Assembly (NCBI GenBank): GCA_019636675.1
Contig: JAHBXC010000001.1
Coordinates: forward strand, 868,001 to 932,000
DNA: 64,000 nucleotides
Direction: 5' to 3'
DNA from: Phycisphaeraceae bacterium
Lineage (GTDB): Bacteria; Planctomycetota; Phycisphaerae; Phycisphaerales; UBA1924
Positions within the stretch are counted from its first letter, which is position 1; every line of letters begins with the position of its first letter. Positions 1-64,000 of the stretch are shown here, in pieces. The notes beneath the pieces were generated by a model. The model worked only from the letters and a program-made list of their open reading frames with translations. It was not told the origin of the DNA and searched no databases. The position numbers were made by a program, and so were the translations under genes.

Positions 1-344
1 AGGATCGAGAGGATCGTCGCGTTCCGGGCCTTGAGCGACACGGTGGCCTCGGCGTCGAGCCCGACCGGGTTCCGCGAGTCCATCCACTTGATGTCGAGGG
101 GCAGTTCGCCCGCCTGCTCGAGGAACAGCAGCACGTCCTCGAGTCGCGAATCCTCGAGCGTGAGCGTCAGGCGCTGGTTCAGCAGGCGCAGCGTCTGCTC
201 GCGCGGGTCGACGGTCTTCGCGGCGCGGGTTCGCACCTCGCCGTTGGTCCTCGTGGCCTGCTGTGCGAGGGCCGCGTGCGACGCGATCGCGATCGCGCCG
301 AGCGCCGTGAGTGCCTGGATCGTCCTCGGGTTGAATCGTGCCAT
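1..344 (-). CDS. Exported protein with secretin/STN-like N-terminus (5' part only)
   Basis: The minus-strand frame opens at an ATG at 344 and runs off the left window edge without a stop, so only the first 114 residues are visible. GGGGAG lies 5 nt before the ATG. Residues 1-27 form a signal peptide (MARFNPRT, a hydrophobic Ala/Ile core, then ALAQQ). The following part, around LRLLNQRLTLTLEDSRLEDVL, resembles the short beta-alpha module (STN/secretin N0-like) found at the start of many planctomycete secreted proteins and type II secretin-like proteins. It lies downstream of nadD on the same strand with a 141-nt gap, so co-transcription is possible. The function cannot be settled without the missing C-terminal part. 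Confidence 0.7.
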   Translation of the reverse strand, partial: MARFNPRTIQALTALGAIAIASHAALAQQATRTNGEVRTRAAKTVDPREQTLRLLNQRLTLTLEDSRLEDVLLFLEQAGELPLDIKWMDSRNPVGLDAEATVSLKARNATILSI

Positions 345-485
345 CGTCGCTCCCCGTCGCTTCGGAACCTTCATGAAAGAACCGGACTTCCCACTACCCT
401 ACGCCCCCGGCCCCGGGCGGTTGCTCATCGATCCGGCGGACGCCCTGGCGCCCCCGGGCCCCCGGCGCCCCCGCCGCCCGCATCC

Positions 486-1235
486 TCATCCCCGGCTGTA
501 GATCCCCCTCGCCCGGATCTCACGCACCACCGCCGGGGGCAGCACCCGGTCGAGCTCGGGCGAGTTCGGCCCTTCCTTGAGCAGCGCCTCGCGGATGCGC
601 GTCGCCTCGGCGTCGATCACCGGCACCTCCACCACGCGTTCGCGCCACTCCGCGAGCTCCTCGGGCGTCCAGTGGGGCTCCATCGCGCGCATCAGCCGGT
701 CGACGGTCTCCATCGGCGTGCGCAGCATCACCAGGGGCTCGGCGATGCGGATGATCTCTCGCGGCTCACGCCACTTGTGGAACTGCACCGCCTGATCCGC
801 CCCGATCAGCAGACGCAGCGTCACGCCCTCGCCCAGCTCACGACGCATGTATCGCAGCGAATCCAGCGTGTAGCTCGGCTTGCGAGGGTGCAGCTCGTCG
901 ACCGCGTCACTCTCCCTCGCGCGATCGAGCTCGAGCGTCGCGACCGCGGCGCTCGTCTCGCCCACATCCAGCAGCGCCAGACGGAGCATCTCCACCCGAT
1001 CCGAATCGCTCGCCAGCGGGTTGTCTTTCTTGAGGGGCGAGAGCGCCGCAGGGACATACAGCAGCCAGTCCGCGCCGACCTTCCGGCGCACCAGCGTGGG
1101 CAGCGCGATGTGCCCCTTGTGCGGCGGATCGAATGTCCCGCCGAACACAAGGACCGTCTTCACCCGCCCGGGAACGGGCAGCGGGCCGACAGGGATCGCG
1201 AGCAAGGCGGCGGCGTTCGTCACGCGGGGCTCCAA
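486..1235 (-). CDS. nadD: Nicotinate-nucleotide adenylyltransferase
   Basis: Transfers AMP from ATP to nicotinate mononucleotide, giving deamido-NAD, the penultimate step of NAD synthesis in the cytoplasm. The 249-residue protein has the nucleotidyltransferase signature GGTFDPPHKGH at residues 32-42 and the NadD-type segment SYTLDSLRYMRRE followed by LIGADQAVQFHKWRE, which binds the nicotinate moiety. It is slightly longer than typical NadD (about 190-220 residues) because of a 26-residue N-terminal extension before the first beta strand. No internal ATG lies nearer the core, so the ATG at 1235 is kept. It is followed on the same strand by the exported-protein gene at the left edge. Confidence 0.93.
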   Translation of the reverse strand: MEPRVTNAAALLAIPVGPLPVPGRVKTVLVFGGTFDPPHKGHIALPTLVRRKVGADWLLYVPAALSPLKKDNPLASDSDRVEMLRLALLDVGETSAAVATLELDRARESDAVDELHPRKPSYTLDSLRYMRRELGEGVTLRLLIGADQAVQFHKWREPREIIRIAEPLVMLRTPMETVDRLMRAMEPHWTPEELAEWRERVVEVPVIDAEATRIREALLKEGPNSPELDRVLPPAVVREIRARGIYSRG

Positions 1236-1325
1236 TAAGGGCCGATCTCGACCCGACGCCCGGGCGTCTCACACCCGGCCTCGGTGTCTTCGCGAAACGG
1301 TAGCACCGGGAGGCGCCCCCGACAG

Positions 1326-1844
1326 TTAATCGCGCGCGGCGCCTTCGAGCAGCATCAGGGGCCCGTTCATCAGTTCAGGCGCGTCCCCGAAACGGTCAAC
1401 CGTCAGGTGCTCATTGACCGTGTAAACCTCGTCGGCGCGCAGGCCCTCGGCGAGCACCCGGCCGTCGCCAGTCAGCACCCGATAGGTCGGCTCACCGCGA
1501 CCGGAGACGATCTCGATGCGATAGGTCCTGCCGCGCATCTCTCCGAGCAGCCCGGCCAGATCCCGGCGTGCCTCCGGCTGGATCGGGGGCGCCGTCGCGA
1601 GCGACGCATCCGGGAGCGAAACACCCTGGCTGGCCGACGACGGTCCGGGCTCGGCGAGCATCGCCACCAGCACGAACGCGCCCGCCATGCCGGACGCCAC
1701 GCCCACCTTCACCAGCGTCGCGCGAAGCCGGGCACGCGACGCCGGCGCCGGGGCCGAAACCGTCACCGGCACTCCCCCGCCGCAGCCGCAGCGCGTGCAG
1801 TCTCCGCCGCAGGAACCCTTCCGCGATGGCGCCTCGTGTGTCAT
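1326..1844 (-). CDS. Small single-pass membrane protein, Cys-rich N-terminus
   Basis: A 172-residue protein of unknown function. The ATG at 1844 is chosen because the upstream extension of the frame is low-complexity Arg/Gly and overlaps the promoter region of the divergent tRNA gene. Residues 11-24 form a Cys/Gly cluster (CGGDCTRCGCGGG) that could bind a metal. Residues 45-64 form one transmembrane helix. The rest is soluble and contains a small beta-rich segment (TYRIEIVSGRGEPTYRVLTG) ending near ELMNGPLMLLEGAARD. It is divergent from tRNA-Glu and points towards nadD. I do not recognise a family. Confidence 0.6.
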   Translation of the reverse strand: MTHEAPSRKGSCGGDCTRCGCGGGVPVTVSAPAPASRARLRATLVKVGVASGMAGAFVLVAMLAEPGPSSASQGVSLPDASLATAPPIQPEARRDLAGLLGEMRGRTYRIEIVSGRGEPTYRVLTGDGRVLAEGLRADEVYTVNEHLTVDRFGDAPELMNGPLMLLEGAARD

Positions 1845-1934
1845 GCAAGACTCATCGGCGCATTCGGCCAGCGACTCACGCCCGTCTCGCCCGATGGGCA
1901 CGGCTCCCCCCGTGGATGCGTGCGGCCCGCCCGA

Positions 1935-1940
1935 TATACT
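1935..1940 (+). promoter_or_regulatory. Candidate -10 element for tRNA-Glu
   Basis: TATACT (5 of 6 to TATAAT) lies 49 nt before the tRNA-Glu gene. No convincing -35 element is visible 16-18 nt upstream, so this is only a weak candidate. Confidence 0.3.
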
Positions 1941-1989
1941 CCCGCGTCCTCGACCCGCGGCCCTGGCCGCGACCGTCCGTTTCTCAGCC

Positions 1990-2064
1990 GGCCCCATCGT
2001 CTAGTCTGGTCCAGGACGTCACCCTTTCAAGGTGAAGACACGGGTTCGAATCCCGTTGGGGTCA
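1990..2064 (+). tRNA. tRNA-Glu (anticodon TTC)
   Basis: A 75-nt cloverleaf can be drawn. The acceptor GGCCCCA (1990-1996) pairs with TGGGGTC (2057-2063), discriminator A2064. The anticodon stem ends around CACC-CTTTCAA-GGTG, giving anticodon TTC (glutamate). The T-arm is CGGG-TTCGAAT-CCCG. The 3' CCA is not encoded. Confidence 0.96.
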
Positions 2065-2070
2065 TTCGGT

Positions 2071-2100
2071 CTTTGTGCGGTAATCCGCACAAAGCCCTTT
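2071..2100 (+). terminator. Hairpin after tRNA-Glu
   Basis: Perfect 10-bp inverted repeat CTTTGTGCGG / CCGCACAAAG with a TAAT loop (2081-2084), starting 7 nt after the tRNA and followed by CCCTTTCCT. The T tract is poor, so it may act as a processing or termination hairpin. Confidence 0.55.
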
Positions 2101-2154
2101 CCTGCGGCCTCGCTGGCTGCTTTCGCGGGGCCTGCTTTCCGAGTCTTCAACGCA

Positions 2155-2185
2155 AAGAGCCCCGCGGCAGCACCGCGGGGCTCTT
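2155..2185. terminator. Bidirectional terminator between tRNA-Glu and the repeat protein
   Basis: Perfect 13-bp stem AAGAGCCCCGCGG / CCGCGGGGCTCTT with a 5-nt loop. It is A-rich on the left and T-rich on the right. It lies 32 nt beyond the stop of the minus-strand gene at 2217 and downstream of the plus-strand tRNA, so it can serve both. Confidence 0.8.
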
Positions 2186-2216
2186 GTTCGATCCGAATCA
2201 GCTTCGACCAGCGCGA

Positions 2217-5200
2217 TCAGTCGCGACGCCGACGGGCCACGCCCAGCGCGCCCAGCGCCAGGATCACCGCGGCGCCGGGGGCCGGCACGGCGGCGCGGGG
2301 CGCCGCGACTCCGAAGAACGACAGGATGTTGTTGAGGTCGGAGAAGTTCACCAGCCCGTCGGCGTTGGTGTCGCCCTGGCGGAAGGTCCCCATCGTGCCG
2401 AAGCCCGAGAGGACGATGTTGAGGTCGGCGAAGTTGATCACGCCGTCGTAGTTCAGGTCGGCGAAGTGGCGCACGCCGACTCGGTACGAGGTCGGGTTGA
2501 TCTCGGTCCACCAGCGGTGATCGCTGTCGGCGAGCGTCGGGAAGAGGATGGAGTCGAAGTCGCCGCTGATGGTGCCCGTGGTCGTGGTGGCGATGGTCCA
2601 CGCGTTGTTCCAGGTCGGCTCGAAGGCGCCGACGGGAGACAGGTCGAGCGTGCCGCCGAGCGTCGCGTTGCCGGTGATGGCGAGGCGCCCGGCGCCGGTG
2701 TTCGCGCCGCCGGAGAGTTCAACGGTGAGCACGCCGCCGGAGGCCTGCTCGAATCCGTTGACGAACTCGATGCGCCCGTTGGTCCCGACGACGAGGTCGG
2801 CGCTGTTGGTGTGCACGCCGGCGGTGGTAACGCGGAGGGCGCTGGAGTTCTGCGCTTCGAGCGTGCCGTTGTTGACGAATGAGCTGGGGTTGATGGTGAG
2901 CGTTCGTCCGGCGGCCTGGGCGGAGATCAGGCCGTCGTTCACCAGCGTGAACGCGCCGCTGAGGTTGCTGATCTGGAGATCGCCCCCGGCCCCCGACGCC
3001 AGCGTGACGGAGCCGGTGTCGGCGATGGTGTAGGTCCCGGCGCCGTTGTTGTAGATGAAGCGCGCGCCGCCGACGGCCCCCTCGGACACGATCGCGTCCC
3101 GCAGCGTGTAGCCGGGCGCGAGACGGACCTGGGAGTTGTTGCCCTGCAGACGAAGCGCATCGAAGCGCGTCGAACCGGCGAGAGTGACGAACGAGGACGT
3201 GGCGTTGCCGAGCAGGTCTCCGTTGAGTTGCACGCTGTTCAGCGTTCCGCCGCTGCTGGTGAGCGTGAGCGTGTTGCCGCCGACCGAGGTGATCGTGCCC
3301 CCGTTGATCGTGCCGCCGGCGAGGCCCCACGACCCGGTGGAGGCGTCGAGGTTGAAGGCGTTGCCGGTGTTGTTCATCGTGCCGGTCAGGTTGATCGCGC
3401 CGCCGGTCCTGCTGAACGAGCCGATGCCGCCGGTGGCGTCCCAGGTCCCGCCCAGGTTCAGCGTGCCGCCCGACACATCGAAAAGCCCGGCGTTGGTCCA
3501 CGAGCCGCTCGAGACGGTGAGCGCGCCCGCAGAAACCTGCGCTGTCCCGTTGTTCGTGAAGGTGTTGGGGTTGACGGTGAATGTGCGTCCGGCGGCCTGC
3601 GCCGAGATCAGACCGTCGTTCACCAGCGTGAACGCGCCGGAGAGCGGGGTGATCTGGAGATCGGCGCCGGAGCCCGACGCCAGCGTGACCGATCCGGTGT
3701 TGCCGATGGTGTAGGTCCCGGCGCCGGCGTTGTAGATGAAGCGTGCGCCGCCCGCGGCGCCCTCGGCGATGATCGCGTCGTTGATCGTGTAGCCAGGGCT
3801 GAGGCGCGCCTGCACGCTGTTGTTCTGGAGGCGCAGCGCATCGAAGCGCGTCGAACCGGCGAGCGTGACGAACGAGGACGTGGCGTTGCCGACCAGATCG
3901 CCGTTGAACTGCACGCTGTTCAGCGTGCCGCCGCTGCTGGTGAGCGTGAGCGTGTTGCCGCCGACCGAGGTGATCGTCCCCCCGTTGATCGTGCCGCCGG
4001 AGAGGCCCCACGACCCCGTGGAGCTGTTCAACGAAAAGGCGTTGCCCGTGTTGTTCATCGTGCCGGTCAGGTTGATCGCGCCGCCGGTCCTGCTGAACGA
4101 GCCGATGCCGCCGGTGGCGTCCCAAGTCCCGCCCAGGTTCAGCGCGCCGCCCGACACATCGAAAAGCCCGGCGTTGGTCCACGAGCCGCTCGAGACGGTG
4201 AGCGCGCCCGCAGAAACCTGCGCTGTCGCGTTGTTCGTGAAGGCGCTGGGGTTGACGGTGAGCGTCCGACCCGCGGCCTGCGCCGAGATCAGACCGTCGT
4301 TCACCAGCGTGAACGCGCCGGAGAGGGCGCTGATCTGGAGATCGCCCCCCGACCCCGACGCCAGCGTGACCGATCCGGTGTCGGCGATGGTGTAGGTCCC
4401 GGTGGCGTTGTTGTAGATGAAGCGCGCCCCGGCGGCGGCGCCCTCGGACACGATGGCGTCACGCAGCGTGTAGCCGGCATTGAGACGGACCTGAGAGTTG
4501 TTGCCCTGCAGACGAAGCGCATCAAAGCGCGTCGAACCGGCGAGAGTGACGAACGAGGACGTGGCGTTGCCGACCAGATCGCCGTTGAACTGCACATTGT
4601 TCAGCGCGCCGCCGCTGCTGGTCAGCGTGAGCGTGTTCCCGCCGACCGAGGTGATCGTGCCCCCGTTGATCGTGCCGCCGGAGAGATTCCACGATCCCGT
4701 GGATGCGTCGAGGTTGAAGGCGTTGCCGGTGTTGTTCATCGTGCCGGTCAGGTTTATCGCGCCGCCGGTCCTGCTGAACGAGCCGATGCCGCCGGTGGCG
4801 TCCCACGTCCCGCCGAGATTGAGCGCGCCGCCCGACACATCGAAAAGCCCGGCGTTGGTCCACGAGCCGCTCGAGACGGTGAGCGCGCCCGCAGAAACCT
4901 GCGCTGTCGCGTTGTTCGTGAAGGCGCTGGGGGTGACGGTGAGCGTCCGACCCGCGGCCTGCGCCGAGATCAGACCGTCGTTCACCAGCGTGAAGGCGCC
5001 GGAGAGGGCGCTGATCTGGAGATCGCCCGCGGACCCCGACGCCAGCGTGACCGAGCCGCTGTCGGCGATGGTGTAGGTCCCGGCGGCGTTGTTGTAGATG
5101 AAGCGCGCCCCGGCGGCGGCGCCCTCGGACACGATGGCGTCACGCAGCGTGTAACCGGCGTTGAGACGGACCTGAGAGTTGTTGCCCTGCAGACGAAGCG

Positions 5201-6416
5201 CATCGAAGCGCGTCGAACCGGCGAGAGTGACGAACGAGGACGTAGCGTTGCCGACCAGATCGCCGTTGAACTGCACGCTGTTCAGCGCGCCGCCGCTGCT
5301 GGTGAGCGTGAGCGTGTTCCCGCCGACCGAGGTGATCGTGCCCCCGTTGATCGTGCCGCCGGAGAGACCCCACGACCCGGTGGAGGCGTCGAGGTTGAAG
5401 GCGTTGCCCGTGTTGTTCATCGTGCCGGTCAGGTTGATGGTCCCGCCGGTCCGGCTGAACGAGCCGACGCCGCCGGTGGCGTCCCAGGTCCCGCCCAGGT
5501 TCAGCGTGCCGCCCGAGACCTCGAAGAGCCCGGCGTTGGTCCACGAGCCGCTCGAGACGGTGAGCGCGCCGGCGGAGACCTGCGCCGTAGCATTGTTCGT
5601 GAAGGTGTTGGGGTTGACGGTGAGCGTCCGCCCCGCGGCCTGCGCTGAGATCAGACCGTCGTTCACCAGCGTGAACGCGCCCGACAACGAGTTGATCTGC
5701 AGATCCCCGGCAGAGCCGGAGGCGAGGGTGACTGAACCGGTGTTGCCGATCGTGAAGGTCCCGGCGCCGCTGTTGTAGATGAAGCGTGTTCCCGCCGTCG
5801 CGCCCTCGGACACGATGGCGTCACGCAGCGTATAGCCGGGCGCGAGACGGGCCTGGGAGTTGTTTGCCTGCAGACGCAGCGCATCGAACCGCGTCGTGCC
5901 GCCGAGAGTGACGAACGAGGACGTGGCGTTGCCGAGCAGATCACCGTTGAACTGCACGTTGCTGAGCGTGCCGCCGCTGCTGGTCAGTTGAAAGCTCCCG
6001 CCCGTGACGTTCCAGGTCCCGCCGCTGATCGTGCCGCCCTGGAGGCGGTAGACGCCGGACATGAGGTTGGCGATCGCGGCCGAGAGGGTGCTGGCGGTGT
6101 GGGACAGCGTCGCGTCAGCGGAGTTGAGCACCAGCTCATCGATCGTGACGCCCGAGTTGAGGGTCACGGTGTAGGCGGCGCCGGCGGCGTCGATGATCGC
6201 GCGATAGGTCGTGCCTGCCGGCGCGCCGTTGTTGGGCGCGTTGGGCGATGTGGACCAGTTGGCGCCGGCGCTCCAGGTCCCGCTCGCCGGGTTGAGCCAG
6301 TTCGAGTCGACCTGCTGCGCGAACGCAGGTCCCGTAGCGATGGCCGCGAGGCCGGCGCAGGCGACGAGGGTGCGCGCGAGAACCGCGCGGGAAAGCGACG
6401 AAACGGGTCGGGTCAT
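2217..6416 (-). CDS. Giant exported repeat protein with dockerin repeats and PEP-CTERM-like tail
   Basis: A 1399-residue secreted or surface protein. The ATG at 6416 is preferred because GGAGG stands 8 nt upstream and the next residues make a signal peptide ending near AFAQQ; an upstream in-frame ATG lacks these. The body is Gly/Thr/Ser/Asn-rich beta-helix-like sequence built from five copies of a 227-residue unit (markers GNATSSFVTL and SAQAAGRTL). The C-terminus carries two EF-hand/dockerin-like motifs (DLNYDGVINFADLN and GDTNADGLVNFSDLN) and then PAPGAA, a hydrophobic stretch and ARRRRD, which is a PEP-CTERM-like sorting tail. The architecture resembles autotransporter passenger or adhesin repeats, but no autotransporter barrel is present. 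A role in the outer surface or extracellular matrix is inference. Confidence 0.88.
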   Translation of the reverse strand: MTRPVSSLSRAVLARTLVACAGLAAIATGPAFAQQVDSNWLNPASGTWSAGANWSTSPNAPNNGAPAGTTYRAIIDAAGAAYTVTLNSGVTIDELVLNSADATLSHTASTLSAAIANLMSGVYRLQGGTISGGTWNVTGGSFQLTSSGGTLSNVQFNGDLLGNATSSFVTLGGTTRFDALRLQANNSQARLAPGYTLRDAIVSEGATAGTRFIYNSGAGTFTIGNTGSVTLASGSAGDLQINSLSGAFTLVNDGLISAQAAGRTLTVNPNTFTNNATAQVSAGALTVSSGSWTNAGLFEVSGGTLNLGGTWDATGGVGSFSRTGGTINLTGTMNNTGNAFNLDASTGSWGLSGGTINGGTITSVGGNTLTLTSSGGALNSVQFNGDLVGNATSSFVTLAGSTRFDALRLQGNNSQVRLNAGYTLRDAIVSEGAAAGARFIYNNAAGTYTIADSGSVTLASGSAGDLQISALSGAFTLVNDGLISAQAAGRTLTVTPSAFTNNATAQVSAGALTVSSGSWTNAGLFDVSGGALNLGGTWDATGGIGSFSRTGGAINLTGTMNNTGNAFNLDASTGSWNLSGGTINGGTITSVGGNTLTLTSSGGALNNVQFNGDLVGNATSSFVTLAGSTRFDALRLQGNNSQVRLNAGYTLRDAIVSEGAAAGARFIYNNATGTYTIADTGSVTLASGSGGDLQISALSGAFTLVNDGLISAQAAGRTLTVNPSAFTNNATAQVSAGALTVSSGSWTNAGLFDVSGGALNLGGTWDATGGIGSFSRTGGAINLTGTMNNTGNAFSLNSSTGSWGLSGGTINGGTITSVGGNTLTLTSSGGTLNSVQFNGDLVGNATSSFVTLAGSTRFDALRLQNNSVQARLSPGYTINDAIIAEGAAGGARFIYNAGAGTYTIGNTGSVTLASGSGADLQITPLSGAFTLVNDGLISAQAAGRTFTVNPNTFTNNGTAQVSAGALTVSSGSWTNAGLFDVSGGTLNLGGTWDATGGIGSFSRTGGAINLTGTMNNTGNAFNLDASTGSWGLAGGTINGGTITSVGGNTLTLTSSGGTLNSVQLNGDLLGNATSSFVTLAGSTRFDALRLQGNNSQVRLAPGYTLRDAIVSEGAVGGARFIYNNGAGTYTIADTGSVTLASGAGGDLQISNLSGAFTLVNDGLISAQAAGRTLTINPSSFVNNGTLEAQNSSALRVTTAGVHTNSADLVVGTNGRIEFVNGFEQASGGVLTVELSGGANTGAGRLAITGNATLGGTLDLSPVGAFEPTWNNAWTIATTTTGTISGDFDSILFPTLADSDHRWWTEINPTSYRVGVRHFADLNYDGVINFADLNIVLSGFGTMGTFRQGDTNADGLVNFSDLNNILSFFGVAAPRAAVPAPGAAVILALGALGVARRRRD
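2851..6000 (-). repeat. Five tandem 681-bp repeats inside the giant exported protein gene
   Basis: A marker string (GACGAACGAGGACGT) recurs at 3186, 3867, 4548, 5229 and 5910; the intervals are 681 bp each time, or 227 codons. The units keep frame and differ by scattered substitutions. The outer two copies (lowest and highest coordinates) are the most divergent and the middle copies the most alike. The outer boundaries given are approximate. Confidence 0.93.
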
Positions 6417-6598
6417 TCTCGATTCCTCCAAGTGCGCGAGCGCGCGTCCCCTGTGCAAGGCGACCGTCGGCTCGGGGGGTCAGGATAATCGAACGCCCGA
6501 GAGGACACAAGAGAAAAATCATTCCGGGCCCTCGCCCGGTGAAAACACCGGCCACTCCCCCCTCGGCGACGACGACACCGCCTCGATCCCTACACGGA

Positions 6599-6630
6599 AC
6601 GAGCCCGCCGGCTCGCGCCGACGGGCTCGT
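6599..6630 (-). terminator. Hairpin downstream of the lamin-tail/dockerin gene
   Basis: Inverted repeat ACGAGCCCG / CGGGCTCGT, extended inward by CGGC/GCCG with one bulge on each side. It begins 39 nt beyond the stop at 6669 and is followed on the minus strand by TTCCGT. The stem is strong and the T tract weak. Confidence 0.5.
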
Positions 6631-6668
6631 CGAATTCAGAGAAGGTTCAAGCGACTACGAGACCATAG

Positions 6669-8288
6669 TTATCGGACGCAGCTGACGCCGAAGTTCGAGA
6701 GCACGATGTTGAGGTCGCTGAAGTTCACCACGCCGTCGTTGTTCGCGTCGCCCACGATGCCGGCGCCGGTCTGCCCGAAGGCCGAGAGCACCGCGTTGAG
6801 GTCGGCGAAGTTCACGACATTGTCCCCGTTGGTGTCGCCGGGGCACACCACCGGCAGCAGCGCCTGGAGGGCGGCGACGTCGGCCATGGTGACCGGCTCC
6901 GCGTTGGTCCCGCCGGGGCCGTCGGCCTCGTCCATGTCGCGCATCATGAGGATCTGCTGGAACTCGCCCACCTGCCACTTCCAGTCGAGGAGCTGGAAGT
7001 CGTCGTTGGGGTTGTCCGGCGTGCCGGGGTCGATGGTGCGGAACTCGGTGTCGTCGAGCGTCGCGCCGAGGCGGGAGACGATCAGGTCGAGGTCGGCCTG
7101 ATCGACGACGCCGTCGAAGTTGAAGTCGCCGCGCACGAAGCGGAACTGGCGGATCTCGCTGTTGGTCGGGTGATCGTTGAACCCGCCGGGGGTGAGCCGG
7201 AAACCGGTGACATCGAGGTCGTCGAAGAGGAACTCGCCGGCCGGGTTCTGCCCGCAGCCGGTCGGGGGAACGCCCTCGGGCTCGGGGTCGCACGAGCCGT
7301 CGTAGCGAGGCCCGTTGGGATCGGTCGGGGCCTTGGTCTGCACGAAGCCCTCGGTGTCGACGCCGGTGTTGTAGGCCAGGGTCGAGAGGACGGGCACCTC
7401 GCCGTACACGAACGACTCGTCGGCGATGCGCGAGAAGACGATCTCGAAGCCAGCGTCGGTCGGGCGCGAGCGGTGGCCGCGCTGCGGGTTCGTCACGAAG
7501 TAGTTCAGCCGGCTGACGGCGTCGGGGTTGAAGCCGGAGGTGTCCGACATGACCTGCTGGCGGGAGCGGGTGTACTCCTTGCCGCCGGTGTGAGACCACG
7601 CGAACTCGTCGACCGACTGGTAGGGCTGCATGACGCGCGCGCCGCCGCCCTCGAAAGGCAGGCCGAAGTCAACGACCTCGTCGTAGTTGACGTCGTGGTT
7701 GACGTCCTTGCGCCAGGCGTAGCCGGGGGCGTAGACGCTGCGCCCCATGGCGTTGATCGAGTGGTTCGGACGCTTGCGCACGAGCACATAGGTGGACGAC
7801 CCGTCGTTGGCGAGGTTGCCCACGGTGTCGGTCGTCGGGATGTGGAGCGCCGCGAAGGCGATGCCGTTGAGCCAGCGCCGGTTGGTCAGCGAGTCGGGCA
7901 TCGCCGGGTTCCACGCCGGGTTGGGCGTCAGGAAGGTGTTGCCGACCGACGAGAACCCGGCGGTGTTCGCGTTGACGATCGCGAAAACACCGTTCTCAGG
8001 GAGCACGATCCCGTCGAGCGCGAAGGCCTCATCGATCTCCTGCCCCTCGACCTGAATCCCGTTGACGAAGTACCCGCCCTTCAGGACGGCGACGGCGTAG
8101 CCGGTCAGGTCCATGCCGGGCTTGCCGTAGAGCTCGATGAACTCCCAGACATTGTCGATCGAGCCCGAGCCCGGGGGGTTCTCGAAGATCTCGTTGATCA
8201 CGACCTGCGCGCTCGCGCCGGTCGACACGCTCAGCCCGCACGCCGCGACGATCGCGGCGGAAAGCAGTCTCTCACGAATAGAACGCAT
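6669..8288 (-). CDS. Exported lamin-tail-like protein with tandem dockerin repeats
   Basis: A 539-residue protein. The ATG at 8288 has AGAGGAG about 8 nt upstream and opens a signal peptide (RERLLSAAIVAACGLSV...ASAQ). Directly after cleavage comes VVINEIFENPPGSG followed by WEFIELYG, the start of a lamin-tail-type (LTD) beta-sandwich often found on secreted bacterial proteins. The middle is unassigned. The last 57 residues are two dockerin-type Ca-binding repeats (GDTNGDNVVNFADLN and GDANNDGVVNFSDLN) ending in SNFGVSCVR. It lies 68 nt downstream of the pseudopilin-like gene on the same strand and is probably co-transcribed with it. Dockerins suggest Ca-dependent docking to a partner on the cell surface; the partner is unknown. 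Confidence 0.82.
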   Translation of the reverse strand: MRSIRERLLSAAIVAACGLSVSTGASAQVVINEIFENPPGSGSIDNVWEFIELYGKPGMDLTGYAVAVLKGGYFVNGIQVEGQEIDEAFALDGIVLPENGVFAIVNANTAGFSSVGNTFLTPNPAWNPAMPDSLTNRRWLNGIAFAALHIPTTDTVGNLANDGSSTYVLVRKRPNHSINAMGRSVYAPGYAWRKDVNHDVNYDEVVDFGLPFEGGGARVMQPYQSVDEFAWSHTGGKEYTRSRQQVMSDTSGFNPDAVSRLNYFVTNPQRGHRSRPTDAGFEIVFSRIADESFVYGEVPVLSTLAYNTGVDTEGFVQTKAPTDPNGPRYDGSCDPEPEGVPPTGCGQNPAGEFLFDDLDVTGFRLTPGGFNDHPTNSEIRQFRFVRGDFNFDGVVDQADLDLIVSRLGATLDDTEFRTIDPGTPDNPNDDFQLLDWKWQVGEFQQILMMRDMDEADGPGGTNAEPVTMADVAALQALLPVVCPGDTNGDNVVNFADLNAVLSAFGQTGAGIVGDANNDGVVNFSDLNIVLSNFGVSCVR

Positions 8289-8356
8289 CGCTCGTCTCCT
8301 CTTCCAAAGAAGCCCGGCGTCGCGCCGCGCGGACGCGCCCGCCGGGAGGGTTTCCG

Positions 8357-9313
8357 TCACTGGATGGGGCTGGGCTCGCTGAGCCAGCCGCCGTAGACCG
8401 CGCCTTCGAGCTCGTCGTACACGAGCCGGCCGGTGGATGTGTCGAAGCGCATGCCCCACTCGCCGTCGCGCTCGCCGTTGGTCGGCTTGCTGTCCTTGAA
8501 GGTCGCGACGTGCCCGTCGGCGAAGGCGATGTTGCCCGTCAGCTTGTCGGTCCCGCGGCTGAACACGAAGGAGTCCCTCCCGTGCGCCGGGCCGAGGTCG
8601 TCGTAGTCCTGCCTGTCCCAATAGCCATTCGCGCCGACGATGGGCCCGTCCGTGAGCGCCTTGATCACGCGACGGCGCTCCCCGAGAAAGGTCCCCTGCT
8701 CGGTGGCGTTGGTCTTCGCGTCGCCGAACAGAGGGATGATCGCGGCGCCGATGGTGTCGACGTACTTCGTGCTGAGGGGCCCGATGACGCCCTCGGTCCT
8801 GCGCGGGTCGAGCGACAGGTTGCGATGCGATTTCATCCCGGTGTACGCCATGTACCACGACTGGGCGTAGTTCGTGTTGTAGCCAGCCACCAAGAGCCGC
8901 TCCTGATCCTCGATGCGCACCGATTCCCAGGGCCTGTCATTCAGGCGCTCGAACGACATGTTCTGGTTGTCTTTGACCGGGTGCGTCGGGCAGAGCAGCT
9001 GGCCGGGGTTGGCGTACTCGCCTCGGATGAAGTCGGCCATCCAGCCCGTCGTGCGGATCGGCCCGTAGCCGTTGCGCATGCGGTTGTCGGACGGGCCGGT
9101 GCTGAACAGCCCTTTGTGATCTCCCGTGTGCGAGACCGCGGCGTTCGCGAGACTGCGCAGGTTCGCCATGCAGCGGACCGCCTGCGCCTTGTCCTTCGCG
9201 ACGCTCAGCGACGGAAGGAGGATGCCGATCAGCAGCGCGATGACGCTGACGACGACGAGCAGCTCGATAAGCGTGAAACCGCGGCGCGGGTGGGGAGCGT
9301 GCGTGTGGTGCAT
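8357..9313 (-). CDS. Pseudopilin-like protein (prepilin N-terminus, ADGHV tail)
   Basis: A 318-residue protein with the type IV prepilin/pseudopilin leader RRGFTLIELLVVVSVIAL. Cleavage is predicted between G12 and F13, and Glu17 is the usual +5 residue. The C-terminal half ends with FADGHVATFKD, the short signature of the large planctomycete family of prepilin-type proteins known as H-X9-DG. Substrates of this kind are processed by a prepilin peptidase and anchored in the inner membrane; the family's role is not well established. The ATG at 9313 is chosen because the leader starts 10 residues later. No strong Shine-Dalgarno is visible. It faces the choice-of-anchor I gene across a 223-nt divergent promoter region. 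Confidence 0.85.
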   Translation of the reverse strand: MHHTHAPHPRRGFTLIELLVVVSVIALLIGILLPSLSVAKDKAQAVRCMANLRSLANAAVSHTGDHKGLFSTGPSDNRMRNGYGPIRTTGWMADFIRGEYANPGQLLCPTHPVKDNQNMSFERLNDRPWESVRIEDQERLLVAGYNTNYAQSWYMAYTGMKSHRNLSLDPRRTEGVIGPLSTKYVDTIGAAIIPLFGDAKTNATEQGTFLGERRRVIKALTDGPIVGANGYWDRQDYDDLGPAHGRDSFVFSRGTDKLTGNIAFADGHVATFKDSKPTNGERDGEWGMRFDTSTGRLVYDELEGAVYGGWLSEPSPIQ

Positions 9314-9536
9314 GAATGACCGCCGTGCGAGGGTGCCTTCGCCGCCGACGATGGTCGCGACCGTGCGAACCACCGTGAAGGGCGTCAGAGTAAGCCGGCG
9401 CGCGGTCCATGACTGTTCGCCACGGTGAAGATTGCGCGAAGCCCGGCGCATCGCGCGAAGATCTTCACGGTTCCTTCGCGTGATCTTGACATTGTGAAGA
9501 ACCCTCGCGCCGAGTCACGCACTACGTTGATGGTTC
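9314..9536. promoter_or_regulatory. Divergent intergenic region with repeated GTGAAG boxes
   Basis: This 223-nt stretch separates the minus-strand pseudopilin-like gene from the plus-strand choice-of-anchor I gene. GTGAAG occurs at 9375, 9425 and 9494, and in inverted form at 9463-9468. The 9425 and 9463 copies extend to an 8-bp inverted repeat GTGAAGAT/ATCTTCAC. A TTGACA is at 9486, but no -10 element is at the proper distance. Regulator binding is inference. Confidence 0.4.
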
Positions 9537-11225
9537 ATGCCCGGAACCTCACCAAGCCTCGCCTGCGCGTGCGCGCTGGGCGGTGTCATCCTCGCGACAC
9601 TCGCGAGCGCCGCGTCGGCGCAGGACCGCGCGAGGACCCTGCGCGAGCGCCCGCTGCTCACGCGCCTCGGCGTGGTGTCGCTGGCGTCGGTCGAGATCCC
9701 CGCCTACGACGAGTCGAGCAACATGGTCTTCGCGGTCGCCGGCGACGACGTGGCGATGATCCACCTGGGCGACGGCGCCTCCCCCCTGCTCGTGCGCACG
9801 CTCGGCCTGGCGGCGCAGAGCGCGTTCCCCCCCGGGATGAAGGCCGAGGTCACCCACGTCGCGCTCGACCCGCTGCGGCGCGGGTTCGCGGCGGCGACCG
9901 TGGTCCCGGAAGACTTCGCCGGGGTCCCGGGCGTCGCGCTGCTCTTTTCCACGCGCACCGGGCGAGTGCTCTCGCGGTTCGTCGTCGGGTATAACCCCGA
10001 CGCCGCGGCCTTCTCGCCCGACGGAGAACTCCTGCTCGTCGCCAACGAGGGCCAGCCACGCGTCACGGCGCAGGGCGTGCTCGTCGACCCGCCAGGATCG
10101 CTCAGCGTGATCTCACTCTCGGGCGTCGGGAGCGAGTTCGACTGCGCGCGGCTCACGCAGTCGCGCGTCACGACCGTGTATTTCGACGGCGACGCCCTCG
10201 CCGACGCGCTCAAGGCATCACTCGACAATCCGCGTGACCGGTTTCTGCGCGTGCACCCGCGACATCGCGCGTCGCCGACGCTCGATCTCGAGCCCGAGTA
10301 CATCGCGTTCATCGGCGACGGCGCGTACATCACGCTGCAGGAGAACAACGCCGTCGCGCGGTTCGACCTGGGCTCGATGCGCTTCGATAGGATCGTCGGG
10401 CTCGGACTGCTCGAGCAGGCGATCGATCCGTCGGACGCCGACGGGCCCGGCGCCGCGTGGGAAACGGTTCTGGCCGCCCCCATGCCCGACCAGCTCGCGT
10501 CCTTCAGCGTCGACGGGGTGTGGTATCTGATCACCCCGAACGAAGGCGACGACCGTGGGCGCTTCGGGCGCGCGAACAACCCCCTTGGCGACGAGATCCG
10601 CGTGCGCGAGCTGCCATCGACGCTCCGCGTGTCCAGCGCGCTTCGCGAGAGGATCGAGAGTTCGCCGGCCCTGCACGACCTGAAAGTCTGCGCCCACAGC
10701 GGGGACTTGGACGCCGACGGCGCGATCGACCAGCCGGTCACGATGGGCTCGCGCAGCGCTTCGGTCTGGCGCGTCGCGTCTGATGGATCGCTGGAACGCG
10801 TCGCCGACACCGGCGACCTGTTCGAGCGAACGATGGCGTCGGTCGCACCGGACCGATTCAACGCCAACGGGAACGCTCGCGCCGAATCGCGATCGACGGC
10901 GCGCGGTCCAGAGCCCGAAGGAATCGCGCTCGCGTCCCTGAGAGGCAGACCCGTCGCGTTCATCGGGCTGGAGCGCCCCGGCGCGATCGCGGCGCTAGAC
11001 CTCTCCGATCCGGCCAACCCCAGTCTGATCGACCTGCATGTCTCTGCCGACGAAGGGGATATCGCGCCGGAGGGGATCTGCTTCATCCCGGCGCATCACA
11101 GCCCGACCGGTCGCCCGCTGCTGATCGTCGCGTACGAAGTGTCGGGGACGATGGCTGTGTACGGCATCGCGGATGTTGAAGATTTCGTGAGCGCCGCGGG
11201 CGCCGCGCGCGATTCGGCGCAGTGA
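9537..11225 (+). CDS. Choice-of-anchor I domain protein
   Basis: A 562-residue exported protein. A signal peptide (CALGGVILATLASAASAQ) is followed by a beta-propeller-like body with the hallmarks of the choice-of-anchor I family: LLVANEGQP, EPEYIAFIGDGAYITLQENN, MPDQLASFSVDGVWYLITPNEGD (split here for length) and PEGIALASLRGRPVAFIGLER. Known members are secreted and carry varied C-terminal anchors; here no PEP-CTERM or dockerin tail is visible and the protein ends shortly after the propeller. The ATG at 9537 has no clear Shine-Dalgarno. It stands alone on the plus strand, divergent from the pseudopilin-like gene. Confidence 0.85.
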   Translation: MPGTSPSLACACALGGVILATLASAASAQDRARTLRERPLLTRLGVVSLASVEIPAYDESSNMVFAVAGDDVAMIHLGDGASPLLVRTLGLAAQSAFPPGMKAEVTHVALDPLRRGFAAATVVPEDFAGVPGVALLFSTRTGRVLSRFVVGYNPDAAAFSPDGELLLVANEGQPRVTAQGVLVDPPGSLSVISLSGVGSEFDCARLTQSRVTTVYFDGDALADALKASLDNPRDRFLRVHPRHRASPTLDLEPEYIAFIGDGAYITLQENNAVARFDLGSMRFDRIVGLGLLEQAIDPSDADGPGAAWETVLAAPMPDQLASFSVDGVWYLITPNEGDDRGRFGRANNPLGDEIRVRELPSTLRVSSALRERIESSPALHDLKVCAHSGDLDADGAIDQPVTMGSRSASVWRVASDGSLERVADTGDLFERTMASVAPDRFNANGNARAESRSTARGPEPEGIALASLRGRPVAFIGLERPGAIAALDLSDPANPSLIDLHVSADEGDIAPEGICFIPAHHSPTGRPLLIVAYEVSGTMAVYGIADVEDFVSAAGAARDSAQ

Positions 11226-11384
11226 ACTTCTCCAGTTCAGCATTCACGCGATCCTCACACGAAACGGCTTGATGCGCCCGGCGTCATGTCTACGTTGCTG
11301 TCCCTTCGTGTCAGCGACGCCTCGCGTCTCGGATGTTCCGACCGCGCCGCGTTTGCTCAGCAAGTGGATGAGAGGAAAGCAATC

Positions 11385-12014
11385 ATGAAGATCACCGCAG
11401 CCGTCATCGCCGGCCTCGCCCTGTCCGCCGCGTCCTTCGCGACCGGTCGCATCGTCATCACCGAGTGGATGTACCAGGGCGCCGAGGGCGAGTTCATCGA
11501 GATCACCAACGTCGGCACCTCGGCGATCGATCTCGCCGGCTGGTCGTTCGACGACGACAGCCGCATCCCCGGCGTGTTCGACCTCTCCGGCGCGGGCGTC
11601 GTCGCTGCCGGGCAGTCGGTCCTGCTCGTTGAGTCCACCGCCGCCGCGTTCCGCGCCGCGTGGAACCTCGACTCGTCGGTCGTCATCCTCGACCAGTACA
11701 CCAACAACCTCGGTCGCGCCGACGAGATCAACATCTTCGACAACAGCGGCCTGCTCGTCGATCGCCTGACCTACGGCGACACCGTGTTCCCCGGGACCAT
11801 CCGGACGCAAAACACCTCCGGGTGGACGACGCCCGGCTTCCTCGGTCTCAACGACGTCACCGGCTGGTTCTTCTCGACGCTCGGCGACCTGCAGGGCTCG
11901 TACTTCTCCGCCAACGGCGATCTGGGCAACCCGGGCGTCTACGTGATCCCGACCCCCGGCGCCGCCGCCCTCATGGGCATGGGCGCGCTGGTCGCGACGC
12001 GTCGTCGCCGCTGA
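11385..12014 (+). CDS. Lamin-tail domain protein with PEP-CTERM-like tail
   Basis: A 209-residue protein. The ATG at 11385 follows GAGAGGAA and starts a short signal peptide (MKITAAVIAGLALSAASFA). The mature part begins RIVITEWMYQGAEGEFIEI and continues VGTSAIDLAGWSFDDDS, a typical lamin-tail (LTD) fold. The end, IPTPGAAALMGMGALVATRRRR (broken here as IPTPGAA, hydrophobic stretch, RRRR), is a PEP-CTERM-like sorting tail recognised in other bacteria by exosortases; no exosortase gene is in the window. It is a single gene bounded by a strong terminator at 12049. Confidence 0.85.
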   Translation: MKITAAVIAGLALSAASFATGRIVITEWMYQGAEGEFIEITNVGTSAIDLAGWSFDDDSRIPGVFDLSGAGVVAAGQSVLLVESTAAAFRAAWNLDSSVVILDQYTNNLGRADEINIFDNSGLLVDRLTYGDTVFPGTIRTQNTSGWTTPGFLGLNDVTGWFFSTLGDLQGSYFSANGDLGNPGVYVIPTPGAAALMGMGALVATRRRR

Positions 12015-12048
12015 TCGGGCACAGGACCGAATACCCGCTTGAACGCAG

Positions 12049-12079
12049 AAGACGCCCGGCCGAGCGCCGGGCGTCTTTC
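12049..12079 (+). terminator. Rho-independent terminator
   Basis: 12-bp perfect stem AAGACGCCCGGC / GCCGGGCGTCTT, 5-nt loop, then TTC, 34 nt after the stop of the lamin-tail gene. Confidence 0.82.
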
Positions 12080-12158
12080 GTTCTTGCCTATTCCCCCAGG
12101 CAAGGCCCATCCCCTCATCAAGGTCCGAAAGTCCGTCGCGTCATCAGGTGCTTTCTCT

Positions 12159-12186
12159 TGGACAGATCGCCGAGTTGTTGTATTCT
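12159..12186 (+). promoter_or_regulatory. Candidate sigma-70-type promoter for the metzincin gene
   Basis: TGGACA (12159-12164; 5 of 6 to TTGACA), 16-nt spacer, then TATTCT (12181-12186; 4 of 6 to TATAAT). Transcription would start near 12193, about 94 nt before the start codon at 12287. Confidence 0.45.
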
Positions 12187-12286
12187 GCGAGCATGAGCGG
12201 TTCGTGAAGACGGCGTGCGTGCCGTCCGTGCCGGTCCTGCCCCAACGACGCGCTCCGCGCGTCACGCTCTTCGAGCGGAGGTCATG

Positions 12287-14851
12287 ATGCCCGATCTGTG
12301 TCCCAGCGCCGGCGCGATGCGCGCCGCCCTTGTTGCCTCGCTTCTGTGTCTCACCGGCGCATCGCACGGCGCGAACTGGCTTGTTCCCGACGACGCCCCC
12401 AGCCGGGTCGGCGCCTTCGGCCTGCGCGCCCCGATCTCCCAGGACGACGCGCTCAAGGCCCACGCTCGCGCGCTCATCGAGCTGCAGACCTTCCTCGCGC
12501 TGCCCACCGAAACCAAGAACGCGATCATCATGTCGGGCCTGGTCCCCGAGCTGTACGAGCGAAACGAGCGCGACGACGAGGTGCTCGCGCTGCACGGCGA
12601 AACCCCGTACGAGTCCGTCGCCGAGGTTGTGAGTCTCTCCACCTTCGAGAAGATGCGCCCCGCGCACCGCCACATGCTCCGGCGCGTCCTCGAGACGACC
12701 AAAGAGCACGGGCCCATCCTGCACCTGTGCTTCACGCCCGGAACTCCCGACGATGTCGTGCAGGCCTTCGAGGACGCGGTCTTCGGCATCGGCGGGCGAT
12801 TCCAGCTCACCGGGCGCTGGACCAGCACCGCCATCGCGCAGCCCTCCTACGCGCAGGGCGAGCCCGTCACCCTGACCTACTCCTTTGTTCCGGACGGCAC
12901 TTTCGTGCCCGACCTCATCGGGTATCAGGGCAACAGCAACCTTTTCGCCTTCCTCAACGGCATCTACGGCAACCCCACCGTCTGGCAGCCCATCTATGAC
13001 GAGATGTTCGCCCGCTGGGCCGAGCTCGGCGGTCTTTCCTATCAGTACGAGCCCAACGACGACGGCGTCGCGCTCAACAACAACCCGGGCGTTCTCGGCG
13101 TGCGCGGCGACCTCCGCATGGCGGCCATCCCGCTCGACGGCAACAGCGGCGTCCTCGCCTACAACAACTTCCCCAACGACGGCGACATGGTCCTCGACAG
13201 CGCCGACAACTTCTACAACAACACCACCAACAACTCGCTCCGGCTCCGCAACATTCTCTCGCACGAGCACGGCCACGGCCAGGGCATCCTCCACGTCTGC
13301 CCGCGCGAAGAGACCAAGCTCATGGAGCCGTTCATCTCGGTGATGTTCGACGGGCCTCAGTTCGACGACACCCTCGCCACCCAGCGCCACTACGGCGACC
13401 GCTTCGAGAACAACGACACCTTCGCCACCTCCACCGACCTCGGCGCGTTCACCGGCTCCACGATCGGCGTCGACCTGCTCAGCATCGACAACGGCGCCGA
13501 CGTCGATGTCTTCCGCATCTCCGTCTCCGGGCCGACCGCAATCGCCGCCACCGCGGCGCCCACGCAGCAGGCGCCCTATCTCCAACGCTCGCAGAACTCG
13601 GGCTGCACCGGCGGCACGCTCTTCGATCCGCGCGTCATCCACGATCTCAAGATCGACATCCTCGCGTCCGACGGCGTGACCGTCCTCGACACCGCCGACT
13701 TCAACGGGCTGGGCCAGAACGAGACCGCCGTCGCCGGGCTCCCCGGCGCAGGGATCTATTACGTCCGCGTCCGCGGCAGCGGGACCAACAACATCCAGCT
13801 CTACTCGCTGAGCATCGAGAGCGCACCCTCGCTCATCCGCATCGTCGACGCCGTCGAGGAGTTCGCGCAGCCCGGCGCGCCTGTCGAGGTCGCTCTGAGC
13901 GTGTTCTCCGGCGCAGACGCCGTCGAGGCGTCGAGCGTCACGCTCAACTACCGCTTGGACGGCGGCGCGTTCGCGGCGATCGCGATGACCCCGACCGGGC
14001 CCGCGACGTACACGGCGTCCATCCCCGGCGCCAGCTGCGACGATTCGCCCGAGTTCTACTTCTCGGCGCTCACCTCCTCCAACGCGACGCTCTTCGACCC
14101 CCCGGGCGGCGCGGGCTCGCCCTACTCCTACCTCGTCGGCGAGCTCGACATCGCCTTCGACGACGACTTCGAAACCGATCAGGGCTGGACCGTCAGCGGC
14201 AACGCGACCGCCGGCCAGTGGCAGCGAGGCGTGCCGGTCAACGGCGGGCGCGGCGACCCGGCCACCGATTTCGACGGCTCCGGCCAGTGCTATGTCACCG
14301 GAAACACCCCCGGCGACAGCGACGTCGACAACGGCTCCACCATCCTCACCTCGCCCGTCATCGACGCCAGCACCGGGGGCGCGCTGACCTACGCCTACTG
14401 GATCAATTCCGGCCCGGGCGTCCTCGACAACGACTCGCTCGCCGTCGAGTTCGCCACGGATCCCGCAGGAACGAACTGGACGCAGGTCCGGTTCTTCACG
14501 ACCCAGTCCGACAACTGGCGCACCGACGCCATCAACATCGGTGACTCCGGCGAGATTCCCTCCACGCCGACCCTGCGCGTCCGCTTCATCGCGAGCGACC
14601 TCAGCCCGGCGTCTCTGCTCGAGGCCGGCATCGACGCGGTCCGGATCTCCACCGTGTCCTGCACCGACGTCATCGACTGCCCCGGCGACACCAACGGCGA
14701 CGGCGTCGTCAACTTCTCCGACCTCAACACCGTGCTCTCGGCGTTCGGCCAGACCGGCCAGGGCCTCGCGGGCGATGTGAACGACGACGGCGTCGTGAAC
14801 TTCTCCGACCTCAACCTCGTGCTGTCCAACTTCGGCGCGTCCTGCCGCTAA
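12287..14851 (+). CDS. Secreted metzincin-type metalloprotease with dockerin repeats
   Basis: An 854-residue exported protein. GGAGG (12277-12281) precedes two adjacent ATGs; the second, at 12287, has the better spacing. A signal peptide covers roughly residues 10-27. Residues 326-336 read HEHGHGQGILH, a full metzincin zinc site (HExxHxxGxxH), and a Met follows soon after in KLMEP, as expected for the Met-turn; matrixin-like (M10-type) is the best match by motif. A pre-peptidase C-terminal-like beta domain follows (GADVDVFRISVSG), then further beta domains. The last 56 residues are two dockerin repeats (GDTNGDGVVNFSDLN, GDVNDDGVVNFSDLN) ending SNFGASCR. Active secretion and zinc hydrolysis are inferred from the motifs. 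Confidence 0.85.
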   Translation: MPDLCPSAGAMRAALVASLLCLTGASHGANWLVPDDAPSRVGAFGLRAPISQDDALKAHARALIELQTFLALPTETKNAIIMSGLVPELYERNERDDEVLALHGETPYESVAEVVSLSTFEKMRPAHRHMLRRVLETTKEHGPILHLCFTPGTPDDVVQAFEDAVFGIGGRFQLTGRWTSTAIAQPSYAQGEPVTLTYSFVPDGTFVPDLIGYQGNSNLFAFLNGIYGNPTVWQPIYDEMFARWAELGGLSYQYEPNDDGVALNNNPGVLGVRGDLRMAAIPLDGNSGVLAYNNFPNDGDMVLDSADNFYNNTTNNSLRLRNILSHEHGHGQGILHVCPREETKLMEPFISVMFDGPQFDDTLATQRHYGDRFENNDTFATSTDLGAFTGSTIGVDLLSIDNGADVDVFRISVSGPTAIAATAAPTQQAPYLQRSQNSGCTGGTLFDPRVIHDLKIDILASDGVTVLDTADFNGLGQNETAVAGLPGAGIYYVRVRGSGTNNIQLYSLSIESAPSLIRIVDAVEEFAQPGAPVEVALSVFSGADAVEASSVTLNYRLDGGAFAAIAMTPTGPATYTASIPGASCDDSPEFYFSALTSSNATLFDPPGGAGSPYSYLVGELDIAFDDDFETDQGWTVSGNATAGQWQRGVPVNGGRGDPATDFDGSGQCYVTGNTPGDSDVDNGSTILTSPVIDASTGGALTYAYWINSGPGVLDNDSLAVEFATDPAGTNWTQVRFFTTQSDNWRTDAINIGDSGEIPSTPTLRVRFIASDLSPASLLEAGIDAVRISTVSCTDVIDCPGDTNGDGVVNFSDLNTVLSAFGQTGQGLAGDVNDDGVVNFSDLNLVLSNFGASCR

Positions 14852-14879
14852 GGCACGCCAGGCTTCGATCGTTCATCCC

Positions 14880-14913
14880 AGGGCCCGTCGGCGAGCGCCG
14901 GCGGGCCCTGTTT
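14880..14913 (+). terminator. Terminator of the metzincin gene
   Basis: 13-bp stem AGGGCCCGTCGGC / GCCGGCGGGCCCT (one T-G pair) with a 4-nt loop, then GTTT, 28 nt after the stop. Confidence 0.75.
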
Positions 14914-15094
14914 CGTCACGCAGCGACCGCCCGGCATCCGGACACCCCCCCGCATCCAGATTGCCCAAACTCACAGTCCAGAACGAGTTACGGCTGATTT
15001 TTTACACTCGACCGGTTTACCAGGTGTTTTCCCGAGGTACTCTTTCCCCAGTTCCGGCCCCGTTCATCAGGACCTTGAGGAGAGAGAGCCCCCT

Positions 15095-16027
15095 ATGCGT
15101 CACCGTTCATTGCTGCTTTCAGCCACTGCCTGCCTCGCCGTCGCGTCGGCGGCGTCCCACGCCGGGAGCGTCCTGACCGACTGGAACGTCATCGTGCGTG
15201 GCAACGTGTTCTCGACCTCCGAGGTCGACGGCTCGGCGCTGATCGGTGGGAACCTCTCTGGCCCGGCGAGCAACTACGCGGTCCAGGGCGTCACCGCGAG
15301 CAACGGCGACGGCCTCGTCGTCGGCGGCAACATCAACGCCGGCACCACCGCCAACATCAACAACGGCGGGAACCTCCGTATCGGCGGCAGCATGCTCGGC
15401 ACGCGCAACCTCAACGGCGGCGGCTCGCAGATCAACAGCAGCGGCGTCTCGTCGATGGTCACCAACGCCATCAACCAGGTCGTCTCGATGCAGGCCTCGC
15501 TCGCCGCTCTCGCGACCAACGGGTCCATCGACGGCGCCGGCAACATGAACGCCTCCCCGACCAACTACAACGGCGCCAACGTCGCCGTCTACGCCTTCAA
15601 CATCTCGACCATCCAGGGGCTGGGCCAGCTCAACCTCAACTTCGGATCCGCCGACACCGTGATCCTCAATGTCACCTCGAACAACGGCGTGATCAACCTC
15701 GTCGCCCCGCCCAACCTCATCGGCGGGTTCAACCAGAACAACTCGTCGAAGATCCTCTGGAACTTCATCGACGCCACCGAGATCACCGTCAACAACACCT
15801 TCAACGGCGCCCTCATCGCCCCCGACGCGGACCTGCGCATCCTGGGCGGCGGCGTCAACGGCTCGGTCGTCGTCGACTCGATCTCGTTCCAGAACGCCGA
15901 GATCCGCCGCCACACCTACAACGGCTGGCTGCCCCCAGAGGACGACACCCCGGTGATCCCGCTCCCGACGGGCGGCACGATGGCCCTCGCCGGCATGCTC
16001 GCGATCGGCGCCCGTCGTCGTCGCTGA
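15095..16027 (+). CDS. Choice-of-anchor A family protein with PEP-CTERM-like tail
   Basis: A 310-residue exported protein with a signal peptide (SLLLSATACLAVASAASHAG). The body carries the choice-of-anchor A signature: LTDWNVIVRGNVFSTSEVDG near the start, then SKILWNFIDATEITV and FNGALIAPDADL. It ends with IPLPTGG, a hydrophobic run and GARRRR, a PEP-CTERM-like sorting tail. Family members are surface or matrix proteins of unknown biochemical role. GAGGAGAG about 12 nt upstream supports the ATG at 15095. It is monocistronic between terminators at 14880 and 16059. Confidence 0.88.
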   Translation: MRHRSLLLSATACLAVASAASHAGSVLTDWNVIVRGNVFSTSEVDGSALIGGNLSGPASNYAVQGVTASNGDGLVVGGNINAGTTANINNGGNLRIGGSMLGTRNLNGGGSQINSSGVSSMVTNAINQVVSMQASLAALATNGSIDGAGNMNASPTNYNGANVAVYAFNISTIQGLGQLNLNFGSADTVILNVTSNNGVINLVAPPNLIGGFNQNNSSKILWNFIDATEITVNNTFNGALIAPDADLRILGGGVNGSVVVDSISFQNAEIRRHTYNGWLPPEDDTPVIPLPTGGTMALAGMLAIGARRRR

Positions 16028-16058
16028 ACCGGCCCCGACTCATCCGACCTGAAACAAC

Positions 16059-16090
16059 AAGACCTCGCTCCGACTCGGAGCGAGGTCTTT
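16059..16090. terminator. Bidirectional terminator between the choice-of-anchor A gene and pckA
   Basis: 13-bp perfect stem AAGACCTCGCTCC / GGAGCGAGGTCTT with a 5-nt loop, A-rich on the left and T-rich on the right. It lies between two convergent genes (stops at 16027 and 16115). Confidence 0.85.
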
Positions 16091-16114
16091 GTGTTTCGTC
16101 GACCGATCAGCGGA

Positions 16115-17704
16115 TCAGGCGCGAGGGCCCGCGGCGCGGACCGCGTCGGGCATATCGAACTTCGCGTCGTTGGCGCGGAACTTGGACGCCAGCTCCTTCG
16201 CCTTCGCGTCGTAGGCCGCCCCGTCCTTCCAGGTCTTGCGAGGGTTGAGGATCTCGTCGGGGACGGTGTCGACGCTGGTGGGGATGTGCAGTCCGAAGAT
16301 CGGGTCGGTGTCGTACTTCGCGTTCTTGAGCTTGCCGTCGAGGGCCTGCGTGATCATCGCGCGGGTGTGCGACAGCTTCATGCGCGAGCCGGTCCCGTAG
16401 GGCCCGCCCGTCCAGCCGGTGTTCACCAGCCACACGCTGGCGCCGTGCTTCTTGATGCGCTCGGCGAGCATGTCGGCGTAGACGCGCGGCGGGCGTGGCA
16501 GGAAGGGCCCGCCGAAGCAGGGCGAGAAGTTGGGCTGGGGCTCGGTCACGCCGGCCTCGGTGCCGGCGAGCTTGCTGGTGTACCCGTTGATGAAGTAGTA
16601 CATCGCCTGCTCGGGCGTCAGCTTGCTGATGGGGGGCAGCACACCGAACGCGTCGGCGGTGAGGAACACGACGTTCTTGGGGTGGCCGGCCATCGAGGGG
16701 ATGACCGCGTTGTCGATGTAATCAACGGGGTAGGTGACGCGGGTGTTCTCGGTGAACTCGGCGCGGTCGTAGTCGGGCAGACGGGTCTTGGGGTCGAGCG
16801 TCACGTTCTCGAGGACCGAGCCGAAGCGGATCGCGTCCCAGATCATGGGCTCGCCTTCCTTCGAGAGCTTGATGCACTTGGCGTAGCACCCGCCCTCGAA
16901 GTTGAAGACGCCGGCGTCGGACCAGCCGTGCTCGTCGTCGCCGATCAGCCCGCGCGAGGGGTCGGCCGAGAGCGTGGTCTTGCCGGTGCCGGAGAGGCCG
17001 AAGAACAGCGCGACGTCGTGGTTGTCCGTCGTGCTGACGTTGGCGGAGCAGTGCATCGGGAACACGCCCACCTCGGGCATGTCGTAGTTCATCGCGTAGA
17101 AGATGCTCTTCTTCATCTCGCCGGCGTACTCGGTGCCGAAGATGACGACGGTGCGGCGCGAGAGCGACTGCACGATGAGCACGCCGGTGTCGGCGACGCC
17201 CAGGGCCTTGGCCTCGTCGCTCGTGAGCTTGCGCTTGCCGCAGTTGTAGATGGTCCAGTCGGGCGAGAAGCCCTTCATCTCGGCGTCGGTGGGCCGGATG
17301 AAGAGTGTCTTGACGAAGAGCGCGTGCCAGGCGTGCTCGGTGTGGGTGCGGACCGCGAGGCGGCGCTTGGGGTCGGCGCCCACGAAGCCGTCGGAGACGA
17401 ACACGGTCTGGGCCTTGGCGAGGTGCTTCTTCGCCATGTCCAGAACCTTGTCGAACTTCTCGCTGCTGAAGGGCTGGTTGACGGCGCCCCACCAGACCTT
17501 GTCGTGGACCTCGGGGGTGTCCTCGAGGTACTTGTCCTTCGGGCTACGCCCGGTGCGATCGCCGGTGCGGACATTCAGCGCGCCGTTGGAAGCCAAGACG
17601 CCCTCCCCTCGCTTGATCGAGTGCTCGACCAGCTCGGCCACGCTGAGGTTGGCCAGGGTGTTGGCGAAGGTGATATCCGACGCGGGCGAGGTCAGGGTGG
17701 TCAT
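16115..17704 (-). CDS. pckA: Phosphoenolpyruvate carboxykinase (ATP)
   Basis: Converts oxaloacetate and ATP to phosphoenolpyruvate, CO2 and ADP, the entry step of gluconeogenesis in the cytoplasm. The protein has 529 residues, the normal size for the ATP-dependent family. Motifs: RTGRSPKDKY near residue 50, the P-loop GLSGTGKTTLS at 236-246, the metal site IGDDEHGW at 254-261, FNFEGGCYAK at 268-277, and NTGWTGGPYGTG with TRAMI near the C-terminus. The ATG at 17704 starts where family alignments normally start; a longer frame upstream is Arg-rich and unlike the family. It stands downstream of the MgtC-like gene on the same strand with a 171-nt gap. Confidence 0.97.
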   Translation of the reverse strand: MTTLTSPASDITFANTLANLSVAELVEHSIKRGEGVLASNGALNVRTGDRTGRSPKDKYLEDTPEVHDKVWWGAVNQPFSSEKFDKVLDMAKKHLAKAQTVFVSDGFVGADPKRRLAVRTHTEHAWHALFVKTLFIRPTDAEMKGFSPDWTIYNCGKRKLTSDEAKALGVADTGVLIVQSLSRRTVVIFGTEYAGEMKKSIFYAMNYDMPEVGVFPMHCSANVSTTDNHDVALFFGLSGTGKTTLSADPSRGLIGDDEHGWSDAGVFNFEGGCYAKCIKLSKEGEPMIWDAIRFGSVLENVTLDPKTRLPDYDRAEFTENTRVTYPVDYIDNAVIPSMAGHPKNVVFLTADAFGVLPPISKLTPEQAMYYFINGYTSKLAGTEAGVTEPQPNFSPCFGGPFLPRPPRVYADMLAERIKKHGASVWLVNTGWTGGPYGTGSRMKLSHTRAMITQALDGKLKNAKYDTDPIFGLHIPTSVDTVPDEILNPRKTWKDGAAYDAKAKELASKFRANDAKFDMPDAVRAAGPRA

Positions 17705-17875
17705 GGCGGGTTGTCTTGTACCGTGCTGGAGCAGGGTGAATCGACGCCCACCCTTTCCGCGGCGGTCTCGCGGGTCTGCGGGGCGGGCGACCAGTGAATC
17801 CAAGAGGATAGGCGACTCCCCCCGACCCTCAACCGGCGCATGCGGTTCTCTGACAGCCCGCGTCGGTGGCGTCGT

Positions 17876-18361
17876 TCATCGTCCCCGGCGCTGGGCCGGG
17901 GCTGGTGGAGCGTGCTGCTTCACCCCGACTCGCCGCTCGAGCAGCCAGAGGCCGAGCAGAACAAGGATCGAGAGCGCCCCGGCGACCCCCGCGAGCGCGT
18001 ACTGCCCGAGCCCGGAGGCGAGCCCGATCGCCGCGGTCATCCACAGCCCCGCCGCCGTCGTCACTCCCTGCACGCTGCCCCTGGCCTGAATGATTGTCCC
18101 GGCCCCCAGGAACCCGATGCCCCCCACCAGCCCGCTGACCACGCGCAGCGGGTCCATTCCCCCGGCCGCGGTGTCCTTGTACGCCTCGATCAATTCGAGC
18201 GAGAGCAGGGTGAAGAGGCACGACCCAAGGCCGACCAGCGTGAAGGTGCGCAGGCCGGCGGCCTTGCCGGCGCGTTCGCGGTTCCACCCCAGCAGCGCAG
18301 CCACGACGCCGGCAAGGAACAGCCGCAGCAGTGCTTCCTCGATGGGGACCGCGACCGGCAT
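17876..18361 (-). CDS. MgtC/SapB family membrane protein
   Basis: A 161-residue integral membrane protein with about four or five helices. It has the family motifs NRERAGKAAGLRT (27-39), GGIGFLGAG (80-88) and GVTTAAGLW (99-107). MgtC proteins are linked to magnesium limitation, membrane potential and F-type ATPase control in pathogens, but many members, like this one lacking a soluble C-terminal domain, have no defined role. The ATG at 18361 is preferred over a GTG 18 nt upstream. The final 20 residues are a basic, Pro/Ala-rich tail. It is divergent from tRNA-His. Confidence 0.9.
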   Translation of the reverse strand: MPVAVPIEEALLRLFLAGVVAALLGWNRERAGKAAGLRTFTLVGLGSCLFTLLSLELIEAYKDTAAGGMDPLRVVSGLVGGIGFLGAGTIIQARGSVQGVTTAAGLWMTAAIGLASGLGQYALAGVAGALSILVLLGLWLLERRVGVKQHAPPAPAQRRGR

Positions 18362-18442
18362 CCCGGGAGCGTACCACACCGCAGCCCGGACGACGCCGCG
18401 TTGCCGACCCGGGCTCGTGGGAATACAGTCCCCTCGCTTGAT

Positions 18443-18518
18443 GGCGGCCGTAGCTCAGCTCGGTTAGAGCACCTGGTTGTGGTCCAGGGGGTCGCGGGTT
18501 CGAATCCCGTCGGTCGCC
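18443..18518 (+). tRNA. tRNA-His (anticodon GTG)
   Basis: A 76-nt cloverleaf including the histidine-specific extra G-1 (18443) opposite C73 (18518). The acceptor GCGGCCG (18444-18450) pairs with CGGTCGC (18511-18517). The anticodon arm CCTGG-TTGTGGT-CCAGG gives GTG. The T-loop is TTCGAAT. Confidence 0.96.
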
Positions 18519-18544
18519 CTTTCTTTTTCCCAGATTTCCACACG

Positions 18545-18571
18545 CACGACCCGGCCCTGCGCCGGGTCGTG
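18545..18571. terminator. Terminator between tRNA-His and the YdiJ-type oxidase
   Basis: 11-bp perfect stem CACGACCCGGC / GCCGGGTCGTG with a 5-nt loop, followed on the plus strand by GCGTTT. It sits between convergent transcription units, 6 nt from the stop of the oxidase gene. Confidence 0.7.
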
Positions 18572-18576
18572 GCGTT

Positions 18577-21500
18577 TCAGTCCGGACGCGCGCCCAGCGC
18601 CCGGGCCGCGAACTCGACCGGGTGCATCGCCCCCACGCCCGCGCCGTCGTGGATCTGGTGACGGCAGGAGGTCCCCGGGGCCACCATGACATCGTCCGGG
18701 CCGATCGTCCTGGCCGCCGGGAGCACGCCCAGCTCGCCCACCTTCATCGACAGGTCGAAGCGGTCCTTCGTGTAGCCGAACATGCCCGCCATGCCGCAGC
18801 AGGTCGCGTCGAGCACCTCCAGCTTCACACCGGCGATGCGGCGCAGCAGCGCGGCGCTGCTCTCGACGCCCACGATCGCCTTCTGGTGGCAATGCCCGTG
18901 TAGCACGACGCGCCCCTTCGGCACGACGGCTTCGTCGATGGTGGGCGTGCGCGGGTGTGTGTCCCATCGCTTCTCGACGAAGTCCTCGACGAGCATCGTC
19001 TTCTGCGAGAGCGCGCGTCGGAGGGCTTTGGGCGACTTCAGCTTGAGCTGCTGCCAGTCATCGTTGATCGCGCTCAGGCACGAGGGCTCGAGCACGAGGA
19101 TCGCCGCGACGGAGTCGTCTTCGATGAAGGGACGCAGCTGCGCGAGCGTCGCGTCGGCTTTCGCGATCGCGTCGGGCAGCAAGCCGAGCGAGATCATGGG
19201 CCGGGCGCAGCAGCCGGTGCGTGGCAGCACGACTTCGTACCCGAGTGTTTCGAGCAGCCCGACCGCCGCCCGCCCGATGGGCGACTCGTTGTAAACGCTG
19301 AAGCAGTCGCCGAAGAGCACGACTTTGTGCTTCGAGTGCACCGACGACCCGCCGCGCCTGGAGAACCAGCGGAAAAGGTCGGGGGTGAACGGGGGCAGCG
19401 AGCGTCGCGGATCGAAGCCGAAGAGCCTGTTCATCACGCCCCGGGCGGGCCCGAACCGCGACATCGCGGTGTTCAATCTCGGCGCGAACGACGCGAGCGT
19501 GTTGAGGTCGCGCACACGCGACAGCACCCTGTACCGCCAGGGCGCGCGACCCTTCGCCTTGTTCCGCTGCGCGTGGTACTCGGCCTTGAGTCTCGCGATG
19601 TCGACGTTGCTCGGGCATTCGCTCTTGCACGCCTTGCACGACAGGCACCAGTCGAGCGTCTTGAGCGTCTCGGCGTCGTCCCAATCGGGCTCGTGCGCAT
19701 CTGGGCGCTGCCCGTCGCGCCCGAGCTGGCCCGTGATGGCGAGGCGCAGCGCGTTGCCGCGCCCGCGCGTCGCGTGGCGCTCGTCCTGCGTGGCCATGTA
19801 GGAGGGGCACATCACCCCCCCGCTCCGCTTGCGGCAAACGCCCGCTCCGTTGCACATCTCCACCGCGTGGGCGAAATCTTCCTGATCGCCGTACTCGAAG
19901 TAGGTTTCGACCTGCTTCGACACGCGGACCGACGGGGCGCCGTCGCCGTCGTGATCCAGGGGCGACACGCGCAGGTGGGCAGTGATGCTCTCGATCGGCC
20001 CGGGCTCGACGATGTTGCCGGGGTTGAGGATGTTCTGCGGGTCGAAGATCGCCTTGATCTCTCGGAAGGCGCGCATCATCTCGGGGCCGTAGAGGCGCTC
20101 CAGCAGGGGCGAGCGGACGCGCCCGTCGCCGTGCTCGCCGCTCATCACGCCCCCGAGCTCGCGCGCCAGGTCCGCGGCCTCGACGGCGATGGCGCGCAGG
20201 CGCACCAGATCCTCCGGGTCCTTGGTCGACAGCAGCGGGCGGACATGCAGCACGCCGACGGACGCGTGGGCGTAGAACGCCGCCTTGGTGCCGTGCTTCT
20301 CGACGATCGCGCGCAGGCGGCGCACGAACTCGGCGAGGTTCTCCGGGGGTATCGCGTTGTCCTCGACGAAGGTGATGGGCTTGCGCTCGCCGGGCAGCCC
20401 GTGGAGCAAGGGCTCGCCGCTCTGGCGCAGGCGCCAGGCGCTGAGCATCGCCTTGGCGTCGTGGTAGGTGGAGACGCCGTAGTCGCGGCCTTCCATCGCG
20501 CGCATCAGTTCCTCGAAGCGCTCGTTGATCTCGTTGGCGTCGCTCTCCGCGAAATACTCGACATAGAGCACCGCCCTGGGGACCTGCTCGCCCTTGTGGG
20601 GCAGGAGTTCGACATAGCGACGACACTCCTGGTTGTTCAGCGCCAGATCGATCACGAGGTCGTCGAGCAGTTCGACGGCGCTGGGGCGCGTCTCGAGGAT
20701 CGGGAGCACCGCGGCGATCGCGTCGTCCACCGACGGGAACGAGAGCACCGCCAGCCCCTTCGCGCGCGGGATCGGCCTGAGTTTCAGCTTCGCCGACAGC
20801 GTGACGGCGAGCGTGCCCTCGCTGCCGCAGAGCAGCGGCGCCAGGTTGATCTCGTCGACTCGCTTCCCGGCGTCGAGCTGCTGCAGGATCAGGTCGAGCT
20901 GGTACCCGGCGTTGCGCCGGACGGTTTTCGGGAAACGCTCGCGGATGAGTTCGGCGTGGCGCGAGACGACCTCGACGACGCGCTCGGTGAGGTCGCGCAC
21001 CCGCGCGTCTGTAGCGGCGGCGCCGGCTTCGAGGCGGACCACCTCGCCGCTGGCGAGCGCGACGGTCAGCGCGTCGAGGTTCTCGCTCGTTCTCCCGAAG
21101 AGCACGGAGCGCGCGCCGGCGGCGTTGTTGCCGATGCACCCCCCCACCGTCGCCTGGCGCACCGTCGCCGGGTCGGGCGCGAAGAAGAGCTGGTGGCCCT
21201 CCTTGAGCAGACGCTGATTCAGTTCCTCGATGGTGATGCCGGGCTCGGCCTCGCAGGTGCGCGACTGGTCGTCGATGGCGCTGAGCGTGCGAAGATTGGG
21301 CGAGAGGTCCATCACCACGGCGCGGTTCGTGCACTGCCCGGCGAGGGAGGTCCCCCCGCCTCGCGGCAGGACGGGCATGCCCCTCGACGCGCAGAACGCG
21401 ATCGCGCGGGCCGCGTCCTGCGCGTTCGCCGGGATGAGCGCGCCAAGCGGCTCGACCTGGTACAGCGACGCGTCGGTCGCGTAGAGCATCCGGTCGTGCA

Positions 21501-21630
21501 GCCCGAAGCGGACCTCGCCCTCGATCGCGTTGGCGAGGTCGCGCGCCGCACGCTCTCGGTCGAACGCGCCCGCCTCGCGCGGCGTTCCCGTGGTCGGCGG
21601 TGTGGATGGGAGGACGGTCAGCTGGGCCAT
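18577..21630 (-). CDS. ydiJ: FAD-linked oxidase fused to Fe-S/CCG domains (YdiJ type)
   Basis: A 1017-residue fusion, nearly the same length as E. coli YdiJ (1018), which oxidises D-2-hydroxyacids such as D-2-hydroxyglutarate. Order: a PCMH-type FAD-binding domain (PRGGGTSLAGQ near residue 90, then GGCIGNNAAGARS), an FAD-oxidase C-terminal domain (ending near GEHGDGRVRSP and FDPQNILNPG), a 4Fe-4S ferredoxin module (CNGAGVC at 593-599 and CLSCKACKSEC from about 662), then two cysteine-rich CCG domains (TGCCARPM, CCGMAGMFGY). The last parts resemble GlpC/GlcF subunits that pass electrons to quinone. The ATG at 21630 is chosen because the longer frame upstream overlaps the divergent gene's leader. 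The exact substrate cannot be read from sequence. Confidence 0.9.
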   Translation of the reverse strand: MAQLTVLPSTPPTTGTPREAGAFDRERAARDLANAIEGEVRFGLHDRMLYATDASLYQVEPLGALIPANAQDAARAIAFCASRGMPVLPRGGGTSLAGQCTNRAVVMDLSPNLRTLSAIDDQSRTCEAEPGITIEELNQRLLKEGHQLFFAPDPATVRQATVGGCIGNNAAGARSVLFGRTSENLDALTVALASGEVVRLEAGAAATDARVRDLTERVVEVVSRHAELIRERFPKTVRRNAGYQLDLILQQLDAGKRVDEINLAPLLCGSEGTLAVTLSAKLKLRPIPRAKGLAVLSFPSVDDAIAAVLPILETRPSAVELLDDLVIDLALNNQECRRYVELLPHKGEQVPRAVLYVEYFAESDANEINERFEELMRAMEGRDYGVSTYHDAKAMLSAWRLRQSGEPLLHGLPGERKPITFVEDNAIPPENLAEFVRRLRAIVEKHGTKAAFYAHASVGVLHVRPLLSTKDPEDLVRLRAIAVEAADLARELGGVMSGEHGDGRVRSPLLERLYGPEMMRAFREIKAIFDPQNILNPGNIVEPGPIESITAHLRVSPLDHDGDGAPSVRVSKQVETYFEYGDQEDFAHAVEMCNGAGVCRKRSGGVMCPSYMATQDERHATRGRGNALRLAITGQLGRDGQRPDAHEPDWDDAETLKTLDWCLSCKACKSECPSNVDIARLKAEYHAQRNKAKGRAPWRYRVLSRVRDLNTLASFAPRLNTAMSRFGPARGVMNRLFGFDPRRSLPPFTPDLFRWFSRRGGSSVHSKHKVVLFGDCFSVYNESPIGRAAVGLLETLGYEVVLPRTGCCARPMISLGLLPDAIAKADATLAQLRPFIEDDSVAAILVLEPSCLSAINDDWQQLKLKSPKALRRALSQKTMLVEDFVEKRWDTHPRTPTIDEAVVPKGRVVLHGHCHQKAIVGVESSAALLRRIAGVKLEVLDATCCGMAGMFGYTKDRFDLSMKVGELGVLPAARTIGPDDVMVAPGTSCRHQIHDGAGVGAMHPVEFAARALGARPD

Positions 21631-21799
21631 GGGTCTGTGATCGGCGTTCGTGAGGGGGACTCTAGACACGCCCTCGACCGGCGCGGGCCGGGCCGGGCGC
21701 GAACCGACGCTCGCCGGGAACCGAACCAGAGACGCCGCGTCGGATTTCGCGGCAGGAACGAGCGGGCGTGTCGCCCGCCGACACCAATGGGGATTTCCA

Positions 21800-23899
21800 A
21801 TGAACTCGAGCGAACTCACTCGGTCCGGGCTCTCGCTGCGCGCAGCGCGTGACACGCACTCCCACCGCCCTGCGCGCGCTCTCCCGGATGCGAGATGGAT
21901 CCTGGGGGCGCTCGCGCTCTCGTGCGCCCTGGGCCATGCGGCGCTGGCCGCCGACGCGCTGCCGCTCAGGTCGGTCACGCTCTACCGGTCGGGCGTTGGG
22001 TACTTCGAGCGAACCGGCGTCGTCGACGGCGCGGCGACGGTGGATCTTCGATTCGATGTCAACCATCTCAACGATGTGCTCAAGTCGATGGTCGTGCTCG
22101 ACGCGCAGGGCCAGACGCCCCCCACGGTCGCGTTCGAATCCGCCGAGCCGCTCGACAAGGCGCTGGGCGGCTTTCAGGTTGATCTCCGACGCGCCGATTC
22201 GATCTACGAGCTGCTCGGGCAGCTCCGCGGCGCCGAGATCGACATCACCACGGGTGAGGGCCCGGTGCGAGGCATGATCCTCAGCGTCGAGACCCGGGGC
22301 GAGCCCGAGAAGGGCCAGTTCGTCAGCGTGCTGACCGACGCCGGCGTCAAGACCGTGCCCCTGGCGCGCATGGTGACGTTCAACCTGCTTGACAAACAAC
22401 TCGCGAGCGAGCTGCGCGTCGCGCTGCGCACGCTGGCGTCACGGCGCGCCGAGAACCAGGCCGGGCTCGGCGTGCGCTTCGGCGAGGGTCGCGAGCGCGA
22501 TGTGACGATCGGCTACATCCACGAATCCCCCGTGTGGAAGACGAGCTACCGGCTGGTGCTGCCCGACGAGACGGGCGCCAAGCCGATGCTGCAGGGCTGG
22601 GCGATCGTGGAGAATCAGACCGACGAGGACTGGGACGGCGTGCGCATGTCGCTCGCGTCGGGCAGGCCCGTCGCGTTCACGATGAACCTGCGCGAGCCGC
22701 TGTTCGTCGCGAGGCCCGACCTGCCGCTGCCGATCCCGGGAGTGGTGACGGGCAGGGCCTACAGCGACGCCGTGGCCGCCAGGGCGCCCGCCAGCCCGGC
22801 GGCGGACGGGCGCGTGCGGATGGAGCGCGACGCGAGCGCGATAACGGGCCAGTCGATAGCGCCGGCGCGCGTCGCCGAGTCCAATCGCATGGGCGCCGGC
22901 TCGTTCAGCGCCTCGCTGGCGTCGGTCGCCGACGCGCAGACCTCGGGAGAACTCTTCCGCTACGAGATCAAGGAGACCGTGACCATCCCCCGGCGCACGA
23001 GCGCGATGCTGCCGATCCTCGGGTCGAGCGTCGAGGGGCGGCGTGTCTCGATCTACAACCCCAACGACCTGCGCGAGCACCCGATGCGCGGCGTCGAGTT
23101 CACGAACACGAGCGGCGCCGACCTGGCCGCCGGCCCGATCGCGGTCTACGACGCCGATTCCTACGCCGGCGACGCCCAGGTCGGCTTCACGAGCCGCGGG
23201 CAGCAGCGCCTCGCGTCGTACGCGGTTGATCAGGATGTCCGCGCCCTCGTCGAGCCGTGGACGGAGTCGCGCATCACGAAAGTCCGGATCGTCAACGGCG
23301 TGCTGGAGCAGGAAAGTCGTCGCGAGTCGACGACCGGCCATCGCTTCGTCAATCGCGACGCGTCGCGCGGGCGCACGATCATCGTCGAGCACCCGAAGAT
23401 GCCCGGCTGGACGCTGCTGTCGCCCGCGTCGCCGGCCAGCGAGTCCGAGACCGTGCAGCGTTTCGAGGTTGCGCTGGACCGCGCCGGGGAGGCGACCCTC
23501 GACATCACCCACGAGCGCGTCGATCGCAGCACCGTCGCGCTCGTGCAGTACGACCTCGACCTGCTCGTTCGACTCTCCTCCGACGGGAGGGCGTCGAAGC
23601 AGGTCGTGGACGCGGTCCGCAAGGCCGGAGAGATGCAGCGCGCGGTGCGGGACATCGACGCGATGATCAGCGCGCTGAACACCGAGCGCGGGGCGATCGC
23701 GTCCGACCAGGGGCGCGTGCGCGAGAACATGGGTCGCGTCGATCGGAACTCCGACCTGTACGCCCGCTACATGCGCACGCTCACCGAGCAGGAAGACCGA
23801 CTCGAGCAGATCGAGCAGGAGACCCGCGACCTGCGCGCGAAGCGCGAGATGGCGGACCGCTCGCTGCGCGAGTACCTGGCTGGCCTGACCATCGACTGA
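21800..23899 (+). CDS. Exported DUF4139-domain protein
   Basis: A 699-residue protein with a late signal peptide (ILGALALSCALGHAALAAD after a 35-residue basic leader). Mature sequence starts LPLRSVTLYRSGVGYFERTG and later has SPVWKTSYRLVLPDE and WAIVENQTDEDWDGVRMSLASG (given as two fragments), hallmarks of the DUF4139/mucoidy-inhibitor-like family. The last 120 residues are strongly charged coiled coil. Members are envelope proteins without an assigned reaction. The ATG at 21800 follows a GGGG motif. It is divergent from the ydiJ-type gene and not clearly in an operon. Confidence 0.82.
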   Translation: MNSSELTRSGLSLRAARDTHSHRPARALPDARWILGALALSCALGHAALAADALPLRSVTLYRSGVGYFERTGVVDGAATVDLRFDVNHLNDVLKSMVVLDAQGQTPPTVAFESAEPLDKALGGFQVDLRRADSIYELLGQLRGAEIDITTGEGPVRGMILSVETRGEPEKGQFVSVLTDAGVKTVPLARMVTFNLLDKQLASELRVALRTLASRRAENQAGLGVRFGEGRERDVTIGYIHESPVWKTSYRLVLPDETGAKPMLQGWAIVENQTDEDWDGVRMSLASGRPVAFTMNLREPLFVARPDLPLPIPGVVTGRAYSDAVAARAPASPAADGRVRMERDASAITGQSIAPARVAESNRMGAGSFSASLASVADAQTSGELFRYEIKETVTIPRRTSAMLPILGSSVEGRRVSIYNPNDLREHPMRGVEFTNTSGADLAAGPIAVYDADSYAGDAQVGFTSRGQQRLASYAVDQDVRALVEPWTESRITKVRIVNGVLEQESRRESTTGHRFVNRDASRGRTIIVEHPKMPGWTLLSPASPASESETVQRFEVALDRAGEATLDITHERVDRSTVALVQYDLDLLVRLSSDGRASKQVVDAVRKAGEMQRAVRDIDAMISALNTERGAIASDQGRVRENMGRVDRNSDLYARYMRTLTEQEDRLEQIEQETRDLRAKREMADRSLREYLAGLTID

Positions 23900-23941
23900 C
23901 GAAGAGCGCGCGGAAGACCATCGCGACGCCCGCCGCAGCGT

Positions 23942-24484
23942 TCACGCCCCGGCGGGCGTCGCCGCGCGCAGGCGCGCGAACAGTTCGGCGGCGGTCCGCC
24001 CGAGCACGGGGTGTCGCGCGTCGGGCGCGATCTCGGCGAGGGGCTGGAGGACGAACAGGCGCTCGTGCATCGCCGGGTGAGGAACAACGAGCCCCGGCGA
24101 ATCGATCACGCGGTCGGCGTAGAGGAGCAGGTCCATGTCGATCGTGCGCGGCTCCCACCGCTCGGTGGCGCTGCGGACGCGCCCGAGCTGGCGCTCGACC
24201 TCGAGCATCGCGTCGAGCAGCTCGCGAGGGGACATGGTGGTCTCGACCGTGGCAGCGGCGTTGAGGTACGCCGGCTGGGCCGGGGCGCCGGGGCGGACGA
24301 GCGCGGGGGTCTCGATGATTTTGGAGCGGACGAGGACCGACACCCCCCGGGTGGCGCACAGGAGCGCGAGGGCCGCGTCGATGGTGTCGGCGCGGTTTCC
24401 GAGGTTGGAGCCGAGCCCGAGGTGCGCGATGACCGCGGAATCGGGGGAGCGATCGGCAGCAGAGGTGTGGTCGTGGTTCGTCAT
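23942..24484 (-). CDS. folK: 2-amino-4-hydroxy-6-hydroxymethyldihydropteridine diphosphokinase
   Basis: Transfers pyrophosphate from ATP to 6-hydroxymethyl-dihydropterin in folate synthesis (cytoplasm). The protein has 180 residues with the HPPK hallmarks HLGLGSNLGNR, NAAATVET, ELLDAMLEVERQLGR and the signature RWEPRTIDMDLLLY, followed by VPHPAMHERLFVLQPLAEIAP. The ATG at 24484 is used; another ATG 15 nt upstream is possible. It lies downstream of fliA on the same strand, with a hairpin between them, so it may be partly separated from the flagellar cluster. folB and folP are not in the window. Confidence 0.93.
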   Translation of the reverse strand: MTNHDHTSAADRSPDSAVIAHLGLGSNLGNRADTIDAALALLCATRGVSVLVRSKIIETPALVRPGAPAQPAYLNAAATVETTMSPRELLDAMLEVERQLGRVRSATERWEPRTIDMDLLLYADRVIDSPGLVVPHPAMHERLFVLQPLAEIAPDARHPVLGRTAAELFARLRAATPAGA

Positions 24485-24489
24485 GAAAG

Positions 24490-24515
24490 CCGCCCGCATC
24501 GTTCGACGCGGGCGG
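24490..24515 (-). terminator. Weak hairpin between fliA and folK
   Basis: 8-bp stem CCGCCCGC / GCGGGCGG with a 10-nt loop, followed on the minus strand by TTTC. It may attenuate read-through from the flagellar operon into folK. Confidence 0.4.
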
Positions 24516-24547
24516 AGGGAAGTCGAATCGGATTTGGAGAAGATCGC

Positions 24548-25480
24548 TCAGGCGTCGACGGCCTCGAACTCGCGCTCGCGGTGCTGCATCTGGGCCTTGA
24601 GGCGCTGCAGGATCGAGGAGTGCATCTGGGAGACGCGAGACTCGGAGAGGTCGAGGGTGGCGCCGATTTCCTTCATGGTCATCTCTTCGAAGTAGTAGAG
24701 GATGACGATGAGCCGCTCGGCGCGGGAGAGCCCGCGGGTGATGAGCTCGCGCAGATCGCGGCGCTGCGCCTCGGTCAGCGGGTTGCTCTGAGTCTCGTCG
24801 CGGATGACGTCGATCTCGTGCAGCTCGCGGCTGCTGTCGCCGCCCATGACCTTGCGCGAGAGGGAGAAGACACCGGCGGCGCGCGAGTCGCGGCTGAGCT
24901 TCTTGTATTCCTCGGCGTCGGCGCCCAGGAGTTCGGCGAGCTCGACCTCGGTCGGGTTCCGTCCGTGCTTGAGGAGGAAGCGGTTGCGCGCGGCGTTGAC
25001 CTTGGCGGTGCGCACGCGGACGAGCCGGGGGACCCAGTCCATGGAGCGGAGCTCGTCGAGGATCGCGCCGCGGATGCGCGGCGCGCAGTAGGTTTCGAAC
25101 TTCACGCCGCGCTCGAGGTCGAAGCTGTCGATGGCGTCCTTGAGGCCGAAGAGGCCGGCCTGGGCGAGATCATCGACGTCGACCTCGTCGGGGAGGCGCG
25201 TGTGGATGCGCTCGGCGTTGTATCGCACGAGCGGGTAGAACTTCTCAAGGAGGAAGTTCCGGATCGCGAGGGACTTGCCCCGCTGGTAGGTGACCCACAC
25301 CTCGCGCATCTCCATCGCCTCGAGCGTCTGTCGAGTGAAGTCTGACGAGGGAGAGAAGGAGATGCCCTTCTTCGCCTTCGCGGCCTTCGCTGGCGTTGAT
25401 GTCGTGGGTGATTTCGAGCCCGAACCGGCGTCCGTGCGACGCTTGGTCTTGCCGGTTTCCGCTTTCACGCTGCTCGGCAT
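24548..25480 (-). CDS. fliA: Flagellar sigma factor (sigma-28 type)
   Basis: Directs RNA polymerase to late flagellar promoters. The 310-residue protein has a Lys/Ser-rich N-terminal leader of about 45 residues, then sigma region 2 (LPDEVDVDDLAQAGLFGLKDAI, quoted in part) and region 2.4 (FETYCAPRIRGAILDELR, a FliA/WhiG signature), region 3 (NRFLLKHGRNPTEVELAE) and region 4 (LILYYFEEMTMKEIGATL as in other FliA proteins, with SESRVSQMHSSIL). The ATG at 25480 is fixed by AAGGAGAGG three nt away; two in-frame ATGs upstream lack this. It is the last flagellar gene of the cluster and has its own candidate promoter. Confidence 0.95.
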   Translation of the reverse strand: MPSSVKAETGKTKRRTDAGSGSKSPTTSTPAKAAKAKKGISFSPSSDFTRQTLEAMEMREVWVTYQRGKSLAIRNFLLEKFYPLVRYNAERIHTRLPDEVDVDDLAQAGLFGLKDAIDSFDLERGVKFETYCAPRIRGAILDELRSMDWVPRLVRVRTAKVNAARNRFLLKHGRNPTEVELAELLGADAEEYKKLSRDSRAAGVFSLSRKVMGGDSSRELHEIDVIRDETQSNPLTEAQRRDLRELITRGLSRAERLIVILYYFEEMTMKEIGATLDLSESRVSQMHSSILQRLKAQMQHREREFEAVDA

Positions 25481-25627
25481 GGTCCTCTCCTTGACCATCT
25501 CATCCGCAGAGTGGACCCGTCGGAGGAGAAGTCCCCATCGTCCGTCGTCACGCGCTGGCCGTGGCGAGGGGCGGGAAGGGTCTCCGTCGGGGTGCGCGCC
25601 CATCCGTGGGCCGCCTGAATGGCGGGC

Positions 25628-25655
25628 AGTATACAGGACGCGTCACACTGCACAA
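25628..25655 (-). promoter_or_regulatory. Candidate promoter upstream of fliA
   Basis: On the minus strand, TTGTGC (25655-25650), a 16-nt spacer and TATACT (25633-25628; 5 of 6 to TATAAT). It lies in the 219-nt gap between the small membrane-protein gene and fliA and would give a leader of about 140 nt. The surrounding DNA is more AT-rich than the coding DNA. Confidence 0.45.
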
Positions 25656-25699
25656 GATGGAAAACCATCAAAAGTCTCATAATTCTGCGTTCAGGCGTT

Positions 25700-26002
25700 T
25701 CACGCCGCCGCCGCGTTGCGTTTCCCCCCGTTCGGGGCGCTGGATGAGCCCCGGGCGGTTGGCACGGTGTGCTGATCGACCCGGTGTTCTTCCCGGAGCC
25801 GCTCTCCGAGCACATGCTCGATCGCGGCGCCGATAACCCACCCGGCGACATAGCACACGACCATGCTGATCAGCGCCCTGCTGAGCACGAGGTCGGTCTC
25901 GGCCCCTGCGTAGAGGCCAGAGAGCGACGCCAGCGCGAAGGCGCTGAACGCCATGCAGCAGGCCGCGATCCTGGTCGGTGTTCCTTTGGTTCCTCGGCTC
26001 AC
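25700..26002 (-). CDS. Small two-helix membrane protein between flhG and fliA
   Basis: A 100-residue protein read from a GTG at 26002, chosen because GGAGGG stands 7 nt upstream. A longer frame would need a TTG start without a ribosome-binding site. Two transmembrane segments are evident (AACCMAFSAFALASLSGLYAG and LISMVVCYVAGWVIGAAI), then a soluble basic tail ending GGKRNAAAA. No family is recognised. It follows flhG by 63 nt on the same strand, which suggests a role with the flagellar export or placement machinery; this is inference from position only. Confidence 0.65.
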   Translation of the reverse strand: MSRGTKGTPTRIAACCMAFSAFALASLSGLYAGAETDLVLSRALISMVVCYVAGWVIGAAIEHVLGERLREEHRVDQHTVPTARGSSSAPNGGKRNAAAA

Positions 26003-26065
26003 TCTCGATCCCTCCGCCGCGGAATCGCGGTCGGCCGGAGGGAATCGGACGATCAACGACGCGGC

Positions 26066-27103
26066 TTAAGCCGTCCTTGCCGGATTTCCTCGTCCGCCGG
26101 CGATTTTGCGGGTCCGGAGACTCAAGAGTCGCCTGACCAGGCCGGGTCGGTCGGTGGACTCGCCGTCCAACGCCAGATCTTCCAGCAACTCGCGGGCCAG
26201 AAGATCGATGCGCGTCGAGATCGGACGACGGGGGTTGCCCAGCAGGAACGGGGTCCGCGATCGCACCGCCGCCCCGACGGCGTCGTCGCGAGGGGCCCAG
26301 CCCAGCATGGGCGGGCGCATCCCCAGGAAACGCTCGCACACGCCGGCGATGCGCTCGTGCGTCGCGTGCGCCTCGCGAGGGTCAGACGCCATGTTCACCA
26401 CCAGCCCGAGCCCGGACGCATCGACGCGCGGCAATCTCGCGCCGCCTGCGACCCCGCCGCCGAGGGCGACCTTGATCAGCGCGTACGCGTCCGTGATCGC
26501 CGTCGGCTCGGGGGTCGCGACCACCACGCACCTATCGGCGGCGGCGAGGAACGACAGCACCGCGCGACCGATGCCGGCGCCGCAGTCGATGAGCAGGACA
26601 TCGCTCGAATCATCGATATCGCCGACCCGCTCGAGCAGCGTTTCGATCGACGAATCGGAGATCTCGGCGAGGGACGCGACGCCGGCGGCGCCCGGGAGAA
26701 GTCGGAACCCGCCCGGCGCCTCGATCGCGATGTCGTCGATCGTGCGCGAGCCGGCGAGCACGTGTCCGAGGTGCCCGTGCACGCGCACGCCGCAGAGCAC
26801 ATCGGCGTTGGCGAGCCCCAGGTCTGCATCGAGCAGGGTCACGCGCACGCCGCGCTGCGCCATCGCGATCGCGAGGTTGACGCAGAGGTTGGTTTTGCCC
26901 ACGCCGCCCTTGCCCGACGCGACGGCGATCGCGTGCGCGGGTCGCTTAGTCGGGGGAGGCGGCGAGAGTTCGATGCGCGCCCGGCGGGCTGGTTCGACGC
27001 GCGGCGCGGTCGCTTCGAGCGACGCCATCAGCCGGCGCAGCGACGACGCCTGGTCGTCAAGGCCTGGAGTAGGCGGCGCCGGATGGCGAGGGGCGGCGGT
27101 CAC
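26066..27103 (-). CDS. flhG: MinD/ParA-type flagellar number regulator
   Basis: FlhG ATPases, together with FlhF, set flagellar number and position. This 345-residue protein starts at a GTG at 27103 that overlaps the flhF stop (GTGA). An N-terminal region containing DDQASSLRRLMASLE resembles the activator helix (DQA box) that stimulates FlhF. The deviant Walker A, GKGGVGKTN, is at 64-72, followed by LLDADLGLANAD at 90-101 and LLIDCGAGIG (switch region, with Cys where Thr is usual). The C-terminus is Arg-rich, which might aid membrane association. Position directly after flhF supports the assignment. Confidence 0.92.
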   Translation of the reverse strand: MTAAPRHPAPPTPGLDDQASSLRRLMASLEATAPRVEPARRARIELSPPPPTKRPAHAIAVASGKGGVGKTNLCVNLAIAMAQRGVRVTLLDADLGLANADVLCGVRVHGHLGHVLAGSRTIDDIAIEAPGGFRLLPGAAGVASLAEISDSSIETLLERVGDIDDSSDVLLIDCGAGIGRAVLSFLAAADRCVVVATPEPTAITDAYALIKVALGGGVAGGARLPRVDASGLGLVVNMASDPREAHATHERIAGVCERFLGMRPPMLGWAPRDDAVGAAVRSRTPFLLGNPRRPISTRIDLLARELLEDLALDGESTDRPGLVRRLLSLRTRKIAGGRGNPARTA

Positions 27104-28485
27104 CGGACCACCCCGCCCTCGAGGATCAGCCGTGCGATGCGGTCCGGGCGCACCGGCTCGATCCGATCGGGGACTTCCTGCCCTGTCGTGAGGTAGCTCA
27201 GATCGACGCCGACCTTTTTCGCCACATTCACGAGCGTGCCGAAGTTCGCCGCCTCGTCGAGCTTGGTGAAGATCAGCCGGTTGGGCGAGACGACGGAGAA
27301 CCGCTCCGCGACCTGCAGCATCGCGCGCTCGCTGGTGGTGCTGCTCAGCACCAGGTGGGTCTCGTGGGGCTTGGCCGCGCCGAGCAGGTCGCGCAGCTCG
27401 TCGAGTCGGTCGGCGTCGCACGGGGCTCGCCCGGCGGTGTCGATGAGCACGACGTCGCAGTCGTGGAGCGAGTCGCACGCCGCCGCCATGTCGGCCGGGG
27501 TGAGCGCGACCCTCAGGGGCAGCCCGATGATGTTCGCGTAGGTGCGCAGCTGATCGACGGCGGCGATGCGGTAAGTGTCGGCGGTCACCAGCCCGACCTT
27601 CAGCCCGTGGCGCAGCTTGTGCGTCGCGGCCAGCTTCGCGACGGTGGTGGTCTTGCCCACGCCCGTGGGGCCGACCAGCGCGATTCGCCGCGCCGACTCG
27701 CTGGGCTTTCGGGGCCTGATCGCGGCCTCCTCGCCCGGGATGCGCAGGGCGGCGCTGAGCCGGCGCACGACGGCGGCGTGCACGATCGCCTCGTCGCCCA
27801 TCTCCTGTCGCGAGAGCTCGTCGCGGACCTCGGCCAGGATGTGGTCGGCGATCTCGCTCGAGACATCGGCGTCGAGCATGCGGATGTAGCGCGCGTGCAG
27901 CAGCTCGGGCACGACCGACGCCGGCGACCCGCTCGTGCGCGCCAGGACCTGGTTGAGCAGGGTCTTGATCGATCCCAGCTCGTTCTCGAGGGCCGAGACG
28001 GCGGCGCTGGTCGTCGGCGCGATCTGGGCTCGCGTCGCGAGGGCGGCCACCAGCGCCTTGCCGTTGGTGACCGGGTCGATCGCGCTCTCGGGAGCGCGCT
28101 GACCAGCCCCGGGCGCCGGGGCGATCGCGACGCCGCCCGCGCCGGGGTCGGGGCTCGCGCCGGGGGTCGCGTACGCCTGGCGCAGTCGGTCGGCGAGGAC
28201 GGAGCCGTTCGCGCCGTGATGCCCCGACGCCGCGGCGCGCGGGCTCATCGGGGCGCCGGTGTCGCGCGAGGGGCGCGGGCCGGGCTTGTCGTGGCGAGGG
28301 GCGATGTTCGACGCCGAGGTCGCGGTGATCTCGACGATCGGCCGGGCCCAGAGGCCCAGCAGGCCGCCGGCCTTGAACTGGCGAGTGTGCAGGATCACGG
28401 CGTCGGGCCCGAGATCGCGCTTGATCTCGACGAGGGCGTCCCCGACGGTTCGTGCGCGGTATGTCCGAAGGGACAGGTCGGCCAT
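27100..28485 (-). CDS. flhF: Flagellar placement GTPase FlhF
   Basis: An SRP-type GTPase of 461 residues that recruits early flagellar components to the assembly site. An N-terminal B domain (residues 1-55, RTYRARTVGDALVEIKRDLG) is followed by an Ala/Pro-rich linker, the N domain (about 165-260) and the G domain. G1 is GPTGVGKT (272-279), G2 TADTYRIAAVDQL (301-313), G3 DTAGR (349-353), G4 TKLDE (407-411), and the closing motif TTGQEVPDR is at 433-441. GGAG six nt before the ATG supports the start. It overlaps flhG by 4 nt and follows flhA after a 118-nt gap. Confidence 0.96.
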   Translation of the reverse strand: MADLSLRTYRARTVGDALVEIKRDLGPDAVILHTRQFKAGGLLGLWARPIVEITATSASNIAPRHDKPGPRPSRDTGAPMSPRAAASGHHGANGSVLADRLRQAYATPGASPDPGAGGVAIAPAPGAGQRAPESAIDPVTNGKALVAALATRAQIAPTTSAAVSALENELGSIKTLLNQVLARTSGSPASVVPELLHARYIRMLDADVSSEIADHILAEVRDELSRQEMGDEAIVHAAVVRRLSAALRIPGEEAAIRPRKPSESARRIALVGPTGVGKTTTVAKLAATHKLRHGLKVGLVTADTYRIAAVDQLRTYANIIGLPLRVALTPADMAAACDSLHDCDVVLIDTAGRAPCDADRLDELRDLLGAAKPHETHLVLSSTTSERAMLQVAERFSVVSPNRLIFTKLDEAANFGTLVNVAKKVGVDLSYLTTGQEVPDRIEPVRPDRIARLILEGGVVR

Positions 28486-28603
28486 CCGTGGCTCCGATCA
28501 TCCGGCGCGACCGTTTCCCCGGTCGCGCGTCCTTCGGGAAGTCTCCGACTTCCCGGGCGGCACGCTCGCCGCCGATCCCTGACTGTGCGTCGCTGGTGCG
28601 ATG

Positions 28604-30790
28604 TTACGCGGCCGACGCGTGCCGCTTGTCCGCCGGGTCCGGCGGCGGTGAGACAAGACCCATCGATTCGACCTCGACCTCGGGAACGATCTCGTTGTAC
28701 CCGAGAACCACGATGTTCGGCAAGTGGGGCTGGACAATCTGGCGGACGACGGCGCGGACCTGGGGCGACGCGATAACCACCGGGCTGTTGCCGGCGTTCA
28801 CCACCGGGCCGAGGGCCTGCATGATCTCGCGCGCGATCGTGTTGGCGGTGCGCGCCGGCATGTTGACGGTCGTCCCGCCGCCCGAGCGGTCGATGTGGGC
28901 GGCGATGAGGTCCTCGAGCGAAGGGTCGAGCGTGACGCAGACCAGCCGGGGCTTGCCCCCCTGCTCGGTCGCCGGGGACGAGTGAAGCTGGCAGATCACG
29001 CGGCGCAGCGCGTGCCGGACGTACTCGACCAGCACGTCGACGTCCTTGGTCTTCGTGCCCCAGTCGCCCAGGGTCTCGAGGATCGTCTCCATGTCGCGGA
29101 TCGGGACGCGCTCGCGCAGCAGGGACTGGAGCACGCTCTGCAGGTCGCCCGCCTTGACCACGCCCGGCACAACCTCTTCGACCAGCTTGGGCGACTTCTC
29201 CTTGAGCTGGGTGAGCAGGTTGCCGACCTCCTCGCGCGTGAGCAGCTCGTCGGCGTGCGTCTTGACGACCTCGGTCAGGTGCGTGGCGAGGACGCTGGTC
29301 GCGTCGACCACGGTGTAGTTCATGGTCTCGGCGCGCGGCTTCATGGCCGGGTCGATCCAGTAGGCGTCGAGCCCGAACGCCGGCTCGCGGGTCGGCGTGC
29401 CCTCGATGGGCCCGCTGGTGAGCCCCGAGTCGATCGCGAGGAGTTTGCCCGGCTCGGTGCGGCCCTCGGCGATGACCGCCCCGCGGATCTTGATCCTGTA
29501 CGCGCTCGCGTCGAGGGTCATGTTGTCGCGGATGCGCACCGGGGGCATGACGAGCCCCAGATCGATCGCGGTCTGTCGGCGCGTCGCGGAGATCCGGTCG
29601 AGCAGGTCGCCCCCCTGCTTGGCGTCGACGAGCGGGACCAGCCCGTAGCCGACCTCGAGCTCCATGGTGTCGACCTTGAGGAGCGACTCGACGCTTGGGG
29701 GCTCGGGCGCCGGCGCCTGGCCCGCGATGTCGCTCGCGCGCGTCGCGTCGTCGCGATCGGCCTTCTCGCCCCGGCGCATGGTGACGCCGATGGTGATGAG
29801 CCCGCCCGCCGCCGCCAGCAACGGGATCGCCGGGAGCGGCGTGAGCGCCAGCGCGCCGAGGAAGCCGGAGGTGATGAACAGCGCCGTGGGTTTGGCGGTG
29901 ACCTGCGCCAGCAGGTCGTCGCCCAGGGACGACTTGGTCGCGCCCGATCGGGTGACGAGGAGGCCGGCGGCGATCGAGATGATCAGCGCCGGGAGCTGCG
30001 ACGACAGGCCGTCGCCGATGGTCAGTTTCGTGAACACCTGGGCGGTGGAGCCGACGTCCCAGCCGCGCATGAACACGCCGATCGCGAACCCGCCGGCGAT
30101 GTTGATGAGGGTGATGATGATGCCGGCGACCGCGTCGCCGCGCACGAACTTGCCGGCGCCGTCCATCGCGCCGAAGAAGTCGGCTTCCTGGCCGAGGCGC
30201 TCGCGCCGATACTTGGCTTCCCGCTCGTCGATGAGGCCGGCGTTGAGGTCGGCGTCGATCGCGAGCTGCTTGCCGGGCATGGCGTCGAGGGTGAAGCGGG
30301 CGGCCACTTCGCCGATGCGCGTGGCGCCCTTCGTGATCACCACGAACTGGACGATCACGACGATCACGAAGAGGATCAGCCCGACCACCAGCGACGAGCC
30401 GGCGACGAAGTCGCCGAACGCCTGCACGACGTGCCCGGCGACGTACGCGGCCTCCTCCGGCGTGTTCGCGTCGGCCGAGAGGATCAGTCGCGTGGTCGCG
30501 ATGTTCAGCGTCAGGCGCAGCAGCGTCGTGAAGAGCAGCAGCGACGGGAACACGGAGAGCTGCAGCGGTTCGTCGACGTAGATGACGGTCAGGAGCACCA
30601 CCGCCGCCAGCGTGATGTTCATCGACAGCAGCACGTCCATGAGGAACGGCGGCAGCGGGACGACGATCACGCCGATCATCCCGATGATCGCGAGCGGGAC
30701 CACGAGCGACTTGTAGCGCAGCACGAGGTCCACCCAGCCCGGGTGGCGGGAGCCCAGCGTGACCGGCGCGACGGGGACCGCCTTGCTCAC
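28604..30790 (-). CDS. flhA: Flagellar export gate protein FlhA
   Basis: The large export-gate subunit of the flagellar type III secretion system (728 residues). About eight transmembrane helices fall in the first 330 residues, starting at YKSLVVPLAIIGMIGVIVV. The family segment LLLFTTLLRLTLNIATTRLI (quoted in 20 residues) and the FHIPEP region KGATRIGEVAARFTLDAMPG with KQLAIDADLNAGLI are clear. The C-terminal half is the cytoplasmic domain that docks substrates and chaperones. It starts at a GTG that overlaps the flhB stop by 4 nt. Confidence 0.97.
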   Translation of the reverse strand: MSKAVPVAPVTLGSRHPGWVDLVLRYKSLVVPLAIIGMIGVIVVPLPPFLMDVLLSMNITLAAVVLLTVIYVDEPLQLSVFPSLLLFTTLLRLTLNIATTRLILSADANTPEEAAYVAGHVVQAFGDFVAGSSLVVGLILFVIVVIVQFVVITKGATRIGEVAARFTLDAMPGKQLAIDADLNAGLIDEREAKYRRERLGQEADFFGAMDGAGKFVRGDAVAGIIITLINIAGGFAIGVFMRGWDVGSTAQVFTKLTIGDGLSSQLPALIISIAAGLLVTRSGATKSSLGDDLLAQVTAKPTALFITSGFLGALALTPLPAIPLLAAAGGLITIGVTMRRGEKADRDDATRASDIAGQAPAPEPPSVESLLKVDTMELEVGYGLVPLVDAKQGGDLLDRISATRRQTAIDLGLVMPPVRIRDNMTLDASAYRIKIRGAVIAEGRTEPGKLLAIDSGLTSGPIEGTPTREPAFGLDAYWIDPAMKPRAETMNYTVVDATSVLATHLTEVVKTHADELLTREEVGNLLTQLKEKSPKLVEEVVPGVVKAGDLQSVLQSLLRERVPIRDMETILETLGDWGTKTKDVDVLVEYVRHALRRVICQLHSSPATEQGGKPRLVCVTLDPSLEDLIAAHIDRSGGGTTVNMPARTANTIAREIMQALGPVVNAGNSPVVIASPQVRAVVRQIVQPHLPNIVVLGYNEIVPEVEVESMGLVSPPPDPADKRHASAA

Positions 30791-31842
30791 GACGCGGCCC
30801 TCCCGTCAAGGCGGTAGACGTACGCCAGCAGTTCGGCGACCGCTTCGTAGAGGTCGGAGGGGATCTCCTGCCCGACCTCGCACTGGTAGTAGAGGGCGCG
30901 CGCGAGGGGCGGGCGCTCGATGATCGGCACGCCGTTGGCGGCGCCGATGTAGCGGATCTGCATGGCCATGAAGTCGGCGCCCTTGGCGACGACGCGCGGC
31001 GCGTTCCACGAGCCGTGCTCGTACTTGAGGGCGACGGCGAAGTGGGTCGGGTTGGTGACGATGACATCCGCGCTCGGGACGCTCTTGCGCATCTGCTGGT
31101 TCAGGATGGCGCGTCCGAAGTCGAGCTGGCGGCGCTTCATGGCCGGGTCGCCGTCCATGTTCTTGCGCTCGTCCTTGACCTCCTGCTTGGTCATCTTGTG
31201 GTCTTCGGTGTGCTGCCAGCGCTGGTAGAGATAGTCGGCGACGCCCAGCAGGATGAGCAGCAGCAGCGCCCACAGCGCCAGCTCGATCATCAACGAGCCC
31301 AAGACCGCGATCGCGCCGGTGAGGTGCAGGAGGGGCAGCGCCGCGATCTCGTTGAGGTTCGCGCGCACGAACAGGACAGCGACGCCGCCGACGAGGGCGA
31401 GCTTGCCGACGTTGATGAGCCCCTTGACCCAGTTGCGCCGGGAGACCATCTTGCCCAGGCCCTTGACGATGTGGAACTGCTTGAACTTGGGCTGCAGGGG
31501 CTTGGCGCTGAGGAGCCAGCCCACCTGGACAAAGTTGACCACGTAGGCGATGAGGAACGCGACGGCGAGCGCGGGCCATGCGATCCGAATGAGTGTCAGC
31601 AGCAGCTCGTTGATCTGCGCCGGCCCGGCCGCGACCAGCAGCTCGCCCCCGAGGGTGCGGCGGAGGAGCGCGCTGGCGCTCTCGAGGAACCCCGCCCCCA
31701 GCGCGACGAGCATGACGAGGATGCTGATGAGGAGCATCGCGGACGAGAGATCGGCGCTCTTGGGGATCTGCCCCTTCTGGCGCGCGTCGGCGAGACGCTT
31801 GGCGGTTGGTTGCTCGGTCTTCTCGCCCAGGTCTTCGGCCAT
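30787..31842 (-). CDS. flhB: Flagellar export switch protein FlhB
   Basis: A 351-residue inner-membrane protein with an N-terminal signature (EKTEQPTAKRLADARQKGQI), four hydrophobic segments and a cytoplasmic C-domain containing the autocleavage site NPTH (264-267). Cleavage between N and P switches export from rod/hook to filament substrates, in partnership with FliK. The start follows the fliR stop by 3 nt and its stop overlaps flhA. Confidence 0.97.
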   Translation of the reverse strand: MAEDLGEKTEQPTAKRLADARQKGQIPKSADLSSAMLLISILVMLVALGAGFLESASALLRRTLGGELLVAAGPAQINELLLTLIRIAWPALAVAFLIAYVVNFVQVGWLLSAKPLQPKFKQFHIVKGLGKMVSRRNWVKGLINVGKLALVGGVAVLFVRANLNEIAALPLLHLTGAIAVLGSLMIELALWALLLLILLGVADYLYQRWQHTEDHKMTKQEVKDERKNMDGDPAMKRRQLDFGRAILNQQMRKSVPSADVIVTNPTHFAVALKYEHGSWNAPRVVAKGADFMAMQIRYIGAANGVPIIERPPLARALYYQCEVGQEIPSDLYEAVAELLAYVYRLDGRAAS

Positions 31843-31845
31843 GGC

Positions 31846-32688
31846 TTACTCCGTGGTCTCGAGGAAGGGCGAGGAGAATGGAGAGGGCCTCGACGCGCCG
31901 CCCGGGGGCCCGAGGGTGGTCACCCAGCCCACGGCGCGATCGCACGCGTGGCGCACGTCGGTCGCGATGGTCTCGGAGATGAACGCGAGCCCGGCGTAGA
32001 CCGCGAAGATGCCCCCGAGGATCTTGATCGGGAAGCCGAAGCTGAGGATGTTGAGCTGGGGGACGGTCTTCATGATGAAGCCCATCGCGAGCGTCTCGAG
32101 GAAGATCACGCACAGCACGGGCATCGCGACGCGGATCGCGAGCTCGAACCCGCTGTTGACGACGCCGACGATCACCGCGAGGGGCGCGTCGCCGAACATG
32201 ATGCCGCCGATCGCCACGCGATCGAAGCTGTTGACCATCGCGAACACGAGGATGTCGAAGCCCCCGATCGCGAGGAACACCCCGAACGCGACATAGAACA
32301 GGATCTGCCCGATGATGTCGCCCTCGGTGTCGATCGCCGGGTTGTAGAAGTTCGCCAGCCCCAGCCCCATCTGCTGGCCCATGATGAGCCCGCCCATCTG
32401 GACCGCCATCATGGGCATGCTGAGGATCATCCCGATCGTGAAGCCGATGACGACCTCGGTCGCGAGGACGGGCGCGAGGGCGAGCAGGTCGAATCGGAGG
32501 GGCAGGTTCGCGTCGAGGTTGATGGTCGGATAGATCACCGCCGTCAGGGCGATGACGAAGAAGATCTTGACCTGCCGGGGGACGGTGTCGCCACCGAGGC
32601 CGGGCGCGAGCACGAACATGCCCATCATGCGGAACATCGCCGCGAGGAACACGGGCGCGTGCTTCAGGATGGGCTCGAGCTCCATCAT
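31846..32688 (-). CDS. fliR: Flagellar export gate protein FliR
   Basis: A 280-residue membrane protein with about six helices, part of the FliPQR export channel. Typical segments include FRMMGMFVLAPGLGGDTVPR near the N-terminus and MGQQMGLGLANFYNP in the middle. The final 35 residues are a Pro/Ser-rich extension (PPGGASRPSPFSSPF). The first of two adjacent ATGs at 32688 is taken as the start; no strong Shine-Dalgarno is seen, which fits translation coupled from fliQ 25 nt upstream. Confidence 0.95.
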   Translation of the reverse strand: MMELEPILKHAPVFLAAMFRMMGMFVLAPGLGGDTVPRQVKIFFVIALTAVIYPTINLDANLPLRFDLLALAPVLATEVVIGFTIGMILSMPMMAVQMGGLIMGQQMGLGLANFYNPAIDTEGDIIGQILFYVAFGVFLAIGGFDILVFAMVNSFDRVAIGGIMFGDAPLAVIVGVVNSGFELAIRVAMPVLCVIFLETLAMGFIMKTVPQLNILSFGFPIKILGGIFAVYAGLAFISETIATDVRHACDRAVGWVTTLGPPGGASRPSPFSSPFLETTE

Positions 32689-32713
32689 GCCGGTTCGTTC
32701 GTGGGGGTCGCGG

Positions 32714-32971
32714 TCAGGTGAGGGTGAACATGTCGAGGGCGAACTCCGCGATGCGCCGGACGACCCAGTGCATGAGCAGCATCGCGACGAGGAGCATCGA
32801 GAAGATCTTGGGGACGAAGACGAGGGTCTGTTCCTGGATCTGCGTGACGGACTGGAAGATGCTGATGAACAGGCCGATCGCGACGCCGGCGCCAAGGATC
32901 GGGGCGGCGATCTTGATGGTGATCATCAGCGCGGTGCGCACGACGTCGATGATGGAGTCGTCGATGACCAC
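32714..32971 (-). CDS. fliQ: Flagellar export gate protein FliQ
   Basis: An 85-residue protein with two transmembrane helices (ALMITIKIAAPILGAGVAIG and KIFSMLLVAMLLMHWVV) joined by the conserved loop QSVTQIQEQTLVFVPK. It forms the export channel with FliP and FliR. It starts at a GTG at 32971, two nt after the fliP stop; no ATG is available in the right place and the length matches the family. Confidence 0.95.
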   Translation of the reverse strand: MVIDDSIIDVVRTALMITIKIAAPILGAGVAIGLFISIFQSVTQIQEQTLVFVPKIFSMLLVAMLLMHWVVRRIAEFALDMFTLT

Positions 32972-32973
32972 GG

Positions 32974-33951
32974 TCAGCCCCCTCCCCCGAGCGCGCCCGC
33001 CGCGCTCTGCGCGAGATTCGACAGCCGGTCGACCTGACCCGGCTGGACGAAGCTGGTCATCAGCGAACCGACGACGAGGTTCCACCCGTCGACGAGCACG
33101 AAGAGCAGGAGCTTGAACGGCAGGGAGATGAGCACCGGGGGGAGCATCATCATGCTCATGGAGATGAGCAGACTGGCGATCACCATGTCGATCACGAGGA
33201 AGGGCAGATAGACGCGGAAGCCCATCGTGAAAGCGACCTTCAGCTCGCTGAGCATGAAGGCGGGGATGAGGGTGATCGTGTCGACATCGGCGCGGGTGAG
33301 GTTCTGGGGTTCGGAGGTATCGATGCCGCGGTAGTTGAGCATCATGAAGACGCTCGACATGCTGCCGCTGGCCTCCATCTGGTCGAACATGAAGTCTCGG
33401 AGGGGCTGCTTGGCGCGGTCCCACATCTCGAGCTGGCTGACGATCTCGCCGTTCTGATAGGGCACGATCGCCTCGGCGTGGATGCGCTCGAAGGTGGGCG
33501 CCATGACCAGGAAGGTCATGAACAGCGCCAGCCCGGTGATGACCTGGCTCGGGGGCAGGCCCTGCGCGCCCAGCGCCTGCTTGAGCAACGCGAGGACCAC
33601 GATGATGCGCACGAAGCAGGTGCACATGATCATGATCGCCGGCGCGAGCGACAGCACCGTGAGCAGCAGCACGATGTTCAGCGTGGTCGAGAGCCCGCCC
33701 TGGCCGACCTCCGAACCTGCGCCGGAGCCACCGGGCTCCCCCGCTGCGCCCGAGAACGCGCCCGGGATCAGCCGCGCGGCGCTGTCCAGCACGCTGATCG
33801 GGTTGATCGGCTGGGACGCGCTTGGCGCGAGCCCGGAGGACAACCGCTCGCGAGAGAACTGGTCGGGCGTCGGGGGCCCGACCGTCTGCGCCCACGAGGG
33901 CGCCCCGATCACGAGCGACAGCACGACAAGGACGATCGCGCGCAGGTTCAC
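32974..33951 (-). CDS. fliP: Flagellar export gate protein FliP
   Basis: The core channel protein of the flagellar export gate (325 residues). A signal peptide (IVLVVLSLVIGAPSWAQ) is followed by an unusually long Ser/Gly/Pro-rich periplasmic part up to about residue 88. The conserved core then runs from LLLTVLSLAPAIMIMCTCFV through ALFMTFLVMAPTFERIHAEA and LIPAFMLSELKVAFTMGFRV to the final helix FKLLLFVLVDGWNLVVGSL. It starts at a GTG that overlaps the fliO stop. Confidence 0.97.
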   Translation of the reverse strand: MNLRAIVLVVLSLVIGAPSWAQTVGPPTPDQFSRERLSSGLAPSASQPINPISVLDSAARLIPGAFSGAAGEPGGSGAGSEVGQGGLSTTLNIVLLLTVLSLAPAIMIMCTCFVRIIVVLALLKQALGAQGLPPSQVITGLALFMTFLVMAPTFERIHAEAIVPYQNGEIVSQLEMWDRAKQPLRDFMFDQMEASGSMSSVFMMLNYRGIDTSEPQNLTRADVDTITLIPAFMLSELKVAFTMGFRVYLPFLVIDMVIASLLISMSMMMLPPVLISLPFKLLLFVLVDGWNLVVGSLMTSFVQPGQVDRLSNLAQSAAGALGGGG

Positions 33952-34808
33952 GGCGTCACCCCCTTCATCGAATCGAGCCGGCGCCGGATCGCCTCGTACG
34001 AATCGCGCGAGGTCGGCACACGCTGCACGCCCGACGCCGCGCCGTGCGCGTGGACCGCGGCGGCGGCCCGGCGGATCAGCGGCGAGCGGCGCGTCAGGTC
34101 GACGTGCTCGACGCCCTCGGTCATCGCCGGGTCGCGCTCGAACTTCGACAGCATGTGCCGGAAGCGCCCGGAGAGCGATTCGCTGTCTTCATCGCGTGTG
34201 CGCATGAGCAGCGACGCGACCTCGGACGGGTCGCTGAAATCCGCGAGCGTGCGGAACCCGGACGAAGACTGCCCGAGCAGCATGACGCGCTGGTCCAGCC
34301 GCAGGAGCACGAGGGTCTGGCCTCGCGAGACGGGGTATCGCCCGAGCACCTCGAGAACCCCGGAGGGCGCCCTGCCCCCTGCGCCGAGCTGCGCACGCAG
34401 CCCGCCTCTCGCCGCGACACGGCCGAGCAGCCCACGCAGCGCGAAGATGAGCGCGACGACGACCGCGAGCGCGCCGAGCACGCGCGGCCAAGAGGCCGGG
34501 GCGTTCGCGTTCGATTCGCTCGGCTTCGCCGCGCCCTCGACAATCGCGGGACGCGCCGCCTTGCCTCCCAGGAGCGGGCGCGCCTCGGTCGATGTCGGCG
34601 CGGGGGCGTCGACGGCGCGGTCGGGGACGGGCCTGCTGATCGGCGCCGGCGCGTCAACGACGACCGGGGCTGGCCCGAAGTTTGCGACGGGGCCGTAGAG
34701 AGGCGAGGCGACGACGGGAGTCGCGCCCCCGAGCGCAAGGAGTGCGCACGCGAGACGCACGAAGCGCGCGCGCCGACGGTCGGTGGGTGTGGATGTCTCT
34801 GTCGCCAT
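33948..34808 (-). CDS. fliO: Flagellar biogenesis protein FliO
   Basis: FliO helps assemble the FliP channel. This 286-residue protein has a signal-peptide-like N-terminus, a Pro/Ala linker, one transmembrane helix (VLGALAVVVALIFALRGLLG) and a short cytoplasmic domain, LEVLGRYPVSRGQTLVLLRL then RVMLLGQSSSGFRTLADF, which is the FliO signature. The ATG at 34808 is chosen because AAGGA stands 7 nt upstream. The C-terminal extension of about 90 residues is charged and not part of the family core. Confidence 0.9.
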   Translation of the reverse strand: MATETSTPTDRRRARFVRLACALLALGGATPVVASPLYGPVANFGPAPVVVDAPAPISRPVPDRAVDAPAPTSTEARPLLGGKAARPAIVEGAAKPSESNANAPASWPRVLGALAVVVALIFALRGLLGRVAARGGLRAQLGAGGRAPSGVLEVLGRYPVSRGQTLVLLRLDQRVMLLGQSSSGFRTLADFSDPSEVASLLMRTRDEDSESLSGRFRHMLSKFERDPAMTEGVEHVDLTRRSPLIRRAAAAVHAHGAASGVQRVPTSRDSYEAIRRRLDSMKGVTP

Positions 34809-34916
34809 GTCGCCGTCCTTGGCTTGGCGCGTCGGGCTCCGCCCGACGGTGTTGGAAACTACCACGGTGCGTCCGGTCGAGAGGGGGCGGCCCCTGCTTC
34901 GCTCGAGACGCGTTGT

Positions 34917-35585
34917 TCAGTCGTCCGAGCCGGGTACGCGGCTCAGGATCTCGGAGATTCGCACGCAGAAGTTGTCGTTGACGACGAGGACCTCGCCGCG
35001 GGCCACGTGGCGCCCGTTGACGAAGACATCGACCGGGTCGCCGGCGAGTTTGTCGAGCTCGACGACCGAGCCCTCGCCCAGCCGGAGCACGTCCTCGACG
35101 AGCATGCGCGTGCGCCCGAGTTCGATGTTCACATTGAGGTTCACATCCGCGAGCAGGTCGATGTCGCGGGCTCCGGCCGGGGCGCCGGAGCCGTTGGACG
35201 CGAAATCCGGGAGCGCGACCGGGGCGCCCATCGGCTCGTGGGACGCAGCGCTCATCGCGGAAGCCATGTCGGGCTGAGGCGTGGGCAGAGGCCCCCCGCC
35301 GCTGGCCTGATGCGACTGCGCGGCGGCGACGGCGGCCTTCACCGCGGCCAGCATGTCGGACGCCTTCTCGCTCAGCTCGGGGGGCGCCGGGCCTTTCTTG
35401 ACATCCTGCGCGAGCGATTCGGCGGCCTTCTGAGACTGCTCGATGGTCTTCTCGATGTCGTCGGGGGCGTTCGAGGGCGTCGGGGGCGCCGGGGGCGACG
35501 AAGGCGCGGCATCGCCCGACGGGGTCGTCGAGGGCGGGTCGCCCGGCGCGTCGCTCGGGTTGATGGGTGTCTGCTCGTCGGCCAT
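34917..35585 (-). CDS. fliN: Flagellar C-ring protein FliN with long N-terminal extension
   Basis: A 222-residue protein whose last 80 residues form the SpoA/FliN domain ([60 protein letters not shown], then CVRISEIL). FliN builds the lower C-ring and the docking site for the FliH-FliI complex. The first 140 residues are a Pro/Ala/Ser-rich, acidic and probably disordered extension with one helical part ([20 protein letters not shown]), longer than most FliN proteins. GAGAGGT before the ATG at 35585 supports the start. A fliM gene is not found next to it. Confidence 0.93.
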
Positions 35586-35720
35586 CCGTGACCTCTCGGG
35601 CGCGCGATCGCGCTCACTGCAAGCATCGGTCGCCGTCCGTGGCGAGCCGCACAGTTTCCTGTGTCCGCGTAGTGTGCGCGCCCCGGGCCCGGCTGTCAAT
35701 GCCCCGGCGCCGGTCCGGCG

Positions 35721-36263
35721 TCAGTAATCCGAGGGGAAGCCGACGCAACGCGCCACCAGGACGCGCTTGAGCTGGGAATGGCCCTCTGCGTCGGGCCCCA
35801 GCAGCTCGTCGAGGAACGCTGTGACCTGGCGGGTGAGCGTCTCGAGCCCTGGCTCGTTGAAGTGCGCCTGCTGGGCGGTGCGCCAGATGCGCCCGATCCC
35901 GGTGCGGATCTCGGCGGCTCGCGACTCGAGCACCCCCTGGATGCGCTCGCTCTCGGAACCTTTGACCTGCACGACGATCTCTGCGTCCCAGATCCACGGG
36001 CGCCCGGTGCTGTTGTTCGGGAAGCGTTCCTTCACGACGTTCAGCTCGACGAGGGCGCCCTTGTCGGACTTGCCGGCGCCGTGCGGGTCGACGTGGGCCG
36101 CTTCGGTCTCTTTGGGCTTGCCCGTCGCGCCCAGGATGAAGAACATCGCCGCGGCCTCTGCGACCAGCAACACCACGACGATGCCGATCGTCTTGATCGG
36201 GAGACCCTTCTTCGCGGGCTCCTGCGACTCGGCGGCGGGCTTGGCGGGTGGCTCTTTGGCCAT
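35721..36263 (-). CDS. fliL: Flagellar basal body-associated protein FliL
   Basis: A 180-residue inner-membrane protein: a short Lys/Pro/Ala-rich cytoplasmic tail, one transmembrane helix (IKTIGIVVVLLVAEAAAMFF) and a periplasmic domain that in FliL forms rings around stator units. The conserved ending LLGPDAEGHSQLKRVLVARC corresponds to the family's C-terminal strand. The ATG at 36263 has GGAG nine nt upstream and begins MAKEPPAK. It lies between flgE and fliN. Confidence 0.88.
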   Translation of the reverse strand: MAKEPPAKPAAESQEPAKKGLPIKTIGIVVVLLVAEAAAMFFILGATGKPKETEAAHVDPHGAGKSDKGALVELNVVKERFPNNSTGRPWIWDAEIVVQVKGSESERIQGVLESRAAEIRTGIGRIWRTAQQAHFNEPGLETLTRQVTAFLDELLGPDAEGHSQLKRVLVARCVGFPSDY

Positions 36264-36430
36264 GAGGGTGCGCTCCACGGGCAAGACGGGCACGCGCGGC
36301 GACACGCCGACGCGCCTGAACCCCGGTCATCGGCGCAGGATGCGCGCGGGTTGACCGGGCCGTCTCGCGAGGAGGGGCAAGCCCTGCGGGTTGCAACGGG
36401 AACGCCTGCGGCGACGGGCGGGGCGTCGGC

Positions 36431-38164
36431 TTATCGGCCGATGACCAGCAGCTGCTGGATCAACTGGTCCGTCGTCTGGATGACTCGGGTCGCGGCGGAA
36501 TAGCCCGTCTGCGTGAGCACCAGGTTGATGAACTCCTGGCCAAGGTCCACGTTCGACTGCTCCAGCGCGCCGCCCACCATGCGACCCGTGCCGAAGTTGC
36601 CCGGCGTGGTGATCAGGGCGGTGCCGGAGTTGGGGCCGACGGCGAACAGGTTGTTGCCCGCGTCGATCAGGCCCTCGGGGTTCGTGAAGGTCGCGACGAT
36701 GATCTGCCCGATCGTGCGCGTCAGCCCGTTCGAGAACCCGCCGGTGATCACGCCGTCCTCGCCCACCGAGAACGAGTCGAGCACGCCCAGGGGCGAGCCG
36801 TCCTGGTTGACGGCGGCGATCTGCGAGCGACCGCTTGTGTCGGTGAGCGCGGTCACCGAGTCGGCGCCGTCGTTGAGCGTGAGCGAGAAGACGAGCGGGT
36901 CGAGCGCGCCGGTCTGGTCGCGCCCGAGGGTGACGGAGATGGGCGAGTTCGTCAGCAGTCGCCCGAAGTTGTCGAACTGGATCAACCCGCCCCCGACGAG
37001 CCGGCTCGGGTTGAGTGGGTCGATGTGGTTGGAGGACTCGACGTAGTAGCGCCAGTTGGTGCCGTTGTCGTCGGTGGAGTCGAGCACCATGGTCAGGTCG
37101 ACCTCGAGGGGCGTGCCCAGCGAGTCGTAGACGATGAAGGTGGTCCGGACGCTCTCGCCGTCGGCGACGGTTGGCGTAGTGACGGTGAACGGGTTGGCGA
37201 TGGCTGCGCCGAGACTGTCGGTGATGCGGATATCGCCGGACTCGAGCTGGATCGTGTTGAACGCGCCCGTGTTGCCCACGATGGAGATGACGCCCGCTGC
37301 GTCGATCTGGGCGCCGGTGATGGATCCGTCGGGGTTGGTGACGCCCGGGTCGATGCCGAAGAAGTTATTGATGAAGGTGAGGAAGTCGCCGATCGTCGTG
37401 ACCGCCGGGTCGATGTTGAACGACTGGGTGGGGAGGGTCTTGTCGCCCTTCTGCGCGCCGTTGAAGGTGATGGCGTAGGGGCCTGCGCCCGGGAACAGGG
37501 CGTTGCCGGTGTTGTCGGGGTTGTCGACGGCGCCGAAGGTGCTGGCGGCGGTGAGCGGGACCGCGGCGGTGGTCTGCCAGACCTGGTCGAAGGCGCTGAT
37601 GGAGCCGGTGGTGGAGAGCGGGCCGCTGGCGTTGAGGTTGCCGGCGAAGTTCACGTTCTCGGTGGCTTCGGCGATGGTGAGCGATCCGAGGGGGATGCTG
37701 ATGTCGCGCGCCTGGCCGGTGACGAGGGTGAAGTTGTCGTCGATCGCGTAGCCGCGCAGGCGTTCGCCCGAGATGGTGACCATCTCGTTGTTCGAGTTGA
37801 GCTGGAACGCGCCGGCGCGGCTGTAGAACTCGCGCCCGCCGCGCTGGACGACGAAGAAGCCGTTGCCGTCGATCGCGAGGTCGGTGGGGATGCCCGTTGG
37901 GTTGATGGGCCCGGTGGCGAAGTTGCGCTGCGTGCCCGCGACGGTGACGCCCAGGCCGACCTGCGCCGGGTTGGTGCCGCCGGTGGTCGCGCCCGGCGCG
38001 GTGCCCAGCGAGATGTTCCTGGAGAAGGCCGGCGCGAAGTGCATGCGGTTGGACTTGAACGCCGTGGTGTTGACGTTGGAGATGTTGTTGCCGATCACGT
38101 CGAGACGACGGGAATTCGCCACGAGGCCCGAGAGACCGGTGAGAAGAGAAGTGGTCGAAGCCAT
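36431..38164 (-). CDS. flgE: Flagellar hook protein FlgE
   Basis: The 577-residue hook subunit, secreted through the flagellar channel. The N-terminal motif (LDVIGNNISNVNTTAFKSNR) and the C-terminal helix (VDLGQEFINLVLTQTGYSAA, then TRVIQTTDQLIQQLLV) form the rod-like D0 core. FlgE-specific segments include DLAIDGNGFFVVQ and YSRAGAFQLNSN. Long variable outer domains between residues 160 and 470 are Asp/Thr/Gly-rich. AGGAG ten nt before the ATG supports the start. Intergenic gaps of 138 nt before it and 167 nt after it are the largest in this part of the cluster. Confidence 0.96.
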   Translation of the reverse strand: MASTTSLLTGLSGLVANSRRLDVIGNNISNVNTTAFKSNRMHFAPAFSRNISLGTAPGATTGGTNPAQVGLGVTVAGTQRNFATGPINPTGIPTDLAIDGNGFFVVQRGGREFYSRAGAFQLNSNNEMVTISGERLRGYAIDDNFTLVTGQARDISIPLGSLTIAEATENVNFAGNLNASGPLSTTGSISAFDQVWQTTAAVPLTAASTFGAVDNPDNTGNALFPGAGPYAITFNGAQKGDKTLPTQSFNIDPAVTTIGDFLTFINNFFGIDPGVTNPDGSITGAQIDAAGVISIVGNTGAFNTIQLESGDIRITDSLGAAIANPFTVTTPTVADGESVRTTFIVYDSLGTPLEVDLTMVLDSTDDNGTNWRYYVESSNHIDPLNPSRLVGGGLIQFDNFGRLLTNSPISVTLGRDQTGALDPLVFSLTLNDGADSVTALTDTSGRSQIAAVNQDGSPLGVLDSFSVGEDGVITGGFSNGLTRTIGQIIVATFTNPEGLIDAGNNLFAVGPNSGTALITTPGNFGTGRMVGGALEQSNVDLGQEFINLVLTQTGYSAATRVIQTTDQLIQQLLVIGR

Positions 38165-38302
38165 GGCGGCAACGCTCCTGAGAGATGCGGCGCGAACGCG
38201 CCGGGATGAATCGTGCTGTGTTCGGTGTCCTCGGCTCCGCCGTGGATCACACTGCTTCGTCCCCGGCGCGCTCCGGCGCCTGGACGCGTGCTCCGCGTCG
38301 GC

Positions 38303-38824
38303 TCAGCCCACGCGTCTCGCGATGTCTCCGACCAGCCGCGCCAGCGTGTCGGCGAGAGACTGGTTGGTCGGCATCGACGAGGGGAATCCGAGCGACGGCG
38401 CGCGATCCTCGCGCGTCCCGGCGCCCCGCTCGTCGGGGATCACCACGAAGGCGTCGGCGTCGGTGACCAGCGCGCCGGGGGCGGAATCCCCCGTCGCGAC
38501 GATCTCGCGAGCGACCACGTCGATGGTGACGGTCTTTCCTTCCACGATCGCCGCCAGGCGCGAAGCGCCCGACGCTTCGGCGGCGTCGGCCGCCAGCGCC
38601 AGCGTCGCGAGCGTCTCGTCGCTGAAGCGGTCCGAGACCTCGCGCCCGATCTTGAGGGGGCGGGTCGCCTCGACGCCGCCCTCGCGGGCCTGGCGCAGCA
38701 GCTCCCCGAACGACGCGCTCTCGGGCCTGGTCGTCGCGCTGGACGCCGGCGAGGCGCCTCCCGGCTGCACGCCCGAGCCGAGCCGGCGCAGAAGGTCCGT
38801 TGGCGAGAGCGAGTTGGTCGTCAC
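38303..38824 (-). CDS. Flagellar operon protein between flgD and flgE
   Basis: A 173-residue protein starting at a GTG that overlaps the flgD stop. Its middle part (IGREVSDRFSDETLATLALA, then GKTVTIDVVAREIVATGD) resembles the small flagellar operon proteins (TIGR02530 type) found between flgD and flgE in many bacteria; those usually show SxHAxxRL, and here the pattern is SDRF, so the match is partial. The N-terminus is Ser/Pro-rich and the C-terminus helical. A role in hook assembly or its regulation is inferred from position. Confidence 0.65.
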   Translation of the reverse strand: MTTNSLSPTDLLRRLGSGVQPGGASPASSATTRPESASFGELLRQAREGGVEATRPLKIGREVSDRFSDETLATLALAADAAEASGASRLAAIVEGKTVTIDVVAREIVATGDSAPGALVTDADAFVVIPDERGAGTREDRAPSLGFPSSMPTNQSLADTLARLVGDIARRVG

Positions 38825-39255
38825 TGGGCGCCCCCGACCTGCGAGAGGAACGCCGGGTCGATGATGTCCTCGATGCGCGTGAACGGCAGCGTGTAGCCGG
38901 TGCTGAGGTTCAGCTGCGCGCCCTCACGCGTCGACTTCACCGACATCACGATGCCCTCGACGCGCAGCCCGGTGGTCGTGAGCCCGTTGACGTACTTGCC
39001 CACCAGCCCGCCGGCCGACGACAGTTCGTTCTGCTTGACGAGGGATTCCAGCGAGGTCTTCAGCGACAGGTCGCTCTCGATCGAGCGGATCGTCGCGATC
39101 TGGTTCAGGAGGTCCTTGCTCTCGCTGGGCGAGAGCGGGTCTTGGTTTGCCAGCTCGGTGATCATGATCTCGAGAAACTGCCCGCTGGTCAGCGCGCTGT
39201 AGGGGTTCGCTGAGTTCGCCGGGGCGCCGGTTGTGTTGTTGCTGATCGCCGACAT
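38821..39255 (-). CDS. flgD: Flagellar hook assembly protein FlgD
   Basis: A 144-residue hook-cap (scaffold) protein. The N-terminal segment carries the FlgD signature FLEIMITELANQDPLSPSES, then LLNQIATIRSIESDLSLKTS. The C-terminal part is only a small beta domain with LVGKYVNG; the second Ig-like domain found in longer FlgD proteins is missing, as in other short FlgD versions. It overlaps the following gene by 4 nt and follows fliK by 28 nt, the usual partner in hook-length control. Confidence 0.92.
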   Translation of the reverse strand: MSAISNNTTGAPANSANPYSALTSGQFLEIMITELANQDPLSPSESKDLLNQIATIRSIESDLSLKTSLESLVKQNELSSAGGLVGKYVNGLTTTGLRVEGIVMSVKSTREGAQLNLSTGYTLPFTRIEDIIDPAFLSQVGGAQ

Positions 39256-39283
39256 GCTCGAACGCCTTTCTCTCGAGACTCAC

Positions 39284-41188
39284 TCACCCGATCGCGTGGA
39301 GGCCGAAGCGGAACCGGAACAGCCGCTCGTCGGGCTCGGTCGCCCCTTCCTCCCGGCTGCGTTCGTATCGCTTCTGCTCGCGCTCGAACCAGCCCCTGCT
39401 CCGCTCGCCCGACGCGTCGTGGTCCGCGTTCGGGTCGGCGCTCGTCGTCTGCTGCCCGGCGCCCTGCTGGTGCGCGTTCGAGCCGGCGCCGTTGAACTGC
39501 CCGCTCGACCCTCCGTGGCTCGCGGGCGCAAGCGTGATCGACAACCTCTCGACGCTCAGACCCTTCGCCTCCAGCGAAGCGCGGAGCGTCTCGATATGAC
39601 GACCAAGCAACTCGCGTGCCTCTGGGGTGGACGCCTGCAGCGTGGCGGCGACGACGCCCCGCGCGATGGTCATCTCGATCTTGAGCAGGCCCAGCGACTC
39701 GGGGGTGAGACGCATCTGGACGCTCCCGCCCTGCTGTTTCATCGCGACGCCGAGGCCTCGGTGGACCGACGCGAGGGCCGCCTCGTCCGGCTCGGCGCCC
39801 TGCGCCGAGCCCGTGAGGGTCGTGTTCGTCTGCGCCGGGTTTGCCGGTGTCGCGCGGATCTCGCCGCCCGGGCGCAGGTCGAACTGCGACCCGGCGTGCT
39901 GGGCTGACGAGTCGCGAGCGCCCGTCGCCTGCTGTGCCGGCGCGGCGCGGTCCTGCCTCTGCTGGCGAGCGTCGTCTCTGGGTCTTTCGTCCGAGGTCGA
40001 TGCCCCCGAGTGCGCCCCCGCCGCCTGCAGTTGCGCGACGGACGGCGCGCTAGGCGCCGGCTCGGCCTGCGACTGCGATGTGCGCCCGCCTTCTGTCGGG
40101 AACGCTCTGGCCGCGACGCGCTGCGTGTCGGTCTCGTCGGCCGGCGCGATCTCGCTGGTCGTCGGCGCGGCGCCGAAGGCCTGGCGTCGCTCCGACGCTT
40201 GGGGCCGGGCGACGCGATCGGTCTGTGCCGAAACTTCGGGCGCCGCCTCGTCCTCCACGAGCCGGGCCTCGCCAGCCCTGGGGCGCGCGGGCGGCAACGA
40301 CGCGTCGGGCTCTTCGCTCGCGCGCTCGGGGAGCACCCGTGCGCCATCGTCGGTCGGGAGCGGACGCGAGGCGTCGGCGCTTGCGGCGCGCGGAGCGGCG
40401 ACGGGCGCGTCTTTCTGGTTTGAGGATGCCTGCTCGGGCTTGGCGGAGAGTCGTGCGTCACCGGTCGGTTCTTCCGGATTGATCGAGGGGCGCGCCGACC
40501 CGTCGCTGGCACGCTGCGTCGCGCCGGGCTGCGAGTGATCCTCGGCGCGTGGCGCCTTCGCGTCCCCGGCGTTCGCGCTGGGCGCAGGGGAGGCGGCGTT
40601 GTCGTTTCCGGTTGTAGTTTGGGCGCCCGCTGCGCCTCGAGGGTCGGGCTGCGCGGCGATCGCCCCGGGCGTCGGGCGAGACTCGCTCTGCTCGGCGTGC
40701 TGTTCGGGCTGGATCGGCGTGCGCGGCGATGGAGCGGGCGCGATCGGCGCGTCGACCTGCGCGATCGGCGCGTCCGAACCGACGGTCGGCTCGGTCACGG
40801 GCACGCCGCCCGACACCGGCTCGACGACGCTCGCGGCCGGCTCCTGGGGCTCAGGCGAGTGCTCGGCGGGCGCCGAGGGAGTCTGGGCAGACGCGTCCTG
40901 CTCGGCAGACTTCTGCGCTTCCGGCTCGACGGGCCCGGTGTTCTCGCGAGCGCCGGGCTCGGCGCGCTTCGAGGCGCGGTCCAGACTCGCGGCGAAGGAA
41001 CGCTCGTCGGGCCGATCGGGCGAGGGATTCTCGGCGCGACCCGAACCGGTCGACCTTGCCTTCGCGTCGGTCGACGAGGGCGCAGCGGATTTCGGCGCGT
41101 CGGGGCGCGTGCGCTGCGCGGCGGGCGCGAGGGTTGCGCTGGGGGGAGGCGCGTCGGGTTGGATCGGGGGCAGCGTCGGGGCGAGCAA
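39284..41188 (-). CDS. fliK: Flagellar hook-length control protein FliK
   Basis: FliK measures hook length and triggers the FlhB switch. This 634-residue protein starts at a TTG at 41188, supported by GGAG 8 nt upstream and by position one nt after the previous stop; no ATG or GTG fits better. The first 480 residues are Pro/Ala/Ser/Glu-rich and probably unfolded, as expected for the ruler. The C-terminal domain includes GGSVQMRLTPESLGLLKIEM and LGRHIETLRASLEAKGLSVE, the FliK switch domain. The end is Gln/His/Ser-rich. Confidence 0.9.
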   Translation of the reverse strand: MLAPTLPPIQPDAPPPSATLAPAAQRTRPDAPKSAAPSSTDAKARSTGSGRAENPSPDRPDERSFAASLDRASKRAEPGARENTGPVEPEAQKSAEQDASAQTPSAPAEHSPEPQEPAASVVEPVSGGVPVTEPTVGSDAPIAQVDAPIAPAPSPRTPIQPEQHAEQSESRPTPGAIAAQPDPRGAAGAQTTTGNDNAASPAPSANAGDAKAPRAEDHSQPGATQRASDGSARPSINPEEPTGDARLSAKPEQASSNQKDAPVAAPRAASADASRPLPTDDGARVLPERASEEPDASLPPARPRAGEARLVEDEAAPEVSAQTDRVARPQASERRQAFGAAPTTSEIAPADETDTQRVAARAFPTEGGRTSQSQAEPAPSAPSVAQLQAAGAHSGASTSDERPRDDARQQRQDRAAPAQQATGARDSSAQHAGSQFDLRPGGEIRATPANPAQTNTTLTGSAQGAEPDEAALASVHRGLGVAMKQQGGSVQMRLTPESLGLLKIEMTIARGVVAATLQASTPEARELLGRHIETLRASLEAKGLSVERLSITLAPASHGGSSGQFNGAGSNAHQQGAGQQTTSADPNADHDASGERSRGWFEREQKRYERSREEGATEPDERLFRFRFGLHAIG

Positions 41189-41189
41189 A

Positions 41190-41873
41190 TCAGGGCTCCG
41201 GTGACGCCGCGACCTCCAGGCCGCGGGTCCGGACCCTTTCAAGCAAACTGGCTGCCAGCGCCGGATCCTCGAACTCGGCGATGATGCGGCTCGCGGTGCG
41301 AAGCTCCATCGCGTTGAGGTACGAGACCGCCTGCTCGATCTGCCCCGAGTTGATGAGCGTCATCAGCAGGTCCCTCGCCTGCCTGGGCTTGAGGGACTGG
41401 TAGAGGCGCACCGCTTTCTCGAACTGCTCGCTTCCCTCGAGCTCCGCCAGACGCGCGCGCAGGGCTTCGAAGTCGGCCCGCTCGCGCGCCAGTCGCTCGC
41501 GGCTCTGCTCGATCTGGGCCAGCTCGCGCGCGAAGGTACGCCGCAGGTCCTGCGCCTCGCGGTCGAGGCGCGAGAGCGCCTGCTCGTGGGCCGACTCGGC
41601 GCTCTGCCCTCGCGCGATGGTGTTCTCGGCCGGGGCCGGGGCTCCCCTCATGAAGGATTCCTGCTCTGCTTCGGCGCGCAGGCGCGCCTCCTCGGCCTCG
41701 CGCTCCGCCCGGGTCGCCGCTTCCTGCGCGATCGTCGGGGCGAACAGGTCGCGCAGCGCGTGGACGCGCTCGGCGCTGAGCCGGTCGGTCGCCCCAAGCC
41801 ACGCGACCACGCCCACCAGGGCGAGGAAGTGGGCGAGCGCGAAGGTCGTCACGATGAGCCACACACTGCGCAT
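41190..41873 (-). CDS. MotE-like protein (coiled coil plus MgtE-N-like domain)
   Basis: A 227-residue protein with an N-terminal membrane helix (VWLIVTTFALAHFLALVGVV), a long charged coiled coil (about 50-160) and a C-terminal helical domain (VRLYQSLKPRQARDLLMTLI, QIEQAVSYLNAMELRTASRI, IAEFEDPALAASLLERV). The last part matches the MgtE N-terminal/FliG-like domain of MotE, a periplasmic chaperone of stator proteins, which is often encoded beside fliJ. The ATG at 41873 overlaps the fliJ stop. The exact partner is unknown because no stator genes are in the window. Confidence 0.8.
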   Translation of the reverse strand: MRSVWLIVTTFALAHFLALVGVVAWLGATDRLSAERVHALRDLFAPTIAQEAATRAEREAEEARLRAEAEQESFMRGAPAPAENTIARGQSAESAHEQALSRLDREAQDLRRTFARELAQIEQSRERLARERADFEALRARLAELEGSEQFEKAVRLYQSLKPRQARDLLMTLINSGQIEQAVSYLNAMELRTASRIIAEFEDPALAASLLERVRTRGLEVAASPEP

Positions 41874-42346
41874 CAGGCGGCGCTCCAATCCGTGCCGTCG
41901 CGCCGGGCGGCGCGGGCGTTGACCATGTCATCGATCGCCGCGGCCTCTTTCTTGTTCTCTTCGCGGATCCATGCCTCGAGCCGGCGCTGGCGCAGCAGCT
42001 CGACCGCCTTGCGGTCCGCCGTGGCCTTCATGAGGGCCGCCCGGGCCCTGTCGAGCTTCTGGAGAACGCCCCCCAGACGCACCGCCAGTCGCTGGATGTT
42101 CGCCGTCGCGTGGAGGGAGGCGTGGCTCTGCAGTCGCACGCCGGCGACATCGACGGCGCGCCCGGCCGGGGCGAGCGCCTCGCGCAGGTCGCGTTTCTGA
42201 TCCGCGAGCGCCCGCTGGGACGCGCGGATTTCTTCCTCGAGCGCCAGCCGCTCGCGCTCGATCTGGGCGACCTCGAGCCGGCGCGCGTCTTCCATGCGTC
42301 GGCGCTGCGACAGGAGGGTCTCGAGCTGGAAGCGGAACTTCGCCAT
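41873..42346 (-). CDS. fliJ: Flagellar export protein FliJ
   Basis: A 157-residue almost fully helical coiled-coil protein beginning MAKFRFQLETLLSQRRRMED, the normal FliJ opening. FliJ acts as the stalk of the FliI ATPase ring and as an escort for export chaperones. Position immediately downstream of fliI (8-nt gap) confirms the call. The following gene starts inside its stop codon. Confidence 0.92.
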   Translation of the reverse strand: MAKFRFQLETLLSQRRRMEDARRLEVAQIERERLALEEEIRASQRALADQKRDLREALAPAGRAVDVAGVRLQSHASLHATANIQRLAVRLGGVLQKLDRARAALMKATADRKAVELLRQRRLEAWIREENKKEAAAIDDMVNARAARRDGTDWSAA

Positions 42347-42354
42347 AATCGCGA

Positions 42355-43701
42355 TCAGGGCCTCCTCGTGCCGAGCTGCTGGAGGATCGCGCCGGCTTCG
42401 ACCGCGAGGTGCATCAGTCGCTTCTTCGCGTCGTCGAACGCGTCGCCCTCGCCCGAGGACTGCTGGAGCAGCGCCTCGATCTTGGGCCTGAGCTGGATCG
42501 CGGCGTCGACCGTCGGGTTGCTGCCCTTCGCGTAGGCGCCGATGTTCACCAGGTCCTCGACCTCGGCGTACGCCGCCAGCAGCTTGAGCACCTGCTGGCG
42601 CGCGGCGATGTGCTGGCGGTCGCACACCTCGTTGGCGACGCGCGAGACCGAGTCGAGCACGTCGATCGCCGGGAAGTGCCCCTTCTGCGCGAGCTTGCGC
42701 GAGAGGATCACGTGCCCGTCGAGGATGCCCCTGGCGGCGTCGGCGATGGGCTCGGTCATGTCGTCGCCTTCGACGAGGATCGCGTAGAACGCGGTGATGG
42801 ACCCCACGCCGTCGATCGCGCCGGCGCGCTCGAGGAGCATGGGCAGCGCCGCGAACACGCTGGGCGTGAAGCCCTTGGTCGCCGGGGGCTCGCCGACGGA
42901 CAGGCCGACCTGTCGCTGCGCCTGCGCGAAGCGCGTGACCGAGTCCATCATGAGCATGACGTCGGCGCCCTGGTCGCGGAACCACTCGGCGATGCTCGTG
43001 GCCGCGTAGGCGGCGCGGATGCGAAGCAGTGGCGATTCATCGCTGGTCGCGCAGACGACGACGCTGCGCATGAGCCCGTCGGGGCCGAGGGCGTGCTCGA
43101 CGAAGTCGCGCACCTCGCGCCCGCGCTCGCCGATGAGGGCGATGACCGAGACGTCCGCCGCCGTCCGGCGCGCGATCGACGCCATGAGCGTCGACTTGCC
43201 CACGCCCGGCCCGGCGAAGATGCCCATGCGCTGGCCGCGCCCCACGGTGGTCATGAGGTCGACGGCACGCACGCCCGTGGGCATGGGGGTGCGGATCGGC
43301 GTGCGCTGCAGGGGCGAGATCGGCGCAGGGTTCAGGGGCTGGGGCGAGAGGTCCACCGGCGCTGGACGCCCGTCGATCGGGTTTCCCATCGCGTCGACGC
43401 AGCGCCCCAGCAGCGAATGGCCCGAGAGCACGGTCGGCGTCGCCTGCTCGCCCACGACGCGATCGCCCGGGCGCACGCCCGAGGTCGCGCACAGCAGCAT
43501 CACGATCGCGGTGTCGGAATCGAACCCGACGACCTCGCCCAGCTTGGGGCCCTCGAGCGTGCGCACGCTCACGAGCGACCCGGTCGCCAGCGGCAGGTCG
43601 TCCACCAGCAGCGACAGCCCGCGCAGCGCGCGCACGCTGCCGGTCACGCGCATCGGGAGCACACGCCGGAGCGCGTCGATCTGGGGGCCCAGCACGCTCA
43701 C
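42355..43701 (-). CDS. fliI: Flagellum-specific ATPase FliI
   Basis: A 448-residue export ATPase related to the F1 beta subunit. Walker A is GPGVGKST (164-171), the catalytic-loop motif GERGREV is at 191-197, and Walker B runs from VMLMMDSVTR (248-257); GEPPATKGFTPSVFAALP is the FliI/YscN segment. The N-terminal region ends in DAMGNPIDGRP. It starts at a GTG overlapping the fliH stop by 4 nt. Confidence 0.97.
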   Translation of the reverse strand: MSVLGPQIDALRRVLPMRVTGSVRALRGLSLLVDDLPLATGSLVSVRTLEGPKLGEVVGFDSDTAIVMLLCATSGVRPGDRVVGEQATPTVLSGHSLLGRCVDAMGNPIDGRPAPVDLSPQPLNPAPISPLQRTPIRTPMPTGVRAVDLMTTVGRGQRMGIFAGPGVGKSTLMASIARRTAADVSVIALIGERGREVRDFVEHALGPDGLMRSVVVCATSDESPLLRIRAAYAATSIAEWFRDQGADVMLMMDSVTRFAQAQRQVGLSVGEPPATKGFTPSVFAALPMLLERAGAIDGVGSITAFYAILVEGDDMTEPIADAARGILDGHVILSRKLAQKGHFPAIDVLDSVSRVANEVCDRQHIAARQQVLKLLAAYAEVEDLVNIGAYAKGSNPTVDAAIQLRPKIEALLQQSSGEGDAFDDAKKRLMHLAVEAGAILQQLGTRRP

Positions 43702-44444
43702 GCCTGCTCCTCGCCCTCGGGGTCAGCCCGGGGCAGCGCGGTCGCGTTGCGATCGGGCATCAGCGCCTCGCAGATCCGGGCGATCTGCGTCTCGATCGAC
43801 GCGTCGATCTCGCCCTTGTCGGTGCGCACGATGACCGATCCCTTGGAGAGCGCCTCGTCCTCGACGATCTCGGCGTGGGCCATCGACGCGAACCTGCGCG
43901 CGAGCGCCGGGGTCATCTGGCGCAGCAGCTCGGCGTCGCCGGGGCTGCAGGCGATGCGCAGTCGCGTCGCGCGGGTGACCATCCCCAGCGCCGCTTCGAG
44001 CTGCGCGCCGGCCGACGCTTCGTCCATCTCCACGGCGCGCTTCGCGACGCGCTCCGCGACGCCCAGGGCCACGCGCAGCACGTCGAGCTTCGCCTCGCGC
44101 AGCATCGCGACGCGGACCGTCTCGAACCCCTCGAGCGCGTCGGCCCAGGCGACCGCGAGGCGCTGGAGGTCCTGCGCCACCTGCTCGCGCGCCTGCGCCG
44201 TCCCCAGCTCCTGGCCCTTGCGGAAGCCCGCGTCGTAGCCCTTCTTCTCGCCCTGCGCGATGCCGACCTTCTCGGCGTCGGCGATCAGGCGCGCTCGCTC
44301 GGCCTGCGCGTCCTCGACGATCTTCTGCGCCTGGAACTTCGCCTGGCCCAGGATGCGATCGCCCTGGCGCGACAGCTCGCCCAGGTCGAGGACGATCGCG
44401 TCCTTCGCCATCGTGGCCGCCTGCGCGTTGCGGATCAGCGCCAC
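43698..44444 (-). CDS. fliH: Flagellar assembly protein FliH
   Basis: A 248-residue protein, the peripheral stalk and negative regulator of FliI. It has a helical N-terminal half (ILGQAKFQAQKIVEDAQAER, then GEKKGYDAGFRKGQELGTAQ with GxxxG-type repeats) and a C-terminal globular part ending DASIETQIARICEALMP, as in FliH/V-ATPase subunit E-like proteins. The GTG at 44444 has GGAGGG six nt upstream, which settles the start. Confidence 0.93.
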   Translation of the reverse strand: MALIRNAQAATMAKDAIVLDLGELSRQGDRILGQAKFQAQKIVEDAQAERARLIADAEKVGIAQGEKKGYDAGFRKGQELGTAQAREQVAQDLQRLAVAWADALEGFETVRVAMLREAKLDVLRVALGVAERVAKRAVEMDEASAGAQLEAALGMVTRATRLRIACSPGDAELLRQMTPALARRFASMAHAEIVEDEALSKGSVIVRTDKGEIDASIETQIARICEALMPDRNATALPRADPEGEEQA

Positions 44445-44478
44445 GACGCGCCCTCCGGGTTGGTGCGAGCGCTTCGCA

Positions 44479-45522
44479 TCAGACGATCAGCTCCTCGTCG
44501 CCGCCGCGACCGGCGATGACGATCTCGCCCGAGTCCTCGAGGCGGCGCACGATGTCGACGATGCGCTGCTGGGCGGACTCGACATCGCTGATGCGGACCG
44601 GGCCCATGTACTCCATGTCCTCCTTGATGAGCTGCGCGGCGCGCTCGGACATGTTGTTGAAGATCTTCTGCTTGAGCTCGTCGGACGCGGTCTTGAGGGC
44701 GAGGGCCAGCTCGTCGTTGTCGACCTCCTTGAGCACGCCCTGGATGCCGCGGTCGTCGACCATGCGGATGTCCTCGAAGACGAACATGAGCCGGCGGATC
44801 TGCTCGACGAGCTCTGGGTCCTCGGCCTCGAGGCCCTCCATGATCTGCTTCTCGGTGGTGCGGTCGGCGAGGTTGAGGATCTCGGCGACGGCGTCGATGC
44901 CGCCGGTCTTCTCGGTGGACTGGCTGAGCATGTTCGCGAGGCGCGACTCGAGGCCCTTCTCGACCTCGCGGATGACCTCGGGGTTGGTCTGCTCCATGTT
45001 CGCGATGCGCTTGATGACCTCGACCTGCTTGTCGGGCTGCAGGCCGACGATGATCTCCGACGCCTTGTGGAAGGGCAGGTGGCAGACGATCAGCGCGATG
45101 GTCTGGGGGTGCTCGTCCTGGATGAAGGTCAGCAGGTTCTCGCTCTCGGCCTTCTGCAGGAACGAGAACGGGGTCTTCTGCACCTGCGTCTGGATCTGCG
45201 AGAGCACCTTGTCGGCGGTCTTGCTGTCGAGCGACTGCTTGAGGAGGACCTTCGCGTACTCGAGCCCGCCCTCGGCGGCGTACTGCGACGCGATGGTGAT
45301 CTGGTAGAACTCCTCCACCACGGAGTTGCGCAGCGTCGTGGGGACCTGCCCCAGCGACGCGAGCTCGCGCGTCACCTGCTCGATCGAATCGGCCGGCAGG
45401 TTCTTGAGCATGTCGCTGGCGGTCTGGGCGTCGAGCGACAGCAGCAGGATCGCCGCTTTGGTGATCCCCGTCAGGTGCTCCGGGCTTTCGGGCAGTTTTT
45501 CGCCTGGCTTGCGTGGTGGCAT
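44479..45522 (-). CDS. fliG: Flagellar motor switch protein FliG
   Basis: A 347-residue C-ring protein that couples the MS ring to torque generation. Signatures: LTGITKAAILLLSLDAQTAS near the N-terminus (FliF-binding domain), the middle domain EHPQTIALIVCHL, and the C-terminal torque domain FVFEDIRMVDDRGIQGVLKE with the charged helix DELALALKTASDELKQKIFN and NMSERAAQLIKEDME. Gaps to fliF and fliH are 39 and 34 nt. Confidence 0.97.
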   Translation of the reverse strand: MPPRKPGEKLPESPEHLTGITKAAILLLSLDAQTASDMLKNLPADSIEQVTRELASLGQVPTTLRNSVVEEFYQITIASQYAAEGGLEYAKVLLKQSLDSKTADKVLSQIQTQVQKTPFSFLQKAESENLLTFIQDEHPQTIALIVCHLPFHKASEIIVGLQPDKQVEVIKRIANMEQTNPEVIREVEKGLESRLANMLSQSTEKTGGIDAVAEILNLADRTTEKQIMEGLEAEDPELVEQIRRLMFVFEDIRMVDDRGIQGVLKEVDNDELALALKTASDELKQKIFNNMSERAAQLIKEDMEYMGPVRISDVESAQQRIVDIVRRLEDSGEIVIAGRGGDEELIV

Positions 45523-45561
45523 GGTTTGGCGCCGTGGTGGTGGACGCGAATCGTCGACCGC

Positions 45562-47259
45562 TTACTGATCGGACTGGATCCATCGGTTTAGCAGGCCGGC
45601 CGCTTCGGCGGGGCGCTGCTTGACCATGTCTTCGACCTGCTCGAGCACCTTCTGGCTCTGGATCGCCGAGTCGGACAGCTCGATGCCCGAGAGCGCCGCG
45701 TCGGCTTCGCCCGCTTCGCCCACGAGGTCGGTCTCGCCCGAGAGGGCCGGGGGCACGCCCATGAGCTCTTCGGGGCTGGGCAGCTTGTCGATCTTGGTGG
45801 CGCGCCTGACCGTGAGCGCCATCATGCCCAGGGCGGCGAGCGCGAGGAGCGTGAGGACCACGGTGCGCACGCCGCCGGCGTTCTCGAAGATCGACGCGAC
45901 GCCGCCCGTGCCTGAGCCGCCAGCCCCGCCGCCCATCCCGGCGCGGAACGCCTCGGGGTACGCCTTCTGGAGCATCTCGAAGTCGGGGATGACGGAGACG
46001 ACGACATCGCCCGGCTGGCCGCCGGCTTCGCCCGAATCGACCTGGGGCTGGATGTCGTCGCGGATGCGCGCCGTCTCCTGCTGGATGACGGGCGCGAGCG
46101 CGTCGTCGCCGGGGGTCTCGGTCGAGTTGTTCGCGGCGCGCCACTGCGCGATGAAGAACGAGCGAGGGATGTTCACGGTCGCGTTGATCTTGAGGGGCAT
46201 CCCGCGCGGGTCGGTGATGCGCTCGACGGTGCGCCCGAACTGGGTCTCGAACTCCGCCTCGGTCTGGGTGTCGCTGAGGGTGTTGCCCCGCGCGCCGGCG
46301 TTGTCGATCGACAGCCCGGTGTTGGGGCGCACGCCCGGCTCTGCGCCCACGGCGCCCTGCTGCTGCACGCGCTCACTCGTCGTCTCGCGCTTGGGCGCGG
46401 TGACCGTGCCGCGACCCGCGTCGAGGACGCGGCTGGTCTCGGACACCGATCGCCTGACATCGACCTGCGCGTTGACGGCGATGATGACGCCCGGGATGTA
46501 CGAGAGCATGTCCATCAGCCGGTCGCGCACGCGCTGCTCGACCTTGCCGGAGTGCTCGAGGTAGCCGGACGCGAGCATGTCGTCGTCGGAGCGGGCCCGG
46601 CGCTGCTGGCCGCGCACGCCGTCGATGACGCGCACATTCCGGATGTCGAGCCCGGCCTTCGCGCCGGCGACCAGGCCGGCGGCGCCGTCGACGACTTCCT
46701 GCGATAGCGCCTGGTTGCCCGCCATGAAGATCGTCACCGACGCCGTGGGCTGGCGGACCGCCATGCCCAGGGAACGGGGCTCCGGGGCGTCGATGAGGAC
46801 CGCGGCCCGGTCGACGTTGCTGAACTGCCCGATGATGCGCGCCAGCTCGTTCTGGATCGCGATGGTCTCGAGCTGGGTGAGCTGCGCCGAGGACATCGTC
46901 CACGACTGCTTGTCGATGAGGTTGTTGAAGAGGACCGAGGAATCGGCCGGCAGGGCGCCTCGCTGGGCCATCTGCGCGATGATCGGTCGGACGCGCTCGC
47001 GCTCGACCATGACCTGCCCGGAGGTGCTCGTTTTATAAGGAATGCCGGCGCTGTCGAGGAACCGGGCGGCCTGCTGCTGCTCGACCGGGCTGGCGCGATC
47101 CATAAGGGGCACCAGCGCCGGCTTGCCGGTGTACTGCACGACGAGAAACAGCGTCATCGCCATGACCACCACGAGGGAGGCGATGAGCAGCTTCTGCGTC
47201 GCGTTCAGTTCCCTGAGCGCGCGCCGGATCGTGTCGAGGACGCCCCTGAGGCGGTCCAT
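45562..47259 (-). CDS. fliF: Flagellar MS-ring protein FliF
   Basis: A 565-residue ring protein with a first transmembrane helix at about 24-46 (LLIASLVVVMAMTLFLVVQY), ring-building motifs (DSAGIPYKTSTSGQVMV, LARIIGQFSNVDRAAVLIDA, and ASVTIFMAGNQALSQEVVDG), and a second helix near 467-488 (TVVLTLLALAALGMMALTV), then the cytoplasmic tail with ALLNRWI-like ending LLNRWIQSD that binds FliG. AAGGAGG eight nt before the ATG supports the start. Confidence 0.97.
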   Translation of the reverse strand: MDRLRGVLDTIRRALRELNATQKLLIASLVVVMAMTLFLVVQYTGKPALVPLMDRASPVEQQQAARFLDSAGIPYKTSTSGQVMVERERVRPIIAQMAQRGALPADSSVLFNNLIDKQSWTMSSAQLTQLETIAIQNELARIIGQFSNVDRAAVLIDAPEPRSLGMAVRQPTASVTIFMAGNQALSQEVVDGAAGLVAGAKAGLDIRNVRVIDGVRGQQRRARSDDDMLASGYLEHSGKVEQRVRDRLMDMLSYIPGVIIAVNAQVDVRRSVSETSRVLDAGRGTVTAPKRETTSERVQQQGAVGAEPGVRPNTGLSIDNAGARGNTLSDTQTEAEFETQFGRTVERITDPRGMPLKINATVNIPRSFFIAQWRAANNSTETPGDDALAPVIQQETARIRDDIQPQVDSGEAGGQPGDVVVSVIPDFEMLQKAYPEAFRAGMGGGAGGSGTGGVASIFENAGGVRTVVLTLLALAALGMMALTVRRATKIDKLPSPEELMGVPPALSGETDLVGEAGEADAALSGIELSDSAIQSQKVLEQVEDMVKQRPAEAAGLLNRWIQSDQ

Positions 47260-47420
47260 GCGTGCGGCCTCCTTGCCTTCTCGACCACGGGCGGACGGCC
47301 CGGGGTCGTGCCGGCGCGCTCCGTGCGCCGGGCGCGCGAGACGGCTCGCGCTCCAACAGTCTTAGGAGGTCGGCGCTTTCGTTGCAAGGCCTTGAAAGGA
47401 CTCGAGCGATCGCGAAACGG

Positions 47421-47741
47421 TCAGACGCGGATCTGCTTGACCTCTTCGTACGCGTCCATGACCTTGTTGCGCAGCTGGAGGAGCATCTTGAAGGCCGTGT
47501 CCGCCTTCTGCGTCGCGATGAACACGCTCTCGGGGTCGTCCCGGCGACCCGCCAGCAGGTCCTCGGTCGCCTGCGTCGCGTCCTGCTGCAGCTTGTTCAC
47601 CTGCTCGATGTTCTTGAGCAGGAAGTCCTTGAACGACGGCTCGTTCGGGTCGACCGGCTGACCGCCCCCGGGCAGGGGCCCGCGCGGCTTCAGCGGCGAT
47701 CCGCCTGATGCTCCCGAGATGAGTCCGAGTGGGTCGCTCAT
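47421..47741 (-). CDS. fliE: Flagellar hook-basal body protein FliE
   Basis: A 106-residue adaptor between the MS ring and the rod. The C-terminal part is typical: SFKDFLLKNIEQVNKLQQDA, then VFIATQKADTAFKMLLQLRN and KVMDAYEEVKQIRV. The N-terminus is a short Gly/Pro-rich leader. It lies between flgC and fliF, its usual position. Confidence 0.94.
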   Translation of the reverse strand: MSDPLGLISGASGGSPLKPRGPLPGGGQPVDPNEPSFKDFLLKNIEQVNKLQQDATQATEDLLAGRRDDPESVFIATQKADTAFKMLLQLRNKVMDAYEEVKQIRV

Positions 47742-47774
47742 GCGTCAGTCCTGCCCCTCAGGGGGCGCTCTCGC

Positions 47775-48206
47775 TCAGGCCAGCAAACGAAGGGCCTGCG
47801 TCATCATCGTCTTCGTCGCGTCCGCGGCGGCAAGATTTGCCTCGTACGCACGCTGCGCCAGGATCGCGTTCACCTGCTCCGTCGTCGAGTCGATGTTCGG
47901 CAAGGGCACATACCCAGCGTGCTCGTGCCCGTCCCGGTAGGCGTACGGGTTCGAAGGGTCCCACACCAGTCGCGGCGGGGACGGGTCGTGCGAGATCTCC
48001 GCGACCTCCACACCCCTCGGCGACGCCCGGCCGAAGGGGTCCTCCCCTCCCACCGGCGCGAAGTGCACGATCCGGCGCTGGTACGGGTTCACCCGCCCCT
48101 GCTCGTCCAGAATCGTGTCCGTGTTCGCGATGTTCGACGCGATCGACGACAGCCGCGTCCTCTGCGCCACCAGCCCGCTCACCGAAACATCCAATGCGCC
48201 GAACAT
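47775..48206 (-). CDS. flgC: Proximal rod protein FlgC
   Basis: A 143-residue rod subunit. The N-terminal helix motif (LVAQRTRLSSIASNIANTDT) and the C-terminal MTQALRLLA-type helix (EQVNAILAQRAYEANLAAAD) define the FlgBCFG family, and YVPLPNIDSTTE is specific to FlgC. It follows flgB by 107 nt and precedes fliE by 33 nt. Confidence 0.95.
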   Translation of the reverse strand: MFGALDVSVSGLVAQRTRLSSIASNIANTDTILDEQGRVNPYQRRIVHFAPVGGEDPFGRASPRGVEVAEISHDPSPPRLVWDPSNPYAYRDGHEHAGYVPLPNIDSTTEQVNAILAQRAYEANLAAADATKTMMTQALRLLA

Positions 48207-48313
48207 GAATGGCTCCGCCCTTCAGCGACCACGCGCACTTTCCGCGCGGTCGGTTCCTGCGCACCGCGCAACCGTTGCGCGGCGTCATCCGTCATGTAAG
48301 CTCACCGCGCGGC

Positions 48314-48778
48314 TCAGAACCGCTCGCGGATCGCGATATTCAGCAACTCAGAACGCCCGCGGTGCAGCTCCACCGCCATGCCGTGGACGTTCGTGTTCTC
48401 GACCAGGTCCTGCATCATCCGCTCGATGTCGGAATCGTTGCGATCGTGGAACAGGATGTTCCGCCCCTGCGCCGAGGGGCGCAGATCGAAACTCGGCTCG
48501 CCCAGACGCGTGCGCGAGGGGCGGATGTTCTCCGACGAGCGGAACTCCAGCGACCCCCGGTGCCCCCCGAACTGCTGGCGGCGCTTGTCGACCGCGTCGC
48601 CCAGCACCCGCTGGAACTCCCCCGGCGCGACATCCCGAGGGCGGAAATTCGGCGTGTCGGCGTTCGCGACGTTGTTCGTCAGGAACGCCTGCCGGCGAGC
48701 CGTGAAGCGGATCGTCGCCTCCAGGGCGGGCATCGCGTCGGATGTGGCCAGTTCGCGGATGAACATCCCCACGCCCAT
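48314..48778 (-). CDS. flgB: Proximal rod protein FlgB
   Basis: A 154-residue rod subunit and the first gene of the flagellar cluster. It shows TARRQAFLTNNVANADTPNF, the FlgB N-terminal motif, and DIERMMQDLVENTNVHGMAV near the C-terminus. Two ATGs, at 48778 and 48766, are both possible; the first is given. No sigma-54 or sigma-28 promoter consensus is recognised in the 95-nt gap to the divergent beta-helix gene. Confidence 0.93.
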   Translation of the reverse strand: MGVGMFIRELATSDAMPALEATIRFTARRQAFLTNNVANADTPNFRPRDVAPGEFQRVLGDAVDKRRQQFGGHRGSLEFRSSENIRPSRTRLGEPSFDLRPSAQGRNILFHDRNDSDIERMMQDLVENTNVHGMAVELHRGRSELLNIAIRERF

Positions 48779-48873
48779 CGCAAATCCCGGACCAAGCCCC
48801 CGACCCTCGCAACCGGGGGGCGCCGCCGAACGAAGCGCAGACGATGCGCCGATCCGTCGATAAGGGAACCACG

Positions 48874-50025
48874 ATGCACCCCCTCGCCCCCCTGCTCTCG
48901 CTCGCCCTCGCCGCCGCGGCCCTCGCCGGGCCCCTCGACCCGCCCCCCGGGCCGGTCGCGCCGACGATGAAGCCCCTCTCCCAGGTCGAGCCGCGCATCC
49001 CCATCGACTCACTCCCCGCCGTCCTCTCGGTCAGCGGGTCGTACTACCTCACCCGCTCCCTCGTGGGCGTCCCGGGCGAGGTCGGCATCCTCGTGCGCGC
49101 GCGCCACGTCACCATCGACCTCAACGGCTTCGAACTCCGCGGCGCCGCCGGAACCCTCGACGCGATCCGCGCCATCCCGGGCATCACCGACTGCACCGAC
49201 CTGGTCGTGCGCAACGGCTCGATCCACTCCTGGGGCGGCTCCGGCATCAACTCGGGCTGCGTCTTCGGCGCGACCTTCGAGGACCTGCGCATCGAGAACA
49301 ACGCCGGCGCCGGCATCCTCGCCAGCGACTTCACCACCGTCTCGCGCGCCGTGCTCCGCTCCAACGGGGCCGCCGGCCTCGACCTGGGCGTCAACGCGCG
49401 CGTCTCCGACATCACCAGCACGAACAACGCCCAGGACGGCATCGGCGTGGGCGAGCACTCCATCGTCACCCGCGCCGTCATCCGCGACAGCGGGCGCATC
49501 GGCCTGCGCGCCGGCGAGCGCTCCATCGTCTCCGACATCACCTGCTCGGGCAGCGCCGCCGTCGGCGTACGCGTGGAAACCCAGAGCAGCGTGACCCGCG
49601 TCGTCGCCTTCGAGAACGGCAACACCGGCATCGCCATCAACGGGCGCGCCGTCGTCACCGACTCGATCGCCGCCAACAACACCGGCAGCGGCGTCCTGGC
49701 CTTCGCCGGCGCGCGCATCGAACGCTGCGTCCTCAGCAACAACTCCCTCGCCGGGATCACCCTCAACGGCCCCGGCACGATCGTCGGCAACACCCTCGTC
49801 GACAACCCCACCGGCATCAACCTCCTGGGCTCGCGCTCGCGCGTCGAAGACAACGCCATCACCGGCGGCACGACCGGCATCAAAACCGTCGCCCCCGACA
49901 ACCTGATCCTGCGCAACAGCGTCCTGGGCGCGACGACCCCCTTCGACCTCGCGCCCGGCTCCAAGGCCGGCCCCATCAGCAGCGAGGTCATCGACCACCC
50001 CTGGGCCAACTTCGTCCAGAACTGA
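48874..50025 (+). CDS. Exported right-handed beta-helix repeat protein
   Basis: A 383-residue protein with a signal peptide (LAPLLSLALAAAALAGPLD). The body is a run of short beta strands with Asn/Gly turns (HVTIDLNGFELRG, TDLVVRNGSIHSWGG, ARIERCVLSNNSLAGITLNG, SRVEDNAITGG), the pattern of parallel beta-helix proteins in the pectate-lyase-like fold. No catalytic Asp/His set of a known lyase is recognised. AAGGGA seven nt upstream favours the ATG at 48874 over one 30 nt earlier. It is divergent from flgB and followed 19 nt later by rlmE. Confidence 0.8.
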   Translation: MHPLAPLLSLALAAAALAGPLDPPPGPVAPTMKPLSQVEPRIPIDSLPAVLSVSGSYYLTRSLVGVPGEVGILVRARHVTIDLNGFELRGAAGTLDAIRAIPGITDCTDLVVRNGSIHSWGGSGINSGCVFGATFEDLRIENNAGAGILASDFTTVSRAVLRSNGAAGLDLGVNARVSDITSTNNAQDGIGVGEHSIVTRAVIRDSGRIGLRAGERSIVSDITCSGSAAVGVRVETQSSVTRVVAFENGNTGIAINGRAVVTDSIAANNTGSGVLAFAGARIERCVLSNNSLAGITLNGPGTIVGNTLVDNPTGINLLGSRSRVEDNAITGGTTGIKTVAPDNLILRNSVLGATTPFDLAPGSKAGPISSEVIDHPWANFVQN

Positions 50026-50044
50026 CCCCCTACGATCGGGGCGC

Positions 50045-50680
50045 ATGGCCAAACGAGTCCTCCACGACCGCTTCTTCAAGCAGGCCAAGGCCGACGGCTA
50101 CCTCGCGCGCTCCGCCTACAAACTCATGGAGATCGACGACAAGTACCGCATCCTGCGCCGCGGGATGTTCGTCCTCGACCTGGGCGCCGCGCCCGGATCA
50201 TGGACGCAGGTCGCCGCCGAACGCATCGGCGATCGCGGCCTCATCGTCGCCCTCGACATCCAGCCCATCCGCGTCACGCTCAAGAACTCCGTCACGATGC
50301 TCGCCGATGTGAACGAGGTCACCCCCGACGCGCTCCTCGAACACATCCGGGCGGCCGGGGGCGAGAAGTTCGACGCCATCATCTCCGACATGGCCCCCAA
50401 CACCTCGGGCCACGGCGACCACTTCCGCTCCGTCCGACTCTGCGAACGCGCCCTCGAACTCGCCAACGATGTCCTGCGCGAGGGCGGCAACCTCACCATG
50501 AAGGTCTTCGAGGGCGAGCAATACCCCGACCTCCTGCGCGAGACGACCCGACGCTTCGAGAACTGCAAGGGCTTCAAGCCCAACTCCTCGCGCGATGTCT
50601 CGAAGGAGATGTTCATCGTCGCCGCGGGGTTCAGGGGGGGAAGGCAGCAGGCACAAGGCACAAGGCGCACGGGGGAGTGA
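50045..50680 (+). CDS. rlmE: 23S rRNA 2'-O-ribose methyltransferase RlmE (FtsJ family)
   Basis: Methylates the ribose of U2552 (E. coli numbering) in the A-loop of 23S rRNA using S-adenosylmethionine. The 211-residue protein has the full catalytic set K26 (RSAYKLMEID), D115 (SDMAPN), K153 (MKVFEGE) and E188 (SKEMFIVAAG), and the SAM motif DLGAAPGSW at 45-53. The last 15 residues (GGRQQAQGTRRTGE) are low complexity and come from repeat DNA that begins inside the 3' end of the gene. Confidence 0.95.
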   Translation: MAKRVLHDRFFKQAKADGYLARSAYKLMEIDDKYRILRRGMFVLDLGAAPGSWTQVAAERIGDRGLIVALDIQPIRVTLKNSVTMLADVNEVTPDALLEHIRAAGGEKFDAIISDMAPNTSGHGDHFRSVRLCERALELANDVLREGGNLTMKVFEGEQYPDLLRETTRRFENCKGFKPNSSRDVSKEMFIVAAGFRGGRQQAQGTRRTGE

Positions 50681-50744
50681 AATCTGCTCCCTCTCCTGCT
50701 TGCTCCCTCTCCTATCGAGCGCAGCGAGATGGGAGAGGGCCGGG

Positions 50745-51010
<266 letters not shown>

Positions 51011-51012
51011 CC

Positions 51013-51452
51013 TCATCCGTCCGCTGCGCGGACACCTTCTCCCTGCGGGAGAAGGGGGGAAATCTTCCTCTCTCTCCCACCTCTCCCCGGGGAGAGGTCG
51101 CGGAGCGCAGCGACGCGGGTGAGGGCTACCCGCCCTCCCGTGCTCCAACGCCTCGAAGGGACGATGCGTGACCCAACTTCCGCCGGTGCGCCTCCCACTG
51201 AGCGCAGCGATGGAGAAAAAGACAATAACGCGCCGTACAGGAGAAGGCGCCCGGATTTCTCCGATTTTCCGGTTCTCAGACCTTCCAATCCGCCGGCGTT
51301 TCCTGTACATTGCGGCGGCACAGGCCGCACGCCCCGGAGGGCGTCGCGGCATCCGAGTCACTCCGTTCCGAGGAGCAGCCCCGTGAAGATCCGTTCGTGT
51401 GTGTCAACCGCCTGCGTGCTCGCGTGCGTCTCGATCGCGTGTGAGCGCGCAG
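51013..51452 (+). repeat. Duplicated sequence, copy A
   Basis: Shares order and many exact strings with copy B at 52382: TCATCCGTCCGCTGCG, CTCTCTCCCACCTCTCCC, GGGACGATGCGTGACC, CGGATTTCTCCGATTTTC, CAGACCTTCC, CACTCCGTTC, GAGGAGCAG and GTGAAGATCCGTTCGTGTGT. Differences are substitutions and small indels. Confidence 0.85.
51383..51451 (+). pseudogene. 5' fragment of a SUMF1/PEP-CTERM-type gene (copy A)
   Basis: A GTG at 51383, preceded by GAGGAG, opens a signal-peptide-like frame VKIRSCVSTACVLACVSIAC that matches the start of the larger pseudogene at 52713 (VKIRSCVSVMSMLACAIS). After about 23 codons the similarity ends, near the junction with the transposase remnant. It is a truncated duplicate, not a working gene. 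Confidence 0.6.
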
Positions 51453-51459
51453 CGTCGGG

Positions 51460-52299
51460 TCTCGGCGGATCAGCTGAAAGTCAGAAGCCACACGCAGTCG
51501 CACTGGGCGTTGCAGGGCTGGGCTGAACCGCGCGGCTGCTTGCCGCTTTGCGGAATTCGGTCGGCGTCCGACATGGGCGCACCACACGCGGTGACCGGGC
51601 CCACGCCGGGCATCTCACGCAGGCGACGCACGACTCACTTCGGGTCGTTATTGGGTGCAGCCCCTCAACGCGTGCTCGACACGCGTCAGCCTTGCCCAGT
51701 GAAGGAGAAGACGATCTGGGCAAGACACTCGTCGAGCACACCAGACGCGACGCGTCGTCCAGGTCCCAGCGTGTCGACGCCAGCCAGGCCGGGACCAAGG
51801 GACGCGTCCACTTACGCCGCGGGTCGCCGGCGCGGTCGCGGAGCAACGCGCCGGGCAGACCTCGCGGCGCGTCGGCTGATCGATCAGGGTCTGGTGCAGC
51901 CCACGAGCCGACGCAGCTCATAGCGGATCGGGGGCAGGCACGAGCCAGACGCGGAGCCAACTTACGCGAGGTGAGCTCGACGAGCACGCGTGCGTCGGCC
52001 ATGTCACTCTTGTCGGAATATAAAGTCATGCGTGCGACATAGCCCGGAGTGCATAGGAGGGCCACGCGCTCCAGCCGGCGTGCTCGGGCGGGAGAGCTCG
52101 TCGGCCAGGTCGGCTGCGCTTACGGCAGGCCTCGATGGCCACGCCGACCACCGCCCCGCGTCCCCGAGGAACGGCCTCGACCACCTCACGCCAGTGGTTG
52201 CCGCAGGGCCGGTGTACAGGGCATGACCGGCGGCGTCATTCACACGCACACGGATGAACGATGGTGACAGTCAGTCCCATACACTGAGGTCTTCTCCAT
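51460..52299 (-). pseudogene. Degenerate IS110-type transposase
   Basis: A broken gene read on the minus strand with frameshifts. It begins at an ATG at 52299 behind AAGGAG (52313-52308): MEKTSVYGTDCHHRSSVCV, where the Asp of YGTD fits the first catalytic residue of IS110 DEDD transposases. The frame then shifts to VNDAAGHALYTGPAATTG, then VGVAIEAC, then ALLCTPGYVARMTLYSDKSD followed by MADARVLVELT, a typical IS110 region. Near 51615-51585 the signature LREMPGVGPVTA appears, the helix-hairpin-helix of the C-terminal domain. The remaining C-terminus is missing or unrecognisable where it meets copy A of the duplicated sequence. Frames change at least four times, so it cannot make a transposase. 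The 51460 boundary is approximate. Confidence 0.6.
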
Positions 52300-52381
52300 G
52301 TCCGTTGCTCCTTTCCGGTGGTCGTTGTCACACAGGGACGGTGTACACCGCCACGACTCGGGAGCAGCAGACTCATCTAAA

Positions 52382-52785
52382 TCATCCGTCCGCTGCGGAC
52401 ACACCTTCCCTGCGGGAGGGGAAGCTTTCTCTCTCCCACCTCTCCCGAGGAGGTCCTTGAGCTTTCGCGACGCGGGGTAAACTACCGCTTTCGATGATGA
52501 TGCTCCCACGCCTCGCAGGGACGATGCGTGACCAGCTCAGTTACTCCGCTGGGCTAAGCGATGAAAAAGAGCAAATAACGCGGGAGAAAGGCGCGGATTT
52601 CTCCGATTTTCAGATTCAGACCTTCCGATCAGCCCGCGATTCGGTACATTGGATCTGCACAGGCCACCCGTCGGGGTACGGCTGGCTCGTCACTCCGTTC
52701 GAGGAGCAGCGCGTGAAGATCCGTTCGTGTGTTTCAGTGATGAGCATGCTCGCGTGCGCGATCAGTCGCGTTCTCAAGGCGCGAC
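52382..52785 (+). repeat. Duplicated sequence, copy B
   Basis: Second copy of the sequence at 51013-51452, in the same orientation, including the upstream region and the first 20 or so codons of the SUMF1/PEP-CTERM-type gene. The spacing between copies is about 1369 bp, and the transposase remnant lies between them. Confidence 0.85.
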
Positions 52786-53777
52786 CAACAACCAGCACCT
52801 GCGGTTCACGCAGAACACGGCTACACCTTCAGCACCATCAGCGACGCCGACGGCCGCTCGTACAGCTTCCGGGATACAGTTCAGATCAATTGCCTCCATC
52901 GGCGCGGTGGACTACGAATACCAGCGTATCGCCACCACCGAGACGACCGTTGCGCGTACGCGCAGTTCGTCGATGTCTACCGCCATTTCGTGCCCTAAGG
53001 ACGAAGCGGTGGCAGGGTAGCACTTTGCAGGGCGTTCGCTTCAATGGCTGGGAAACGACGCTGGGGCTCACTCCGCGTATGGGATCCCCCTCGGGCTGGG
53101 ACAGCCGCCCCGCCTTCGCAAGCTTCCGCGCTACTTCGCGCATGCCAACTGGATGCACCACGGCTCTCCGACCTGGCTCACGCGACGCACGAGACCTTTC
53201 ACCACCGGCATGTACAACGACACGGTGATCGGGCCGCGCGAGCGCAGGTGTGTGGATCCCCCCTCGTGGGATGAGTGGGTGAAGGCGGCGTGTGCTGGGA
53301 TCCCCAACCGAAACGGTCCCGGCGAGGGGCGAGGTGCACAGCTGTACCCGACGTGACGACACGCCGCTGACGCCGGGCGACTGGGGCTGGGCGGCAGAGA
53401 CGAACGCCGGGCGCGCAAGGGTGGCCTTCTGATCAGTTCCGTCCTTGGGATGTGTGGGCAGTTACGAGGGGATGTGCAGACGCCCTGGGGTCTGCTGGAC
53501 GCGTCCAGGGGGGCAGAAGCCGGGGTGGACAGACTCAGTTGAGGCCGGGGAGCGCCGCTGCAGGGTCGTTATGTCCTCTCGAAGCAACCGGCGCGGACGC
53601 GTTCACGCCAGAGCGATCCTCTGTTCGTGGACAACATCGAATACTTTTCTTTGAAAGAACAGCAGTGCCATTGGCGTTATGTGACGGTTCGTTTCGCTGC
53701 GGCGATCAACTTTCCAGATGTTCCGGCAGCTTGCGCTGGGCGTCGCGGCGTTCACCGCGCTTCGCCGCAAACGCTGA
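52713..53777 (+). pseudogene. Frameshifted SUMF1-domain protein with PEP-CTERM-like tail
   Basis: A GTG at 52713 behind GAGGAG opens a signal peptide. Fragments of one protein family then follow in the right order but in changing frames: GAVDYEYQRIATTETTVA (52901-52954), YAQFVDVYRHFVP (about 52960-53000, ending in a stop), STLQGVRFNGWETTLGLTP, YFAHANWMHHGSPTWLT, FTTGMYNDTVIGPR, SWDEWVKAA, WGLLDAS (near 53490), FVDNIEYFS, and finally LALGVAAFTALRRKR with TGA at 53775-53777. The order matches formylglycine-generating-enzyme-like (SUMF1) secreted proteins with PEP-CTERM tails that are common in Phycisphaerae. Total length corresponds to about 355 codons. Several indels make it a pseudogene unless they are sequencing errors. 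Confidence 0.7.
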
Positions 53778-53884
53778 AGAGCATCAACGAACCGCGCGCG
53801 TTTCGAACAGTGTCCGCCCGGCCGCGGCTCTGATCCGCTCCCTCTGGCCCTTATGCCTTGTGCCCCGTGCCCCGTGACTTCCCC

Positions 53885-53929
53885 CCCAAAACGGCCACCG
53901 GCCCCGCCCTTGGTGGGACGGGGCCGGTG
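53885..53929 (-). terminator. Terminator of rnpB
   Basis: On the minus strand, an 11-bp perfect stem CACCGGCCCCG / CGGGGCCGGTG (arms 53919-53929 and 53896-53906, 12-nt loop) followed by GCCGTTTTGGGG. Confidence 0.75.
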
Positions 53930-53935
53930 ATCAAG

Positions 53936-54390
<455 letters not shown>

Positions 54391-54425
54391 CATGATCCTA
54401 CGCGTCCGGTACCATCCCCGTTCGC

Positions 54426-55532
54426 ATGCCGCGCAAAGCCACGACGCCATCCAGCGAGACGCCCACGCCCCCGGCCCCCGCCGGGGCCGCGGCGGGCAAA
54501 CGCGCCGCGATGTGGCTCGAGCCGTCGCAGGTCGAACTCGCCCGGGCCATCCTCGACGCGACAGGCATGATCCCCGCGTTCGTCGGAGGGCCCGAGTCCG
54601 CCTCGCGCACGGGCCCGCCCCTCGCCGAGTCTTTCGAGGGATCGCAGCCCCTCGACGACCCTCGGCGCGCGCTCACGGCGCTCGACGCGGACCTCGTCCT
54701 TTTCCTGACCTCCGCAGGGCAGTCAAGCGCCGACGCGCTCGACGACGCCGCCGCCCTCTCCGAGGCGCGCGAGCGAGGCCTGCGCGTCGCGTCGCTCGAG
54801 CCAACGCCCGCCTCGGCGCTCGACAGCGCGCGCTTCGAGCGCGACACCGGCACGCCCGAAGCCGTGCGCATCGTCCCCTCCATGCGCCGCGCGCGCGTGA
54901 TGGGGCATGTCATCGAACTCCTCGAGACCGTCGCGCCGGTGCGCACGCTCTCGATCTCCCTGCGCAACGGGCGCGGCCAGGGCACGCTCTTCGCCCGACT
55001 CTTCGACGCGATGGACATCGTCCTCGCCCTCCTCGGAGAGCCAGAGACCATCGACGCCTCCGTCTGCGGCCCCGCCGTCCCGGGGCGCGTCCACCTCGCG
55101 CCGGGCGATTCGCTGCGCCAACTCCGCGGCGACCTCACCGCCAACCTCCGCTTCGCCCACGCCTGCGCCGCGTCCGTGTCGCTCTCCGACAACGCGGGAC
55201 GCTGGTTCCGCGGCGTCACGCTCGTGGGCCACGGCGGCGCGCTGCGCTTCGACGATTCCTCCTACGAACTCATCGACCCCTCCGGCAAGACCGTCGACGC
55301 CTCGTCGGCGCACGAACGGCGCGGGAAAAAGGCGACCAACAACGCCGGCAACGACCTCGCCGCCCACGCGATCGGCGAGCAGATCCACGCCATGTTCGAT
55401 ATGCACGCCCCCGCCACGCCGCCGCGCAGCACCGCGACCGTGCTCGCGATGGCCGAGGCCGCGCTCCTCAGCGCGCGCACCGGCTCGCCCGAATCACCCG
55501 GCACCGTCCTGCGCATGGCCGGCGTGCACTGA
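54426..55532 (+). CDS. Possible Gfo/Idh/MocA-like protein
   Basis: A 368-residue cytoplasmic protein. Residues 30-140 look like a Rossmann-type half (TALDADLVLFLTSAGQSS, ARERGLRVASLEPTP) but no glycine-rich dinucleotide motif is visible. Residues 160-310 resemble the C-terminal domain of Gfo/Idh/MocA oxidoreductases: LFDAMDIVLALLGEPETIDA, LTANLRFAHACAASVSLSDN, VTLVGHGGALRFDDSSYELI. The C-terminal 60 residues are Ala/Thr-rich. It may be a degenerate or non-catalytic family member. It lies downstream of and divergent from rnpB. Assignment is tentative. Confidence 0.65.
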   Translation: MPRKATTPSSETPTPPAPAGAAAGKRAAMWLEPSQVELARAILDATGMIPAFVGGPESASRTGPPLAESFEGSQPLDDPRRALTALDADLVLFLTSAGQSSADALDDAAALSEARERGLRVASLEPTPASALDSARFERDTGTPEAVRIVPSMRRARVMGHVIELLETVAPVRTLSISLRNGRGQGTLFARLFDAMDIVLALLGEPETIDASVCGPAVPGRVHLAPGDSLRQLRGDLTANLRFAHACAASVSLSDNAGRWFRGVTLVGHGGALRFDDSSYELIDPSGKTVDASSAHERRGKKATNNAGNDLAAHAIGEQIHAMFDMHAPATPPRSTATVLAMAEAALLSARTGSPESPGTVLRMAGVH

Positions 55533-55534
55533 CC

Positions 55535-55831
55535 TCACGCCTTCAGGTCGATGTTCTCGCCCTTGCGACGCTTCGCGGCCTCGCGCGCGTGCGGGGTGTA
55601 GAAACCGGCGGCCTCTCTGTCCTCCCGGGATTCCTCTTCGCCGTTGGCCCCCGCCTTGCGCACCGGGTCGGCCTCCGTGACCGGCGCGACGGGCACATCC
55701 ACCTGATCCTCGTCGCGCGCGCCGGGCTTGTCCTCCCCCTCGACCTTGCGCGCACGATCGCGCAGCTGCGTCCGCGCCGCCTGCGGCGCACCAGCGACCG
55801 ACTGCACGATGTGGGATCCGATCATCTCCAC
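55535..55831 (-). CDS. Small hydrophilic protein of unknown function
   Basis: A 98-residue highly charged protein with no membrane segment. It opens with IGSHIVQSVAGAPQAARTQL and ends FYTPHAREAAKRRKGENIDL. The middle is Glu/Asp/Arg/Gly-rich and probably unfolded. Its stop is 2 nt from the stop of the convergent gene at 55532. Start is uncertain: GTG at 55831 or ATG at 55825, neither with good ribosome-binding-site spacing. Codon usage and GC pattern fit a real gene but no family is recognised. Confidence 0.5.
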   Translation of the reverse strand: MEMIGSHIVQSVAGAPQAARTQLRDRARKVEGEDKPGARDEDQVDVPVAPVTEADPVRKAGANGEEESREDREAAGFYTPHAREAAKRRKGENIDLKA

Positions 55832-55921
55832 ACCCCGCTTATCGGCCGAAAGATCCGTCCCACTTCATCGAGGGGATGCAACGCGCCGCTCGCGGCGCAT
55901 AACCCATGATTTCTCGGGCAT

Positions 55922-56464
55922 TCACGCCCGGTCGGGGCTCCCCGCCTCGCGGATCAGCCCCTCGACCAGCGCGATCCCCCGGGCCACCTCCGCACGCCCC
56001 TCGGACGCCCTCGCGATCGCCAGCGCGCGCCGCGCGATCTCCACGCGCTTGCGCACCTTCTTCCCGCCCTCCCCCGCCGCGAGCGTGTCGCTCAGGTTGT
56101 CGTACACGTCCGCCAGTTTGATCGCGTGCGCACGCCACGACGCCCTTTCCAGTTGCGCGTCGTACGCGACCTCGCGCTCCGGCTCGGGCAGTCGCGAGTC
56201 CTTCGACAACGCCGCGACATCCCGCGCGATCGACTCGCCGAAATGCTCCGCCAGGTCGTCGAAGTCCGTCGTCGTGTCCTCGATCGTGTCGTGCAGCAGC
56301 GCCGCCGCCAGGCACTCCTCGTCGTCCACGCCCATCAGCGCCGCGAGCGTGATCGTCACCCGCGCGACATGCGAGAAGTACGGCGTCGCGCCGTCCTTGC
56401 GATGACTCCCCTCGTGCGCCCTCGCCGCGAACGCCGACGCTTTCTGCCACAGATCGCCGCGCAT
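55922..56464 (-). CDS. HD-domain protein resembling small alarmone hydrolases
   Basis: A 180-residue HD-type phosphohydrolase. The order H32 (PYFSHVARV), H58-D59 (LLHDTIEDT), E62-D63 and D119 (IKLADVYDNLSD) matches the RelA/SpoT hydrolase domain and stand-alone small alarmone hydrolases such as MESH1, which remove the 3'-pyrophosphate of (p)ppGpp. A synthetase domain is absent. The ATG at 56464 shares its A with the ispF stop, so the two are translationally coupled. Substrate is inferred, since related HD proteins act on other nucleotides or on NADPH. Confidence 0.82.
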   Translation of the reverse strand: MRGDLWQKASAFAARAHEGSHRKDGATPYFSHVARVTITLAALMGVDDEECLAAALLHDTIEDTTTDFDDLAEHFGESIARDVAALSKDSRLPEPEREVAYDAQLERASWRAHAIKLADVYDNLSDTLAAGEGGKKVRKRVEIARRALAIARASEGRAEVARGIALVEGLIREAGSPDRA

Positions 56465-56988
56465 CACAGGCGCTCCTTGCCGTCGTGCTCGAGCAGGACC
56501 ACGACATGCACCTCAACGGCGCGCCCCTCGCCAACCGCGTCGACCTTCTCGTGGGTCTTGCCCTTCACATTGACCGCGCCCACCTTCACGCCCAGCAGTC
56601 GCGCCAGGTTCGCGCGGATCTCGTTCTTCACTGGAGAGAGTTTCGGGCGCTCCAGAATCACCGTGCAGTCCACATTCGCGACGCGCCACCCGCGCTCGCG
56701 CGCGTCGGTCACCGCGCGCTCCAGGAACACCCGAGACGCCGCCCCCTCCCACTTCGCGTCGGTGTCGGGGAACAGCTGCCCGATGTCGGGCAGCGCCAGC
56801 GCCCCCAGGATCGCGTCGGTGACGGCGTGCAGCAGCGCGTCCCCGTCCGAGTGCCCCACGGGCCCCCAACCCCGGTCGTCGTGCTCCAGAGGCACCCCGC
56901 CCAGCACAAACGCCCGCCCAGCCCCGGCAGGGGCGATCGGCTCCAGCCGGTGCAGGTCGTACCCATGCCCGATGCGCATCATCGACAC
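56464..56988 (-). CDS. ispF: 2-C-methyl-D-erythritol 2,4-cyclodiphosphate synthase
   Basis: Cyclises CDP-ME-2-phosphate to ME-cPP in the MEP pathway of isoprenoid synthesis. The 174-residue protein carries the zinc ligands D11 and H13 (GHGYDLHRL) and H54 (HSDGDALLHA), then LPDIGQLFPDTD and, at the C-terminus, VNVKGKTHEKVDAVGEG. The loop between the first and second zinc sites is about 12 residues longer than in E. coli (residues 18-28). A GTG start at 56988 is preferred because AAGGAG is 8 nt upstream; two ATGs at 56982 and 56979 are alternatives. Confidence 0.95.
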   Translation of the reverse strand: MSMMRIGHGYDLHRLEPIAPAGAGRAFVLGGVPLEHDDRGWGPVGHSDGDALLHAVTDAILGALALPDIGQLFPDTDAKWEGAASRVFLERAVTDARERGWRVANVDCTVILERPKLSPVKNEIRANLARLLGVKVGAVNVKGKTHEKVDAVGEGRAVEVHVVVLLEHDGKERL

Positions 56989-57260
56989 CGATCATGCTCC
57001 TTCCGGGCCCCCCTCGCCGGGTGCGAACCCGGGGCCCGTCAAACCCGTTCTGTTTCAAGGCGGCACACGCCGTCTTGAGTCCGTCCCCCGTCGGGCCGAT
57101 CCGACCCGTGGGGCTGCTTACCATCACCGGGCGACTGGACGACGCCCGCCAAGTCCGTATCTTACGATCCCGGCCCCATCGAGCCGATCGCACTGGATCC
57201 TGCCCCTCATTCCCGGCAGGATCGACCAACGACCGATTTCTCCCCTCGGAGCACCCCCCA

Positions 57261-57731
57261 ATGCCGGCCCCCCTCTCCCGTTTCGCCCGACCCCTCGCCG
57301 CAGCGACCATCCTCGCGTCGCTCGCGCTCTCCGCCGGCTGCTATCACGAGGGCGGCCCCCTGCGCTCCATCGACCGCTTCACCTATGTCAGCACCTCCTG
57401 GCAGCCCAAGACCGTCACCCTCATCGACACACGCACCGGCGAGTCCATGTGGTCCGTCGACATCCCCGTCGGCCAGCAACTCGTCATCGACTTCAACTTC
57501 GACTCGCGCGGCGACAACACCCAGTGGCTCCCCGACGACGCCCTCTGGGACCTCATGCCCGACACCCGGCGCCACGGCACCCTTCACAACAAGATGAAGG
57601 TCCCCCCGCGCCACGCACGCCGACTCGATGTCTCGCTGCGCCCCGTCCCCGAGATGCCCTCCGGCGCGCCGCAGGCCTCCACCGTCGCACCCCAGCCCGA
57701 CACCGTGCCCGGCTCCGACGGCGGCAACTGA
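57261..57731 (+). CDS. Lipoprotein of unknown function
   Basis: A 156-residue protein with a lipoprotein signal peptide: hydrophobic core (AAATILASLALSAG) and lipobox LSAGC with the acylated Cys at 27. The small mature domain has VSTSWQPKTVTLIDTRTGES, WSVDIPVGQQLVIDFNF and GTLHNKMKVPPRHARRLDVS, a beta-rich module. The C-terminus is Pro/Ser-rich. GGAG 11 nt before the ATG is present. Monocistronic and convergent with the zinc-ribbon pair. No family name is recognised. Confidence 0.75.
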   Translation: MPAPLSRFARPLAAATILASLALSAGCYHEGGPLRSIDRFTYVSTSWQPKTVTLIDTRTGESMWSVDIPVGQQLVIDFNFDSRGDNTQWLPDDALWDLMPDTRRHGTLHNKMKVPPRHARRLDVSLRPVPEMPSGAPQASTVAPQPDTVPGSDGGN

Positions 57732-57771
57732 CCCACCGACACAAACACGAATCCCACCAGCGCCCGCGTCA

Positions 57772-58314
57772 TCACGCGGGCGTTGTTCTTTCCCCGCCGC
57801 ACTCCGGGCACGACGCGCCGTCGCGCAGCCCGGAAAGGTCGTACCCGCACGAGACGCACGCCCCGCGCCGCACGCGCCTCCCTCGCGCGAGCAGACCCGC
57901 CCCGCCCACCACAAACAGCGCGCCGCCCGACCCCCACACCACCCACGCCGGCGCGCGCAACAGCAGCACCTTGTCGAGCCCGTGCTCGCGCAGCGCGTAC
58001 ACCGCACCGCTGCCCATCCCCACGCGCGTCGGCCCGCCCGGCGTCCAGGTCACCACCCCGGCGCCCGGCACATACACAAACCTCGGCTGATCGTCCGGCG
58101 GCCTCGGATCGATCTGCAGGTTCATGTAGGCCAGCGGCCCAGCGCGATCCGGCCGAGCCAGAAACGACATCGACCCGTCCACCAACCGCGCCCACACCGG
58201 CGTCGGCGCAGAACTCCACTGCGCAATCAACCCCAGCGCGAGCGCCGCCGCCCCGACGACCGCCAACGCCACGCTCGCAACCACCCTCGCTCGCCCCCGC
58301 CGCTTCCTCGTCAT
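57772..58314 (-). CDS. Membrane protein with C-terminal CGYDLSGL zinc ribbon (second of pair)
   Basis: A 180-residue protein: N-terminal transmembrane helix (VVASVALAVVGAAALALGLI), a soluble part of about 85 residues with WTPGGPTR, a second transmembrane helix (APAWVVWGSGGALFVVGGAG) and a terminal zinc ribbon CVSCGYDLSGLRDGASCPEC. The start at 58314 has GGAG 7 nt upstream and overlaps the stop of the preceding gene as ATGA. It is a paralogue of that gene with the same layout. The CGYDL ribbon is widespread in planctomycetes; its ligand is unknown. Confidence 0.75.
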   Translation of the reverse strand: MTRKRRGRARVVASVALAVVGAAALALGLIAQWSSAPTPVWARLVDGSMSFLARPDRAGPLAYMNLQIDPRPPDDQPRFVYVPGAGVVTWTPGGPTRVGMGSGAVYALREHGLDKVLLLRAPAWVVWGSGGALFVVGGAGLLARGRRVRRGACVSCGYDLSGLRDGASCPECGGERTTPA

Positions 58315-58916
58315 CGCGCCGCTCCACATTCAGGACACGCCGCGCCCTCGCGCAGACCTCGCAGGTCATACCCGCACGACGCGCACGAGTTCGGCCCGAC
58401 GCGCGAGCGCCGCCGCGCGATCACCAGCCCCGCGCACCCCATCAGCGCCGCCACCCCAGGGCCCCACAGCCACGCCGGATGAATCATCACGAGCGTCACG
58501 CGCCCGGGCGCCACAGTTGCCGCAATCTGGATCCGCGCCGGACGCGAGGGCGACACCAGCGACACCACGAACGGGCTCGGCACGATCGACCCGTCCGGCT
58601 TCACCGAGTGCATCACGACATCCGGCGGCTGCCACTCGATCTTCCCCGTCGCGTACCCCGGGGGCCAGGTCCTGTACCGGAACGGCCGCATCGTCGACAT
58701 CGACATCGTTCCCGGGAAGAACAGCGAGCGCGACCCCCACTGCGACCCCGCCCCGGTGATGTGCGCCGGAAACGCCGGATATGACACCGACGCGAGCCGC
58801 GCGCCGAACTGCGAGTACACCCCCAGCGCAACCAGCGCCACGCCGGCCGCGAAGAGCCCGGCCACACCGAGACCGACCGTCCGTCGCTTCTTCATACTCG
58901 CGCCTGCAGATTTCAT
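58311..58916 (-). CDS. Membrane protein with C-terminal CGYDLRGL zinc ribbon (first of pair)
   Basis: A 201-residue protein with an N-terminal helix (VGLGVAGLFAAGVALVALGV), a soluble region (GSRSLFFPGTMSMSTMRPFR), a second helix (WLWGPGVAALMGCAGLVIA) and the zinc ribbon CASCGYDLRGLREGAACPEC. The ATG at 58916 is used; an ATG at 58895 is a possible alternative. It overlaps its paralogue at 58314 by 4 nt and is divergent from the large operon at 59135. Function unknown; the shared layout implies the two act together. Confidence 0.75.
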   Translation of the reverse strand: MKSAGASMKKRRTVGLGVAGLFAAGVALVALGVYSQFGARLASVSYPAFPAHITGAGSQWGSRSLFFPGTMSMSTMRPFRYRTWPPGYATGKIEWQPPDVVMHSVKPDGSIVPSPFVVSLVSPSRPARIQIAATVAPGRVTLVMIHPAWLWGPGVAALMGCAGLVIARRRSRVGPNSCASCGYDLRGLREGAACPECGAAR

Positions 58917-59134
58917 CGCACCCAGCATACCAACCAAACAACGCAAACAACACCCGATCGCGATGGCTCAGATTTGAGACAGAACTACGCAGAAGTGCGC
59001 ACATTTGTGACACGCCACCCTGCCAGCCGGGGGGAGCACCAGGATTTGTCGCGTTCTGCGACAAAATGGCTTGCAGAAACGAGACTGAACGATCATCCTT
59101 GGTGCACGCCCCCCTTGGCGACCGGGAGACTCAC

Positions 59135-60613
59135 ATGGGACCGTGCAGTACGACGCTCCGCCTCGCGCCCGCAATCGTCATTGCCTCACTCTCGTGCCTG
59201 GCGAGCGACGGCCACGACGACAACGCCCCCGATGGCTTCGGTCATGTCATCACCTTCAAGCCCGATTGCCTCCAGAGCCATTACCAGGTCCGCGCCCTCA
59301 CACGCAAGCCCGACGGCACGATCTGCCGCGAGATCGGACCCATCGACCTCACCATCCACCGCGCCATGCCCAGGTCCGTCACCTTCGGCGGCGACAACCA
59401 CACCATCCACCACGACGCCACCGGCCACGCCTACGACGCCCCGCACTGGCTCGACTTCGACCGCGACGGCCAGATCACCGCCCCGCCCCAATCGCCCCCG
59501 AGCGCTACCGGCGTCGACCGACGCTTCCCCATCGCCTACACCCGCAACACGCCCATGACCATCGCCGCCTTCGAGCCGCACTTCTCGAAGGACGCCTTCG
59601 GCGGCATGCCCCAGCCCGGCGACTACACGATCAAGGGCACGGGCTCCGACGGTTCGGTGTACCTGCTCGGCAGACAGGGACTCACCGGCATCGGCTCAGA
59701 ACCCCTGCCCGACCACATCGCCTACCTGCCGAACTACAGCATCTCGTGGGAGATCTCCTTCGACGGGACATACCTGTGGTATGACCTAGGGACGACGACG
59801 CATGAGGTGTATGCCACGCTGAACAACCCGATACCAAGCGCACCTATCTTTCAGACACCGCTATTGCACACCACGGTTCACATTGGCTGCACGGCCGCAG
59901 AAGGACAGAGCGGAGCAGACCTGCCCAATGTCTACAACAACATTTGGCAGCGCTTCGCCACCCGACAGATCCGAGCCCTTGGACACGACGAACCCATGAC
60001 CTACTACAGAGTCTGGACGACATCGACCGTGACAGCACGTCAACTGGTCGGATCTCAAGATGGACAGTGCGGCGCTTGGAATTTGCTGTTTATCGAGACG
60101 CTTCTTGCACAGGGAATTTCAAGCCAGAACGACTATTCAATTATTTGGGCAGAGCACAACAATTACAACCGCGGCTTCTTCGTTCCGAATTGGCTCTTCT
60201 CAGGACCAGGCGTATCTGGCGATCCATCCTTCCCATTCCTGATCATTCACAGTGCTGGATGGAGCACGGCTGGATACCCAACAATCTGGACCCAGATCGA
60301 AAGCCAGCCGGGCATTCCTGGACAAGGATGGCCGGAACCGAAATCAAGCTTTGCGAATCATCACGTCACACTTGTCAACAACAAGGTATACGATCCGTCG
60401 TACGGCGTTACCTACCAAGACTTTGCCGACTTCAAGGACAATTTGGCAGGGTTTTGGAAACTTGTACACAATCACCCTGTTCACGAAGAAGACCTTGGAG
60501 TCGATCTGAATGGCAACGGCAATATGACAGATATTTTTACGCTTCAAGTCATACTTGGCGCCGAGAACTCTCCGGCCCACGGGATCGATGCTACCGTCTT
60601 CACTTCTCATTAG
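59135..60613 (+). CDS. Exported protein with possible Cys-His-Asp (transglutaminase-like) centre
   Basis: A 492-residue protein whose ATG at 59135 has GGAG 7 nt upstream. The N-terminus is signal-peptide-like (TTLRLAPAIVIASLSCLAS). The first half carries beta-rich sequence (HVITFKPDC, PGDYTIKGTGSDGSVYLLG). In the second half GSQDGQCGAWNLLFIETLLA places C312 before a helix, and NHHVTLVNNKVYDPSYGVTY supplies H410 and D420; this Cys...His...Asp order and spacing resembles the transglutaminase/papain-like fold. The end includes VDLNGNGNMTDIF. It is the first gene of a tight operon. The catalytic reading is inference. The DNA changes composition near 59740: the second half is clearly AT-richer than the first. 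Confidence 0.72.
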   Translation: MGPCSTTLRLAPAIVIASLSCLASDGHDDNAPDGFGHVITFKPDCLQSHYQVRALTRKPDGTICREIGPIDLTIHRAMPRSVTFGGDNHTIHHDATGHAYDAPHWLDFDRDGQITAPPQSPPSATGVDRRFPIAYTRNTPMTIAAFEPHFSKDAFGGMPQPGDYTIKGTGSDGSVYLLGRQGLTGIGSEPLPDHIAYLPNYSISWEISFDGTYLWYDLGTTTHEVYATLNNPIPSAPIFQTPLLHTTVHIGCTAAEGQSGADLPNVYNNIWQRFATRQIRALGHDEPMTYYRVWTTSTVTARQLVGSQDGQCGAWNLLFIETLLAQGISSQNDYSIIWAEHNNYNRGFFVPNWLFSGPGVSGDPSFPFLIIHSAGWSTAGYPTIWTQIESQPGIPGQGWPEPKSSFANHHVTLVNNKVYDPSYGVTYQDFADFKDNLAGFWKLVHNHPVHEEDLGVDLNGNGNMTDIFTLQVILGAENSPAHGIDATVFTSH

Positions 60614-60622
60614 GGCGAGCAC

Positions 60623-61669
60623 ATGAAAGACCCCATTCACCGTCATATTTTGATCTGCCTCTCGCTCCATTCGCCGGCTTCGGCCGAACCCCTTGCCGGC
60701 ACTGCGAGATGGCCGTCGCAGTTTCATGTAATGCAAGATACCGCCGCGGACACCCGGACTCGTCACGATGCCGAAGATGCTCTCAAAACCGCGCCGCCAG
60801 CCTTCATTAGGACGCTCTTTTTCTCCCTCGACGATCCCGTCGAAGGCCTCCCTGCGGAAACCCTGATCGCGCTCCATCCGGGGCTCCCGAACCGCGAGTG
60901 GGAGTTGCAGCACTTCCCGTCAGCGCCGCAGGTCGTGTATGCGCGCCTGCGACTCTGGGATCATCTCACCAGGCACGCAGAGCCAGCCGCAGACCGTGCA
61001 CGCATCATCGCAGACCTTTTCCCCGAAGCGTCATCGGATTTCCAGAGACGATTGCTGCTGCAGGCAGCGCGCTCGAGCTGGTCGCCCGAGATCGAACAGG
61101 CCGTCGGCGCATGGCTTCTCGATCGCGCCTTGCCGTGCGACATCCGAGAGTTCAGCGCCAGGTCGCTCGGCCTCTTTGCGTACTCCGCGTGGTACGACGG
61201 CATCCTCGACGAGGCGTGGGCGCTCCGGGATGACCCCTGCGCGGCGCGCATCGTTTCCCCGCTCGCCACCACTTCGCCGGGCGTCAACAACCGCTTTGAT
61301 CCCCGTGTCGCCGTGCTGCTCGCGGACAACTTCGAGGCGGCCCTCCGCGAAGAAGACCCCAGTGCGGCGTCATTCCGCGCCGTCGTACTCGGAGATTATC
61401 TCCGTGTGACATTGACCCCGCCCCTCGACTCGCCCCTCGACCCGGGGGGCGAGGAGTGGCAATGGACCATCATCTCGATCGCTTCCGATTGGCTCACTCA
61501 GCATGCGCCGGGGCTCGAAGCCGATGCGGAGCGAGCCGCCCATGGCGACAGAATCGCTCGCCGCCACACAGACCCTCGGTGGATCCACAGCCGCGAGGAA
61601 AGCGTCCTACGCGCTCATGAGCACCAGCGTTTGCTTCGGGAACGCTCGATTCCCCAGCCCGAGCCATAA
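60623..61669 (+). CDS. Exported helical protein, paralogue 1 of the 59-64 kb operon
   Basis: A 348-residue protein with a signal-peptide-like N-terminus (HILICLSLHSPASAEPL). The body is mostly helical with pairs of amphipathic helices (HDAEDALKTAPPAFIRTLFF, ARLRLWDHLTRHAEPAADRA, RIIADLFPEASSDFQRRLLL, DEAWALRDDPCAARIVSPL), suggesting an alpha-solenoid. The tail contains SDWLTQHAPGLEADAERAAH. It follows the 59135 gene after 9 nt and precedes its paralogue after 5 nt. No named family is recognised. Confidence 0.72.
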   Translation: MKDPIHRHILICLSLHSPASAEPLAGTARWPSQFHVMQDTAADTRTRHDAEDALKTAPPAFIRTLFFSLDDPVEGLPAETLIALHPGLPNREWELQHFPSAPQVVYARLRLWDHLTRHAEPAADRARIIADLFPEASSDFQRRLLLQAARSSWSPEIEQAVGAWLLDRALPCDIREFSARSLGLFAYSAWYDGILDEAWALRDDPCAARIVSPLATTSPGVNNRFDPRVAVLLADNFEAALREEDPSAASFRAVVLGDYLRVTLTPPLDSPLDPGGEEWQWTIISIASDWLTQHAPGLEADAERAAHGDRIARRHTDPRWIHSREESVLRAHEHQRLLRERSIPQPEP

Positions 61670-61674
61670 CCGCG

Positions 61675-62739
61675 ATGATGCACAACCTTCTCACCCTGCT
61701 CTGCCTTCTTACGCCTGTCTGCGTTCAGCCCGGCATCGATCATCTCTCGCTACCTCCGTCTTCCCAACGCACCGCCCCCTCGCACGAAGACACCTTCCGC
61801 GTCATGAACGACGCCGCAGCGACCATCGAAGCGCGACACGCGGCCGAAGACCTGCTCCTCGCCTCGAAGCCCGTTCACCTGATACCCGTCGTCTTCGCCG
61901 CGCACGACGAACCCGTCCCCACGCCCGACGGCTTCCACTTCAACCCCTCCGCCATCAGCATGTTCCCCGGGGGCCCGAACCGCGATGTCGAAGCGCAGAT
62001 CCTCCCCGTCGGCGCGCAGATCGTGTACGCCCGATTCAGGATCTGGGAGTCCCTCGTCAGGAACGCACAGCCAATCGAAAGACGCGTGGAGATTCTCGGC
62101 GATCTGTTCCCGCTCGCGGACTCTGAGATGAAACTTTCCATGCTCCTCGACGCATGCACCTGGAATTGGTCGGAACATATCGAGGCGCATGTCCTCGAGG
62201 CGCTTCTCGATCATTCAAACTCCTGTCGCGTGCGAGCAACTGCGGCGCAGGTTCTCAAAATCCACACCATGGGAAAGCACCTCGAATCCGCACTCGCGGC
62301 AGCATGGGCGCTCAGGGGCGATGACTGCGCGATAACCATCGCCGGGAGCATCATCAATCCGGGCACGGGCTCCCCCCCGTATTACGACCCGCGCTTTGCC
62401 GTGCTGCTTATCGATCAGTTTGATCGCGCGCAAAGGGCTGGCAACCCTGCCATCGCAATGACCGCTGGTCGCCGCCTCGCCGACTACCTCCGCTTCACCG
62501 TCGTTCCCTCGGCCGACTTGCGACTCTCCGTCCGCTCCGACGCGTAGCGCGATCATGTCATCCACACCACGAAGACCTGGCTCGACGAGCACCGCGAACG
62601 CCTCGAAGCCGACGCCGCCAAAGCCGCCGCGGGCGACAAACCCGAGCGCCTGCCCGCCCAGCCCGGCTGGAAGCACTACGACCACGACCACGCCGAACGA
62701 ATCATGCGCGAGAACATCGAACGAACGAAACAGCGATGA
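61675..62739 (+). pseudogene. Paralogue 2 with an in-frame TAG (nonsense-interrupted gene)
   Basis: The frame opens at ATG 61675, five nt after paralogue 1, and runs 290 codons to TAG at 62545-62547. Beyond it the same frame stays open for 63 codons to TGA at 62737-62739. The downstream part (HTTKTWLDEHRERLEADAAK, AAAGDKPERLPAQPGWKHYD) matches the tail of paralogue 1 (ASDWLTQHAPGLEADAERAA), and aligned from the right the TAG falls on a tryptophan codon (TGG) in the sister gene. The upstream part is also homologous (ARHAAEDLLLASKPVHLIPV; QIVYARFRIWESLVRNAQPI; AAAWALRGDDCAITIAGS). The distal TGA overlaps the next gene's ATG as ATGA, a sign that it was the original stop. A 290-residue truncated product may still be made. 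It is either a recent nonsense mutation, read-through, or a base error. Confidence 0.75.
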
Positions 62740-63590
62740 CCCGAGAGTTCGTCTCAATCCTGATGATGGTCATCGCCGACATCGGGTGCGCCGCCGCTCC
62801 ATTGCCCGACTCGCCGAATGCAACGCGCGGGATCGTGATCGTCTCACTCCAACCCGACTGCATACCGAGCCCCGACCGCCCCGCCTTCGACCGTCTCGCC
62901 ACGCTCCCGAACAGCGCGATCCCCGATCTCCTCGCACACGAAGACCCGATCCTCCGCGGCGTCGGGATCTTCCTCGCCGATCAGCGACAACTCCCCGAAC
63001 TCCTCCTCGGGGCGACCCACCTGATCGACGACGACCGCCCCACCGTCCCCGCCGCGATCTGCGGCCCAAACCCGTCGCAGTTCCACTCCCAGCCGATGAC
63101 CGTCCGCGAACGCTTCCTCGAAACCTGGCTCGCGTGGACCGGTGAAGGCATCAAGGATCACAACGATTTCGAGGCCCGCTTCGTCACCACCGGGTTCGAT
63201 CCGTGGTCGCGCCTTCACGCGTGGCGTCTGGCGATGCGCCGCGGCGCCAGCGAAACGCCGGAGAACGCAGCCGCCATCAAGGCGCGCATCGCGTCCCTCC
63301 CCGATGACGCCCGCTGGCTCGTCGCCGTCGCGTCGCGCGGCTCGGCGCAGGGCCAGCGCTTCTACACCGAGCAGGAAGTCCGCGAACTCGTGCTCTCCGT
63401 GGACGCGGCCACCCGGCAGGCCATCCTGAACGAGACGGCGCCCGTGCTCAGCGATGTCACCGAACGCGCCGGTGCGCACGAGACCTTCTACCACAAGCAG
63501 GCAAAGGCCATCCTTGAAGGCAAACCACTCCCCGAACCGACGATCCCGCCCGAGTTCGAGCGCTTCCGGCGCAACCTGAACCCGGATTGA
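62736..63590 (+). CDS. Exported protein of unknown function, second paralogue pair (member 1)
   Basis: A 284-residue protein starting in the ATGA overlap with the preceding reading frame. The N-terminus is short and hydrophobic (FVSILMMVIADIGCAAAPL). Mature sequence begins IVIVSLQPDC, a motif shared with HVITFKPDC of the operon's first gene, then LATLPNSAIPDLLAHEDPIL and RGVGIFLADQRQLPELLLG. Helical segments follow, including PWSRLHAWRLAMRRGASETP and LVLSVDAATRQAILNE. It is homologous to the partial gene at 63714. No family name is recognised. Confidence 0.7.
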   Translation: MTREFVSILMMVIADIGCAAAPLPDSPNATRGIVIVSLQPDCIPSPDRPAFDRLATLPNSAIPDLLAHEDPILRGVGIFLADQRQLPELLLGATHLIDDDRPTVPAAICGPNPSQFHSQPMTVRERFLETWLAWTGEGIKDHNDFEARFVTTGFDPWSRLHAWRLAMRRGASETPENAAAIKARIASLPDDARWLVAVASRGSAQGQRFYTEQEVRELVLSVDAATRQAILNETAPVLSDVTERAGAHETFYHKQAKAILEGKPLPEPTIPPEFERFRRNLNPD

Positions 63591-63593
63591 TGG

Positions 63594-63686
63594 ATGCCGC
63601 TCATGATTCACGCTTTGTTGTGCGTGGTTTCCAGCAGACACATCGCCGCGGCGGGTGAGAAACCCGAGCTGACGAAGAACCCATGA
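63594..63686 (+). other. Short open frame, possible gene remnant
   Basis: Thirty codons, with MIHALLCVVSSRHIAAAGEK looking like a start fused to a tail; AAAGEKPELTKNP resembles AAAGDKPERLPAQP near the end of paralogue 2. It may be a relic of another array member. No ribosome-binding site is evident. Confidence 0.3.
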
Positions 63687-63713
63687 ACCCAGCGCCGCGA
63701 ATCGACTGACGCG

Positions 63714-64000
63714 ATGAAACGACTGATCGTGCTCCATCTCGCCGCCGGTCTCTCGATCGCGCTGTCCCCGACGCCCTGCGCGGCGCCCTCCGCCGGGACT
63801 CAGTCCCGCGCCGAACCCGCCCGGCTCGCCAACGCGGTCACCGTTCTCCCCGTGTACGAAGACCGCGACTGCTTCACCCCCGAGCAACTCGCCGCCGTCG
63901 AGGCGCTCGACGCCATCCCCGACGAGCAGATCGAAACCCTCCTCACCTCGGACGACTCGTGGGTCGTCGGGATCGGGATTCATCTCGCCGATGTGCGCCT
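63714..64000 (+). CDS. Exported protein, second paralogue pair (member 2; cut by window edge)
   Basis: Only the first 95 codons are present. A signal peptide (LIVLHLAAGLSIALSPTPCA) is followed by CFTPEQLAAVEALDAIPDEQ and IETLLTSDDSWVVGIGIHLA with DVR, which parallels the 62736 gene (CIPSPDRPAFDRLATLPNSA, IPDLLAHEDPILRGVGIFLA, DQR). It is therefore a tandem paralogue, 123 nt after its sister on the same strand. The 3' part lies outside the window. Confidence 0.7.
   Translation, partial: MKRLIVLHLAAGLSIALSPTPCAAPSAGTQSRAEPARLANAVTVLPVYEDRDCFTPEQLAAVEALDAIPDEQIETLLTSDDSWVVGIGIHLADVR

What the first reader, a model, noticed from the sequence alone, without database searches (positions are those of the whole stretch)
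59135..64000. Operon of exported proteins built from two paralogue pairs behind a cysteine-triad protein
Five genes lie head to tail with gaps of 9 and 5 nt, an ATGA overlap and 123 nt. The first has a plausible Cys312-His410-Asp420 centre. The next two are helical paralogues of each other, and the following two form another paralogue pair. A PDC motif near the N-terminus (FKPDC, LQPDC) links the first and fourth genes. All appear exported. This looks like a locally expanding secreted system with one enzyme-like member and several solenoid-like partners; nothing known to me matches it.
Basis: partly seen in the sequence, partly recalled or inferred. Interest (0 to 1): 0.65.

Follow-up and report, generated by a model that had tools for sequence, protein, structure and literature searches.

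The report
Exported transglutaminase-like protein with swappable partners
A planctomycete operon encodes an exported enzyme-like protein shaped like animal transglutaminases such as clotting factor XIII, followed by a string of exported companion proteins; in relatives from several bacterial phyla the same domain is nearly always followed by a small companion gene of varying kind, the layout of bacterial toxin-and-antidote systems.

Summary
The operon is real and longer than reported: an exported transglutaminase-like protein (g1), two helical-looking paralogues (g2, g3) and four copies of a helical exported family (g4-g7); g5 runs off the window, g6 and g7 lie beyond it. The conserved residues are C312, H409 (not H410) and D420, invariant in 30 aligned sequences. 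The model of g1 best matches TG2, TG3 and factor XIII, beta-sandwich plus core. The PDC link is not supported.

Relatives occur in several phyla. Of 44 module ORFs, 40 have an adjacent same-strand ORF and 37 an exported-looking one (controls 52 of 273); the partners form 22 sequence clusters. The module ends the protein in nearly all. In Akkermansiaceae the same N-terminal body carries either this module or a different C-terminus, each with its own exported partner. Two loci keep a module remnant beside a partner, and some tandem partner paralogues are mosaics, synonymous sites included.

Best reading (0.58): a Sec-exported polymorphic toxin with exported immunity proteins and, here, a polyimmunity-like string. 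Toxicity, neutralisation, substrate and delivery are untested. Main rival: an enzyme with its dedicated inhibitor.

The parts
59135..60613 (+). g1: exported transglutaminase-like protein, 492 aa (signal-like N-terminus, beta-sandwich, transglutaminase-like core)
59351..59827 (+). g1 beta-sandwich region (model residues 52-210; beta strands in the model)
   Evidence: boundaries read from the secondary structure, approximate
59867..60553 (+). g1 transglutaminase-like core (model residues about 224-452)
   Evidence: boundaries approximate
60068..60070 (+). codon of the invariant C312 (GQCGAW), first residue of a helix in the model
60359..60361 (+). codon of the invariant H409
60392..60394 (+). 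codon of the invariant D420 (YDPSYG)
60623..61669 (+). g2: 348 aa, weak signal-like start, paralogue of g3, no relative found outside this genome
61675..62547 (+). g3: 290 aa paralogue of g2, ended by an in-frame TAG at 62545-62547
62548..62739 (+). reading frame after the TAG of g3, still similar to the C-terminus of g2
62736..63590 (+). g4: first of four paralogous exported helical (HEAT/ARM-like, weakly supported) proteins, family P
63714..64000 (+). g5: family P, cut by the window end (continues to 64571 in window numbering; L002:6715-7572). g6 and g7 follow outside the window (L002:7603-8478 and 8483-9352)

Best explanation
g1 is the effector of a Sec-exported polymorphic toxin-immunity type system, and g2-g7 are its immunity-like partners. 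Shown by computation: g1 has a transglutaminase-like fold with invariant C, H and D; the same beta-sandwich-plus-core module sits at the C-terminal end of exported proteins with otherwise different N-termini in several phyla; an exported-looking small gene of varying family starts directly downstream in most loci; in Akkermansiaceae the module is exchanged for a different C-terminus on the same body, each with its own exported partner; remnants of the module occur beside partner genes; some tandem partner paralogues are mosaics. Inferred: the module attacks an extracytoplasmic target of competing cells (cross-linking, deamidation or cleavage at glutamine-type amides), the partner binds and blocks it in the producer's periplasm, and the string g2-g7 is a polyimmunity-like set left by past exchanges or kept against variants of the toxin. 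Not shown: catalysis, toxicity, neutralisation, target and the route out of the cell.
For: (1) Module and motif: C312, H409, Y419, D420, P421, Y423 and G424 are invariant in a 30-row alignment (positions are alignment residue numbers plus 21); model of g1 pLDDT 76.3, pTM 0.81 with the cysteine at the first residue of a helix; the six Foldseek PDB matches at E<=0.001 are all transglutaminases, best E 3.7e-5, and the first 14 rows of the second look are TG2, TG3 or factor XIII, best Z 8.9, rmsd 8.5, 272 aligned. (2) Partner rule: of 44 module ORFs with enough downstream sequence, 40 have an adjacent same-strand ORF of 150 aa or more and 37 of the 44 an exported-looking one, against 135 and 52 of 273 control genes from the same loci (Fisher p 5e-17 for the exported-looking counts); 22 partner clusters at phmmer E<1e-3. 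The loci were chosen by the module, not by the partner (and searches). (3) Position: the module ends within 36 residues of the stop in 41 of the 47 ORFs listed before exclusions for contig ends (exceptions: L065 91, L073 79, L075 1966) - counted by me from that table, see full report. (4) Swap: homology between TGase proteins and L130 stops at residue 546 of L059, 495 of L061 and 640 of L069, where the module HMM alignment starts at 554, 502 and 658; L130 has no module hit, and its exported partner starts at an ATGA overlap; L059 and L130 come from one genome, G762. (5) Remnants: L058 has a C-terminal module remnant followed by a second partner of the same cluster; L018 has a second copy without catalytic domain followed by a second, partly near-identical partner. 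(6) Mosaics: R1/R2 91% identical at protein level in the second half and 28% in the first, fourfold sites 68/81 against 12/27; g5/g7 and c2b/c2d likewise. (7) Published precedents: Sec-exported toxins, Imm-HEAT in planctomycetes, strings of immunity genes at toxin 3' ends, polyimmunity loci (PMC3482391, passages read). L064 carries a second, N-terminal transglutaminase core whose expected cysteine position is not a cysteine by eye, like the inactive N-terminal transglutaminases of polymorphic toxins described there.
Against: No toxicity or binding data. No recognised delivery apparatus or secretion-type domain was found next to g1 beyond its signal-like start. Four of 44 loci failed the partner criterion (L063, with a 136 aa signal-bearing ORF; L071; L075; L080), and three more partners scored below the export threshold, including g2 directly behind g1 (L002 row, 1.66), plus L059 and L076. 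Two counted neighbours look unrelated by eye (L062 a peptidase-like membrane protein, L081 a thioredoxin-like protein). The swap was seen in one bacterial family only; no exchange of the body of g1 itself was seen. Family P also occurs without a module nearby in G042 and G026, which fits orphan immunity genes but also an unrelated function. g2/g3 have no relatives elsewhere among 101 genomes. Mosaicism may simply reflect gene conversion in any tandem array; no array of ordinary genes was examined as a control.
Confidence: 0.58

Rival explanations
1. Enzyme and dedicated inhibitor without warfare: a secreted transglutaminase-fold protease or cross-linker used for nutrition or wall turnover, with the exported partner as a zymogen-type inhibitor or folding partner that protects the producer.
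For: The same adjacency, export of both proteins and invariant triad are expected; the superfamily holds many proteases (PMC10318531, passages read).
Against: Does not readily explain the exchange of the C-terminus on one body with a different partner, the remnants beside partners, or 22 partner clusters.
Confidence: 0.22
2. Enzyme and substrates: the transglutaminase cross-links the partner proteins into an extracellular or periplasmic scaffold, and the array supplies building blocks.
For: The best structural matches are cross-linking transglutaminases; partner expansion in the own genome.
Against: The seven proteins are poor in lysine (2 to 8 each), which a Gln-Lys cross-linker would need; partner families vary from locus to locus; most loci show a single adjacent partner in the tables inspected.
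Confidence: 0.1
3. No common system: a widespread secreted domain whose neighbours are ordinary exported proteins, with the array of g4-g7 a local duplication of no special meaning.
For: Exported genes are common near these genes (52 of 273 controls); some neighbours look unrelated (L062, L081).
Against: 37 of 44 against 52 of 273; family P lies directly behind the module in all 9 distinct fetched loci that have it, including a Myxococcota-labelled record.
Confidence: 0.1

Closest known systems
Animal transglutaminases (TG2, TG3, factor XIII A) and the transglutaminase-like superfamily (PF01841)
   Same: Best structural matches over beta-sandwich plus core; Cys at a helix start; C, H, D order. 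Weak profile link: 4 of 30 members reach PF01841, best E 0.011.
   Different: About 10% identity to the matched structures; g1 itself has no Pfam hit; rmsd 8-10 over the two domains; C to H is 97 and H to D 11 residues; linked to exported partners; activity unknown.
Polymorphic toxin systems (Zhang et al. 2012, PMC3482391), including polyimmunity loci and Imm-HEAT
   Same: C-terminal module, exported body, downstream partner, strings of partner genes, helical-repeat partners, exchange on a constant body in one family.
   Different: Toxicity unproven; partners are themselves exported; no known secretion-type leader or RHS stalk on g1; the paper reports extended polyimmunity loci only from proteobacteria, bacteroidetes, firmicutes and actinobacteria.
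Tox-TGase effectors named in the same paper
   Same: Transglutaminase-like catalytic domain used as an effector, as described there (passage read).
   Different: Not compared by sequence here; no such effector was fetched. The module here carries a beta-sandwich and exported partners.

Membership tests
Transglutaminase-like superfamily | Catalytic Cys, His, Asp in that order, conserved | tested here: met
   C312, H409, D420 invariant in 30 of 30 rows
Transglutaminase-like superfamily | Papain-like transglutaminase core fold | tested here: met
   Model matches TG2/TG3/FXIII: Foldseek E 3.7e-5, Z 8.9 rmsd 8.5 over 272; Z is moderate
Transglutaminase-like superfamily | Score above the Pfam gathering cut-off of PF01841 | tested here: not met
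   g1 none; 4 of 30 members with best E 0.011. The profile is one detector of the superfamily, not its definition
Transglutaminase-like superfamily | Catalytic residues close together in space | not testable with these tools
   Model coordinates are not given; only secondary structure around C312, H409, D420 was seen
Animal-type transglutaminase (enzyme) | Protein cross-linking activity, calcium dependence | not testable with these tools
   needs protein
Polymorphic toxin system | Effector module at the C-terminus with an immunity gene directly downstream | tested here: met
   Layout only; that the partner is an immunity protein is not shown
Polymorphic toxin system | Constant N-terminal body joined to different C-terminal modules | tested here: met
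   Met in Akkermansiaceae; not seen for the body of g1 itself
Polymorphic toxin system | Displaced module remnants with partner genes | tested here: inconclusive
   Two loci, L058 and L018
Polymorphic toxin system | Known trafficking domain or secretion system | tested here: inconclusive
   Only signal-like N-termini on g1 and stalk-like repeats in relatives; no targeted search for secretion loci was made
Polymorphic toxin system | Toxicity and neutralisation by the cognate partner | not testable with these tools
   needs experiment
HEAT/ARM repeat proteins (family P) | Recognisable HEAT or ARM repeats | tested here: inconclusive
   1 of 8 members reaches HEAT_2 at E 0.13; model all-helical with a beta hairpin, armadillo designs first in Foldseek but E 0.034 and best Z 7.8 to Prp38. 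One other partner (L067) has HEAT above cut-off

The most novel reading that the evidence does not exclude
A widespread, unnamed class of Sec-exported antibacterial toxins whose warhead is a factor-XIII-like two-domain transglutaminase that cross-links or deamidates envelope proteins or peptidoglycan of rivals, each guarded by an exported immunity protein that can be a helical solenoid, a beta-propeller-like or another fold, with producers in Planctomycetota keeping mosaic immunity arrays whose variable segments define specificity.
Probability: 0.25. Interest if true: 0.82.

Novelty: new variant of a known kind. Interest (0 to 1): 0.66.

Why it matters
If right, it adds a toxin module with the two-domain architecture of animal transglutaminases to the interbacterial arsenal, with immunity exported to the envelope, and gives Planctomycetota and Verrucomicrobiota, whose antagonism is little explored (own knowledge), a testable toxin-immunity family. 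It also offers natural enzyme-partner pairs, possibly specific inhibitors of a transglutaminase fold. If the toxin reading fails, a near-universal exported enzyme-partner pairing across several phyla without a curated Pfam or NCBIfam family for the window members still needs explaining.

Tried and rejected
Pfam, NCBIfam and PADLOC scans of the seven proteins gave nothing usable. A first scan of genome contigs with g1 alone found no relative; an alignment of nearer rows (A2) then gave 39 loci. Profile-profile comparison found no relation between families P, Q (g2/g3) and R, so the partners are not shown to be one superfamily. Rejected: the PDC link; one shared solenoid family for g2-g7; reading g3 through its stop as a normal gene. 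In the structure searches of g4 no PDB match reached E 0.001 and VIA rows stayed at Z 7.8 or less, so its solenoid nature is a lead. Whether other genes lie next to the module as often was controlled; whether tandem arrays of ordinary genes are equally mosaic was not. Literature searches for this pairing; from their listings and the passages read no paper describes it, in this open-access library only. Of PMC3482391 I read passages and section 19; of PMC10318531 passages; all other papers only as search listings.

Rows dropped before the 44-locus count: records judged duplicates (L017, L038, L041, L042, L052), L084, ORFs whose module match ended before profile position 345 (so without the DPSYG part), and loci with under 400 nt downstream and no ORF (L019, L040). 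L058 counts twice (full copy and remnant). Related loci such as L048-L051 are counted separately, so the Fisher p overstates independence.
Full report
Observation. The window is G000:C1:868001-932000 of a 3.3 Mb assembly. Sequence beyond the window shows that the run continues: g5 (L002:6715-7572, 285 aa), g6 (7603-8478, 291 aa) and g7 (8483-9352, 289 aa), after which an ORF on the other strand begins at L002:9368. The operon therefore has seven genes: g1, g2/g3 (38% identical) and g4-g7 (g4 29-30% to the others, g5/g7 65%, g6/g7 51%, g5/g6 44%). g3 carries an in-frame TAG at 62545-62547; the frame after it still matches the end of g2.

The enzyme-like protein. No Pfam family hits g1 even at E 5. 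A search of 101 related genomes found a second copy in the own genome (G000:C2) and copies in three others; profile searches found 5 of 400 genomes of the order and 9 of 392 of the phylum. A scan of genome contigs with alignment A2 gave 39 loci labelled Planctomycetota, Verrucomicrobia/Akkermansiaceae, Acidobacteria, Myxococcota, Armatimonadetes, Bacteroidetes/Flavobacteriaceae, Alphaproteobacteria, Desulfobacterales, Fibrobacteria and others; most are metagenome-assembled, so labels are those of the records. In a 30-row alignment the invariant columns are C, H, Y-D-P and Y-G, that is C312, H409, Y419, D420, P421, Y423, G424 of g1. Four of the 30 members touch PF01841 (best E 0.011), and the profile's best PDB hit, far from significant (E 0.64), places the cysteine motif on that of a peptide N-glycanase. 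The AlphaFold2 model (pLDDT 76.3, pTM 0.81) has a beta-sandwich followed by a core in which the cysteine is the first residue of a helix. Foldseek's six matches at E<=0.001 are all transglutaminases; in the second look the top 14 rows are TG2, TG3 and factor XIII, Z 8.9 to 6.1, spanning both domains at rmsd 7.8-10. The large rmsd means the relative placement of the domains is uncertain; the fold assignment rests on the consistency of the hits plus the motif.

The partners. Family P (g4-g7) is directly downstream of the module in every fetched module locus that has it: own C1 (behind g2/g3), own C2 (four tandem copies), L047, L048, L049, L050, L051 (and its near-identical L052, cut by the contig end), L053 and L057, that is 9 distinct loci. 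P was found in 8 of 400 genomes of the order and 4 of 392 of the phylum, several only marginally; in G042 and G026 it has no module nearby. P evolves faster than the module: in 35 of the 36 locus pairs the P identity is lower than the module identity, and in one (c2a with L049) they are equal at the rounding shown. The g4 model is helical with one beta hairpin; matches to armadillo, HEAT and related helical folds are weak. g2/g3 have no relatives in 101 related genomes.

A general rule. Looking downstream of all module ORFs, including ones far from family P, I found that a small exported-looking gene nearly always follows. Counted with fixed rules, 40 of 44 module ORFs have an adjacent same-strand ORF of at least 150 aa (start between -61 and +100 nt) and 37 of 44 one with a signal-like N-terminus, against 135 and 52 of 273 other genes of the same loci (Fisher p 5e-17, not corrected for relatedness). 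The signal test is a crude hydrophobicity window, applied alike to cases and controls. The 40 partners fall into 22 clusters at phmmer E<1e-3, 15 of them single; one has HEAT repeats above cut-off (L067), others look beta-propeller-like by eye. Failures: L063 (a 136 aa signal-bearing ORF, below the length limit), L071, L075, L080; partners below the export score: the g2 row, L059, L076. L062 and L081 are probably unrelated neighbours. In one search, which lists 47 ORFs, the module reaches to within 36 residues of the end of the ORF except in L065 (91), L073 (79) and L075 (1966, a 5772-residue ORF); this includes ORFs cut by contig ends or frameshifts. (My evidence field says 41 of 47 for the same table; counting the three listed exceptions gives 44 of 47, and 44 of 47 is the figure to use.)

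Exchange. N-terminal parts differ: dockerin-like repeats by eye in the C2 copy, Ig-like domains (L055), TSP3 repeats (L059, L061, L069), a second transglutaminase core (L064). Searching the genomes of four verrucomicrobial loci with the TSP3 body of L069 turned up L130 in G762, the genome that also holds L059. L130 shares the body (54% identity to L061 over residues 29-495, 40% to L059, 43% to L069), but the homology stops where the module begins (546 against 554 in L059, 495 against 502 in L061, 640 against 658 in L069), L130 has no module hit, and it is followed at an ATGA overlap by a different exported gene. L131 in G763 shares a shorter part of the body and also has a different C-terminus and an exported downstream gene. 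In G764 a 206-residue TSP3 body piece lies upstream of an ORF with RHS repeats (PF05593, E 1.7e-36), a known polymorphic-toxin architecture.

Remnants and mosaics. L058 holds a full module with its partner and then a frame with only the DPSYG end of a module, followed by a second partner of the same cluster. L018 (G086) holds a full copy with partner R1, then a copy that ends before the catalytic part, with partner R2. R1 and R2 are 28% identical in the first half and 91% in the second, fourfold-degenerate sites 12/27 against 68/81 identical (Fisher p 2e-4). g5/g7 alternate between blocks of high and low identity (fourfold 63/74 in two blocks, 5/16 in the middle one, p 4e-5), and c2b/c2d show 21/28 against 9/37 (p 6e-5). 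Block limits were chosen after seeing the plots, so these p values are descriptive. Because synonymous sites follow the pattern, recombination or gene conversion, not selection on amino acids alone, is needed.

Mechanism. Most likely (0.58) g1 is an exported effector and g2-g7 are immunity-like partners. The layout, exchange and remnants match what Zhang et al. describe for polymorphic toxins, including strings of immunity genes left at toxin 3' ends, Imm-HEAT proteins in planctomycetes and Sec-exported toxins (PMC3482391, passages read); that paper did not report extended polyimmunity loci from planctomycetes. Export of both proteins suggests action in the envelope. What the enzyme does, to whom, and how it leaves the cell is inference or unknown. 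An enzyme with its own non-warfare inhibitor (0.22) is the main rival.

Novelty. Fold and general system type are known; the family, its exported partners and the planctomycete array are, to the extent, undescribed. I rate it a new variant of a known kind.

Noticed in passing
window 57772-58329 and 58311-58946 (-): Two adjacent small exported-looking paralogues ending in a CxxCGYDLxGLxxxxxCPECG zinc-ribbon-like motif, divergent from g1.
   Followed up: no
L064:5288-11140 (Desulfobacterales record): Carries a Pfam transglutaminase core near the N-terminus (E 7.9e-18) in which no cysteine is seen at the expected place, and the C-terminal module of this report.
   Followed up: partly
L075:2-17317: An open frame of 5772 residues with an internal, not C-terminal, copy of the module.
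   Followed up: no
L132:729-7264 (-) (G764): RHS-repeat protein of 1824 residues next to a 206-residue TSP3 body piece and small exported-looking ORFs.
   Followed up: partly
L016:9533-12906 (-) (own genome, contig C2): Four tandem family P genes behind a second module protein whose N-terminus has dockerin-like repeats by eye.
   Followed up: yes
L103:7740-8651 (-) and L104 about 8953-9681 (+): Family P genes without a transglutaminase-like gene nearby.
   Followed up: partly
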